Both the position numbers and the translations under genes were made by a program. A DNA stretch of 64,000 nucleotides from positions 1 to 64,000 of the forward strand of contig NW_002476164.1 of assembly GCF_000189635.1 (NCBI RefSeq). The letters run 5' to 3'. The notes under the pieces are model-generated. The model did not search any database, had not been told where the DNA came from, and saw nothing but the letters and a program-made list of their open reading frames with translations. Shown here piece after piece: positions 1 through 64,000 of this stretch (position 1 is its first letter; each line of letters starts with the position of its first letter). The stretch is from Tetrahymena thermophila SB210. Lineage: Eukaryota > Ciliophora > Oligohymenophorea > Hymenostomatida > Tetrahymenidae.

Positions 1-3000
1 CTTAAATATTAAAAAAGTTTAAATAAAATTGGTGATGAAGGTGCATTAGGCTTAGGTTCTGCTTTAGCAAATTGCATTAATCTCTCAAATTTGGCACTTA
101 ACCTTTAGTAAAATCAGTTTATTTATTTTGGATTTTGATATTTTTAATTATAAAAATTAATTTAAAACAATAAAACTCTTATTTCTTTTTCTAATTATTG
201 TGCTTGTTTTTTTTGTTCTTTCTTTGTTAATTTAACTCATCATTTTATTTTTAACTTTTGCTTTAATTATTAATTAATCTATTATTTTATAATTTAATTA
301 TATATTTTTCTTCAATATTGAAAAAGTGACAATAAAATTTGTGATGAAGGTGTATTAGGCTTAGGTTCTGCTTTAGCAATGTGCATTAATATCTCAAATT
401 TGGCACTTTTTCTTGGGTAAAAACAGTTTATTTATTTTGGGTAGTTTTATTTTTAATTATAAAAACAAATTTAAAATAATTAAGCTCTTTTTTCTTTTTA
501 TTGCGCTTGCTTTTTTTTCTTCATTTTTTTAATTTAACTCATCATTTAATTTTCAACTTTTGCTTTTATTATTAGTTAATCTTATTATTTAATATTATTT
601 CTTATTTCTTTCCTTCTAATTAACTAATTAATAACATATTTTTTCTTTAAAATTTAAAAAGTTTTAATTAAATTAGTGATCAAGGTGCATCAAGCTTAGG
701 TTTTGCTTTAATAAATTGCATTAATCTCTCCACTTTGACACTTAACTTTAAGTAAAAATAGTTCATTTGTTTTTTATTGTGATGTTTTAACTATAAAAAT
801 TAATTTAAAAAACAATAAAGCTCTTTTTTCTTTTTCTTTTTATTTTGCTTGCTTTTTTTTTTATCATTCTTCCACCATTTTATTTTAGACTTTTGTTTTT
901 ATTATTAATTAATCTTATTTTTTCATATTTTTTCCTTCTAATTAACTATTTAATAATATATTTTTTAGTAATTTTTTGAACTAAAATAAAATTGGTAACG
1001 AAGGTTCATCAGGCTTAGGTTCTGCTTTAGCTAATTGCATTAATCTCTCAAATTTGACACTTTACCTTAAGTAAAAACAGTTTATTTATTTTGGATTGTG
1101 ATATTTTTAAATATAAAAACTAATTAAAAACAATAAAGCTCTTTTTTCTTTTTCTTTTTATTGTGATTGATTTATTTTGTTCTTTCTTTGTTAATTTAAC
1201 TCATCATTTTATTTTCAAGTTTTACTTTTATTATTTATTAATTAATCTTATTATTTCATCTTCATTTTTTTCCTTCTAATTAATTATATAATTTTTCTTC
1301 AATATTTAAAAAGTGACAATAAAATTGGTGACGAAGGTGCATCAGGTTTAGGTTCTGGTTTAGCAAAGTGCATTAATCTCTCAAATTTGACACTTGAGCT
1401 TAGGTAAAAGCATTTTATTTGTTTTAGATTGTGATATTTTTAATTATTAAAACTAATTTAAAAAGCAATAAAGCTATTTTTTCTTTTTCTTTTTATTATT
1501 CTTGCTTGCTTTTTTATTATTTCTTTGTTAATTTAAATCATAATTTTATTATCAACTTTTGCTTTTATTATTAATTAATTAATTAATCTTATTATTTCAT
1601 ATTTTTTCTTCATTTTTTCGGCGGGGGAGGGGGTGGTGAAATTCAGAACACCATTATATTGATTTGGTACATAAATATTATAAAATTTAAAAAATTAATT
1701 ATTAGAATTTTTTCAAATATAACCTACTACCTATCTCTAATGACTACTATATTTTTAAGTTTATCTTTAGATACTAATATTAAGATTTAATAATGTATGC
1801 TAAATTAATTTTTCTGTGATATCTATCACTTCATAAAAGCAAATTTATTAATTAATATTTGATAATTAATTATTTATTTTATTTGTTTTTTTATCCATTT
1901 TTTATTAATTAAATTCCATAAGTTGCTTTTCAATATATTTGAAAAAATAAATAAATGATATAATAGATTAAAAAATATTACGAATTTTAAGAAGTAATTA
2001 TTTATTTTTTTATTAATATCCTTTAGATTTTTATAAATTAATAAAAAAAGTTTTTAAACTCTTCATTTTTATCTCATTAAGTTCTCCATATTGATTTGAC
2101 GTAAATTTAATTTTTTTTTTAATATTATTTTTATTACTATTAATATTTTTTATATATTTAACTTTTAACTCATTTAAATAAATAATTTTTCTAATAGAAA
2201 TTATCATGATTATTCATTGATTTTTATTAAAACAATAATTTTTTAGCTCTTTTAACTTAATTTTTATTAAATTTTTAAATACTTTTTATTCATTTTTATT
2301 ATTTGATATTTTTTCTTCATTTTTGCTAGTAGCACTTACACTTGATAAATACACTTGTTTTTGATTTTAATATTAATAATTATAAATTAATTTGAAAGAT
2401 TAAAGCTCTTTTAATTTATTTTCCTTTTTCTTTTTATTGTGTTTGTTTTTTTTTTGTTAATTTAACTAATTATTAATTAATATTATTATTTCATTTTATT
2501 TCTTCATTTTTTCCTATTAATTTACTATTTAATTAAATATTTTTCTTCAATATTTAAAAAGTGACAATTAAATTGGTTTTATGGGCGCATTAGTATTAGG
2601 TTCTACTTTAGCAAATTGCATTAATCTCTCAAATTTGACACTTGACCTTGGGTAAAAACAGTTTATTTGTTTTGGATTATGATATTTTTAATTATAAAAA
2701 CTAATTTAAAATAATAAGCTCTTTTTCTTTTTCTTTTGCTTGCTTTTTTTGTTCTTTCTTTGTTAATTTAACATCATTTTGCTTTCAAACCTTGCTTTTA
2801 TTATTAATTAATATTATCATATTCTTTCATATTTTAACTTCCTTATTTCCTTCTAATTAACTAATTATTTATATTTTTTTTCTTCAATATTTAAAAAGTG
2901 ACAATTGCATTTGTGACGAAGGTGCTTCAGGCTTATGTTCTATTTTAGCAAATTGTTTTAATCTCTCAAATTTGACACTTATTCTTTAGTAAATACAGTT

Positions 3001-4622
3001 TATTTGATTTGAGTTGTGATATTTTTAATTATAAATTTAAAACAATAAAGCACTTTGTTCTTTTTTTTTATTGTGGTTGCTTTTTTTTGTTAATGTAATT
3101 CATCATTTTGTTATTATTAATTAATCTTATATTTGATTTTTTTCTTCATTTTTTTCTTCTAATTAATTATATTTTATTCTTCAACATTTAAAAGTAAAAA
3201 TAAAATTGGTGCAAAGGGTGCATCAGGCTTAGGCTCTTCTTTAGCAAAATGCATTAATCTCTCAAATTTAAAACTTAATCTTCGGTAAAAACAGTTTAAT
3301 TGCTTTGTATTGTGAAATTTTTAATTAATACAAAATAATAAAACTCTATTTTCTTTTTCTTTCCACAATGATTGCTTTTTTTTTTCTTAGTTATTTTAAT
3401 TCATCATTTTATTTTCAACTTTTAATTTAATTATCAATTAATCTAATCTTACTATTTCTTATTTTTTCCTTCTAATTAACAACTTAATTATTTTTTTTCT
3501 TCAATATTAAAAAAGTGGCAATTAAATTGGTGTAATGGGTTCATCAGGGTTAGGTTCTGCTTTAGCTAATTGCATTAATCTCTCAAATTTAAAACTTGAT
3601 CTTCGGTAAAAATAGTTTAATTGTTTTGGATAGTCATATTTTTAATTATAAAAATGATTATTAAACAATAAACCTTTTTTTTCATTTTCTTTTTATTTTA
3701 CATGCTTTTTTTTGTTCTTTTTTTGTTAATTTCATTTTATTTTTCTTCAATATTTAAAAAGTTACAATTAAATTGGTGACAAAGGTGCATCAGAATTAGG
3801 TTCTGCTTTAGCAAATTGCAATAATCTCTCAACTTTAAAACTTAATCTTTAGTAAATAAATACTGCTTATTTGTTTTGGATTGTGAAATTTTTAATTAAA
3901 AAAACAAATTTAAAATAATAAAGCTCTTTTTTCTTTTTCATTTTTATTTTACTTGCTTTTTTCTGTTCTTTCTTTCTTTGTTAATTTAATTCATTATTTT
4001 GATTTCAACATTTGCTTTTATTGCTTAATTAACCTTAGTATTTCATATATTTTCTTCATTTTTTCCTTTAATTAATTAATTATATTTATTTTTTTAATAT
4101 TTAAAAAATTTTAATTAAATTGGTGACTAAGGTGCATCAGGCTTAGGTTCTGGTTTAGCAAATTGTACTAATCTCTCAATTTTAAAACTTGATCTTCTGT
4201 AAAAATAATTTAATTATTTCTGATTGTGATATTTTTAACTATAAAAACTAATATAAAGCAATAAAACTTTTTTTTACTTTTTCTTTTTATTGTGCTTGCT
4301 TTTTTGTTTTTTCTTTGTTAATTCTAATATTCATCTTATTTTCAATTTTTGTGTTTATTATTAATTATTCTAATTTTTCATATTTCTTCTTTATTTTTTC
4401 CTTCTAATTAACTAATTAATTATATTTTTTTCCTCAATTCATAAAAGTAGAAATTAAATTGGTGATGAAGGTACATTAGGCTTAGGTTATGCTTTAGCAA
4501 ATTGCGTTAAACTCTCAAATTTGACACTTAATCTTTAGTAAAAACAATTTATTTGTTTCGGATTGCAATATTTTTAACTATAAAAAGAATATAAAGCAAT
4601 AAAGCTCTTTTAATTTATTTGA
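1..4622 (+). CDS. Leucine-rich repeat protein, 3' part of a multi-exon gene (partial at the window start)
   Basis: Each exon encodes one ~30-residue repeat of the form DNKIGDEGASGLGSALANC followed by INLSNLTLDL, an RNase-inhibitor-like leucine-rich repeat as found in large ciliate LRR/kinase families. Exons read 18-107, 327-416, 662-751, 969-1070, 1314-1403, 2562-2651, 2899-2988, 3195-3284, 3516-3605, 3762-3851, about 4109-4198 and 4448-4537. Almost all are exactly 90 nt, begin with one base completing a codon and end two bases into a codon, so any number can be joined in frame. Donors are GTAAAA or GTAAAT; acceptors are usually TTTAAAAAG. No TGA occurs in any exon. If the last exon is not spliced, reading continues to TGA at 4620-4622. 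The N-terminus lies outside the window, so a kinase or other domain there cannot be judged. LRRs normally bind partner proteins; the partner is unknown. Confidence 0.75.
18..4537 (+). repeat. Tandem exon-plus-intron cassette array, ~300-345 bp period
   Basis: About twelve copies of a unit made of a 90-bp LRR exon and an intron of mostly 200-250 bp. Introns are recognisably alike: after the donor they carry a motif like CAGTTTATTTGTTTTGGATT, then AATAAAGCTCTTTTTTCTTT, then TTAATTTAACTCATCATTTT, and end with TTCTTCAATATTTAAAAAG. Distances between exon starts are 309, 335, about 310-320, about 335-345, 1248 (array break), 337, 296, 321, 246, about 347 and 339 bp. Similarity of the introns as well as the exons shows that the whole genomic unit was multiplied, by unequal exchange or a similar process. 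Confidence 0.9.
1620..2325. other. Non-repeat stretch interrupting the LRR cassette array
   Basis: After the fifth exon the intron runs into a G-rich motif (GGCGGGGGAGGGGGTGGTG, 1620-1638) and then about 0.7 kb of AT-rich sequence without LRR or intron similarity. From about 2325 intron-like sequence resumes (ATTAAAGCTCTTTTAATTTA near 2400) without a preserved exon in front of it. It may be an insertion, or a decayed copy of two to three units. If transcribed it would simply enlarge one intron (1404-2561). Confidence 0.6.
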
Positions 4623-6493
4623 TAGCTTTTATTTTATTAATTTTTTTTATTCCGCTATTGCTATTTTATTCAAAAATTTAAGAAATAATTTTTAATTTTA
4701 AAGTTTAATTTATTTAATGTTTATTTAAAATTTACATAAATTTATTATAAAAGTTTTAGCCCAATGAATTATTTATCAAAATACAAGGTAATACGGAAGT
4801 GTCTTAAAGCAAAAAGATTAGTTGTCTTTAAAAATTAATTCTGATGATAAACAAGTAACGAAAAAAGGATGAATATTTATTAAATGTTTGAATTATTGAA
4901 TATTATTTATTTTATTATACTGTAAGTTCTCATATATTAACATCCCCCCCCCCCATAAACTTTTGAAAATTTTTTTGGTTATATTAGAAAATTTTTAAAA
5001 ACTGGACTTAATGTATTATGGCCTTAATATATGAACTTTTACAGTATTATTGGAATCTAATACTAATTTTGAATTTACTATATATATCATATGATATGTT
5101 TATGTTTTTATATTTGCAGAAAGAATTTTTAGGTAAAATTATACTAAACTAAAATTAATTTAGATTTTTATTTACAAAACATATATTTTTTATAAACTAA
5201 GTTGTTTTGTTATAGATAAAATAAATATTTTAATTATCCAGCTAATATATATTTTCTATTATGTTGAGATATATATCATATTATATATAAATTTTAACAA
5301 ATACTAAATATTTCAAGAGAATATAATAAGAATAGTAAAATAACTCAATAATATAGTCAAAAATAAATAAATATAATTGATGTTTTCATTATTTTTAATT
5401 TGTATTTATTATTAAAATTTTATTAATTTGAATGACTAATTTTATATAAAATTATGTATTTGTATATATGAATAATAGAAATATTTTAATTACAATAATA
5501 TATAAAATTATTTTTACTAATTTTATTTGATATGTAAATCTAACTAAAGTGAAACTAAAATTTTAGTATTTTATTTTTTGTGTAGGCAAAAACAACTTCA
5601 TCTTTTAATTTAAATAAGTTTCTGATAATAACTAATTTTTGATGAATCTACAAGTAAATTTTTGATAACTATTCGATTTTCTTATTGATAAAAAAATGTA
5701 CAAGAAATATTGAAATTCATTTAAAAAGTGAATAATATGCCTTTTTAGATTCATATATAATTTAAAAAATTTTTTGAAATAGACATATTTGTTAAGCTAA
5801 TTTTTCTTTTTTTTTGCGTGTTCTAAATATTTATTACTCTTAATCATTCTAAAAAATAATTAATTCATTAGTATGCTATTAATGTAATCTAAACTTTACA
5901 ATTTCACCTACCTATTTTGTTTTTAAAAATAATTTGTCCTTCCTGCTTAAAAAGTTCATAGTAAATTATAAATTATTTCTAAAATATAAACATTTATAGA
6001 AAATATAAAAAAATTAAAGATTTCATTATATTTAATTATATATAGTAAAAACTATTTCAAGAGATTACCTTCCAGACAGACCAAAATTTTATCAAATTTT
6101 TATATCATTATTTTATTAGACATATCATATTTGATGAAAAAGATTAAAATCCTCCCTCCTCAGCTTTTTTTTAGCTGTTTTTAAAAGATTTAATACATAA
6201 TAAGTATCAATTTTAATATTCTTTATTCTACTAAATATTTTAATAGTTTTTCATTATTTATGATAGATAGATATAAATTTATTTATTACTAATGTAAGAT
6301 AAAAAATCTTTCAGAAAAACCCGAATTAAATCAAAAAAAGCTGATCATAGAAAAGCTGATATCTAATTTGCAAATTTAATTTAATTTTGATAACTAAATG
6401 CAGATTTTTAAAAAATACACTCTTTGATTAGAATAAATTAATGAAAAATAATAAATTAATTAATTGAAAAAAAAATAAATTAAATAGCTTAAA
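4623..6493. other. Intergenic, AT-rich; C11 tract
   Basis: No coding region recognised. The start (4623-4720) is the decaying end of the LRR array. An uninterrupted run of 11 cytosines lies at 4944-4954, notable in this AT-rich DNA. The rest is A/T-rich and probably holds the promoter of the surface antigen gene that follows. Confidence 0.6.
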
Positions 6494-7198
6494 ATGAATA
6501 ATAAAATTACTTCTATACTCATTGCAGTATGCTTATTCTAAATTGTACTTGCAAATCCTTGTGCTATATGTACTTATAGTACTGATGGTACTGATGCAAC
6601 AACTTGTAATCCTTGCCCTTAAAATACTTGTACTCCTGCTGCTGGAACTAAAGGTAATGATAATACAGTATGTATAGCTCAACTTTGTCCTTAAGGTACA
6701 AGCAGTGCTACTGGTTTTGATACTGATGGTAAAGGAGCAGGCTGTACCTCTTGTCTTGCAGGTAATTACTCTGGTGTAGGATCTAAAACTTGCACACCTT
6801 GTCCTGCAGGTACCTATTCTAGTGCTGATAAAAGCGCATCATGCTAACACTGCGATATAGGTACTTATTCAACTCCTGGATCTGTAAAATGTTCAATTAC
6901 AACTAAGCAATGTCCTGCAGGTTATAGTGGTCTTAACGCTGGTTATGATACTGATGGAAATGGCGCAGGATGTACTAAATGTGAAATCAACAACTGGTCT
7001 AATTAAGGAGCTAGTTAATGTTCTCCCTGCATCAATAACCGTACATCACCTGCTGGTTCTACTTCAGTTACTGCTTGTGCATGCCCTTAAGGAACTACAG
7101 GTCCTAATGATGGTATAAGTTTGTGCAAACCTAGTTCTTCTAGCTCCAACATTCTTTAAATAGCTTTAGTTTTTATTTCTTTAATAGTATTTTTTTGA
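6494..7198 (+). CDS. Immobilization-antigen-like surface protein, 234 aa
   Basis: Single-exon ORF when TAA/TAG are read as Gln. Residues 1-20 (MNNKITSILIAVCLFQIVLA) are a signal peptide. The mature part is cysteine-rich with repeated CxxC pairs (for example CAIC, CNPC, CTSC, CTPC) separated by Gly/Thr/Ser-rich segments such as GFDTDGKGAGCTSC and GYDTDGNGAGCTKC. The C-terminus has a Ser run (SSSSSN) and a hydrophobic tail (ILQIALVFISLIVFF) with no charged residue after it, the layout of a GPI-anchor signal. This is the architecture of ciliate i-antigens (Ser proteins of Tetrahymena), which coat cell body and cilia and whose expression switches with conditions. It is shorter than the second antigen in this window because it lacks the expanded repeats. 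Confidence 0.88.
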
Positions 7199-10100
7199 TA
7201 TCTCTAAATAATTATTAAGATAAAATTGAAATAAATAATGGCAAAATTATTATTTATCATAATTATTAATGCATAAAATTTATATTATTTAAAGTATAAT
7301 TTTTTATAATTATTAAAGAAATTATTTCAAATTTCAAAGTCTATCTTTATAAAAAACAACTGAAAAAAATTCTAATTTATTTTAAAAAATTATAATTACA
7401 GGCTATTCTTAAATTAAGTTGAAGCAAAAAATATTTATTTTTAGAAATATGTAATTTATTTATTGAATAAAAAATAGTAAAAACTTAAATAAAAATAAAT
7501 GAACAAATATGAATTCCATGAATAAAGATTTATTAACTTTGAATAATATAGGTGTTTATATTATTACATTTTTGATCTTTTTACATTTTATAGTCATTAT
7601 CAAAATAAATTTCTATTTACCAACTTCATACTTCTTTTTTTTCATACAAATATTAATCATTTAAATTATTTTTATAATAATTACCTAATATCAATTAAAT
7701 TTAATTTAAATAAAATTATGCACAACATAAAAAATAATTAAAACATAAAGTAAAGTGAAGTTAATTTTTTTCAACACCTTTATTTAAATTTACAATTTAA
7801 TTAAAATTAATCTAATTTAAGAACAAGAGGTAAAGTAAATATTTTTATATTAAACTTTTATGCCAAATTTTTAGTCCCTAAGCCAATTTTAGCAAGAAAC
7901 TAAATGCCAAAGTAAAAGGTATTAAGAATATAAAATTTGAAATACCTTAATACCTCAATAAGAAAGTCGAACGAATAACGAGGTATTAAAAAAATAAGGA
8001 AAAATTAAGTTCATCAAATTTTATGAAGCAAAAAATTAAAATGCCTTTCTTTTTAATAAAATCACAGGTAGATAGATCTGTCAGATAAATTCTGACAAAC
8101 CAAAATAAAAAAAGCAAGAAGGATACTTAGCATTCAAATTTCAATATCTGGTTTAGCAATAATTAATTTTGAATTAAAACAATGTTATATAACTATTTTT
8201 AATTTAAAATACTATGTTAATTATTAATATTTAGTTAGCATCAACTTTATTTTTTAATAGAGAAAAACGTAATTTTATTATAATATTTACTCTAATTAAT
8301 TATCTTATACTAAAAATATAATTAAAATAAAATTTGTATAGTTCTACTTAAATCAACTTTTTATTATGCTTGAAACTATATATAAAAAAAATAATTAATT
8401 ATTTATTATATTCACTAGATTTATTAAATATTTATATCAAATCTACCATAAAGGAAACTAAGTTCTATATTTTAATGTAACTTTACAAGAATCAGAAAAT
8501 TAATAATAATTTAAATTATAAATTTATTTACGATTCTATTTTTTCTATGATTTTCTTAAATCAAGCTAATGAATTACTCCCAATTTAATGATTATATATT
8601 TATTTTATATTAAGCATAAAATCAACTGTAGATTTTTAAATTAAATAATTTAATAGAAAAAAATTCATACATTTTTTCATGATCTTAATATTTAAGGAAA
8701 GATTTGAGCATCATTATTTGATATTATTTTTAAAAATTTCTTTTTTCTAGAACGAAAAAGAATAATATTCCAATTATTTTTTCAATTGCGTTTAAAAAAA
8801 TATTCTTAAAATATAAATTGAAAATATAAATAAACAAACATATTTTAATCATAGATTTTATTTAATAATTTTATATGACAAAAGCTTTTATTCAAAGCCA
8901 ATTTTAAACAAATCATTATAAATAATATATTATTACAAATTTTATCAAAAATAGATTATATATTTGTATTGCAAAATTAGTTAAAAATCAAATAAGATGT
9001 TTGGAGAAAATTTACTAGATTTTTTCAATTAAGAATTTTATAATATTGAGAAGATAAAATTCAAATTAAGATAAATAAAAAAAAAATGTTGTTTTCCTCT
9101 TTTAGATTTAGATGAAGTGAACTTTTTAAGAAAAGAAATAATAAGATTTATGGAATAATCCTTTTAAAATAAACTCACGCTACAAATACAAATATAGTTT
9201 GAATGATTACTATTACCATTATTCTCTTAAAAGGTCATTAATGGAATAAAAAGAAGCAAGTTGATTGAATTTGAAAGATATCATGCATGTTTTAAAAATA
9301 TCTTTCAATTAGATAATATTAATAAGAATTAATCAAAAAGTCTATATAATTAATTATTACTCCGTAAAAATTAAAGCAAGATCCATAAAATAAATCCCAT
9401 CAAAATTGAAATATTTAAGTTAAGCAAATAAATTAATTATTCAAATATAGTAATCAAAAAATAATAAATCATATACTTTTTTTTATTTACAGAATAATAA
9501 TAATAGCTTTTCTATTTATATAAAGATGTAACTTAACTTTTTTAAAAAAAATTATTTGATAATTGAATGTAGCTTGTTTATAAATAAATAAAAAAATACA
9601 TTTTACCATTTTATTTTGAATATTATATTTATTCATTCATTCATTCATTTGCTGAATGATCTAAGCTGATCAAAGATTTTGAATAAAATTTAACTTTTAT
9701 AAATAAAAATAAAAAGTATCGCTTTATGAAAATCAAACCATAAGAGGATTTTCTAAAGAACTTTATAAATATTCTTTTTACCACAAAAAAATATTGCGTA
9801 TTGATTACTCAATGAATTCTACAAATTTCTTTAAAAGTCTTTGAAATAAAATTATTTTTATAAACCTAGAAATTTAAATATTTTTTAAAATTAACAAAAT
9901 TTGGTCAATAAATTTTATTTTTTCTAATTATACTTATTATAATTATAAGTTGTCTTTCATAAAATAAATTTTCTATTTTCTAGCTTTAAAAAAGTTAGAG
10001 TTTAAAGATTACTTTAATTTAATTTAGGAGAGTAAATTTAACTAAAATGTTAAAATTAATAAATCGCTTCAGTTGAATATTTTTTTTGAAATAATTTAAA

Positions 10101-13010
10101 AATGTACTATTAAAAATTTTATTTACCGTTCATTACTTTGTATCATTTTCCTAATTACATTTTATTTCTTATAAATAAATCTTTATGATTTAGTTTTTGA
10201 AGATTCATAATTTAGGATCAGATTATAAGTGTATTGATTACAGTATTTTTTTAATAAGATTAATGTCTTAATTAATCAGAATTAAATATTTGTTAATACT
10301 ATAAGGATGGATATGCAATAAATCTAAAGCATATAATTAAAAATACTAGGAATTTTAGAGTGTTAATATTTAATAGCTAATAAATTCAGGCTATAAATTG
10401 ATTCGTTTTAATAGAAAAATATACTAAGTAAAAATAAAACAATTATAAAAAAATCTATTTATTTACACAATTTATATCGCATTAAATACAAAACTAATTT
10501 AATTCTTTTATTTCATTTCACTCAAAAATTATGCTTTTATCTGCTTAAAAAAATGCTGATTTGCTTCTATTTTGAGTCACATACACTTATAAAAAGATTA
10601 GTTATATCAAATTAAATAACTGATTGATGATAACTATTTTTATAAAGAAAAAAAATGAAAGGTTTTAAAAATATTGTAAACAAGAGCTTTAAGCTAAATT
10701 ATTATAAAATCTTTCAAATGTAAATTAAAAAGATTAAATAAAATTAATTTTCACAAATGAATGAATCTAGTAAATTTGATTCCTTAAAATATCCTAAAAT
10801 TCAAATTAAATTAAAAGAATGACTTTTTATGAATTTGTATTTTAATATTTTATGTAAGCAAATTTAAGTGTAAAGTTTAACAATAAAATTCTATGACTAA
10901 ATTTTAATCAGTATGTGTTACAATACATCCATCCATCTGTCCGTCCATACATACATACATAAATATTTTTTAGCTTCATAAAAATTTGAAGAAAGAATTT
11001 CCAAGAAAAAATACAGTTTCTTAAAGATAGGAAATAATTTTTTTTACTTAGGAGAAATAAAAAATATATAAAAATAGAACAAAAAATTGATATAGATTGT
11101 TTAAATTTGATCCATTATTTATTTAGAGTTTACAAAAGCCTTATTTATTTTGTTTACCTGAATTGTTTAATTAAGAATCCATCGATTATTAACCTCAAAT
11201 TTTTTAATTTGAAAACTATTAATAAGATTACACTATTAATTTTTTTCGATTTTATATAAAATAATTTGGAATTAAAATAAAAAATGGAAAAATCAATATT
11301 TGAGCATGATTTTATCAAAGTTGTATATGTCCAAAAAATGAAAGATTGTTTTCTTTCAATTATATTAAAATATTTTTTTTGGTGTAATATTAAATTGTTA
11401 ATCTTTCATTAAAATTAAATTGAACTTTCTTTGCTTGTTAGTACTATCAATTATGAATGGTCCTAGTCAAATAATTTTATGAATAAAATTAAACCATGCA
11501 TGAATTAATTACTTTTATTCAGTTGAAATTAAAAAGATACTCAAGCTAATTTAGTTGGTATCAACTACCTTCTTTATTACCTAAAATATTTAATTATAGG
11601 AAGTGTATTTACTTTTTCCATTTTGAAATTTCTAAAATTTTTCAGTGATTGAAATAGTTAAATAAATTGTTTTATTTTATAATAGCTATAAAAATAAAAT
11701 CATATTGTTTTTACTGGAAAATAAAAGCTTTTTGAAGATTTTTCTTCAGGAATATTTAAAGTCTTAGAAAAAATCTTGAATTAAATTTATAAATTGTAAA
11801 CCAGTATCAAGTAATGACTTGATGTACAAGTAAATTTATTAAAATTAGTACTACTACAAAGTGTAAATACTAATTTAGAAGGCAGAAAGATATTTTTATT
11901 TATTTTCTATCAAAGTTATTTTTTAAGTTTTGCTTTTTCTAGATTCTTTTTCTACAAAAGATATATTTTCTAATACTATTTCATATATTTGAATTAATGT
12001 AAAAACTCATAAATTTTATAGCTCAATTATTAAATAATTACAAGATAAAATAAATGGTTAATTTCTGAAATTTTATTGTTTCTTAAAAAATTAAATTCTT
12101 TAAATCTTACAAGTTGTAGTTTATAGATATAAGGTATTGAGATTGTTTGATTATTTTCTTTTAATACTTGAATCTAAATTAAGTTTAAGTTGATTTTTAT
12201 TGAATTATTTATAGGAAAAATTATTTAATATTGATTACATTTATTAATTTAAAATTTGTGAATATTATTTTTCTAATATGTTTGTTTGTTTGTCTCTAAA
12301 AAATTAGTACCTCCATTTCCAAAAGAAATTTCGAAAATATTCAATTAAAAATGTTAGTTGTATTTTGAATTTAAAATTCTTAAATGAAAATGATTGAGTT
12401 AATCTAAATCACTAATAAAATAAATATCATTGCTTTTAAACTATATTAGCATTATAATATTTGTGAGTGTATGTATGTACATATTCCTGCTTGTAGATAA
12501 ATCTTATTTTTGAATTTAGATATCTTTAAAATAGCTTAAGAAAAATCACGTAAAAAGTTGATAATCTAAATATTTTTTGAGTGTTTTTCAAAATTATATT
12601 TAATAGGTACAATCTTTATAGACTTTTAATTTATTATTTAGATATCTATTGAAATTCATAAATTCTTCTTTGAACTTTATTTCGTTTTAATGGTTTATAT
12701 CAAACACAAACAAAAATAAAAAGCTTTTTACTTGATAGAATTATAATAAATTTAATTCGGTTTTTTTTTAATATTATCTTTTTTTTATTATAATTGAAGA
12801 ATAAATAGCTAACATGTAAAGTTTAATGTTGATCTTTAAAAATATGAAATGCAAGTAAGTGGAATAGATTGGTGCATAGATTATTAATAAATCAATAAAA
12901 TATCCTCAAATAGTTACAATCAATCTTTTTCTTTTAAAATTTGAGGTTTTTAAAAAAGCAAATAATAATTAAATAATAAATAAATTACAAATAAACAAAA
13001 TAAATAACAA
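7199..13010. other. 5.8 kb intergenic region between two surface-antigen genes
   Basis: No coding region recognised on either strand. Very AT-rich with simple-sequence patches: an ATTC run near 9632-9650, a CATC/CATA tetranucleotide tract at 10924-10962, and TGTTTGTTTG near 12285. Two short hairpins stand out: a perfect 10-bp stem (TTAATACCTC, 7947-7956, with 7980-7989) and a 7-bp stem (TGTCAGA, 8079-8085, with 8091-8097). The latter lie in a slightly less AT-rich patch (about 7860-8110) whose role is unknown. Confidence 0.55.
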
Positions 13011-14054
13011 ATGAATAAGAAAATTCTTTCATTATTGGTTGCTTTAACCTTATTACAAGTCGCATTAAGTGCTGATTGTGACTTTTGTAAATTTAGTGCT
13101 GATGGTACTGATAGTGCTGGTGCTTGTACTGATTGTGATCCAAATACTTGCACTAAGCAAACAAAAGCTGCTGGTGCTAAGGAGGATGTTTGTACTGCTT
13201 TACCTTGTCCTTAAGGTACTTACAGTGCTATAGGGTTTGATAATGATGGTAAAGGAGGAAACTGTTCAGCTTGCGATGCTGGTACTAGTACTCCTGCAGC
13301 TTAAACTAAGGGAACTGATAAATCAGTTTGTACTTTAAAGGCTTGTGTTCAAGGTACTTTTAGCTCTACAGGTTTCGATAATGATGGTAAAGGAGGAAAC
13401 TGTTCAGCTTGCGATGCTGGTACTAGTACTCCTGCAGCTTAAACTAAGGGATCTGATAAAACAGTTTGTACTTTAAAGGCTTGCTCTCAAGGTACTTATA
13501 GCTCTACAGGTTTCGATAATGATGGTAAAGGAGGAAACTGTGCAGCTTGCGATGTTGGTACTACTACTTCTGCAGCTTAAACTTAGGGATCTGATAAATC
13601 AGCTTGTACTTTAAAGGCTTGTGTTCAAGGTACTTTTAGCTCTACAGGTTTCGATAATGATGGTAAAGGAGGAGACTGTACACCTTGTGATGAAGGTACT
13701 AGCACCGCTAGCAATTAAACTTAGGGAACTGATAAAGCTACAGTGTGCACTCTCGTTTTGAAGTAATGTGTTGCTGGTACTAGCAGCGCAACAGGTTATG
13801 ACACTGACGGAAAAGGAAATGGTTGTAATCAATGCGGAGCTAATACTTACTCAGCAGCTGGAGCTAAAAATTGTACTCCTTGCGCTAATAGTCGTGTTGC
13901 ACCTGTTGGTTCCACTGTAGTAACTGCTTGTGCTTGTCCTGAAGGAACTACTGGTCCTGAAGATGGCACAAGCGTATGTGAAACAAGCACTAATTCTAAC
14001 TCTAAGCTTATTCAATTTGTCTTAAGCTTCATCTGTTTGGTTCTTCTTTTCTGA
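13011..14054 (+). CDS. Immobilization-antigen-like surface protein with 46-residue tandem repeats, 347 aa
   Basis: Single exon with Gln-coding TAA/TAG, ending at TGA 14052-14054. Signal peptide MNKKILSLLVALTLLQVALS, then a Cys-rich ectodomain, then a hydrophobic GPI-type tail (KLIQFVLSFICLVLLF). Four consecutive 46-residue units begin at 13215, 13353, 13491 and 13629. Each has the shape GTFSSTGFDNDGKGGNCSAC, then DAGTSTPAAQTKGTDKSVCT, then LKACVQ. A more diverged unit starts at 13776. The end region (CACPEGTTGPEDGTSVC) matches the equivalent part of the gene at 6494-7198 (CACPQGTTGPNDGISLC), so the two are paralogs. The family forms the variable surface coat of Tetrahymena-type ciliates. Adjacent repeats are almost identical in DNA. 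Confidence 0.9.
13215..13766 (+). repeat. Four tandem 138-bp in-frame repeats inside the surface antigen gene
   Basis: Unit starts at 13215, 13353, 13491 and 13629 are exactly 138 bp apart, so each adds 46 residues. Units 2-4 share near-identical stretches such as AGCTCTACAGGTTTCGATAA, followed by TGATGGTAAAGGAGGA; unit 1 is a little diverged. Each unit carries one GGNCxxC-type cysteine pair. Such repeats change number easily by unequal recombination. Confidence 0.9.
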
Positions 14055-15418
14055 TATTGATTAAATAAAATATGGCAAAAAAAATTTTTATTATTTGAAA
14101 TGGATACTATTTATTATACTGTAATATTTATTTTTATAAAAAGTATTCGTTGGAAATAATTAAAAATTTTATCAACAGATTATTAATTTTTCAAAATAAA
14201 CAAGCACCTCTAAAGTATTTCAAAAATAAGATATTTTGTGCTATTAATTTAAAAACAAATATTTAATGTTTAAAAATAAATCAAAATTATCCTATTGAAC
14301 ATTAAATCAAAATTGAAAAATTAATGTTTGAAAGTAAATTATTCTATATAATAAATAAATATATCACTTATAATCAGACAATTTTGAAACTTTTCTTTAA
14401 TAAATTTATAATTGTGGTGTGTTTTAAATTTAATAAAAATAAATAATTTTTTTTTACTTTCTCATTTTTATTTTTTTGAATTTATCATATTTTTATGAAG
14501 TCGTATATTTTTTTGTTGAAACTTGAAAAAAATATAATTAAACAAATAAATAAATAAGATATTTAAAATCTTGATTAATAGATAAAAATATTTGATTAGT
14601 CGTCATTAATTTTTTATAATTTTATAGAGGAGGCTCTAACAAACCTGCACCCACCAAATTTTTATTTGTATCCAATATAAATATCTTAATTTTTAAAAAC
14701 CTCCAACAAATATCTAAATATCTTTAAATTTTGATATTTTTAAATGAATTTAATAATCAATTAGTAAATAAGGTATCTTATAAACATCAATTAATAACTT
14801 AAAAAACCAAAACATTTTGATAAATTGTTAAAAGATTTGGAATATTTTTTTTACATTAATTTTTGAATTAAAAATATTTTTCTTTTACAAAGAATTCATA
14901 AACACTTTTGATAATCAATTAATTCATAAACTAAATATAATACAAACAAGACTTAAATAAATTGAAAGAAATGAAATTAATATTGCATAAAATTTAAAAT
15001 AATTTTTATTTATACTAGAATAGAAAGAAATTAGATGGATATAATTATTTACATGTTAGATTAATTAATTAAATTTCAATTTATTTATTATTATGTTAAA
15101 TATTTAAACACTTTACTTTTTTTATCCTTAAGATTTTTATTGATCAAAGGATAATTAAAATTATTAATAAGAAATGTAATTAGTTACTTAATTACTATCA
15201 TTATCATGCTATAATCAGATTTTTCAAATCTATAATTTTAATTTTATCATATTAACATTTGAAAATATATTAATTTTTAAGTATTTATTCATTCATTTTA
15301 TAAATTATTATTAAAATTTCTATTAACTAACATTTAGAAAATACTTGAATTATTAATTTAAATTTTTTGTATTGAACTTTAAATAGAAATGAAATATCGT
15401 TTTGTTGTTAATTAGTAT
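14055..15418. other. Intergenic, AT-rich, nothing recognised
   Basis: Convergent spacer between the surface antigen (+) and the PIP kinase (-), so it holds two 3' ends. I see no ORF or structured RNA. Confidence 0.55.
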
Positions 15419-18400
15419 TCAAAGATTATTATTATTAATATTATTTTAAATATTTTATTAATTATTTATGTTAATTATATTATTGTTACTATTTATATTA
15501 TTATTGTTACTATTTATATTATTATTGTTATTAGTATTACTTTATTAGCTTTAGTTGTAAATACCAGTTTTCTTAGAGCCATCATCAAACATATTCTCTA
15601 TAAATTAGATAAATCTAGCAGCATACTGCTATGGAGGGATAGTACTTATATCTGGTCCTAATGCGATACGCTTTGCTAAGAATTCTATTTTTTTCTTAGA
15701 ACTTTTTATTTAAAAGTAAAATTTTAAAATAAAATAAATTTTTTTTTTAATTTAAATAAACTGTTTGGTTAATTAGTTAATTACTTGAAGCATGTAAGAA
15801 TGTCAATGATACCGAAATGATAAGTTATTTCATGACTCCTGCTTTTCATAAGACAAATGCTTTCTTCCTCTTATTCTATAAAGTTATCTTAAGCACTTAA
15901 CAAGATATCTGTATCAGCTAAGTTAAATTATTTTAAAAAATCAGTTATTCATATATTTCTTATATTAATTTTTTAATTTTACTTGTTCTTTTTTCTCTTC
16001 TTGAATTGTGTAATCCTAAAAGCATACTATAGTCTATTACTTCGTTTTATTCAAAAAAATGGCAGTCCTTTTTCACTACTTCCATAAAAGTGTGGTACTG
16101 CTCAGGCCTTACTTAGACTTTCATCTTCTAATTTAAAAAATTTAAATCTTTCTTTGCAACAGATGGATCCCTAATTATTAAATTATAAAAGTTATTTGTT
16201 AATTTAAGTTAAATTTAAAAGGCAAATTTATATTAAATATTTTTTTTTTGATAACAACAGACAAAGAAAATATTATTGAAAATCAAAAACAAAAATTATG
16301 AAAAGAAATATTGAATGAATTACGGGTTATCTGAGTATCTTTTATAAAGAGATCCTTTTAGATCAAATCTCTCATGAATTTCTTTACGTGTATAGAAAAC
16401 ATTGCTCATAATGATAAAGTATATGTATTTCATTGTGTGACCAATTTTATATTTTATTTTATGTAACCCATATACTCTGATAATAAGCGTATTTGGATTG
16501 TCTAATAAATGCTAGTAGTAGTTTGGTAGAATCTTTTTCAGGAACGCAAACTCTGATTTGTGAATTGTCTTTAGAGTAAATTTGCTGTCTACAGTATAAT
16601 AAAAGAAAGATCCACTTTTACCTGTAGATGTTAATTCACTTAAAGTTGTCAAGTCACCTCTGATTATACTACTAAATAATTTTTCAGGCCCTATGCTTTT
16701 CAGGTAGTTTTCACTGCTGATATTGTATTTGAGTCTAATATTTCTAAATACCTAAGGAGCGTAATCTGAAAATTTACAGATTTTAAATGTGGACTACTCT
16801 CCCACTCTCCTTCTAGGTAGGAGCTCAAAATAATATTTTAATTTGAAGTCTTCTGACTCTAGCTTGATGATTTCTTCTCCATAACTGCTAACACTCCTAA
16901 CAGCCATTTACACTCCCATCATCATGTTTAATACCTATTTTCATTAATCAAAATGTTAATTGATATAGAATGAATAAAATTGAGTGTCTGTTTGTTTATT
17001 TATTTATTTACCAAGTTCCAGTTCTAATGCCCAAAAAAAACCATAGTTGTGTTTTTTTAAGAAGAAAGATTTCTTTAAGATTTCTTATTTGGCACATTAA
17101 TAGCTGTAGATATTCTCATCGTTCTAAATTGATCATCTTAATTTACCATATTTATTTGAGGATTTATTTAGTTTGTTGAGCTATTTTATCTTATGAATAT
17201 GTTAGTTTGGGTTATGTTCTATTAAGGGGAGCTGTTTTTGTTTGAGCTAAATCTTTACACTCGACCTGCGAATGAAGGGATATTTTTATCATTGATAATT
17301 GAGTCTTTGTGATTGCCTACTTTATTTAACTCATCGTCATTGTTATTATTTTCTTCTAAGTCTTATCTGATGACCTTTAGGGTATCTTTCATCTCTAAAA
17401 ATTTAGGATAAAGTCCAAGAATCTTTTCCTTAAGTTAGTCAGTACTCATATCATTGACATTCTTTATGAACTATTTATCTTTAGTTAAATTTAAGAGACC
17501 AGTTAAAATAAATAAATAAATAAATATATAAAATTTAATATTACGTCTAGGATCAATAATAGGTTATTAAGGACTCAAACTTGGTAGAGGATGACTTGCT
17601 GATTTCTGATAGTGTTCTTTAAAGAATCCAGACTTGTTTAAATAATTTTAATTTGATCCTTAAGATATTTAAGAATTGCTTATTGATAAATTATTGCTGT
17701 TATTCATTAAATTATGATTAGATTAATGGATATTTTGTTGATTATTCTAGGTATTTATGTTTTGTTTGACTTGATTTGCCCCGTTATTGCTTTGTTCACT
17801 ACTTAACTCTTTTACAAAACTTGGTTATATGCTTAAATTTTCTTGTAAAGGTTAAAATTGTTATTCTTTTTTCTGTTATTGCTGCTGCTACTCATTGTAG
17901 CTTGGAATGGATTTAAGTGGAGGTACTTTTACTTTATTTGATATAGAAGAGGAGTTGTTAGTTGCAGAGTTAGAGATCAAATTATTATTAAAAATATTGT
18001 TAGCATTAAAAGTAGTATTTGCAGTAGAATGTGGATCTAAAGGTGAATTTATTTGTGATGAGATTTAGTGAGGATGATGAAGGAAAAAATTATTGTTTAT
18101 ATTTATATTTACATTACTGTTATGAAAATCTTTTAGCAAATTCTATTCATTAGAAGAAATTATGATATCATTTTAGCTCAGTAATTTCCCATTTTAAATG
18201 TTAATAAAATTTGAATTTTAATAAGGCATCTTTTAATTGCTGCCTTTGTTGCTTGAATTGTTATTTTTTTAGCTAGATTAACTAAAATTGCTTTAATCTG
18301 AGCTCTAACCTTAAGTAGCACTTTAAAATGAAATTATAGGTACTTATTCGGCATTTTATGATATATATTATAATGCTCCTTCAATATACTGCTAGCTATG

Positions 18401-19135
18401 ATCAATAATTTATCCTTTAGAGTTTAGGGATTATTGAAAAATGCTTTTATTGCCTTATGGAATATTTGTTTAAATAGGATAAACTCCACCAAAGAGTAAA
18501 ATATTCTTTTAAGAACTTTATTAATTTAACATATTTTAATCAGATAAAGCTGGAGTCTTTCCATTTTAATTATAAGTACTTGATGTATTTTTGTATTACT
18601 AATTTTTGTTGTTATCCTTTAAAATTTGACCTATTCCTTATTGATCTTTTATATCATTTTAAATGATTGCTTATGGTGATACCAATTATTATGTAGAATA
18701 ATTTGGTGAATTTTTTGACAAAAAACTATTTTTATATCTGCTATTTACATATTTTTTATTCTAGTTAATGTAGCCATCATCCATTTAATCGTTTCCTTCA
18801 TTAATTCCCTCCATATTTTCACCACGAATTTCATCATCTGTAAAATCTGAAATATCACAATTATCTTGAACATCACCTGAGTTATTCTGGTATTTAGATA
18901 CTGGCTTTACAAATGTTACTTTTAAGCATTCTGCTCCATAGCGTCTAGATGTAGGTGGTTTATTAGCATCGTTTATAGTACTGGCTTCATTTTATCGTTC
19001 ATCTTCTTCCTTCACAGTACTGTTTGGCAATTCTGGCTAAGATTTAAACCTAAAAGTCAAATTTGAATTATTCATAAAGGTAATTTTTTTAGAATCATTA
19101 ACTTCATGATTGTTTTTTTGACTATTCATATTCAT
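15419..19135 (-). CDS. Phosphatidylinositol-phosphate kinase (PIPK family) with long Q/N-rich N-terminus, ~1090 aa
   Basis: Six exons on the minus strand: 19135-17545, 17478-17012, 16934-16324, 16170-15983, 15917-15785 and 15701-15419; introns are 65-153 bp and all phases agree (3273 nt). The catalytic part starts near residue 678 with FFGHQNWNLVLNMMMGVQ, as in PIP kinases. It then has the nucleotide-binding loop STGKSGSFFYYTVDSKFTLK, the signature DLKGSLYKR (877-885), KKDLNF (896-901), IDYSMLLGLH (935-944), FGIIDILTCF (987-996) and ISTIPPQQYAARFIQFI near the end. The family phosphorylates PI4P or PI5P to PI(4,5)P2 at membranes. The order and motifs fit a type I/II PIPK, but the substrate class cannot be set from reading alone. 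Residues 1-670 are low-complexity, rich in Asn, Gln and Ser, with no FYVE or MORN domain seen. The last ~45 residues are an Asn tract. TGA stop at 15421-15419. Confidence 0.93.
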
Positions 19136-19542
19136 GCCTATAGTTTCAACTATTTATTTATATTAGAAATAAATGAGTATAAAAAATAGAGTAATTCATT
19201 ATAAAACAGCTGTAGAAATGTACAGAAATGTACAGAAGTGATACAAAAAAATTAATTTTTAAATCAACTAAAAATATTTTTGATTGCTAAATAAATTAAT
19301 TATATTTCTCATTTTCATATTTAAAAATAAAAATGTTCAAAATATTTCACAAAAGATTGATTAAATTTTACTTATTTAACAATAAACCAATAAATTTAAA
19401 ATAGAAAACTAACTATTTTAAAAATTAATTGTCATTTTTAATGATTGATTAATTTATGTGAACTTTTTCATTAGATAAATTAAATGGTTTCTTTTATAAC
19501 ATTTTGAGTTTAAAAGAATGGTTTGTAATTAGTTTTAATGTT
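19136..19542. other. Intergenic spacer upstream of the PIP kinase
   Basis: About 400 bp of AT-rich DNA between the start of the PIP kinase and the stop of the EF-hand gene, both on the minus strand. It must hold the PIP kinase promoter. A short direct repeat (TGTACAGAAATGTACAGAAG, about 19217-19236) is the only visible pattern. Confidence 0.5.
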
Positions 19543-21711
19543 TCAATTATAGTTTTAAATAATGTTTTACTACTTAAAAACAATAAATAAAAGAAAAATA
19601 TTTTTACTTATTTAAGTTTTACTTGATTGACTTTTATCTTTGCGTTTAATTTGTTCTTCAATAACAATATTAGGTTAGGTAAGTAGAGGAAATAATTTTG
19701 TTGGTTCTATATCATTGTCAGAAGGTAGTTTATTTATGTTTCTAATTGAACTTCTTTTAAAACTGATAGTTTTTTATTAATGAGGAAATGCATTTTGAGG
19801 TACTGAGTCTTCCTTTTCTCCTGCTAAGCTGCCTATAACTTAATCTATTTAGTTTTCGACCTGCAAAACCATCTTTGAAATTTATATTTCTTTACTTTTA
19901 TCATCCTTAATTGTTTCCTATATACCTTTGTTAAGAAACTCAAATATCTCTAGAATATTTGGATTCTTTCTTATAGCCTGTAAGTATTCAGTAAAAGTGA
20001 CTCTTCCGTTTTTTTATGTGCTCATTTGATCAAATATACTGATGATATATTGGTCAGTTCTACGCTACTATTCTTCATCTATTTGAATATTTCATTATTA
20101 ATTATAAATAAATCTACTACATCATTTTATTTTTTCACTTAAAAATGATATAATCTAATTAGATCTCATTCAAAAATGTTTTATAAAACAAATACTTTGC
20201 TGAATATGGTGTATTTTTATTTATAATTAGTGTATGTTTTTATATTTCATACATATATATTATTTTATTTTGATAATATTTATTGAGTTAACTATTTTGT
20301 ATCTAAAGTTCTACTTTAAAAATAATTATTTAGTTTACCATTTTTCACAATAAAAACTAAGTTATTTTATATTGATTGAGTATGCTTGAAAATGTTATTT
20401 TTTAAAAATAGAAAAATCAATATTTTTGGAATAGAAAATCTCTAAAATCTTTGAACTGTTTTCAAGTGAAATTTACGAAAGAATAATTAAATTTAAATTT
20501 TCATACTAAAATGAGCTCCAGTAACTGCACAATAACTATTAATGATACCTCCGATCATTTTTTTTAAATCATTTAAATCGAAAGACCCTTAATTCGTTGT
20601 GTCTATGTAGTTGAATGCAATTTAGGCTTTTTGTTCTTAATTTCCATGTGTTATAATATCAAAGTAATTGATAAAATCTTAGAAGTTGATCTTTTTATCA
20701 ATAAAAATGATTAAATTTTTAAGCTTAAAATACAATTTATATTTTTATTTGCCAAAAATAAATTTCTCTTCGTTTTCATCCAGCTTATTCAACAATTCTT
20801 CTTTAACAAAATAAAAATACTCTAATATCAAATAGCTTTGTTAATCGATTTGGTAGTAAGTTCCTTACTTAGCTTTAATAAAAACTTTATATTGCTAAAA
20901 AAACATTTAAATTGAAAGACTGACTGTCTCAATTTAATTTTTCACTAAAAAACTAGCAGGAGATATTAAATAAATAATCATGAGATATGATAAAAATAAT
21001 TTTTTAATTGGCTATTTAAAGAAGAAATGGTGATAAATTAAAGGAATTATATATCATTTGAAAAGATTTAAATTTGGTAAAGAATGAGGAGCTTAACATT
21101 TTATTATGTTATGAAGAGATGAGAGGGCAATATAAATTTGATAAAAATAATCGCTAAGTTACTTATCCATCTCCATCACTATCAAGCATTGTAAATATTC
21201 TATCACTCAAAAAAAATACAGTGTCTAAACCAAGTACACCCATATGTTCCCTAAACTATTCTTTCCTTAGCTTGCCTGTATTTTTTGACATGCGGTAGAA
21301 CCTAATTTTAAGTTAAAACATATTTTTAGTAAATACAAGAGCACTTGATAAATTAATAAATTCTCTCTAATTTTGTATAACTCTAAATACAATCAAAAAT
21401 CACATAAAATACATACACTCATTCATTCCTTCATTCATAAATATACACACTAATTCCTATGAAAAATTTTCAAAGCTCTTTTTTAATTTTATCAAAAAAA
21501 TGGCTTTATTCTTTTCAATCAAAATGGCTCTGCTAAAGAAATAGGCGGGAGGAGTTTTATATATTTGATTACTTATTTAAAATAATTTTTTAATTTACCT
21601 CTATCGCAGTTCGGTAACTTCTTAAAGAGAGAATGTTGTTTTACTGATAGCTTTTCTGATTTCATCTTCTTCAGCAACACGTCTTGTTTTGCTAGTACAA
21701 CAAAATATCAT
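19543..21711 (-). CDS. EF-hand calcium-binding protein, ~323 aa
   Basis: Four exons inferred on the minus strand: 21711-21599, 21301-21163, 20690-20507 and 20078-19543. The N-terminus is MIFCCTSKTRRVAEEDEIRK, then VTELRQRFYRM and KLRKEQFREHMGVLGL, the layout of calcineurin-B/neuronal-calcium-sensor relatives. EF-hand loop DSDGDGQINFQD (78-89) is fully canonical. The next, DTTNQGSFDLND, lacks usual ligands at positions 3 and 5, and the third (QMSTQKNGRVTFTEY) is degenerate, so perhaps only one site binds Ca2+. The C-terminal ~130 residues are basic and unassigned. The first two junctions are strongly supported because they rebuild the EF-hand. The third junction (20507/20078) is less sure: another donor, about 36 bases further on, also keeps frame. 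Target protein is unknown. Confidence 0.82.
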
Positions 21712-24418
21712 ACGACTTGATAGGTTTATTGCTACCTTAGTTACAGATATGAAATCTTGTAAGGCAATTAAAACCTTTTTAACTACTTTAAACTATTTAA
21801 CTGCTTAATTTTATATGCTGAGTTTGTCAAAGTGCTACTATATTTTTACAAATAATCAAAACTAATTACCAAACAAGTTTTTTTTACTTTTAATTAAATA
21901 TATGCTATAATCAAGCACAAAATTCTTAACTAATTAATTAATTAGTTAATTTTAAGGTGAATAATTAAAATATAAAAAGCAAGCTTAGATAGAAAGAAAC
22001 AATACACACACTGAGATAGATATATAGATTGAATATTAACTTACTAACTATAATACAAACAGAAGAGGGGTAAACAAATAAAGTAGTAGATTGGTATAAC
22101 GAAACAAACAAACAAAGAATCAATCAATCAAATAAAGAAATAAAGAAAGAAGAAAATAAATAAATAAATTAATTAATTGATAAATAACATTTAAAGAAAA
22201 AGAAAGATTCAGTGATTTATAATTATATTATTATTCTTATTATCATTAAATAATCTAAGAATTTACTTCTATCTAAAAAAAAAATTTACTCATTTTAATC
22301 CTTATTTTTATTTAATTTTAAATACAATAAATACCAGTGTCATATTTAAGTTACTAATTAACATACCTGTTAATTGTATTGATCAGTATTATTAGTATGC
22401 TACTCTTAATTTAAAATTATTAGTAATAAAATTATATAAAATTTGCTTCGACTTCCTTCCTCTTTTTAGCTCTCTTGCTGTTCACATTTAAAAATAAATT
22501 TGCTGATGATATTTTTATTTTTTTTTTTGAGAATTAATTAGCTCTATTGAATTTCTATTTCGTTTTAAATTAAATTCAATTACAAATCACGCAAATATTT
22601 AAGGGTATAAAAATTACATAATTTTATTCCGCCTTAAATATTTTAAGTCAATTAAACGTGAAGCTAATAAAAAAAAAACCTTATTTTATCTTTTTTATTT
22701 TTTCTATTCTCTTGAATTTTTATTTATTTATTTATTTATTTATAGGTCTAGAAAGTAAAGAACTTTTTTGATCTAAATACTTTATTAGCCATTAAAAATA
22801 AATAAAAATATACTTGAATGATTAATAACCCATAAAAAAAATTATTAAAAAATTTATTTAAATTAAATGGTAAATCTAACAATCTTACTTATTTAACTTA
22901 CTACTGATTCTCCACTAAATATTTATAGCCGCGTCTTCTAAATTAGTTATAAAAACAAAAATTAAACCTATATATTTAGTATCTTCTAGTATCAACTTTG
23001 TTTTGTATTTCGAATAAACATTTGGAATAAAAATATCTTTTCATTGAGCCTCTATTTCTTCTCAATAGTTTTCTTTTATATTTCTAAAATAAAAAAAATA
23101 AGTAAATAAATAAAATAATCTATATAGCAGATCTTTACTGAATTATTTATTTACTTCGCTCAATCTTTATTCCTTTTAAATAAGTCAACTTTAAATTGTT
23201 TAATTTAATACTATACTAGCCATAATACAATACAATACAAAATAATAATAATATTTTTATGTTTTTAAGAATATATTTTAAATTTGCTTATTATTTTTAA
23301 GGTAGAAATTAAATTATTTAGGACATTAATTTTTAAAAAGAAATATTAATCCTTAATTAATTTTTACATGAATTTTATAAGGATATGTAAAGTTATCTAA
23401 TTTTAGTTTTCCTAATTAAATGTATTTTTAATTTTTCATAATAATATGAATTATAATAATTTATTATACATTTTCACTGAACGATTCTATTTAAATAACT
23501 CAATAAAAGAAATTCAAATAAAAATAATATATTTTCTCATTATACCACTAATAAAAAACATATCATTTTTATTTTAATATAAATATTTATTTATTTAAGT
23601 TTGTGCAAAAGAAATCAATCATATTCAAATAAATATTTGCATATCACGTATTTTTATATTAATCTCTTATTTTAAAATGTTTTTACTGCTTTCTGAAAAT
23701 TTGGTAATATTTATTTTTTTGTAAAAATTATTTTTTATTCATTTTTTTTAATTTTGAGCAAATACAATGTATATTAATAAAATTATATGTTTAGAAATAA
23801 TTTAGATTTACCTAATAAAATATTAATAATAAATTTTAGATTTATTTTAATAATAAAAATATTCAAGAATTTATTTTGCCATTTGTTTTAATTTTGTAGA
23901 AGACTTAAAGAAATTTCAAAGAAAAAGTAATTCAGATTTTTCTAAAATTGTTTCTTAGAAAATAAGCAATTTTGAAAAATCAATCTTTGTCTTGAAAAAT
24001 AAATAGCTAAACTCAATATAATGAGTGAATTAGTGAAGCAAATTTAATAGAATGATCTTAAAATTATAAATAAAATATAAATTAAGTTAAATATAATAAG
24101 ATAGGCGCATTAGATTTGCAAATACTTTTCTAAAATGGGTGAATAGCTAGCAAATAATCAAACAAGGAAACAAACAAACAAAAAAACAAACAAATGATTG
24201 AAATAAAAGCGGAATTTAATTCATTTTTTTGTGACTTAAAGAAAAAGAAAGAAATAAATAATTGTAATATTTATATCTGCTAATTGTAAAAAAAACGCAA
24301 TAATAATTTAATTAATTATAATAATTATAGTAAGTTAATAAATAAATAAAAGAAAGAAAGATCAAAGAAGAAAATCATATTTAAAAAATAGAATAAATAC
24401 ACTAAATTAATTAATTAA
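21712..24418. other. Divergent intergenic region between EF-hand gene (-) and PP5 (+)
   Basis: About 2.7 kb of AT-rich DNA holding the two divergent promoters. It contains poly-purine tracts such as ACAAACAAACAAAGAATCAA near 22108 and AAGAAAGAAAATC near 24365. An open minus-strand frame around 22620-23070 has no TGA but no recognisable protein character, so I do not call it a gene. Confidence 0.5.
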
Positions 24419-26957
24419 ATGGATACAGAAGACTTCTAACAAGCTGAAGAATTTAAATAAAAGGGTAACGACTGCTTTAAGCATAGTAAATATTAGGAGG
24501 CCTCAGATTTCTATACTAAGGCTATAGACTGTCATAGCACCTCACCAAAAGCAGCTCCATATTACTCTAATAGAGCATTCTGCCAATTAAAGTTAGAAAA
24601 TTATGGTCTCGCTTTGGAGGATTCTAAAACCTCTATTAAATTAGATCCTAATTTTGTCAAGGGTTATTATAGAGAAGGTTCTGCCTATTTAGCTCTTGGA
24701 AAACTTGAAGATGCTAGAAATTCCTTCAAAGCCGTACTTTTTTTTAACATTATCAGCAAATAAAATTTTATAATTTTTAAATCACATCTTTACCGCAATA
24801 AAATAAATAAATCTATTTTACTTCTAAAAGAGGTTTTTCCTCATATTCAAAAATTACTTTTAAAAACCATTTAATTTTGAAACATTTGCTTGATTTACCT
24901 TCTAAATTTGTAAACTTTATAAATAGGCTCATAAGTTACAGCCCAAGGATACTGATATTAATGAAAAACTTAAGAAATTAAAGTAGATGATTTATGAGAA
25001 AGAATTCCTTAAGTCAATCGAAATTTAACACACCCCTTTAGTTATTCATCCTGAAGATATTATTGTTGAGCCTAGTTACAATGGTCCAAAACTTGAAGAG
25101 GATAACCAAGAAATTACTGCAGAATGGTACCTTATTTTATTTTTAAAAAGCTATGAATACTATCAACTATTTGTTTGCTTTTTGTTGCTCGCTCATCAAT
25201 AAAACAAGAAAAAATAATTTGGAGCGGCTTGAAAATTTAAGCAAAGATTAAATCTTATTTCTTGAAAAAAATTAGGGTCTTAAATTTAATGAATTGGATG
25301 AAGGATTAAAAGAAATTGCATAAAAAATATGTCTGGATCCTCATAAAGAGATGCAATAACATTCTTAAATAATATAAAGCCCTCATTGACTTGGACTACG
25401 GACAGTAATTAGAATTAAAATTAGTTTTTATTTGATTTGGTTTGGTTTTAGCGATTATAAAGCATCAAGAGCAAAGAAAAACTCAGGAAGCAAAGAATAT
25501 ATTTGATAGAAAAAAGAATAATTAATATTTCGATTATTAAGACTTTTAGCTTGAATAAAAAATCTTTTCTTCTTCCTTTCTGCAATTTTTCTTACAGCCT
25601 CTCAAAAATTTCACCAAATAGAATAAAAGAATTTTTAGAGAAAATTAAAAAAAATTTAAATTTTTAAATTTTGTTCTGCTTTCTTTCAAAATTGTACACT
25701 AATTAATTATCTGCCAGAATCAAAGCGATTTTAATTAATCTAGATTTATTCTAAGAATTTTCATATAGATTTTCTTATTAATTTTTATAATTTATCCTAT
25801 AAAAAGAGATGAAAAACTCACTGTTTGTGGTGATATCCATGGTCAATACTACGACTTATTAAACATATTCTCTCTTAACGGAAACCCTAGTCCTTCCAAT
25901 CCTTACCTCTTCAATGGAGATTTCGTTGACAGAGGTTCATTCTCTGTTGAATGTATCCTCACTCTTATTGCTTGGAAGGTTCATAATCCTAACGTTATTC
26001 ATTTCACTAGAGGTAACCACGAATCTAAAAACATGAACAAGGTAAATAATTAATAACTAACTAGTTTCAAACTTTGCACAATCTAGTTATAAAAATAAAT
26101 TTATTAATGAAAAATCATCTTTCTGTGATGAAAATAATATTTGATTTTGGTAATTTAATATATGTTATTTAATTTTAATAATAGATGTATGGATTTGAAG
26201 GAGAAGTTATTCATAAATATGATAGCAAGACTATGGAATTCTTCTCAGACTTCTTCTAAAATCTTCCTTTGTGCTATGTTTTGAACAAAAAGGTTATGGT
26301 TAATCATGGTGGTCTTTTCAGTAATGACGGTGTCACCCTTGAAGATATTCGTGCTATTGATAGATACTAAGAACCTCCTGATACTGGCCTTATGACTGGT
26401 AACATTTAAAATTAATATATAATATAAAACGAATATATCAAATTAACATTCACTTTTTACTCAATCTTAAATTATTTAATTAACAGATTTATTATGGAGT
26501 GATCCCGTCAAGCAAAACGGTAGACATCCTTCTAAGAGAGGTATCTCTATTGGTTTTGGCCCAGATGTTGCATAAAAATTCCTTGCTGATAATAAATTAG
26601 GTAAAAAAAGCTTATTTATTATAAATTATTATTTTTATTAACTTACTTTTTTTTAGAATTATTGGTTCGTAGTCATGAAATGAAAGAAAATGGTTATGAA
26701 ATCGAAGCCGATGGTAAGGTTATCACAGTTTTCTCAGCTCCTAACTATTGCGATTAAATGGGTAACAAGGGTGCTTATATAATCTTCAAAGGAAGCGACA
26801 TGAAGCCAGACATTAAAACTTTTTCAGCTGTGGTAATAAATTTATAATTAATATTTTATAAGTAAATAAATAAATAAATAACAATTATAATAATAATTAG
26901 GAACATCCTAAAGTTCCTCCTATGGCCTACTCAAGAAATTTCTTAAACTTGTTTTGA
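24419..26957 (+). CDS. PP5: Serine/threonine protein phosphatase 5 (TPR-PP5), 479 aa
   Basis: Eight exons: 24419-24733, 24927-25126, 25276-25404, 25807-26041, 26185-26398, 26487-26600, 26657-26832 and 26901-26957, summing to 480 codons with all phases consistent. Residues ~9-112 form three TPR repeats ([19 protein letters not shown], then [20 protein letters not shown]), the HSP90-binding and autoinhibitory part of PP5. The linker helix [18 protein letters not shown] aligns with the family. The catalytic domain has GDIHGQ (223-228), GDFVDRG (252-258), RGNHE (283-287), VNHGGLF and SAPNYCDQMGN, the metal-binding motifs of PPP phosphatases. The C-terminus ends [17 protein letters not shown]. Length is close to the ~499 aa of animal PP5. 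In animals PP5 works with HSP90 on kinases and receptors; the same role here is inferred. The TAA at 26755 codes the invariant Gln of CDQMGN. Confidence 0.97.
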
Positions 26958-29413
26958 TAAAAACAGCCTTAATCTATTTATAAATAAATTAATTACATGG
27001 ATAATAAATTAATTAACGTGTTACCTTTATAATATTTGTAAAATATATTCTAATTATTTGTAACTATCTCTCTATAAAAGGATTCACTTTATTTAGCATT
27101 TTTCTGGATTTTTATCAAAATAAAATAAAAAAAATACTCAACTATTATTATATTTTTCTTATTGGTTTTTAACAAGTTAAATTTTATTTTCTAAAAAAAA
27201 TAAATGATAAAAAATGATTTTTAAAAAAATCAGCAATGTAAATATAAATAAATATTTTATTTAACACAAAATATTTAAAAATTTACTATTTTTAGAAGTT
27301 AACAAACAATTGTTTGGAAATTTATTTAAAAATTTGTTATTAAAGCATTCTAAATTTACAGAAAATTAATTTTATATTTGTTTCAATATAATATAAATAT
27401 ATACTCTCATTTTAATATGTAAATATCCTACTTCCACCTTCTTATAGTTAGTTAGTTATTTAGTTATTAATAAAAAGAATTAAATAAATGATATAAATTT
27501 GATAATTTACTTTTTTGGTAAACAGAAGCCATTTTAAGTAAATCTAATAATAATTTTACTTAACTTATATTACATCAAAACTAAAACATTTATTTAAAAT
27601 TCTTCAATATCTTTGAAATTATCAAGAATCATAATCATTCTTGCTAGTAAAATAAACAAGAAAATTTTTTATTACAAATAGTATATTATCTAACTTTATA
27701 TGTATATATTTTATTTATTTATTTATATATTAAATGCTTTAAAGTTAAAGTAATTGTAAAAATATGTAGTGAAAATTATGGATTAAAAAATAAAATAAAA
27801 TAAAACAAAAAAATATTAAGAAAAAAGATATGAATGGATTTTGACTTTAAAGTTAATGTATAAAAAAGAATAGTATAAATTCATGGTATGTAAAAAAAAT
27901 TTACTTTTTTAATTAATATCGTAAAGCAGATTAACTAAAAAATGTAGAGTGAGTCTTAAGATTACTTAACAATCTAATTATTTGATTATCAAATCAATTT
28001 TTATTATAAATCTAAAAAAAGTATATGGTAATATTATTGAAATGAAATTTGTTTTTGATCAATTAATATTAAATATTAGTAAAATCGCTTTGTGGTTATC
28101 GAACTATACTTAAAAAGTAAAAATTATTATTAAATTCACAAATTAAGTTTAATAGAGATTTTATTGATTTGTAATTAATTGATTTGAAACATGTAATATA
28201 CTAGAAGGAGATAATTAATTATTTATATCAAACAGATAGTAAACAACAATAAACTAGAACTATCCAAAATAGATTTAATTGTTTGTTTTGTCTGTCTAAA
28301 TTTATAAGATAAATAATTTACTTTATTCTAATGTGGTTTTGAGTCCAAAAAATCATATTATAAATTAATCTTAAAAAATAATAAGTTTAAATACATTAAA
28401 TAGTATTTAATTTATATACTAAATAAATAAATAACAATTTTTTAGTTTACATTATTTATAATGATCGAATTTTATTACATTTAAGAGTTTTTTTGGAGGG
28501 CAACTTCAAGCTTTATTACTACATCATTTTTTATTAACTAGTACTAACATTTTAAAAATAAGCTCGTCATGATTAAGCAAATAAAATCTATTTGCATAGA
28601 CATATTTCAAAATCAGTTAAAAAATTTTCATCCACATATCTGATTACATTATTAAGTTTGAATATTTATAATACCATTTTTGTGATTTATTTATTAATAA
28701 TATTAAAACTTTTCAAACAAGTTTAGTGATTTTACTAAATAAATCATAAGAAATAAAATATGAATTGAATATATATTTAAAAAAATTAAGCAAATTCTAT
28801 TTTATTTAACACAATCAAGGAAAATCTATTTTATTTAATAAATTATCAAATGAATTCTAAATAATATATTTATGATTGATTGATTGATATTTCATCTAAA
28901 ATTTAGTTTAATATCATAAATTTATATTGAAAAGACTATTACTTTTTTAGTTTATTTGGAGGGGGGTTTAGATATTTATTTTTTACAATAAACTCTATTT
29001 TTATTTACTTTTTTTTGTATTTTCAATTTTATTAAAGAAAATTATTATTAATAATATAGTTTTTTCAGCTTGTTTAAAGCAGCTGAATTTTTTGATGCTC
29101 TAATTTTAAAAGGGTTTAATACATTTTTTATTTCTAGCTATAATTTTTTAAGGTATTATTTAATATGTATCTATTTATTGTTTTAATTAAATAACCAATC
29201 AAATCGATATGATTAACTTAGATTTAAATAATGCTCATCACTTAATCGATTCTTACAAAATCTGACTAATAACGATATTTCTAAAAGTTAAGTCATTTCT
29301 TTTATTGCTTATTAAATACTGTTCAAAAACAGTCTTTAAACTTTATAAAAAATATAAAAATAACAACTAAATATTTAAAAAGAATCTAAAGCCAACCTTT
29401 AAATAATAAGACT
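26958..29413. other. Intergenic, AT-rich, nothing recognised
   Basis: About 2.5 kb between two plus-strand genes. No ORF, tRNA or repeat family recognised. A purine run with six consecutive G (28961-28966) is the only base-composition oddity. Confidence 0.5.
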
Positions 29414-30996
29414 ATGACTAAATCAACTGAAAACCCTGACACTTGTTGCTAATAATAAGAATTATAGGCTTTACCTACACTAAGTACTCAGAAAACTTCA
29501 ACTCTTGCTTTACAACAAACTACTTTAAATGATCAAGAAGAAAAAAACTCTCAAACTTAGTAAAGCAATATCACCTTATTTAGACCATGGTGGGCTTATC
29601 TCTTCGTGGCTGGATACATTTTCTTAGGAGGAATTGACACAGCTGTCTATAAATACTAAAATTCAACTGTAGTTGATGGATAAAAGTTTACTCATGCCTT
29701 CATTCAAGTAATTTATCAATCTTAAGTATCTTTTAGTTATTTAAATAAATACCTTAAATTAAATAGAATTACATTATGTTTCTTGGAATGTCTTTGAATT
29801 TAGTCATGTATTTTTACAACAAATACACTGGAAAAATTAACTTAGAAATTGACCCTAGTAAAAAGAATATGGATACCTTAAAATCAACCATGATATTAAA
29901 TATCCCTGCATTTTTGGACATGATAGGTTCTTTGTTGCAGCTATTTGCCTTGAATTTCATAGACAACAGCATTTATATGATGATCAGAGGAGGATCTATT
30001 ATCTTTGCTTGCGTGTTCACTAAGCTGTTTTTTAAGAGAAAGTTACTAAATTACAGATACTTTGGTATATTCTTTGTATTTGTTGGCTTGTTTATTGTAG
30101 GTCTTTCATCTTTCTTGAACACTAAAGGTAAGAGCCAATCTGACATTTAAATGTAAATCATTTCTATGGTCTTACTCCTTCTTGGTATTATTTCTGATGG
30201 TGCCTAATATACTACTGAAGAATATGTCTATAGTAAATTTAATGTTCACCCATAATTTATGCTTGGTCTTTAGGCGTAATTTTATTTATAGTTTTAAATT
30301 TATTTATTTATTTGATTGATTTCCAAATTTATTATCTTATTTGAAGTTAAAAAAATCCATAAAATTTATTTGAATTTATTTATGAATTTCAATTATGATT
30401 AATCATTTTATTTAAAGAATACTTTTATTCTCTTAATTGTTTTAAATTTTGTATCATTCATTTTTATATAATTAAAAAATAAATATTGTTAATTAAATAG
30501 ATTTTATGGTTCACTTTAATAAATGGTTTTGGTCGCTATTGCATGCCATGTATAATGTCCCTTCCCTAATAATGAAGGATGCTCAAAAATTTACGGAGTT
30601 TATTGGTTAGAAAGTATTACCATGTACTTTAGAGAAATAGGTAAAGATGATGCTCTTTTGGCTATGTGTATTATTGGTATATTTACTAAGTAAATATATA
30701 ATCTTTGCGGAACTTCAATTACCTATTACTTCTCAAGTGTTACAAGAACTGTTTCTGGAGCATTAAGAACTCTTGTAGTTTGGGTTATTTCCCTAATAGT
30801 TACTGCTACCAGTTCAAGAAAATGGGAAACTCTTGATCCTATTTCAAATGTAGTTAAAACTATTGGTTTCCTTGTATTAGTTTTTGGTAATCTAAGTTAT
30901 AATGGAATTATCAAAATACCTGGATTCCCAAGAGAATAAGACTTACCAAAACCAGCTGCATTAACAACGTAATTAAATTCAATCTAAAGTATTTGA
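29414..30996 (+). CDS. SLC35F6-like drug/metabolite-transporter superfamily membrane protein, 432 aa
   Basis: Three exons: 29414-29707, 29767-30275 and 30501-30996 (433 codons). A Gln-rich soluble N-terminus of ~60 residues precedes WWAYLFVAGYIFLGGIDTAV and about nine further hydrophobic segments. Family-typical stretches are PAFLDMIGSLLQLFALNF, NSIYMMIRGGSIIFACVFTK, EEYVYSKFNVHPQFMLGLQ, SVTRTVSGALRTLVVWVISL and GFLVLVFGNLSYNGIIKIPG. These align with human SLC35F6 and the related EamA/nucleotide-sugar-transporter group (from knowledge of the family, not a search). Human SLC35F6 is lysosomal/mitochondrial, and the transported substrate is unknown. TAA/TAG Gln codons interrupt it in the standard code, so only its middle part looks open there. 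Confidence 0.87.
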
Positions 30997-31509
30997 CTCA
31001 TAAAAATAATTTATTGCATTTAAAATAGTGTAAAGACAGAAGAGGCATAAATTTTGAAAATCTCTCCCTTAAAAATTTAATCTTAAGAATCTTAATGAAG
31101 TTATTTATTAAATTTCTAAACTAAATAATTATAATTATACTAATTAGTAATTGATTACAAACATACCACTAATAATAATAACAACTCAAAATACTTTTCT
31201 TAACTATCTAAATAATATTCTCTTTATAAATTTATATAAATATATATGTATTTATATGTGCGTAAGTTTAATTATCTTTAATCACCTTTTTCTCATTACC
31301 ATTTTTTTATTTTTATCAAAAACATAAAATATGTATTAGCTCTTTTTTTAACTTATCCCCTTAATACTTATTTTATTTAAAATTCTATATTTCTTAGAAT
31401 TAATACATATTTCTTTAACCCATTCTTCAAAATAAAAATAGATAATAGATAAAATATTAATAATTCTTAAAAAATTTATACTTTATATTTGTCACTCATA
31501 TTTAAATGC
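30997..31509. other. Convergent intergenic spacer
   Basis: About 500 bp between two converging 3' ends; AT-rich with nothing recognised. Confidence 0.5.
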
Positions 31510-32628
31510 TCATAAAACATTATATTTTTTAACAAATTTTTCAGCTTCTAAAAAATATTCATATTATGACATGTCATATAATTCCATTTATCTTAAAGTT
31601 TAACTTTACTCACTTTACAATTTACTTAAATCCCTATATACTGAAATAGAATCAATAATCTCTTGCTCAATTTAATATTTTATTATATTAATTATTGCTA
31701 TAATATCATCTTTAAAATATTTTAATATTACAAATTCTTCAACAAGCATATCGCAATCAAACCCATCCGTTGTCTTTAACTTAAGTTAAGATGTTGAAAC
31801 TTTAAATTCGTCTTCAAAATTTTTATTTTTATTGTTTATTTTTTTAAGAGATTTGATAATTGAATCAATTTAAAATTTGCTAAACTACCTTCTCTATTCA
31901 AGCTCTACATGCTCTCTCCAACCATTTCTTTTGAGCAGTGTTTTATAATTTTCAATTGGACCATGTATAATTTCAATCACACTTTCCGAAAGAGTGTACT
32001 ATGCCAAAGACTTTTTGTCCAAACCTTCAACGCAACTGAAAACTGCATAATTATAATATTGTTCTTCTTTTACCACACTTTCAATAATGAATGGTAACTC
32101 ATTGTTTATAAAGTTTTAAAATTCTAAGTATTTAAGTTGTTTTGTAATATTATCATCTTAATTCTTTTGTTATTAATATAATTGTAATTATTTTTAAAGA
32201 CTTTCTAGCTATAAAGAATACTCATAAAATTCTATATCTTGCATAGATTGCATCATGTTTATGATGAATTAATAATCTAACTAAATGAATGTAGGAGTAC
32301 AATCAAAGTTTAAGTGAAGTAAGTTTTTTTATAAATTATGGTTAACAAAAATAAGAGGCTTTATTGAATTCCAAATTTAAGCAGTTTATGATTCATATAA
32401 ATAATCATTATTTCTTGCTATTTCTATTAAAATATCACCATTTATAAAAAAACACAAATAATCTTTTAGCGGATGTTCAATCGAGAACAACATTTATTTA
32501 TCTACTACCTAAACTTGTTTAGTATTTTTTTATGTCACATTTAATTATTCTTTCAACTCTTACTTCTTAATCTTCTTTTTGATTTTTACTTTCTTTTAAC
32601 AAAATTAAGTAGAATCTGATGATATCAT
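31510..32628 (-). CDS. Hypothetical protein, 372 aa, single exon
   Basis: An uninterrupted minus-strand frame (ATG at 32628-32626, TGA at 31512-31510) with Gln-coding TAA/TAG. I do not recognise the family. The N-terminus is basic (QKKVKIKKKIKKQE). A Q-rich stretch at about residues 165-190 (LQLESLQKQLQLYQQQ) could be a short coiled coil. The second half mixes charged and aromatic residues, with KTLLKRNGWREHVELEQRRQ as a distinctive segment and a C-terminus rich in Glu/Tyr/Asp (MELYDMSQYEYFLEAEKF). No signal peptide or TM segment is seen, so it is probably soluble. It lies 1 kb from the four-TM gene on the same strand. Support comes from length, base composition above the flanks and consistent codon use, not homology. 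Confidence 0.7.
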
Positions 32629-33623
32629 TTGATTTAAACTAATTATTTAATTATTATTAATTACTAATTTGCATGATAGATATACAGTATTAATTAATTA
32701 GTAAATTCCTTATTGAAAATTATTTACTAATTTCTCTATACCAAAGAAACTTTATTTATCTATCAATCTATATGTGAATTCAAGAATCTTTTGAATATTT
32801 TTTTTCAATCTAATTCATCAAATCTGATAAAAGCTTAAAAGTTACATTTAGTTCATAAAAAATAAAACTCGATTCAGTAAAATATCTTATCTTTCTTTCT
32901 TTCTTTCTTTTAATGACTAAATTAAAAAACTTTAACAATTATCAATGAATTTTCAAAAATAATTAACAAAATATCCAAATATTAATAAATTTAATCTATC
33001 ATCAATGTATCTTAAAATTAATAATATTTTTTTATAATAATAATTCAGAAAATATAAAAATTTCAAAAATAAATATAAAATATCCAGTATATTTTTTAAT
33101 TTATTTTATTAAGGTTACTATTGAATTATAATATTTAGATTTAATTTATAAAGTAATATATTTTAAACAAAAATAAATCAAATATAAATAAATAATGCAG
33201 ATATATATTCAATGTTATCTATTATTTTGTTTTATTTGATAATTACCTATTATAAATTTCATATTTACTTTTTAATTTTGTCTATCCTAACTAAATTCTT
33301 AGAAATTTTTCTCACTAATTGTACGTACAGTTATTGTTTTTGAATTTAGGATAATCATTAACAAAAGATTACATTATTTATTTCATATTATTTATTACTA
33401 AAATTGAAATACCTTACTAATAATTTGGATTTATCTTTGAAAATATAAATGCACAGCAAGTTCTTTTAACTAATGAATTAACAAGCTAAAGTATAAAAAA
33501 TTGTATTACTATTATTATAATTATTATTACTAGTTTTGATATTATTATTCAATTAAAAAACTATTATTCATTTTAACATTTTTTATTTTATTTGCTTAAA
33601 ATAAATAGAGACTGACTGCAGTT
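32629..33623. other. Intergenic, AT-rich, nothing recognised
   Basis: Nearly 1 kb between two minus-strand genes. A TTTC run at 32892-32910 is the only repeat noted. Confidence 0.5.
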
Positions 33624-34148
33624 TCAGTAGTTGCTTTAAACAGTGCCTCCTGACAAAAATGCATTATAATTAGGTTATTCTGGAAAAAATCTCTATACAA
33701 GTTTCATAAGGAAAGCATAAATGTACATGAATATCCAGACAACGTAAACATAAGCGCAAACCATCAAGAATAACTGTAATTCTTTGCATTCTGTGGGCTT
33801 AGACCAGAAATGTTTGGATATTCCATAGATCATAGATGTGAAGTGAAAGATTACTAGAGAGCCATAGAAAATATACATTTATATTGTTACACAAACTGCA
33901 CCACATCTATTCAAGAAAGTGTATATTGATGGAACTTTGCTTAGAAAGTATCCAATTAAAAGAATCAAACAAATTGCTAAATTGCCGTAAAGTACCCAAT
34001 TAAGAAACATTTCTTTGGAATCATCTACACAAGTATCGTTTTCATATACTTTTTTAGTACAATAAGCAAAGACAAAGAAAATAAAATTCTACATCTTCAC
34101 TATTTTGTTAACATCTAATTTGCTATGATCGTGATCATCACCTAACAT
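33624..34148 (-). CDS. Four-transmembrane hypothetical protein, 174 aa
   Basis: Single-exon minus-strand frame, ATG at 34148, TGA at 33626-33624. A short His/Asp-rich start (MLGDDHDHSKLD) precedes the first helix region (FIFFVFAY). Further hydrophobic segments are NLAICLILLIGYFLSKV, MYIFYGSLVIFHFTSMIYGI and LQLFLMVCAYVYVVWIFMYIYAF. The C-terminal tail is short and polar (RFFPEQPNYNAFLSGGTVQS). Loops hold several Cys (AYCTKK, DTCVDD, NRCGAVC, TECKE) that could pair. No family recognised; the size and topology would suit a small tetraspan-like protein, but the diagnostic CCG of tetraspanins is absent. Confidence 0.8.
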
Positions 34149-35726
34149 TTTTATCTTCCTAAACTAATTTATTAAATGTTTTTATAATCCACTAACTTTT
34201 TTGAGTACTTTTGTTTAATATCTTATTGCTTTGCAAAGACTTTTTTATATTATTCAGCTGTTTGTTTATCTAAAACTGAAGTTTCTTTTCTATGAGGTTT
34301 AGAAAACTTATACTTGCTTGACTATTTTATATGTTTATTCCTCTTCTATTTTAATAAATATATATTTTTTATAAATTTATTTCTGAATTTTTTATCGTTT
34401 CACTCAATTATTTCTTAATAAAATAAATAAATAGCAATCAATCGCTTATGAAATTTTAATAATATAATTAGTGAGTGAGTGAGTGACTTAACCTTTCCTT
34501 TTTAATAAAAATTTAATTGTTTTTTAATATCTGTTTGAAGAAGATTCCTTAACTAGTCAATTTGCTAAAATAAAAAATAATCTACTTTTCATTTTCTATT
34601 TTAAATATTTTAAATAGATATTACTCGTTATCTTGTAATAGAAAATGATCAAACCTTAAAATGAAAAACCTCCCTTCATCAAGAATAATTTCCCTTTTTT
34701 GGCTAAAGAAAATAAATAAATAAAAGTAAAATATTGAAATTTTATTTTACTGAAGTAAATTTTATTCAAATTTAATGACCCTAATTTTTTAAATTAATTA
34801 TATTATGAAACAATTTTTTATATTTTAACAATTTTAAATTTAAAAATAAAATAAAATAAATTTTCTTCAGATTGTGTAAAATGAATACATTTTATTTATT
34901 AAATTTAATTTAATTTATAAATAATCATAATCAATGATTAAAAAAAATGTTAATTTTTACAAACTTATCATTTTTAAAAATATAATTTTAAATCTATTAT
35001 TTTTCATTAATATTATTTTAGAGTTCAATTGTTAATTTCTTTAAATTTAAATATAATTAATATTATTAAATTTTAAACTCTTTAATTATTTTATCTATCT
35101 TTTTCGAAAGCAATAAATACTAATAATAACAATAAAAAAATGTCTACTTTATAGACAGCTGATAATTAGAATATTTGAACCACATCAAGTGGTATAAAAA
35201 TATTACAATAATAGAATAAAATTTTATGTAAGATATCTCTTCTTTTAGATTTTTTTTGTTTTGAAAAAATAGAATAAAATCTTATATTGTTTTTTTTATT
35301 TATTGACTAAACTAAATTATAAAAAATTGAAGAATGATTTTCTAAACTTACTTTGAGATAAAAGCCCTTAAAATATTTATTTTTAAAACTTAATCTAATT
35401 TAAAGAATCAAAAAATTCTTTGAAAATCCATCAAAATTTTATCAGAAATTAAATTGGATTTCATTCCTTTATTAAAACAATACAATTTGTTTTTAAAATT
35501 TGATTAAAGAAAATTCTGTTTTTTTCTATTTAACTATCTATTATTCTTAATCGTGATATATAGAGTCTAAAAGAATTGAAATTGACTTAAATTTCAAAAT
35601 AAGTATTACTAAAATATAAAGATATTTGGAATTTTGCATTTAATTTTTTTATTAAAAGCAATGCATGATATATAAAGTATAAAAAATTAAAATATTATTT
35701 AGATTTATTATTATTTTATTTGCCTT
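34149..35726. other. Intergenic, AT-rich, nothing recognised
   Basis: About 1.6 kb between two minus-strand genes, holding the four-TM gene's promoter and the COX17 3' end. GTGA repeats at about 34471-34485 are the only simple repeat seen. Confidence 0.5.
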
Positions 35727-35915
35727 TCACTAAGGATTGAAACCTTTTGATCTTAAACATTCTTTATGAGCTTCGATAAAATCTTTACAGTTTTCTTCGC
35801 CATTATTAAAAACGCAAGCATCTCTAAGCTTCTTAGTTTCAGGGCAAGCACAACAAGGCTTTAACTTCTTTTCTGCAGTGCCAGCTTAAGTATTAACAGG
35901 AGCTTGGGTGTTCAT
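35727..35915 (-). CDS. COX17: COX17-like cytochrome c oxidase copper chaperone, 62 aa
   Basis: Short single-exon gene on the minus strand, ATG 35915-35913, TGA 35729-35727. The protein has [11 protein letters not shown] (residues 19-29), then [20 protein letters not shown], then KECLRSKGF. Cys21-Cys22 form the copper-binding CC motif. Cys24/Cys34 and Cys43/Cys53 form the twin CX9C pattern of the coiled-coil-helix-coiled-coil-helix fold. This is the full family signature and length. COX17 delivers Cu(I) in the mitochondrial intermembrane space to SCO1 and COX11 for cytochrome oxidase assembly and is imported by the MIA40 route, which the twin CX9C supports. Three Gln codons are TAA/TAG, which together with its size hides it from standard ORF searches. 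Confidence 0.96.
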
Positions 35916-36994
35916 TTGCAATAATTACTAAAGTTTTTGTAAATTAAAATTTTTTTGGAATGATAATAAATATCTGAATTGTTTTTATTAATTAAATTAT
36001 TAATAAAAATGTATGCTTATGAAATTAATATAATATCTTCAATATTAAATATAATAGAATCACTAAATACTTATTAGATAATAATTTACTTGACAAATAT
36101 TTTCTCAAAATATTCTTTTGATCTAGAAACCTTCTTTTTAATTTTTTGTATATCTAATCAAAATATAGTAATAACTGCTTATTCATCATAATTCAATTCT
36201 TACTCATCTTTATATATTTACTTTTTTTCTAGATTTATTTTTAATTCAGTGAATACAAATTATTATGTAGCCAGCCAATTCCAAAAAGATCGAAATAGGT
36301 TTTCAAAAATTATCACAAATTTATGAAAATAATTATGTGATTTTATTATATGTAATACGTTTCATTTTTAATATTTTATTCTCTATTTAAAATTATATTT
36401 AATACAAAAATAAACAATTTATTTGTTTAAAAAATTAATAAAATCAAAATATTAAAAAAATTTAATTAATTTTATAATATTTATACTCTTTTGGAAAAAT
36501 ATTTAAAACTTAAAAAGATCCAAGTTTAATTCAGTCAAATTCACTGTTTAAAAGCTCAAGTCTTTTCTAAGTATTTTGCAAAAACAAAAAAAGTTACAAT
36601 ATAAATTTTATTAGATATGATTTATTAATATAATGATGATATATTTTATTAAAATTATAAATGTGACTTAAAACTTATTAACCAAATCAAATGAGTTTAA
36701 GAAGCAATTAAATTATAATTCTAATCCTTAAAGAAAGATTAAAATACTTTAGAAACTTAAATATGTTTTTAATTATATAGAAAGATATTCTATGAGTCTT
36801 ATTTTTATTATTTTAATTTTATATGATAGTTGTAATATACAAATATGAAAAAGTAGTTCATATTGTCTATAATTTAGTTTGAAAAATCTTGTTTTTATTA
36901 GTATTATTGGAAATAATTAATTTGGTAGGTGTAAACTAGTTTTATATATTGAATTTTAATTAAATTTAATTATTAGTTTTTAGATAAATTTCAT
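35916..36994. other. Intergenic, AT-rich, nothing recognised
   Basis: About 1.1 kb between COX17 and the next minus-strand gene; it should contain the COX17 promoter. No motif recognised. Confidence 0.5.
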
Positions 36995-38701
36995 TCATCT
37001 GCTTGTTATGCTAATTGGTTCTTTTTTGATACTTAAGTAAGATGTGGTTTATTTTTAGTTTAAGTCATTTTTTATTTTATTTTAGAGCTGGTTTGATATT
37101 CTTTACAATTAGTTTGAGCTAAACGCTTACTTATTTAAATTAAGTTTTTTAATCATTTAATTTGGAATTTGTTATGGATTTCCACTTTTGTTGGTGTTAT
37201 ATAATTAAGCGGCGAACTCAAAAAAATCATTTTATTTCACCAATTTTATTTAATTCTTACCTTAAACTTATAAATTTTCATTTGTATTAATATACCTTAC
37301 ATGATCATCTTCTAGTTTAATAGCAGGGAATACCTCTTTTTGTTTTTAGATATTTATGTTATTCTTACTTCCAATATTATATCTGTTAAAAGTTTTAATA
37401 TCTTCTCCGCTGTGCTTCCTGGAGAGTAAAAAGGCATTAATATCTCTTGGAGTGTTGGCTTCTGTTTATAATCTATTAACATTTAGATAATCATTTTGGA
37501 TATTTTCATTGGTACTATTAAAATGTGGGGCAGCAATATCTTTTGAGTTGACTTTATATTGAATATGGTTTAGGAGGTTAACACCCTTATTAGGTACTTT
37601 ATGGTAGATGTGATTTTATGAGACTGTAAGTTTTTCATCTTCTTTTTGGTTATTATATTTAATCCTTTATGATCTAATCGAACCTTTGAATCCAGAATCC
37701 ATATCTACAACTTTATGATTTGGTGTATATTTGGTGTAGTCAGAGTTTTAATTTATTTGAAACCCGAGTGGCTAATTTGGAAGAATGAGTTAAGCAAAAT
37801 TAATTTGCTACTTTTATTAAATAGATTATTCTCCTTCAATGTTTTCTTTTACAATATATCGATGTGACTTAATAGAATTAGTAACTTGAAATTAATTATG
37901 ATGTAAATATCGATTATACTCATTTAATTTTTCATTATTTTACAATTTGAGCAAAGAGGCATCTTTTGTAGTATTTTTATCAAATTCAAAATCAACGCCA
38001 TTATTGTAAATCTGTGCAGCAAAAACATTCTTTTTAGGTTTTAAAAATTCTACATTGCTATTTATAACCTTTACTCTCACATTTAAATTTTTTTTGATAG
38101 CATCATCTTAGTTGCCACCTCTACTTTAAAGTCTAGAGTCCTACCTTCCACTTTATGAGCTTTAAACATTAGCTAACCTCTTACCTTCTAAATATTATTA
38201 AAGAGATTATTCGATCATTTTTCTCGTTAATTAATCTCCTTTCTTATGTGTATTGTAAAAGCTCAAACTTAGTTACTCATAGTAGTTATTTGGATCTTTA
38301 AGCTCATCTGGATCAACGTCTCTTTCTAAAGTAAAAGAATGGAACTCTTCTTCAGGTCCTTCCTCTTCTTCTTCCTCTTCATATTCCTCCTCTTATTGTT
38401 TGTTTAATTACGCTATATTACCATTTAACCCATTAATACTTTGATTTTATTCTTCTAAGGCATTTATATTTGCTTCTTCATTTTCTTCATCATCATCATC
38501 GACATTATTTTCATTGTCATAATCTAAACTGTTATCCAAAAAATTTTCTATGGACCCACCTTCAGCAGCAGCAACTTGTCCTTATTAATTTTAAATATTT
38601 TCAGCGCTGTTGCTATTTTAAGAGTTTTATTCAAATTCTTAATCTTTTTAATGGATATCATTTGAGTCCTAATGACGAATGTTTGGATGCGCGTTTGACA
38701 T
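36995..38701 (-). CDS. Acidic, low-complexity hypothetical protein, 568 aa
   Basis: Single open frame on the minus strand, ATG 38701-38699, TGA 36997-36995. Residues 1-100 are rich in Asn, Gln, Ser and Asp (for example DYDNENNVDDDDEENEE). A strongly acidic stretch QQEEEYEEEEEEEGPEEEFH follows at about residues 103-122. Next is RDVDPDELKDPNNYYEQLS and a basic/Ser region with GRQDSRLQSRGGN. The rest is polar, rich in Asn/Lys/Gln, with few hydrophobic blocks, suggesting a mostly disordered, perhaps cytoskeletal or nuclear protein. No domain recognised. A GTAAGG at about 37299 could be a donor, so the last ~100 residues are less certain. A His/Cys-rich reading on the opposite strand at 38470-38721 is a shadow of the acidic codons. 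Confidence 0.72.
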
Positions 38702-39668
38702 TTATGTATGTATGCTATTAGTTTGATTATTGATATAATAAGGTTTTGAGTAATTAAAATCAATATTTTTATGATTATCTTTTTATAAAGTTAGACAATC
38801 AATATTAATTAATTTTTCAAGTAAAACTAAAAGCCAATTAAAGGTTGTAGATTTTTTAATTTGCTAGTTGATTAGTGTTATTTTGTTAATATATATATTT
38901 GTATGTATGTAAGTGGTTGATAAAGTCTTAGATAATTGTTTTTTAGTAAATTAGTTATTAACAAATTAACGCACATAAAAATATAAAGGTAAATCTTCAT
39001 AAAAAATTATCATCTTTGAGAGTTCAATTTTTTTCCAAATGATTTTTGGCTAATATCATTAATTTAATGTTATTATTCATAATACTGTTTATATTTTTAA
39101 GCCAGTTCTTACTTCTATTCTAATTCTTTAATTTCTTTGACAATTTTCATAAAGCGTGATATTATTTTTAAATATATAAATGTTTTTTTTCTCTTTGTTA
39201 GTTTCATTTTAACACATGAACAAAATCTATCATTTATTTATAAAGCTAAATTATTATGTTATAATACAAAAGAATGAATAAATAAATCTTTTTGTAATAA
39301 ATTATAAAATATTTAAAATTATTGACAAGAAATATAAATAAATAAACACAATCATTTTCAAGACGAATATTTTTTTGAATGATTATCAAAAATTATTTTC
39401 AATTTCAATATAAAAAATAAAAAATGAATGTAATAACTAACTAAAATCACTTAAAAAATATCAAACCAGCAATCGATAATGTCTTAATATTGTTGTTAGT
39501 GTATTAGCATAAATTAAAAAAACTAAACACGTTGGTGATATCAGATTATTATATAAAATTCATACTAAAATTATCTCGAAATTCTTTTTTTGCTTGTTTT
39601 ATTTTGAAAAAAATCTATTTGGTTATATCTTGATATTAATATCATTACTTGAAAAATTCTATCATTAT
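38702..39668. other. Intergenic, AT-rich, nothing recognised
   Basis: About 1 kb between minus-strand genes; TATGTATGTA-type simple repeats near 38703 and 38900, nothing else. Confidence 0.5.
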
Positions 39669-40253
39669 TCAGTACAAATCTTAAAGCTAATATTTTTGGA
39701 ATAAGCCAATATCATTTAGTTTTTTATTTAAAAAGAACTCTGTTAGGTATTAAGCTGTAAGCATACCAGTAAAAGGAATTAATCCTACTATAGGCACTGA
39801 AATTCCTGGGTTTTTCATCATGATTCCAATTAAATCTCTCCTTATCATCAAGTAAGCAATACTTGCTAAAGTCACTCCAGATGATATTTTTACATTAGTA
39901 TTAATGCTACTAATTTTATCTTCAATATAATAGTAATCTGATTTAGTGATATCAGGATGAAGCTGAATCTTTTCATATTTCTTAAATTTATTTGAATCTC
40001 TAACATTTTTAAAATACATTTATCTATAAACTCTACTAGCATACTTATTAGGCACTTTTTCTTTCTCTTTTTTTAATGTTTCACGAACTGCTTTTCTCAA
40101 TGAATTTTTGAACTATTCAGTCCTCCAAAGTGCCATTCTATTGTCATTAATTTTTTTCAATTCATCTTCTGTAATAGTATCAGGAGCAAATGGAACTTCC
40201 TTCACTGCGCTCTCTAAAGCTGAGTGAAATTCAGTACTATTTTATGAATTCAT
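39669..40253 (-). CDS. Hypothetical membrane protein, 194 aa
   Basis: Single-exon minus-strand frame: ATG 40253-40251, TGA 39671-39669. The first ~110 residues are soluble and charged (PFAPDTITEDELKKINDNRM, then LRKAVRETLKKEKEKVPNKY). The C-terminal third has two hydrophobic segments, VKISSGVTLASIAYLMI and ISVPIVGLIPFTGMLTA, separated by RRDLIGIMMKNPG, so a hairpin in the membrane is likely, with a polar tail. The standard-code reading starts too late, at an internal Met (40019), because a TAA Gln precedes it. No family recognised. The arrangement resembles small mitochondrial inner-membrane proteins, but that is only an impression. Confidence 0.75.
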
Positions 40254-40665
40254 TTCAATTATTTTATTTATAAAGATACTACTTTCCTTTAAAAAGTATA
40301 TTTACAATTTGATATTGTTGTTGTTTAATATGCTAACAAAAGCAATATAAGATTTTGTAAATCATTTAATTTTCTAGAAAACTAATAAGAATCTATCAAT
40401 TTATTCTAATTTATTTCAATAAAATCTGCAAAATTTTAAATAAAATCATAAAATAATTTCTTGTTGCTTGTTTCCATTAATGAATTAAAATTTTTTAGAA
40501 ATGTTCAAAAATAATTTTATTTAAATGAATTTTAAGAATAATTTTGAATTTAAAATGAAAAAACTACAAACATAAATAAACATATTAAAGTATACAAAAA
40601 AAATGTGAGTTTTTATAAAACAACTTTTTAAGAAAATTGTTTTGAGAAGTATTATTTGTATTCTT
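40254..40665. other. Intergenic spacer, nothing recognised
   Basis: About 410 bp of AT-rich DNA between two minus-strand genes. Confidence 0.5.
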
Positions 40666-42600
40666 TCAAAAATATGATGTTTCAAAAACTGCTCCACCAT
40701 ATTTTGATGGTCCCCAATACAGATTTTAGTCTAATATTTAATCTTGTTTGGCACTTTAAGGGACTGAGTTAGCATATTCATATTTAAATGGTTTCTTAAG
40801 AGGGATTTGATTTAAATATAGTTCTTCTATTGGGTAAATATGGAATAATAGATTAAACAAAGAAACTATCGAGACTGTTTAAGATTATAAACTGCTTACA
40901 AGGTTTTAAAATCTTTTTGGAAGAGCATGCCATTTCTTTTTTAAAAAAGTTTTAATCATTTCAACTGTTTAGAGTTCTTCGTTATTTGCGTTGCTCACTA
41001 GCCATGAGTTTAATCTTATAATAAATTAATACTCATTTTAGTGTTTTGGCTTGAAAATCCTAATTTAAGGAGGTATTTCGTAGAGAAAATCAAATTACTC
41101 ACAAATTTCAGGTTTTTCAAGGATTGAATAAAAATAGGCTTTTTCTGATTTATTGCAGTCAGTTATGAACCAATTCAAAGCTCCATTTAAATCTAAGCAA
41201 TATCCTTATTTTCTTCCATATGTGAAGGAAAAGGGGTAAGCATATGGGCAGATATCCATAGCTAAATAGTATTACATAGGAGGAGGGGTTATTATTTTTT
41301 ATGGCTCTTAGGAATTTGTTAATTTTTTAACTTCAGTTTAATTATTTTTTTTTTACTCTTTTGCCTCTTTTACATTTTTTAGCAAATCGTTTCTACACTG
41401 ATTCCAAACTCTTGCTAGCCTGTTTTGCCAATCAGACTTAAAGTATCTGTATTTTCGAGCATCTCTAGTAATTAATGCTATTTTTTTTAATTAATCAGGG
41501 ATTTGTGCTGCATCCTAAGCTATCAGGTTTTTAATAGCTGAAAAACTCAATTATTGCAAAAAAGGATATAACAAATGCTTTTAGGGATTTCTAAGAGTCT
41601 AATTGTTTGCAATTTCAATACATGTTTAAAGTCTATTAAGGGCTTGCTTTAATCCCATGTAGAAGAGACATTCATATTTATCTTACAAGCGATAGTCTTG
41701 ATCAACTAAAGTGTTGGCATTATAAATGGATAATCTGACATCATATTTATTTTACTTTAGTTAAGTGTGCCTATTAATATTGTATATGATTTTCATTAAC
41801 CTATTTATTGATTTCTTAGAATATACTTTATCATCTTTTATTTTGTTGAACTTTTTCTAAAGATATTCATTCAGGCAAAAAACATCTGTGAATGCTTTCT
41901 TTTGAATCTTTTTAAAGAAAGGAATATTTTTCATTTATGAAATCTTTTACTACAGGTTTTTGAGTTTAGTGAGTTTAGGTTGTCCAACTGTTAAGTTAGT
42001 ATTAGAATTAATCCCATTAAAAAATGGTGTTGTTACCATAAGAATCGCAAGTTAAGGGCACTTTTCAAGAATCTCCTAACCATAGAAAGCAATCATAAAT
42101 CCGTAAAGTAGCTCTAAAGAAAGATTCTCATTTGATGGTAGAATATCCTTACTGATCTCTGAAGTAATAAGCTAAAGATTAAGATTGAGGATAGTTCTAT
42201 AAAGCTACATATTATAACTTGTTTGAGAGCCTCTACTTTTGATGAAATTATTAACTTCTTATAGGATTTATTCTTTAACAGATACAATCCTAAATTATTT
42301 ATTTTCTAACTTGCTTTTTTCAGCTAGGTCAATAAATTCAGATATGAGAGTATCCAAGTTATCAGATTGTAGTACTATATTCTAACCTTAGAATTAAATT
42401 TTTGATACCTCTTGTAAGACTTCATAGGAGTAGTTTGCAGGGCAAAGATAAAATCCTACTTGGTTTACTTTCGGACTTAGAAGCGCTGCTGAAGTTACTT
42501 TAGTTTAAAGATCTTGCCACTGCCAAAAATATTTATTTTGCATAAGAATCGACCAAGGGTGTGCTTTAATTGTACTGAATTCAAATTTTTTGATATCCAT
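40666..42600 (-). CDS. Hypothetical protein, 644 aa, single exon
   Basis: Uninterrupted minus-strand frame of 645 codons, ATG 42600-42598, TGA 40668-40666. The start is MDIKKFEFSTIKAHPWSIL. No signal peptide or TM helix. A central region has DARKYRYFKSDWQNRLARVW, then a Lys/Gln-rich linker. The second half has a denser, conserved-looking domain: YYLAMDICPYAYPFSFTYGR, GYCLDLNGALNWFITDCNKS, FDFLYEIPPQIRIFKPKH and the C-terminal NLYWGPSKYGGAVFETSYF. The composition (many Trp, Tyr, Cys, Pro against this AT-rich background) speaks for a folded protein. I cannot assign a family. The whole frame stays open with length divisible by three, so no intron is needed. Confidence 0.8.
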
Positions 42601-43267
42601 TGATGATACAATACTGTTTCAATTGATTTATATGAAATGAATTTTTCTATTTAAATAATTATAAATATTTTCATTATTATCACTTCAATTTTAATTAGGT
42701 TTTAAAATTCTTTTATTGCTGAATAAGAAAATTTAAATTTTATTTTAAAATTTGCTAGATGTTCTGATTAAAATAACTTATAGCATTCATCTTATTCAAT
42801 TTTATCTAAATATTTGCTACTTTTTCTGTCAAACTTTTTTTGATTAATTTTTCTATATTCAAAAGTAGCAATTTCTTCCTTTAAAAAAAATAATATGAAT
42901 TCGAATACTTTAATTAAATTTTAAGAATTTACATCAAAAATTTAAATTTTGTCACCAAAAATTAAAATACTATGCTTGATTTCTAAGTAAAGGTATATAT
43001 ATATCATGAATTTCAAAATATCTGTCACCCTCATTTAAAAACTTTCATTCAGAAGAGTCATGCAAAAGGATTATTAAGAAAGAGGTTAATGAAATATTCA
43101 GTAATGCTTAGTATAGAATAATTAAGGTATATTATTAGATAGTCTATAAAAAAAAAAAAATTTTTTAGAATATGAATTTTAATCAAATTAATAATAATAA
43201 AAAATTAGGTTTCATATTACATTCACACACATCTAAAATACATTTTATACAAAAATGAAATAGAAAA
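42601..43267. other. Intergenic spacer, nothing recognised
   Basis: About 670 bp of AT-rich DNA between minus-strand genes; holds the promoter of the 644-aa gene. Confidence 0.5.
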
Positions 43268-46200
43268 TCAAAAAAATTAGTAATAGTATATTGTTAATAT
43301 ATTTGCAGAATAATAATTCAAACAATATTTAGCAAATATAATGAATGGAAGTTAGCTCAATAAAAATATTATATACCTTATATCTAAATTGAATCCATCA
43401 CTATAATTTATAATTATTAATATAAGGCTCAAGAAAAACTAAATTGAATTTACTATCAGATTAATTAACTATAATCTAAATATTATTTTATTATTAAAAT
43501 TTACCAAATTTTTAGTTTCTTAGCTTTATAGAATCATTTTAAATTTAGCAAATTTATTTAAAAAAAAAGTAATAGCTAATCCTATTAAGCTACAGGCCAT
43601 ATTAAGATACTAAACATATACTTTAGTGGTATTAAATTCTAAATTAGCTAGCATAAATTAAGTTATTGTTTGCAAAATAAATATTTTCCAAAATAATTCA
43701 AATTTTAAAGCACGCATTAATAGCACATAGTATAATAATTGGATTAATTAAATTAATGTAATTAAAACAAAACGTAAAAAATTACCAATAAATTAATCTT
43801 CATCTTTTTTCTCGTTCTCTTAATCACTTAGAGATAGTAGTGATATTTAAACTAATAACCATAAAATAGTAAAAACTAATTAAAAAAAATTAGTTGGACG
43901 GGTAATTCTATAGTTACTTTAATCATAATTTATAATTTCTAAGTTATTTTAGACAAAATATTCATTCATATTGTAAACAAGCAAATCATATGTTTTAACA
44001 GAATTTATAATTAATTATGTTGACGTAGATTATTTTATTGTTAAATCTATTTAATCAATCTCCATTTATGATGACTAAATATTAATTTTTATATCTTCAG
44101 TAAAATGAAAATTTAATTAATTGGAACCATTTAATGATCTTAGTTTTGAATTTCGAATGTCAATAATGAATAAAATTGAGTTTTGATACAAATAATCTAA
44201 TATATCTTGTATATTTTATTAGGAATCAAACTCTATAAAATTAAAATACAAATTAATTATTCCATTTCTTTAAAATTCAAAACATTTTATCAAATTCAAT
44301 AAAGTTTCAAAATCGATAAAGCAATCGTTAAACTTTATATTTAAGTTTACAATCTCAAACCCCTTAAGTTTTTATTCTAAAAATTAAACTAGGTTCTAAT
44401 TTTTAAAAATTTTAATTTTAATAAAATCTAAATCAATTTATTTAACAGCTTTAGCAGGTATTTTTTTATTTAAATAGTTTATAAGACTGCCATATTCATA
44501 ATCTTATATAAGTTATTTTTAATACTCAGAAAATATTTTTAACTTAACAGAGTCTTTTATTTTTTTAACTTTTTTATTCTCAATAATTTAAATGCCTTTA
44601 AAATAATTTTATGAGTATTTTATATTATTTTCAAGTATTTTATCTTAAAAAGAGATCATAAATATATAAAATGATTTTATTTAGTTCTTATTTTGTAGCA
44701 ATTTTAAAAATATTTAATTATTGCTCTGGTCTTAACGATTTTAGATTTCTTAGGTTATTTCAATTTATTAATATTACATATTTTAAATATCATTTAGTAA
44801 GTCTTTAATTACTTATTTAAAGAATTCCAACATTATGTCATCATTAGTTTTTTACGAAGATATTTTCTCAATAGTATAATATTTGTCTAATAAATAACAA
44901 ATTTTAAAAGTGTTAAAATCTTTCTACATTTTCAAATTTTAGGATTGATTTTCAAATTATTCTGCAATTATAAGAGTATTCTCTTTATGGTTTGATTCAT
45001 GTTTTAATATCTCAATTAGATCCTATTATTTTTATGCTTTCTTTTAAATATGTATTGCCAAATAGAGATTTTAGTCACTTATAGTAAGATAACTTGATAA
45101 GTTGTCAATGTTGGATACGAAAACTTAAATAAATAAGTTTTTATTGTTATTTTCACATTTATTACTTAATTTTGGAATTTATTCCTAAAATAGTAAATAT
45201 TAATTTTCATCAAATGATATAATAATCTTTTGTAGTTTATTTGATCTTTTAATTTTTTTTTTCAAAGCCTGAATTATTAAATTAATCTGATAATCATAAA
45301 TAGACTCAATGTTAATTTAAAGAAGATCTATCTGCTCTTTCATTTCAAAACCCATTAAGTTTTTTTATAGCCTTTAGGAATAGTAATAAAAATACACATG
45401 AATAATAGATACATCGAACTATTCAATAATGAATGCTGGAACATCATCTTATAATTAAATTAAAGGAGTTTTATTCTTAATTTTTTATAAAAATAATTAA
45501 ATTAATTATCCTTTATTGTTAAATTTTTAATCAGTTAATCCAAAATACAAGATGTCTTTCTCATATAATTTGAAATATCTGCAAAAATGATTGTATTAAC
45601 TGATATCTCTTTCATTCTATAATTAATTTCTTTAGTTAATAGCTATATCTATTTGAGTTGTTTGATTTACCTAAAATTTAGAATTTGAGTTTCTATAGAG
45701 AATTAGATCTATAATCTATATGCTAAACCTATTTATTGATATTATTTCATATTATTATTTTTATTCGTTATATATTATGTCATATAAATTGCTCATAGCT
45801 TATTTAAAATATCCACCAAAATCTGAAATTAAGAATATTTTTTATTTTGGAGGCTATATAGTTAATCCTTGTTGCATTTAATAGATGTACGATAGACAAT
45901 CAATCAAATAATTACCTAATCTTTTAAATTCTGGTTTTATTCTATTTTTATAATCCTAGCACTTATTCACATCAAAGTTTTGTAATTCAGGATAGTATAT
46001 CATTTCAACATCAATCATCACCAAAAAAGTAATTATTAATTAAGCATAATCACAGTTTATAACTTCTGACTATTTCCATTCTTTTTTATTTCTTTTATCC
46101 AAATAAATTTAAAGATTATATATTCTTGTGTAAGACTATAAGTATTCTTGATAAGATTGTTCTCTATCTAAAAAGACAGAGGCTCCGAAATCAATAAAAT

Positions 46201-47221
46201 AAAAATGTAGATCATAACCTATCACAATATTTTATGGTTTTATGTCAGAGTGGGCTATCTTGCATGTTTTATGCATCTGATTTAACTTCTATAGCAATTA
46301 GCAAAAGCCAAATTCAAGAATAAGATTGTAGCATTCATAATTTTTGTTAATCTAATATTATTTATATACTAAATCTAAGCTTTTTAAACCAGAATCTATG
46401 TATAGAATGCACTTTTCATTTAAATTCTACTCTTTTAAGAATTCATATTTAATAAATGGTAATGTTACCTAAGTATTTTGCTATTAAATATAATTCAAAA
46501 TATCAATTTCAATTTATAATTCATTTTTAAACTCATCAGAACTCATTTACTGGTCTTTTTCATAAGATTTTAAAATTACAAGCTTCTTACCATCATTAGA
46601 AATATTAGTTTTAATAGAAACACAATATGTTCCAACTTTACTGTAATACAATTTTTGTATAGTTTACTATTTTTTTTTTTAATTAATGTAATTATTAATA
46701 TTGAAATCGCTTGATATACTTTGTGTTTATTCATCCTGTATTACTTCATTTTCAAAAGAACTCCCTAGATTTCCTATAATATTATTTAAAATATTATTTC
46801 TCACTATTTTATCACTTATAAGAAGCTTTTCACTGTAAATTAATACATCATTATTAAATTATTAATTGGTTATTATTTGTTAACAAATGAAAAGATTCTT
46901 ACATATAAATTATTAGCTTAATTAATTTTTTTACTCCTCTGTGCTCTCTTCACATTTCTCATCTATCATTTCAGTATAATGTTCAAGTTCTACTTTAGCT
47001 GCTTCGTTTTCTATTACTTTATTCTTTCTTTTTTTTAATTGAGTTTAATCATTACTTCCAAAGTATTATTTAACTGAACGAAAAATAGATGTTTTTTAAG
47101 AACTTTCTTGACTTTAATTATTTCTTTTAATCGGATATGAAGGTTTGAAGCTCTCCTCAGTAACAAATTGATAACTTTTCTCCTTTTATATTAACTCTTA
47201 AGTGATTTAAAGAATATCCAT
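43268..47221 (-). CDS. Protein kinase with C-terminal polytopic membrane domain, 1317 aa
   Basis: A single 1318-codon open frame on the minus strand, ATG 47221-47219, TGA 43270-43268. Residues ~1-180 are polar and low-complexity. The kinase domain follows: a beta-3-like lysine in KKLVILKSY (~residue 215), the catalytic loop AHSDIKPQNIVI (~325, HSD in place of the usual HRD), and YFIDFGAS (~343) supplying the DFG metal ligand. All three key residues (Lys, Asp, Asp) are present, so activity is plausible. Residues ~480-1110 are a Gln/Asn/Ile-rich region I cannot classify. From ~1113 to the end there are six or seven hydrophobic segments, such as FFQLVFTILWLLVQISLLSL, LRFVLITLIQLIQLLYYVLL, SLIGLAITFFLNKF and INLIVNSIQFFLSLILIIIN. 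This suggests a kinase held on the cytosolic face of a membrane. Substrate and family are not identified. Confidence 0.83.
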
Positions 47222-47704
47222 TTCAATCTAAATACTTTATTTTAATATTGTTAACTTAATAATAAAAAAATAATATTTAGTTTTTTATCTTTTAATTAAT
47301 ATAATATAATTAAATTAAACAAAGATACACTAAATCTTAAACAATTAATTCTAATTGATATCTTCATTAAATATCTAAAATGGATTTATAAAATTGAATG
47401 CTCTTAAAATCTTGTTTTACTAATAAGTAATATTAATTATATTAAGATTGATAAATCTTTTTAAAAAAGTAAATAAAAATGTTCGTTGAAATAATAATAA
47501 TTAAAAGATATTTGTAAAACATAAATAACTATAATAAACATAAAATAGATTTTTACTTGAATATCTTTAATATCAAGTTATAATAGGAAATTTACTACAT
47601 CAAATTTCTATAAAAATATTCAAAGAAACATAAATCTATCTTTATCAAAAAAATAGAAAAATTATTCTCAAAATGTATTTAAATTATTATTTGTTTACTC
47701 AAAA
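47222..47704. other. Intergenic spacer, nothing recognised
   Basis: About 480 bp between the kinase start and the stop of transporter A, both minus strand; AT-rich, presumably the kinase promoter. Confidence 0.5.
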
Positions 47705-49300
47705 TCATTGAATTTAATCACTATTTTGAAGTAAATTTTATTAAATGGTAGTTTTTTCATTAGTAGGTTTTACTTTCAAATTTTATTATTAATTTTTTTA
47801 TATATCCTTATAAATTTCTTAAAGATTGCTAAAGTTGAACCACCTCGTTTCAACAATATATTTCATTGAAAACAAGAAGCCTAAAAAGCCAAAAAATCCA
47901 TAAATAATGTGATTAATATATTGATAAGGATTGACAAGCAATACAAAGGAAAAGAAGTGGCCAAGCCAGTTTGCCATAATGCTGTAACTGAAACCTCTAT
48001 CTTTTAGAATGTCAGAAGTCAATATGACAGTAACAGGACCTATAGTAAAGTTGAATGATGCATAAAAGAATAATAAGAACATGAAAAAGGTAAACTAGAG
48101 AGTTAGATTTTCCTTCAAATTATTAAAACAACTACTAATTATGGCCATAATAAACTAACATATGGAACAAAGTAGGAATCCTCCTACAAGATATTTCTTA
48201 CGAGCTAACTTACGGTCAAAGGCAACACCTAAAGTAGATACAAATAAATTGAAAACATAAGAACCAAGAATCAAGCATCTTTCCATTTCAGGATTGTCTG
48301 TTAGAAGTCCAATGACTGACCCAGAGAGACCTATTACAGCAGTTCCTCCAGACATTTCTTGACAAAAATTAATTAGTATTCCAACCCTCAAGCGATTTTT
48401 ATAAGATTTACCATAATCTTAAATTATATTGATTTCTTCGCTTACTAAAGAATTGAAATTATTTGCTTGTTCTGAGCTTTCGACATCTTAACATGACCCA
48501 ATTTGTAGTTCTGTTTATATTTCATTAATATCAAAAGAACCTGGTACAAGATACTATTATTCTAATTCGAGTATGCATTTATCTTAGTAGATTAATTCTA
48601 AGGCTTCTCTTCCTTGGATTAATTGTTTTTTTCTGTAATAATAATAAGGGGTATCTTTCTTATATATAAAAACTAGAGAAAGCAATCTTATTATAGAAAA
48701 GATAGCAGGAAATAGAAAGATAAAATGCCAGTAGTTACCAATTTCTTAATCGTTATCAGTGAAATTTTCCATTGGAATTTAGTTAAAAAATGCTAATAAT
48801 ATTCCAAGTGAAATATTTGCCTAGAAAAGAGACTCCGTTTTTGAAGAAATGTGATCTGGAGATATCTCACGGATATAAAGAGGGGTTACTATTAGATCTA
48901 TTCCGCATGTAGCTCCCATGAGAAAACGAGCTATTACAAATACATACAAGGAGGGAATCTATGTTAGAATTGTAGCAGTTATGAAAATAATATCAGAAAT
49001 AATCATGCATTAGCGCCTTTCAATTTTTGCAGTAAAGAGAGGAATGAAATAAGAAATAATAAATCCAGAGACACAAAAAATAGGTCCAATCAAAAGACAA
49101 AGCAAACGAGTTTGTTCAGTTAATTATTTTTCATTCTAACTTTCTTCAAATATCTAAATTCCATTCATACTTAGAATGTACATTCCAGTAAAGAGCATTT
49201 CAGTTAAAACATAACCTTAATAAATACCTCCTGCGCATACACTTTAGACTCTTAAAAAGAGAGATAGATTTGATTTTAAAGTGTACTTTTTTCCAGCCAT
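47705..49300 (-). CDS. MFS sugar-transporter-like protein (copy A), 531 aa
   Basis: Single-exon minus-strand frame, ATG 49300-49298, TGA 47707-47705. The protein has ~12 hydrophobic segments with a large central loop (~residues 225-300) and the sugar-porter landmarks of the major facilitator superfamily. These are FTAKIERRQ (89-97) for the loop 2-3 motif, ARFLMG (124-129), PLYIREISP (140-148) matching PxYxxE, DRKLARKK (362-369) for the loop 8-9 motif, and VETRW (483-487) matching PETKG. The family moves sugars or related polyols by facilitated diffusion or proton symport; the substrate here is unknown. It is the most diverged of the five tandem copies (for example SGGTAVIGLSG where C and D have TGCTALTGLSS) and lies at the 3' end of the cluster as transcribed. 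Confidence 0.9.
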
Positions 49301-50950
49301 ATTAATAAAGATTTGTTGATTTAATTGTTGTTTTTGCTTTTTTATAAGTTTTGTTAATTTAATGTATTTATATATTATAAATTAAATAAATGCCTAATTT
49401 ATAAATTAGCGTTATTAGCTCTATTACATTTTTATTACGAAACTAAATAAAATTAATTAGTTTTTGGTGTAAATGTTGTGAAGATAAAGTTTTGGATTAT
49501 TAAAGAGTTAAGTATATTTAAATTAAGAAATTATATCTTACTTGGTAATAAAGCTAATTAATATTTTTATATATCTGATGCATCAATTTAATTCTGTTAA
49601 AAGCTTACCAACTTTGTAACCCAAAGTAAACAAGTAAAAGCCAAAATTATTTATATGTTTATTATTATCAAATATGCCAGAGTTATTTATTAGATATACT
49701 TGAATAACATGTTTCCATGAATTTTTGAGTTTTCTTTTTAAATATTTAAGTGGAATTTACATTACATGTATTTAATTTACTACTTATGTATTTCTTGAAA
49801 AAATTTCCTAATAAATTTGTACTTTGTAAATAAAAAAATTTAATAAAGATAAAAATAAATAATTGAATTTGAAATAGATCAAATACTCAATTTGTATATT
49901 TCATTTTCAAATAGTTTACTAAAAAATTTACTTAATAACTTATTAATAAATATTTTAATATATATACCTTATTTTTAAGTTAAAAGCGACATACTTTTTT
50001 TATCAATAGAATTGTTAGATTTTGTTGTATTTGAATATTGTATAAAATATTAATGCAGGTAATAATTACTAAATTTAGATAAATTGCATTAAATTTTAAT
50101 AATATTTTAGTATTTATATCATTTTTCATAAAAATAGATTCGTCAAGTATTATAAAAATAGATAAATTTAGATTTGATAAATCTATTTTTGCAATATTTG
50201 CTGTGAGTATAAATTTTTTCTAATCAGTATTAATGCAAATTGATTAAAAATCCTAATCAAAATTATTTAAAAAGTACTTTTAATCTAATTATCAAAAACA
50301 AAAGCTCAACTATTTTTCATTTTCCTTTTTAATTAATTGATAGCCATTTCTTCATATATTTAAATATTTATAGTTACATAGAAATAAGAAAAGATGATTT
50401 AAGTTTAAGCAAAAAAATTTAAATCGCAAAATAAAAAGATTCTCACCTTGATATTTTAATTTCACTTAATTTGAATGTTTTCAATTATATTAAACTTTGT
50501 AAGGCATAAAAATAAAAAATGATAATTCAAATTAAAATATGATTAGTTATAAAAAATTTTCTACTAATATTTTTCTGCTAATTTATTTAAAAATATAATA
50601 TTGATTTGATTACAGACAAATATATGAAAAAGCAAATAATATCACACTAAAATATAAATTTTTTATTATTACATAAAAAAATATCAGATTTTTTATAATT
50701 AATTTCAAATAAGGAATTATAATTTTGAATTCAGATCCGTATGGATGCTAACATGAATATAATATAAAAAATCTTAATATTTATTTAGAAATATAAATTG
50801 TGATTTCTTTTTACTTAAACCTACCCACTTACAACATTACTTCAAATTAATAAATTTTATTGATGAAAAATAAAAAATTTAAAAAAATAGAATACTTTAA
50901 TGGATAATAAAAATTACAAGTATAGTTTTATAATTTTTAGTTTATTATAA
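49301..50950. other. Spacer between transporter A and B, with duplicated segment
   Basis: AT-rich and non-coding as far as I can see. The part 50031-50862 is nearly identical to 55922-56747 downstream of transporter D. In both places it lies beyond the 3' end of the transporter gene, which marks one edge of a segmental duplication. Confidence 0.7.
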
Positions 50951-52540
50951 TCAATAATTTATTTCTTGGTTAGAAATCAATTTCTATTTAATTTCTATTT
51001 TTTGACTAGTTTGCTTTTTGTAAAGCTATTCATGCTAATTTTTTTGAATATCTTTGTAAAGTTCTTAAATGTTGCTAAAGGTAAGCCATTTTGTCTCAAT
51101 AATATACTTTGTTGAAAATAAAAATCCTATAAAAGCAAATGAACCATAAATAATATGATTGATATATTAGTAAGGATTAACCAAAAGACAGAAAGAAATC
51201 AAAAGTCCAAGCCAATTTGCCATAATGCTGTAGTGAAAACCTCTATCTTTAAGGATATCTGATGTCAAAATAACAACTACATGACCTACAGAAAAACTGT
51301 AAGAAGCATAGAACAAGAAAACAAATAGCAAAAAGACGAATTATAGAGTGTAATTTTAGCTGAGGGTTGTAGTAAAGCTACTAATTAAAGCAATAGCAAA
51401 TTAAAATATTGAGCAAACTAAAAAGCCACCAACTATATATTTCTTACGAGCTAATCTACGGTTAAATGCAACACCTAAAGTAGCAACTAATAAGAGGAAA
51501 ATATATGATCCTAAAATAATGCATCGTTGAATTTCATAATCACTAGTAATAAGCCCAACAATCACAGGCGATAAACCTATCATTGCAGTACAGCCAGTCA
51601 TTTGTGAGCAAAAATTAACTACAAGTCCTACTTTTAAACGGTTTTTGTAAGACTAATCATAGTCTTCTATTATCTTAATTTCTTCACTCAAAACGGAGTT
51701 ATAATTAGCATTTACTGCTTCAACGTTTTGATTAAGAGTAAGTTGCTGAGTAGTTTTTATTTCTTAAATATCTATTGATCCTGGGGCCAAATATTATTAT
51801 TCTAGCTATAAAATATATTTTGGTTTGAAAATTTATTCTAGAGCTTCTCTTCCTTTATCTAAGTTATTATTTCTATAGTAATAGTAAGGTGTGTCAACCT
51901 TATAAAAAAATTTTAGGACAACAAGACGCCATATAGAGAAAAAAGCAGGAAAAGCAAACACAAAACGCCAATTATTTCCTATTTCCTAATCATTACTAGC
52001 AAAACTTTACATTGGAATTGAAGTTAAAAATCCTACGATAACTCCAACAAAAACATTTGCTTAGAAGAGTGAACCTGTTTTAGATGCCATATTATCAGGA
52101 GATACTTCACGAATGTAAAGAGGAGTAATCATTAGATCTATTCCACATGTTATTCCCATCAAAAGACGAGCAATCATAAATACATACAAAGATTCAATTT
52201 GAGTGAGAGCAGTTGCAAGCAAAAAAATTAGATCTGATATAATCATGCACTAACGCCTTTCGAATTTAGTAGTGAATAGCGGAGTAAAATAAGATATAAG
52301 AAATCCTGAAACACATATGATAGGTCCAATTAAGAGAGTCATATAACGTGCTTTCACTGATTCAGGCTTATCAGGTAAATCATCGTCATAGATATTTATT
52401 CCATTCATACTTAGAATATAAGCACCAGTAAAAAGCATTTCAGACATGGCATAACCTTGATAGATAGCTCCAGCGCAAACACTTTAAACTCTTGTGAGCA
52501 ATGAAAAATTGGATTTATGTTATTATTCTTCTACTTACAT
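50951..52540 (-). CDS. MFS sugar-transporter-like protein (copy B), 529 aa
   Basis: Single exon, ATG 52540-52538, TGA 50953-50951. Same plan as copy A: TTKFERRQCMIISD, ARLLMGITCGIDLMITPLYI, NRRLARKKYIVGG and IETKWLTFSNIQELY near the C-terminus. The N-terminus (MQVEEQQHKSNFSLLTRVQS) is distinct from the MPGKNYHHISDLSLF type of copies C-E. Its flanks match those of gene D although its coding region does not, which is the key to the cluster's history. The substrate is unknown. Gln codons TAA/TAG cut it into several short pieces in the standard code. Confidence 0.9.
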
Positions 52541-53476
52541 TTATGAATTATAATCGAATAATTTATTTTTTTTAAGTTAATTATTTTTGTTTTTAATTAT
52601 TTATTTCTTAAAATATAGTTGAATATATAAAATACTCAAAATATTTGAATGCATGATAGACAAAATCACTAATATATAATTTATCAGAATTAAAAGTAAA
52701 GGATAGTGAAAGCAAACTTTTAATTATCTTCAAAAATAGAAAAAAGCCAAATCTAATTATTGAATTATTAAGTTAAGATTCCAAATAGGAAATAATTAAA
52801 ATTAAAAAAAGAAAACCCCCACCCTATATATCTCAAACAAAATATTACCTCATTTTAAAAACTTAATATTAATAATTCATCATTAATAGTACTGTTGAAT
52901 TTTGTTAATATTTGTAATTAATGTTAATCATTGTTTATTTTGTTTTACACTTTTTATATTCCCTTTTTGTAAGAATAACCAGAAAGAAAAAAAATAGATT
53001 AGAAAAGGTAATTTAAAGTTACAATCTTTTCTTAAGCAGATTCAAAAAGTAAAAAGAAGAAAAAAAATAAACTAAAAAAGTTTACTCTAATAATAAAAAA
53101 ACAAAAATTATTCAGATTTTTATTTTTTATCAGTACAAATATGTTTTTATTTCTTTTATATTTTAATTATATATGCTATAAATATTTAGGATACTAAGTG
53201 CACCTTTATTTTGTTATTTTAAGCTATCAATTAAAATATTAAACACTAAATTCCACTAATTACTTTAACCTAAATATATGCATTTAATTTTTATTTTTTT
53301 AATATTTTTTAACCTAAAAATTAATAAGAGTCTTTTATAAATGAGAATTGGCAAAACTTTATTTATTTATATTTAAATTTTAATTTATCTGTTAATGAAA
53401 AATAGATAAAGGATGCAAAAATATTATATTTCCAATACAAAAGTAGAATATAAATTATATACTTTAACGTATTTAT
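52541..53476. other. Spacer upstream of transporter B / downstream of C
   Basis: The part 52560-53090 (upstream of B) resembles 59300-59850 (upstream of D). The part 53110-53476 (3' flank of C) is nearly identical to 56960-57319 (3' flank of D) and weakly similar to 59860-60250 (3' flank of E). Confidence 0.7.
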
Positions 53477-55072
53477 TCAAACATTTGAAGTTATTAAATG
53501 CTAAAGTTCAAGGTTTTTATGTATGTTAATTTATTCATTATATATTCTCTCATGCTAGTCTTTTTATATGTCTTTGTAAAGCTCTTGGATATTGCTAAAA
53601 TTTAACCATCTTGTTTCAACAATGTAGTTTATTGAAAATATAAATCCAAAGAATGCAAATGAGCCATAAATTATATGATTTATATATTGATAAGGATTGA
53701 TCAACAATATAAATGAAAAGAAAATTCCAAGCCAATTTGCCATAATGCTATAACTTAAGCCTCTATCTTTGAGAATATCTGTGGTTAATATTACTGTAAC
53801 AGGACCAACAGTAAAATTATATGCAGCATAAAAGAAAAATATAAAGAGCAGAAAGACAAATTAAAGTGTAATATTTTCTTTTAGAGTAGACTTGAAACTA
53901 CTAATTATGGCAAGAATAAATTAAAAAATTGAACATAGCAAGAAGCCTCCAACTAAATATTTCTTACGAGCTAGTTTTCTGTTAAATGCCACTCCTAAAA
54001 CAGCAACAAAGAGAAGGAAAAAATAAGTTCCCAAAATTATGCAGCGTTTAGTCTCATAGTTGCTTGAAATTAGACCGATTACAACACTTGAAAGACCTGT
54101 TAATGCTGTACAACCAGTCATTTGTTAGCAAAAATTAACTACTAGCCCTACTCTCAAACGATTTTTATATGAATGCTCATATTATTTTATAATTTCTACC
54201 TTCTATTAGATATCGAAATTAAATGTTTTTTGCTCTGCTTCTGACTAAAGACCTTATTTTTCTGCTATCTTGCGCTTATGAATATCCTAATGATCTGGGA
54301 CATCTATAGAACTCGGTTTTTAATGCTATTATACAAAGTGGTGAACATATTTCTCTTAGTATATTTACTATAGAGCTTGCTTGCCTTAGTCTTAATTTCC
54401 TTTTCTATAATAATGGTAAGGAGTATCTATTTTGTAAAATACAAGTATTGAAATTATTCTTATTATTGACAAAATAGCAGGAAAGACAAAAACAATTCTC
54501 CATTTATTTCCAATAGGTTAGTCATTGCTAGAAAATTCGTCAACAGGAATTTGCAGTAAAAAAGCAAGGATTGCACCAATAAATATATTTGCTTAGAAGA
54601 TGCAGCCTGTTTTACCAGCCATATTATCAGGAGATATTTCACGGATGTATAAAGGAGTTACTACAAGATCAATTGCACACGTTATACCCATTAAAAGGCG
54701 AGATATCATGAATAGTTCCCAAGTTGGTAGTTAAGTGAAAATAGTTGCTATTAAAAAAATAAGATCTGAAATAATCATGCATTAGCGTCTTTCAATTTTT
54801 GTAGTAAAAAGAGGAATGAAATAAGAAACGATGAAACCAGACACACAAATTATAGGCCCAATAAGTAGAGGCATATAATGAGCATTTTCTGTCTCAGGTT
54901 TACTTGGATCAGACATATCGAAAATATCAATACCACTCTTACTTAAAATATATGCACCAGTGAATAACAACTCTGCCATTGTGTAGCCTTGATATATTGC
55001 TCCAGCGCATACACTCTGAACTCTCAAGAAGAGTGATAAATCTGAAATATGATGATAATTTTTGCCAGGCAT
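53477..55072 (-). CDS. MFS sugar-transporter-like protein (copy C), 531 aa
   Basis: Single exon, ATG 55072-55070 (MPGKNYHHISDLSLFLRVQS), TGA 53479-53477. Motifs as in the other copies: TTKIERRQCMIISD, SRLLMGITCAIDLVVTPLYI, NRKLARKKYLVGG and VETRWLNFSNIQELYKD. The central loop is Gln/Glu-rich (KRKIAEKQGLQSEAEQK). Nearly identical to copy D over the N- and C-terminal parts, but with different residues in the central loop, where D follows copy E. Expected in a cell membrane as a 12-TM sugar or polyol carrier. Confidence 0.9.
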
Positions 55073-57319
55073 TGTATTAATATTTTTATTGTCAATTTAC
55101 CTATTTATAATTTATATTTTTAAGCTTAATCCTATCTATTTTTTTATTCTTATAATAATTATCTTATTAAGTAATAGAAAACTTCTACACAGATATAAGG
55201 CTCAATAAATTGAGAATTATTAATTATTTACCAATCAATAGTAATAAAATTAAACAGAATCTATTGTAAAGAGGATTAATTTATTTAATGATTTGCTTAT
55301 GATTAAGTATTATCAAATTTCTTCTATATTTTTGACAAAAATTATTTAGTTGCAAGTTTTATTTAAATTATGCACTAAATTTATTGTATTTGATGATAAA
55401 TTTTATTCAAACAGCAATTTTCATTTTTTTTTAAGATTACAATCTTCTTATGAATTCTTACACATTTAAAGAAAGTTTAATCTTGTATGAAAATAGCGTA
55501 AATGATATTTTTTAATACAGATCTTAAAAAATAAATCAAATTAGCAAACAAAAATCAATTTAAAATAATTAGTTATATATTTTTACAATCTAAAAATCAT
55601 TTATTATTTTAAAATAAATATTGACAAAAATCTTTTTGTTTATTTTTGAACCCATAAGTTTTAACTAAATTTAAAGATTTATATTTTTAATACATGAATT
55701 AGTTAAATGGTTTCTTATTTACATAAACTTTTTTAATAGAAGTATAAATAAATAAAATATAATAATATATATAATAGAATATAATTTGTTCATTTAATCT
55801 TTTAGTTAAAAAAGTTTATTAAATATATATTTTTTATTTAATTTTATCTTTATATACTACTGTTAATATTTATATAAGCACTTTCTTGAAAGTTAAACTT
55901 TAAAAAGACAAAATTTTTTAATTGAATATTGTATAAAATATTAATGCAGGTAATAATTACTAAATTTAGATAAATTGCATTAAATTTTAATAATATTTTA
56001 GTATTTATATCCTTTTTCATTAAAATAGATTCGTCAAGTATTATAAAAATAGATAAATTTAGATTTGATAAATCTATTTTTGCAATATTTGCTTATAAAT
56101 TTTTTCTAATCAGTATTAATGCAAATTGATTAAAAATCCTAATCAAAATTATTTAAAAAGTACTTTTAATCTAATTAACAAAAACAAAAGCTCAACTATT
56201 TTTCATTTTCCTTTTTAATTAATTGATAGCCATTTCTTCATATATTTAAATATTTATTGTTACATAGAAATAAGAAAAGATGATTTAAGTTTAATCAAAA
56301 AAATTTAAATCACAAAATAGAAAGATTCTCACCATGATATTTTAATTTCACTTAATTTGAATGTTTTCTATTATATTAAACTTTGTAAGGCAGAAAAATA
56401 AAAAATGATAATTCAAATTAAAATATGATTGGTTATAATAAATTTTCTACTAATATTTTTCTGCTAATTTATTTAAAAATATAATATTGATTTGATTACA
56501 GACAAATATATGAAAAAGCAAATAATATCACATTAAAATATAAATTTTTTATTATTACATAAAAAAATATCAGATTTTTTATAATTAATTTCAAATAAGG
56601 AATTATAATTTTGAATTCAGATCCATATGGATGCTATCATGAATATAATATAAAAAATATTAATATTTATTTAGAAATATAAATTGTGATTTCTTTTTAC
56701 TTAAAACCTACCCACTTACAACATTACTTCAAATTAATAAATTTTATGAAAAAAATTGCTATTATTATTTGGTGTATTAAATATAAAAAAAATATTAAAA
56801 AACATTAGGTAGATTTTCAAGAAGTAAAAATGTTTTTAAAATAAATTTCCATTAAAATATTAGCTTTAAATCATAAAAATTAAATGAAATATCACTATCT
56901 GTACCTACTCAGTTCGTGATATTTTAATTACAGGAAAAATGTATAAAAATTGTTAAGATTTTTATTTTTTATCAGTACAAATATTTTTTTATTTCTTTTA
57001 TATTTTAATTATATATGCTATAAATATTTAGGATACTAAGCTGCACCTTTATTTTGTTATTTTAAACTATGAATTAAAATATTAAACACTAAATTCCACT
57101 AATTACTTTATCCTAAATATATGCATTTAATTTTTATTTTATATATATTTTTTAACCTAAAAATTAAAAAGAGTCTTTTATAAATGAGAATTGGCAAAAC
57201 TTTATTTATTTATATTTAAATTTTAATTTATCTGTTAATGAAAAATAGATAAAGGAAGCAAAAATATTATATTTTCAATACAAAAGTAGAATATAAATTA
57301 TATACTTTAACGTATTTAT
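55073..57319. other. Spacer between transporter C and D with duplication edge
   Basis: 55110-55800 (upstream of C) resembles 61840-62540 (upstream of E). 55922-56747 repeats 50031-50862. 56748-56955 matches nothing else I noticed in the cluster. 56960-57319 repeats the 3' flank of C. The spacer is thus a patchwork whose joints mark recombination points. Confidence 0.7.
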
Positions 57320-58915
57320 TCAAACATTTGAAGTTATTAAATGCTAAAGTTCAAGGTTTTTATGTATGTTAATTTATTCATTATATATTCTCTCATGCTA
57401 GTCTTTTTAGGTGTCTTTGTAGAGCTCTTGGATATTACTAAAATTTAACCATCTTGTTTCAACAATGTAGTTTATTGAAAATATAAATCCAAAGAATGCA
57501 AATGAGCCATAAATTATATGATTTATATATTGATAAGGATTGATCAACAATATAAATGAAAAGAAAAGTCCAAGCCAATTTGCCATAATGCTATCACTTA
57601 AGCCTCTATCTTTGAGAATATCTGTGGTTAATATTACTGTAACAGGACCAACAGTAAAGTTATATGCAGCATAAAAGAAAAATATAAAGAGCAGAAAGAC
57701 AAATTAAAGTGTAATATTTTCTTTTAGAGTAGTCTTGAAACTACTAATTATGGCAAGAATAAATTAAAAAATTGAACATAGCAAGAAGCCTCCAACTAAA
57801 TATTTCTTACGAGCTAGTTTTCTGTTAAATGCCACTCCTAAAACAGCAACAAAGAGAAGGAAAAAATAAGTTCCCAAAATTATGCAGCGTTTAGTCTCAT
57901 AGTTACTTGAAATTAGACCAATTACAACACTTGAAAGACCTGTTAATGCTGTACAACCAGTCATTTGTTAGCAAAAATTTACTACTATTCCTACCCTCAA
58001 ACGATTTTTATATGAATTTTCATATTATTTTATAGTTTCTACCTTCTATTAGATATCAGTTTTAAATATTTTTTGCTCTGCTTCTGACAAAAGAGTTTAT
58101 TGTTCTGCTATCTTACGCTAATTAATGGCTTAATGGTCCGGGACATCTATACAACTCGACTTTTAATGCTATTCTACAAAGTGGGGAACATATTTCTCTT
58201 AGTATATTTACTATAGGGCTTCCTTGCCTTAAACTTAATCTCCTTTTCTATAGTAATGGTAAGGAGTATCTATTTTGTAAAATACAAGAATTGAAATTAT
58301 TCTTATTATTGACAAAATAGCAGGAAAGACAAAAACAATTCTCCATTTATTTCCAATAGGTTAGTCATTGCTAGTAAACTCGTCAACTGGAATTTACATT
58401 AAAAAAGCAAGGATTCCACCAATAAATATATTTGCTTAGAACAGGCAACCTGTTTTACCAGCCATATTATCAGGAGATATTTCACGGATGTATAAAGGAG
58501 TTACTACAAGGTCTATTGCACATGTTATACCCATTAAAAGGCGAGATATCATGAATAGTTCCCAAGTTGGTAGCTAAGTGAAAATAGTTGCTATTAAGAA
58601 AATAAGATCTGAAATAATCATGCATTAGCGTCTTTCAATTTTTGTAGTAAAAAGAGGAATGAAATAAGAAACGATGAAACCAGAAACGCAAATTATTAGC
58701 CCAATAAGTAGAGGCATATAATGAGCATTTTCTGTCTAAGGTTTACTTGGATCAGACATATCGAAAATATCAATACCACTCTTACTTAAAATATATGCAC
58801 CAGTGAATAACAACTCTATATTTGTGTAGCCTTGATAAATTGCTCCAGCGCATACACTCTGAACTCTCAAGAAGAGTGATAAATCTGAAATATGATGGTA
58901 ATTTTTGTCAGGCAT
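57320..58915 (-). CDS. MFS sugar-transporter-like protein (copy D), 531 aa, mosaic of C and E
   Basis: Single exon, ATG 58915-58913 (MPDKNYHHISDLSLFLRVQS), TGA 57322-57320. All transporter motifs are present, so it looks intact: TTKIERRQC, SRLLMGITCAIDLVVTPLYI, NRKLARKKYLVGG, VETRW. DNA comparison shows C-like sequence from the 3' flank to about 57960. It is E-like from about 57970 to 58450 (for example GGTCCGGGACATCTATACAA) and C-like again to about 58952. The protein consequence is a C-type transporter with an E-type central loop. Its outer flanks are like those of copy B. Confidence 0.9.
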
Positions 58916-60250
58916 TTTATTAATATTTTTATTGTCAATTTACCTATTTATACAGCTGTTCCTGGTTTTAAAATTCCGCTGATTGGATATATTTAATTAG
59001 CGGAGTTTGTAAAAATATTAATATATAAATGACAAAATGGCAGTTTATGTATTTTTTTTTTTCTTTTTTAAATCAGAATTTATCAGATATACCTTTAATT
59101 AAAAATCAAGGAGAGCATTTTAATTTTTGGTTCCAAAAATTAAATTTTTGCTGTAAATTCCTAAAATTTAATTAAAATATTCGAATTGAAAAAATAGAAA
59201 GAAAAATAAGGTTTAAGTTAATATTTCATTCAAATATATATGAACTGTAAAACCTTCTATTTTACCTAAGAATGTTTTCGAAAAAGCTTTAAAAAAATTT
59301 ATTTATTAAAATTTATAATAATCGAATTATTTATTTTTTATTTAATTGTTTATTTTTTAAATATAGTAGTATATATTAAATACTCTAAATATTATACAGC
59401 ATAATTGGCAAAGTCTTATTACATAATTTATCAGAATTAAAAGTAAAGTATAATAAAAAACAAACTTTTAATTAATTATCTTTGCAAAAATAGAAAAAAA
59501 GCCAAATTTTAATTTTAAATTATTAACTTAAGATTCTAAATAGAAAAGCATTCGAATTAAAAAGGAAATCCCCACCCTACATACCTCAAACAGTATATTA
59601 CCTCATTTTCGAAATTTATTTTTAATATTTCATCATTAATAATACTTTTGAATTTCGTTAATATTTGTAATTAACGATAGTGAATCTTTATATTGTTTCA
59701 CTTTATATATTCCATTTTGTAAAAATAACTAGAAAGAAAAGTAAAAGATAATTGATATTTACAATATCTGCTTAAACAGACTCTAATAAAATAAGAAGAA
59801 ACAAATTAATCTATAAAATTTGACTCCTAATAATCTAAATAAATCAACAAAAATTGCTCAAATTTTTTATTTTTTTTTCATGACAAATATTTTTTAAGTA
59901 TTTCTATTACATTTTAATTATTTTATTCTACAAATATTTAGAACATTGTGCCTTTTTTATATTATTTTTATTTTATTATAAACATCTGTATTTCATTTTT
60001 ATTTTTAATATGATTTTTTTGTGTTTTATTTTTTTGTACTTTCGAATGAATTATGTTCAATCAAAAAGTGTATTCAACAAATTTTAAATTAAAGAGTCTT
60101 TGATGATCGAAAATTCACAAAAATTTATTAATATTTAAATTCTAATTGATATTTTTATGATAAATAGATAAAGTAAGTAAAAATATTATTTTTTCAAAAA
60201 AAATAAATTATGAATTATACATGATACATATTATGCATTTATATGTTTAT
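58916..60250. other. Spacer upstream of transporter D, with a homology breakpoint
   Basis: The first 37 bases (to about 58952) match the upstream region of C. Then comes a less AT-rich segment with a hairpin (58976-59003), then DNA resembling the upstream region of B (59300-59850), then the diverged 3' flank of E. No coding region recognised. Confidence 0.65.
58976..59003. repeat. Imperfect hairpin at the transporter D upstream breakpoint
   Basis: CCGCTGATT (58976-58984) and AATTAGCGG (58995-59003) pair over 8 of 9 positions with a loop of 10 bases. It lies about 25 bp beyond the point where similarity to the upstream region of gene C ends. Confidence 0.6.
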
Positions 60251-61834
60251 TCAAACATTTAAATTCTAAAGTTCAAGGTTTTTATTTAGGTTAATTTATT
60301 CATTATATATTCTCTCATGCTAGTCATTTTCGGTGTCTTTGTAAAGCTCTTGGATATTGCTAAAATTTAACCATCTTGTTTCAGCAATGTAGTTTATTGA
60401 AAATAGAAATCCTAAGAATGCAAATGAGCCATAAATTATATGATTTATATATTGATAAGGATTGATCAACAATATTAATGAAAAGAAAATTCCAAGCCAA
60501 AATGCCATCATGCTATAACTTAAGCCTCTATCTTTGAGAATATCTGTGGTTAATATTACTGTAACAGGACCAACAGTAAAGCTATATGCAGCATAAAAGA
60601 AAAATATAAAGAGGAGAAATATAAATTAAAGTGTAATATTTTCTTTTAGAGTACTCTTGCTACTAATTATGGCAAGAATAAATTAAAAAACTGAACATAG
60701 TAAGAAGCCTCCAACTAAATATTTCTTACGAGCTAACTTTCTGTTAAATGTCACTCCTATAACAGCTACAAAGAGAAGGAAAAAATAAGTTCCCAAAATT
60801 ATGCAGCGTTAAAGCTCATAGTTGCTTGAAATTTGACCAATCACAATGTTTGAAAGACCTATAAATGCTATACAACCAGTCATTTGTTAGCAAAAATTTA
60901 CTACTATTCCTACCCTCAAACGATTTTTATATGAATTCTCATATTATTTTATAGTTTCTACCTTCTATTAGATATCAGTTTTAAATATTTTTTGCTCTGC
61001 TTCTGACTAAAGAGTTTATTGTTCTACTATCTTACGCTAATTAATGGCTTAATGGTCCGGGACATCTATACAACTCGACTTTTAATGCTATTCTACAAAG
61101 TGGGGAACATATTTCTCTTAGTATATTTACTATAGGGCTTCCTTGCCTTAAACTTAATCTCCTTTTCTATAGTAATGGTAAGGAGTATCTATTTTGTAAA
61201 ATACAAGAATTGAAATTATTCTTATTAGTGACAAAATAGCAGGAAAGACAAAAACAATTCTCCATTTATTTCCAATAGGTTAGTCATTGCTAGTAAACTC
61301 GTCAACTGGAATTTACATTAAAAAAGCAAGGATTCCACCAATAAATATATTTGCTTAGAACAGGCAACCTGTTTTACCAGCCATATTATCAGGTGATATT
61401 TCACGGATATATAAAGGAGTTACTATAAGATCAATTGCACATGATGTACCCATTAAAAGACGAGATATCATGAATAGTTCCCAAGTTGGTAGTTAAGTGA
61501 AAATAGTTGCAAGTAAGTAAATGAGATCTGAAATAATCATGCATTAGCGTCTTTCAATTTTTGTAGTAAAAAAAGGAATGAAATAAGAAACAATGAAACC
61601 GGATACACAAATTATGGGGCCGATAAGTAGAGGCATATAACGAGCTGCTTTTGTCAAAGGTTTACTTGGATCAGACATATCAAAAATTTCAATACCATTC
61701 TTACTTAAAATATAATTAACATTGAATAGTAACTCTGAAATCGAATAGCCTATATAAATACCTCCAACACAAACACTTTGAACTCTCAAGAAGAGAGATA
61801 AATCTGAAATATGATGATAATTGCTGCCAGGCAT
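60251..61834 (-). CDS. MFS sugar-transporter-like protein (copy E), 527 aa
   Basis: Single exon, ATG 61834-61832 (MPGSNYHHISDLSLFLRVQS), TGA 60253-60251. It keeps TTKIERRQCMIISD, the PLYI region, the loop 8-9 motif and AETRWLNFSNIQELYKD, so it appears intact. It is four residues shorter than C and D, through a small in-frame deletion after ENITLQ-type residues (near 60655) and a shorter C-terminal tail. The central loop is nearly the same as in D. It is the first gene of the cluster in the direction of transcription. Substrate unknown. Confidence 0.9.
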
Positions 61835-64000
61835 TTTATTAATATTTATATTTTTATTGTAAATTTACCTTTTTTAATTTATATTTTAATGCTATATCTT
61901 AAATATTGTTTTTCTACTTAGAATAATTATCTTATTGTATAATAGAATATTTCTACACAGTTATAAGGATTAAAAAAGTTGATAATAATTAATTATTTAT
62001 AAATCAGTAGTGATAAAATTTATCAGAATCTACTTTAAAGAGGATTAATTTGTTTATTTGTTTAATTATTTTGCTAATGAATAAGTAGTGTCAAATTTCT
62101 TATAAATTTTAACAAAAAATTATTTCGTTATAACATTTATCTAAATTAAGCACTAAATTTATTTTATTTGATGAGAAGTTTTATTCAAATAGCAATTTTC
62201 ATTTTTTTTGAGATTACAGTTTACATATCAATCCATTATTATAAATGATACTTTTAAGTACAGATCTTAAAACGTTTAAATTAAACTAGAATAAAAAAAT
62301 CCGTTTAAAATAATATGTTACACATTTTTAGATTCTAAAAAATTATTTTTTTATTTTAAAATAAATTTTGACAGCAAATTTTTTGTTTATTTTTGAACAC
62401 ATAAGCTTTAACTAATTTTTAAGATTTTATGTTTTTAATACATGGATTAGTTGAAAGGCTAATTATTTATAAAGCCTTTTTTAATTATAATAAAAAATAT
62501 ATAATAGAAAATAATAAAATATGTTCATTTAATCTTTGAATTAAAAAAGTTTATTTGACTAATTTTAAATATATCAAACCCTCAAAATTTGATTTTTTAT
62601 TTTTTGATTTACTACTCTGTAAACCATTTAGATTGTTACAATATTTCAATATTTAAAGTAATTGAATTTAAATAAAAAAAATAACCTAATCTATAAAACA
62701 GAAAGAAATATGGTTAATCTAAAAATAAAATATGTTTAAATTTGTAAATGATAAAAATTGTTCTTAATAGAAGACTACTTAAATTTCTTTTTTTACAAAA
62801 ATTTTAAAATGGCTTATTCTATTATCAAATATTTTTATATTAAGATAAAATTGAAAGATATAAACTCTTATCGTTTGTTATACTATTAGTGTTTAATATC
62901 AATATTGTGTAGATATCGTATTATATTAATTTATTATTCAATATTATTAACTAAGGTTGTTACTTTAGTTAATTAATACATCTATTAATACGATGATCAA
63001 TTAGAAAAAATTATTAACAGATATTACTAATTAAATATAAAACGAACTATTTACTATCTATTCTTAAAAGAATAGATTAAAATCTTAAATAAAAAATTTA
63101 TAAAATAGACAACTAATTATTTCTTCTTTCTACTTGCTATATAATTCTAAAAAATTCTAGTTTTTTTGTAAAATCAGTATAAGAAATAATATTTATATCT
63201 TATATTTGTACCCATTTTTAGAGTTTTAAATATTTACTTTAATTTTACTTCATTAAACTAATCATAGTCCCTCTTTTTAATTATGAAATACTAACTTCTT
63301 TTAATATTTTTTAAGAATTTGTTTAAAATGAGAGAGCGAAAATTAGTGCTCATTATTAATTAAAGAAAATAATATTTTTTACTTTATATCTATATATATT
63401 CAAACTAGTAAAAAATCCTTTCTTAATTACGAAATAAAATTTATTATTAATAAGTCATACTGTAATCCAGATAATATGAATCATCAAATAAATAAGTAAT
63501 GCGTATTTTTAAGATGATAAATTAATTAATTATCAAACTAACTAATTATTTTAAAACAAAAGAAATTTAAAATTATTGTAAATGTCAATTATATTTTTAA
63601 CCTTTTATATTTTAAAAATGACATTTATTTATATTAAATTATAAAATTTAATATCTTTTATTAGTCCTTACAAATAATATTTTATATTTTATTATTAATT
63701 AATTAATTAAATGGCATTATTTTTTTCATTTAAAATGTTGAAAATAGATAGAATCAAAATAATTAAAACTTTATCTTTTAATTATTTTTAATTTTATTTT
63801 CTATTATAAATTTCATTATAACAAAAATAAAAAATATTTACTTAATATAATTAAATAAATAAAATTTGTATTCACATTTCAAAAAATAGAATAGAACCTT
63901 TCCATTATATTACTATTAAATTATTAGCTTGGTTGAAGCTTTTCTAAAATGCCTATTATTAATTTTTGATTCAATTATTAAAGCATTTATTATTTATCAT
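61835..64000. other. Intergenic region upstream of transporter E to the window end
   Basis: To about 62540 it resembles the upstream region of transporter C, which marks the far part of the duplicated block. Beyond that it is plain AT-rich DNA with no coding region recognised. Confidence 0.55.

Follow-up and report, generated by a model that had tools for sequence, protein, structure and literature searches.

The window, the whole 64,000-nt stretch of Tetrahymena thermophila DNA analysed here, is AT-rich ciliate DNA in which TAA and TAG are translated as glutamine. On its minus strand at 43268-47221, coordinates that the first-pass annotation had given correctly, lies a gene for 1317 amino acids followed by TGA. 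We call its product P1 (P0001) and four paralogs from the same genome P2-P4 (P0002-P0004, contig C78) and P5 (P0005, contig C82). The P1 frame is open only if TAA and TAG are read as Q (table 6); under table 11 every frame in the interval is shorter than 80 aa. A chance frame was ruled out by run length: the TGA-free run enclosing P1 has 1434 codons, and the longest runs in 30 simulated 64-kb second-order Markov sequences had 354-717. The main observation of the first-pass annotation, a kinase and a hydrophobic module joined in a single open frame, is confirmed for P1. The features of the locus are as follows.

43268..47221, minus strand: whole P1 gene, 1317 aa + TGA in the ciliate code (from simulation and paralogs)
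46712..47221, minus strand: N-terminal region, residues 1-170, poorly conserved
45902..46711, minus strand: kinase region, residues 171-440, with a Pfam match at 206-362 (PF00069, E 4.5e-8)
46568..46570, minus strand: K218, the ATP lysine as assigned by alignment, invariant in 5 of 5 members
46244..46252, minus strand: HSD 324-326, catalytic loop in which Ser replaces the Arg of HRD, invariant in 5 of 5
46184..46192, minus strand: DFG 344-346, invariant in 5 of 5
43886..45901, minus strand: middle region, residues 441-1112, unclassified, with mixed strand and helix preference (propensity only)
43829..43885, minus strand: hydrophobic segment 1, residues 1113-1131 (hydropathy; a helix in a low-confidence model)
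43715..43771, minus strand: hydrophobic segment 2, residues 1151-1169 (hydropathy; low-confidence model)
43640..43696, minus strand: hydrophobic segment 3, residues 1176-1194, the weakest (hydropathy and model; missing from a first scan)
43559..43615, minus strand: hydrophobic segment 4, residues 1203-1221 (hydropathy; low-confidence model)
43409..43465, minus strand: hydrophobic segment 5, residues 1253-1271 (hydropathy; low-confidence model)
43319..43375, minus strand: hydrophobic segment 6, residues 1283-1301 (hydropathy; low-confidence model)
47705..61834, minus strand: five tandem MFS sugar transporter genes (PF00083), 59-94% identical, directly upstream of P1

The N-terminal region is 19-29% identical to those of the four paralogs and has no Pfam match in P1. 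The kinase domain that follows, described beforehand from its Lys, HSD and DFG, is real: its PF00069 score of 33.2 bits is just over the curated cut-off of 31.7, and P0002, P0003 and P0004 score 40, 33.8 and 48.2, with no match for P0005 at E up to 1. In the five-member alignment the invariant positions are K218, HSD and DFG together with E238, K328 and N331. In a ten-row kinase alignment the catalytic loop reads HSD in nine rows and HGD in one, and neither a glycine-rich loop nor an APE motif is recognisable by eye. The poor visibility of these two motifs, together with a weak Pfam score that vanishes in P5, would suit a membrane-bound pseudokinase scaffold, in which the kinase fold is kept only for binding; we consider this very unlikely, given that the Lys, Glu, catalytic Asp, Asn and DFG Asp are all invariant and that, of the protein's four parts, the kinase shows the lowest dN/dS in each of six pairs computed (0.16-0.43, with synonymous sites near saturation in distant pairs). 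Because the catalytic residues are invariant in all five members, catalysis is plausible, and P1 is apparently an active protein kinase. With HSD for HRD it is a non-RD kinase, so that it is probably not switched by phosphorylation of the activation loop.

The stretch between kinase and module had been described as some 600 unclassified residues; unclassified it is, but its length is about 670. In this region the identity of P1 to its paralogs is 38, 36, 34 and 27%. Profile searches, a check that the first-pass annotation had proposed for this part and for the membrane part, gave no PDB match for the middle region at E up to 10, and a best Pfam E of 0.029 among the five middle regions, in one of the five members. 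Some stretches look by eye like degenerate leucine-rich repeats (LRRs), but an assignment to them was dropped for want of profile backing: no LRR family is among the matches at E up to 10 for any of the five, so that profiles do not place P1 with the LRR kinases. The region compared with itself has no internal repeat. Residues 477-510 of P1 resemble, by eye, two of four other HSD kinases of the same genome (C11 and C13, the others being C67 and C17). The kinase regions of these four align with the P1 family at profile probabilities of 98.8-99.4%; in profile comparison of the middle region the probabilities are below 1% for C67, C17 and C13, and 2.1% for C11.

The C-terminal module had been credited with six or seven hydrophobic segments. 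Six stand, spanning residues 1113-1301, and the seventh does not; a first scan gave five, lacking the one at 1176. A rough position-weighted insertion scale called only three segments in P1 (starts 1112, 1206 and 1256), and AlphaFold without relatives folded the module alone into six long helices at pLDDT 55.6, in agreement as to number only. Counting hydropathy peaks of 1.2 or more in the last 215 residues, we find six in P1, six in P2, four in P3 (with weaker peaks of 0.87 and 1.13 at its two other segment places) and five in P5; 215-residue stretches taken at 20-residue steps elsewhere in these four proteins have at most two. Stretches of 215 residues with six or more peaks number 1 of 309 when the DNA has the module's composition, 1 of 157 for window-like DNA, and 9 of 191 when all frames of the window are pooled, the five transporter genes included. 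Searches with the module gave no PDB sequence up to E 10 and, for the four members queried, nothing in Pfam below E 0.09; used as a genome query, the module finds only itself.

We searched the genome (101,022,631 bases in 445 contigs) in six frames with the whole P1 protein, scoring the best candidates, which gave at least ten matches. Contig C78 carries, on its minus strand and inside 18 kb, three long copies plus a fragment, and C82 has one long copy; P1 itself and four distant kinase matches were also returned, and the middle region alone recovered the same four long copies. The kinase regions of P0001-P0005 form one clade against five other kinases with support 99/97, four of the five outside kinases being on long branches. 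The tandem C78 copies P2 and P3 keep the order of kinase then module. In P0004 (L012 369-4073 plus downstream 1-368) the kinase is constrained and the module broken, its later segments lying in another frame with a TGA. A degenerate fifth kinase fragment closes the C78 cluster (L011 3084-3775), and two membrane-protein genes, similar by eye (L012 5086-7002 and L013 5186-7447), alternate with the kinase copies, which suggests that a two-gene block was duplicated. A single scan of viral contigs (one of 8) and a single scan of genome contigs (one of 2), with two short peptide patterns each, found no relative. Long C4A2 repeats are present in the same assembly, with 4397 forward and 3944 reverse matches to four repeats, the listed places being bases 5-358 and 465612-465893 of contig C4; taken with the size of the genome, they point to a Tetrahymena macronucleus. 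The first-pass annotation had suggested that such proteins may define a ciliate family of membrane sensors or transport-coupled kinases; part of that holds, in that kinase and module share one frame and their order recurs in tandem paralogs, and its reach is limited because ciliate relatives could be searched in this one genome only.

The module sequences have diverged strongly. Module identity is 21-22% between P1 and P2 or P3, 50% between P2 and P3, and 14-24% to P5, and its dN/dS of 0.69-0.86 (four pairs with open modules) is near neutral. Nonetheless P1 and P2 each have six peaks whose starts, anchored at the C-terminus, differ by at most five residues. We compared the summed hydropathy at the source's segment places with that left by simulated neutral drift. 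Drift reached or passed the observed sum in 7 of 400 runs for P1 to P2, 4 of 400 for P2 to P1, 3 of 400 for P1 to P3, and 1 or 3 of 400 for P2 to P3 (at 0.55 or 0.70 identity). With the windows left free it did so in 8, 57, 13, 20, 3 and 18 of 400 for six comparisons within P1-P3; by peak count alone P3 is not unusual (drift 179-275 of 400). For P5 the figures are 327 and 366 of 400 at the source's places and 231 of 400 with windows free. These tests support a hydrophobic pattern common to P1, P2 and P3 beyond neutral drift, and do not extend it to P5, whose tail is hydrophobic with its places unmatched and gives no support for a shared pattern.

In the ciliate code only TGA stops translation, which gives an opening to a different account of the same frame: segments 1-3 might be an unspliced AT-rich intron, or the whole module 3' noncoding read-through, leaving a protein that is soluble or has fewer helices. 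Between P2 and P3 (L011 and L013) segments 1-3 are the least alike part, with 57% DNA identity against 80% for segments 4-6, a fast change that could reflect diversification, weak constraint or a part-intronic origin, three causes that a module dN/dS near 0.86 does not separate; being near neutral, that ratio leaves an intron or partial read-through conceivable. In P1, moreover, a GTAACT lies at codon 1102 and TAG acceptors occur near 1191-1194, the broken module of P4 sits behind a conserved kinase, and the P5 tail draws no support from the drift test. Against this, the hydropathy of P1-P3 at common places exceeds drift (1-7 of 400), P2 has no GT-then-A/G donor at codons 1070-1104, ahead of its first segment, and a 227-codon open frame has a chance of about 0.02 in presumed intergenic DNA or DNA of module composition. 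The in-frame codon scores of the segment 1-3 half, 6.4 in P1 and 5.7 in P2, also exceed those of all 186 noncoding chunks (maximum 3.5), which are presumed intergenic, overlap one another and also trained the noncoding model. Of the eight module halves, six do not outscore the top noncoding chunk, and in six of the eight the correct frame ranks above both others on its strand. Within the P1-P5 family, coding and noncoding DNA can barely be told apart by synonymous codon usage. On this evidence we regard the intron or read-through account as possible but unlikely.

Six helices with both ends in the cytosol is a common count among transporters and channels, and, given the five sugar transporters just upstream of P1, the module might itself move a solute or ion, with the kinase coupled to it. 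We think this distinctly unlikely: neither Pfam nor PDB yields a match for the module, its conservation is low, and the loop between segments 5 and 6, at about 10 residues in P1-P3 by inspection, is short for a pore loop; nor does P1 match a voltage-gated-like six-TM channel, which would have a pore loop there, or such a Pfam family. An origin of the module in the adjacent sugar transporters was also considered and rejected, the likeness being at chance level (best E 0.42).

The reading we lean towards, and hold to be somewhat probable, is that of a cytosolic kinase held at the membrane by a C-terminal six-helix module. The sequence itself directly gives a single frame, a kinase domain bearing its catalytic residues, an order of parts that is repeated in the tandem paralogs, and a hydrophobic pattern kept among P1-P3; activity, topology and anchoring go further. 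The kinase and the middle region of about 670 residues would lie on the cytosolic side, the latter perhaps binding partners, and the chain would then cross the membrane six times; with an even number of helices and a cytosolic kinase, the C-terminus would be cytosolic too. The module would anchor the kinase and may relay a membrane signal to it. Net loop charges, for loops presumed cytosolic and outer, are +5 and -4 in P1, +5 and -7 in P2, and +5 and -3 in P3, in keeping with this arrangement; those of P5 (0 and +3) do not fit the proposed topology, and in P1 the presumed cytosolic loops are no richer in K+R per residue (9/71 versus 5/37).

Several known systems combine a kinase with membrane spans. 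Receptor kinases carry their spans N-terminal to the kinase; a hydropathy scan does not show this arrangement in P1, all peaks ahead of residue 332 falling below 1.1. The oomycete receptor-like TKL kinases have one to nine predicted membrane spans and are described, in the available excerpts, with a signal peptide, spans and a cytoplasmic kinase, though these excerpts give no order of parts for the multi-span members (PMC3019232); P1 likewise has predicted spans and a kinase, and its segments all come after the kinase. The choanoflagellate GPCR-TKL/K proteins and the 7TM-kinase fusions of oomycetes and amoebozoans, as the excerpts of PMC12716839 present them, place seven helices first and the kinase at the C-terminus; they too are polytopic, whereas P1 has the order reversed and six segments, and so does not qualify as a GPCR kinase. 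In Tetrahymena itself, species-specific kinase and LRR genes are expanded and often in tandem, and a figure legend reports one domain network with kinase, LRR and transmembrane nodes; the order of parts in P1 is not described among those genes in the excerpted text (PMC6564038). A kinase followed by six segments was not found in the literature searched. Nor do the four HSD kinases of the same genome, or the HGD kinase C116, have a C-terminal hydrophobic bundle, unlike P1, in the frames read, an absence that is provisional since C11 and C17 have their ends beyond those frames and C67 may continue by splicing. What the P1 family offers is a novel arrangement of parts in a kinase; it does not amount to a new type of system.

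A bolder version, which we rate as rather unlikely, is that the fast-changing C-terminal module detects a signal from the membrane or the lumen and acts through the middle region to switch the N-terminal, cytosolic non-RD kinase. Segments 1-3 would be diversifying from one tandem copy to the next, the kinase remaining fixed, and the family would then be a small ciliate group of receptor kinases in reversed order. If a clade does place a six-helix module after the kinase, it would represent a separate route to a membrane-linked kinase, and one testable in a tractable ciliate. Should the module be only an anchor, it would still be a lineage-specific gain on a kinase family whose other members, as read, have no such module.
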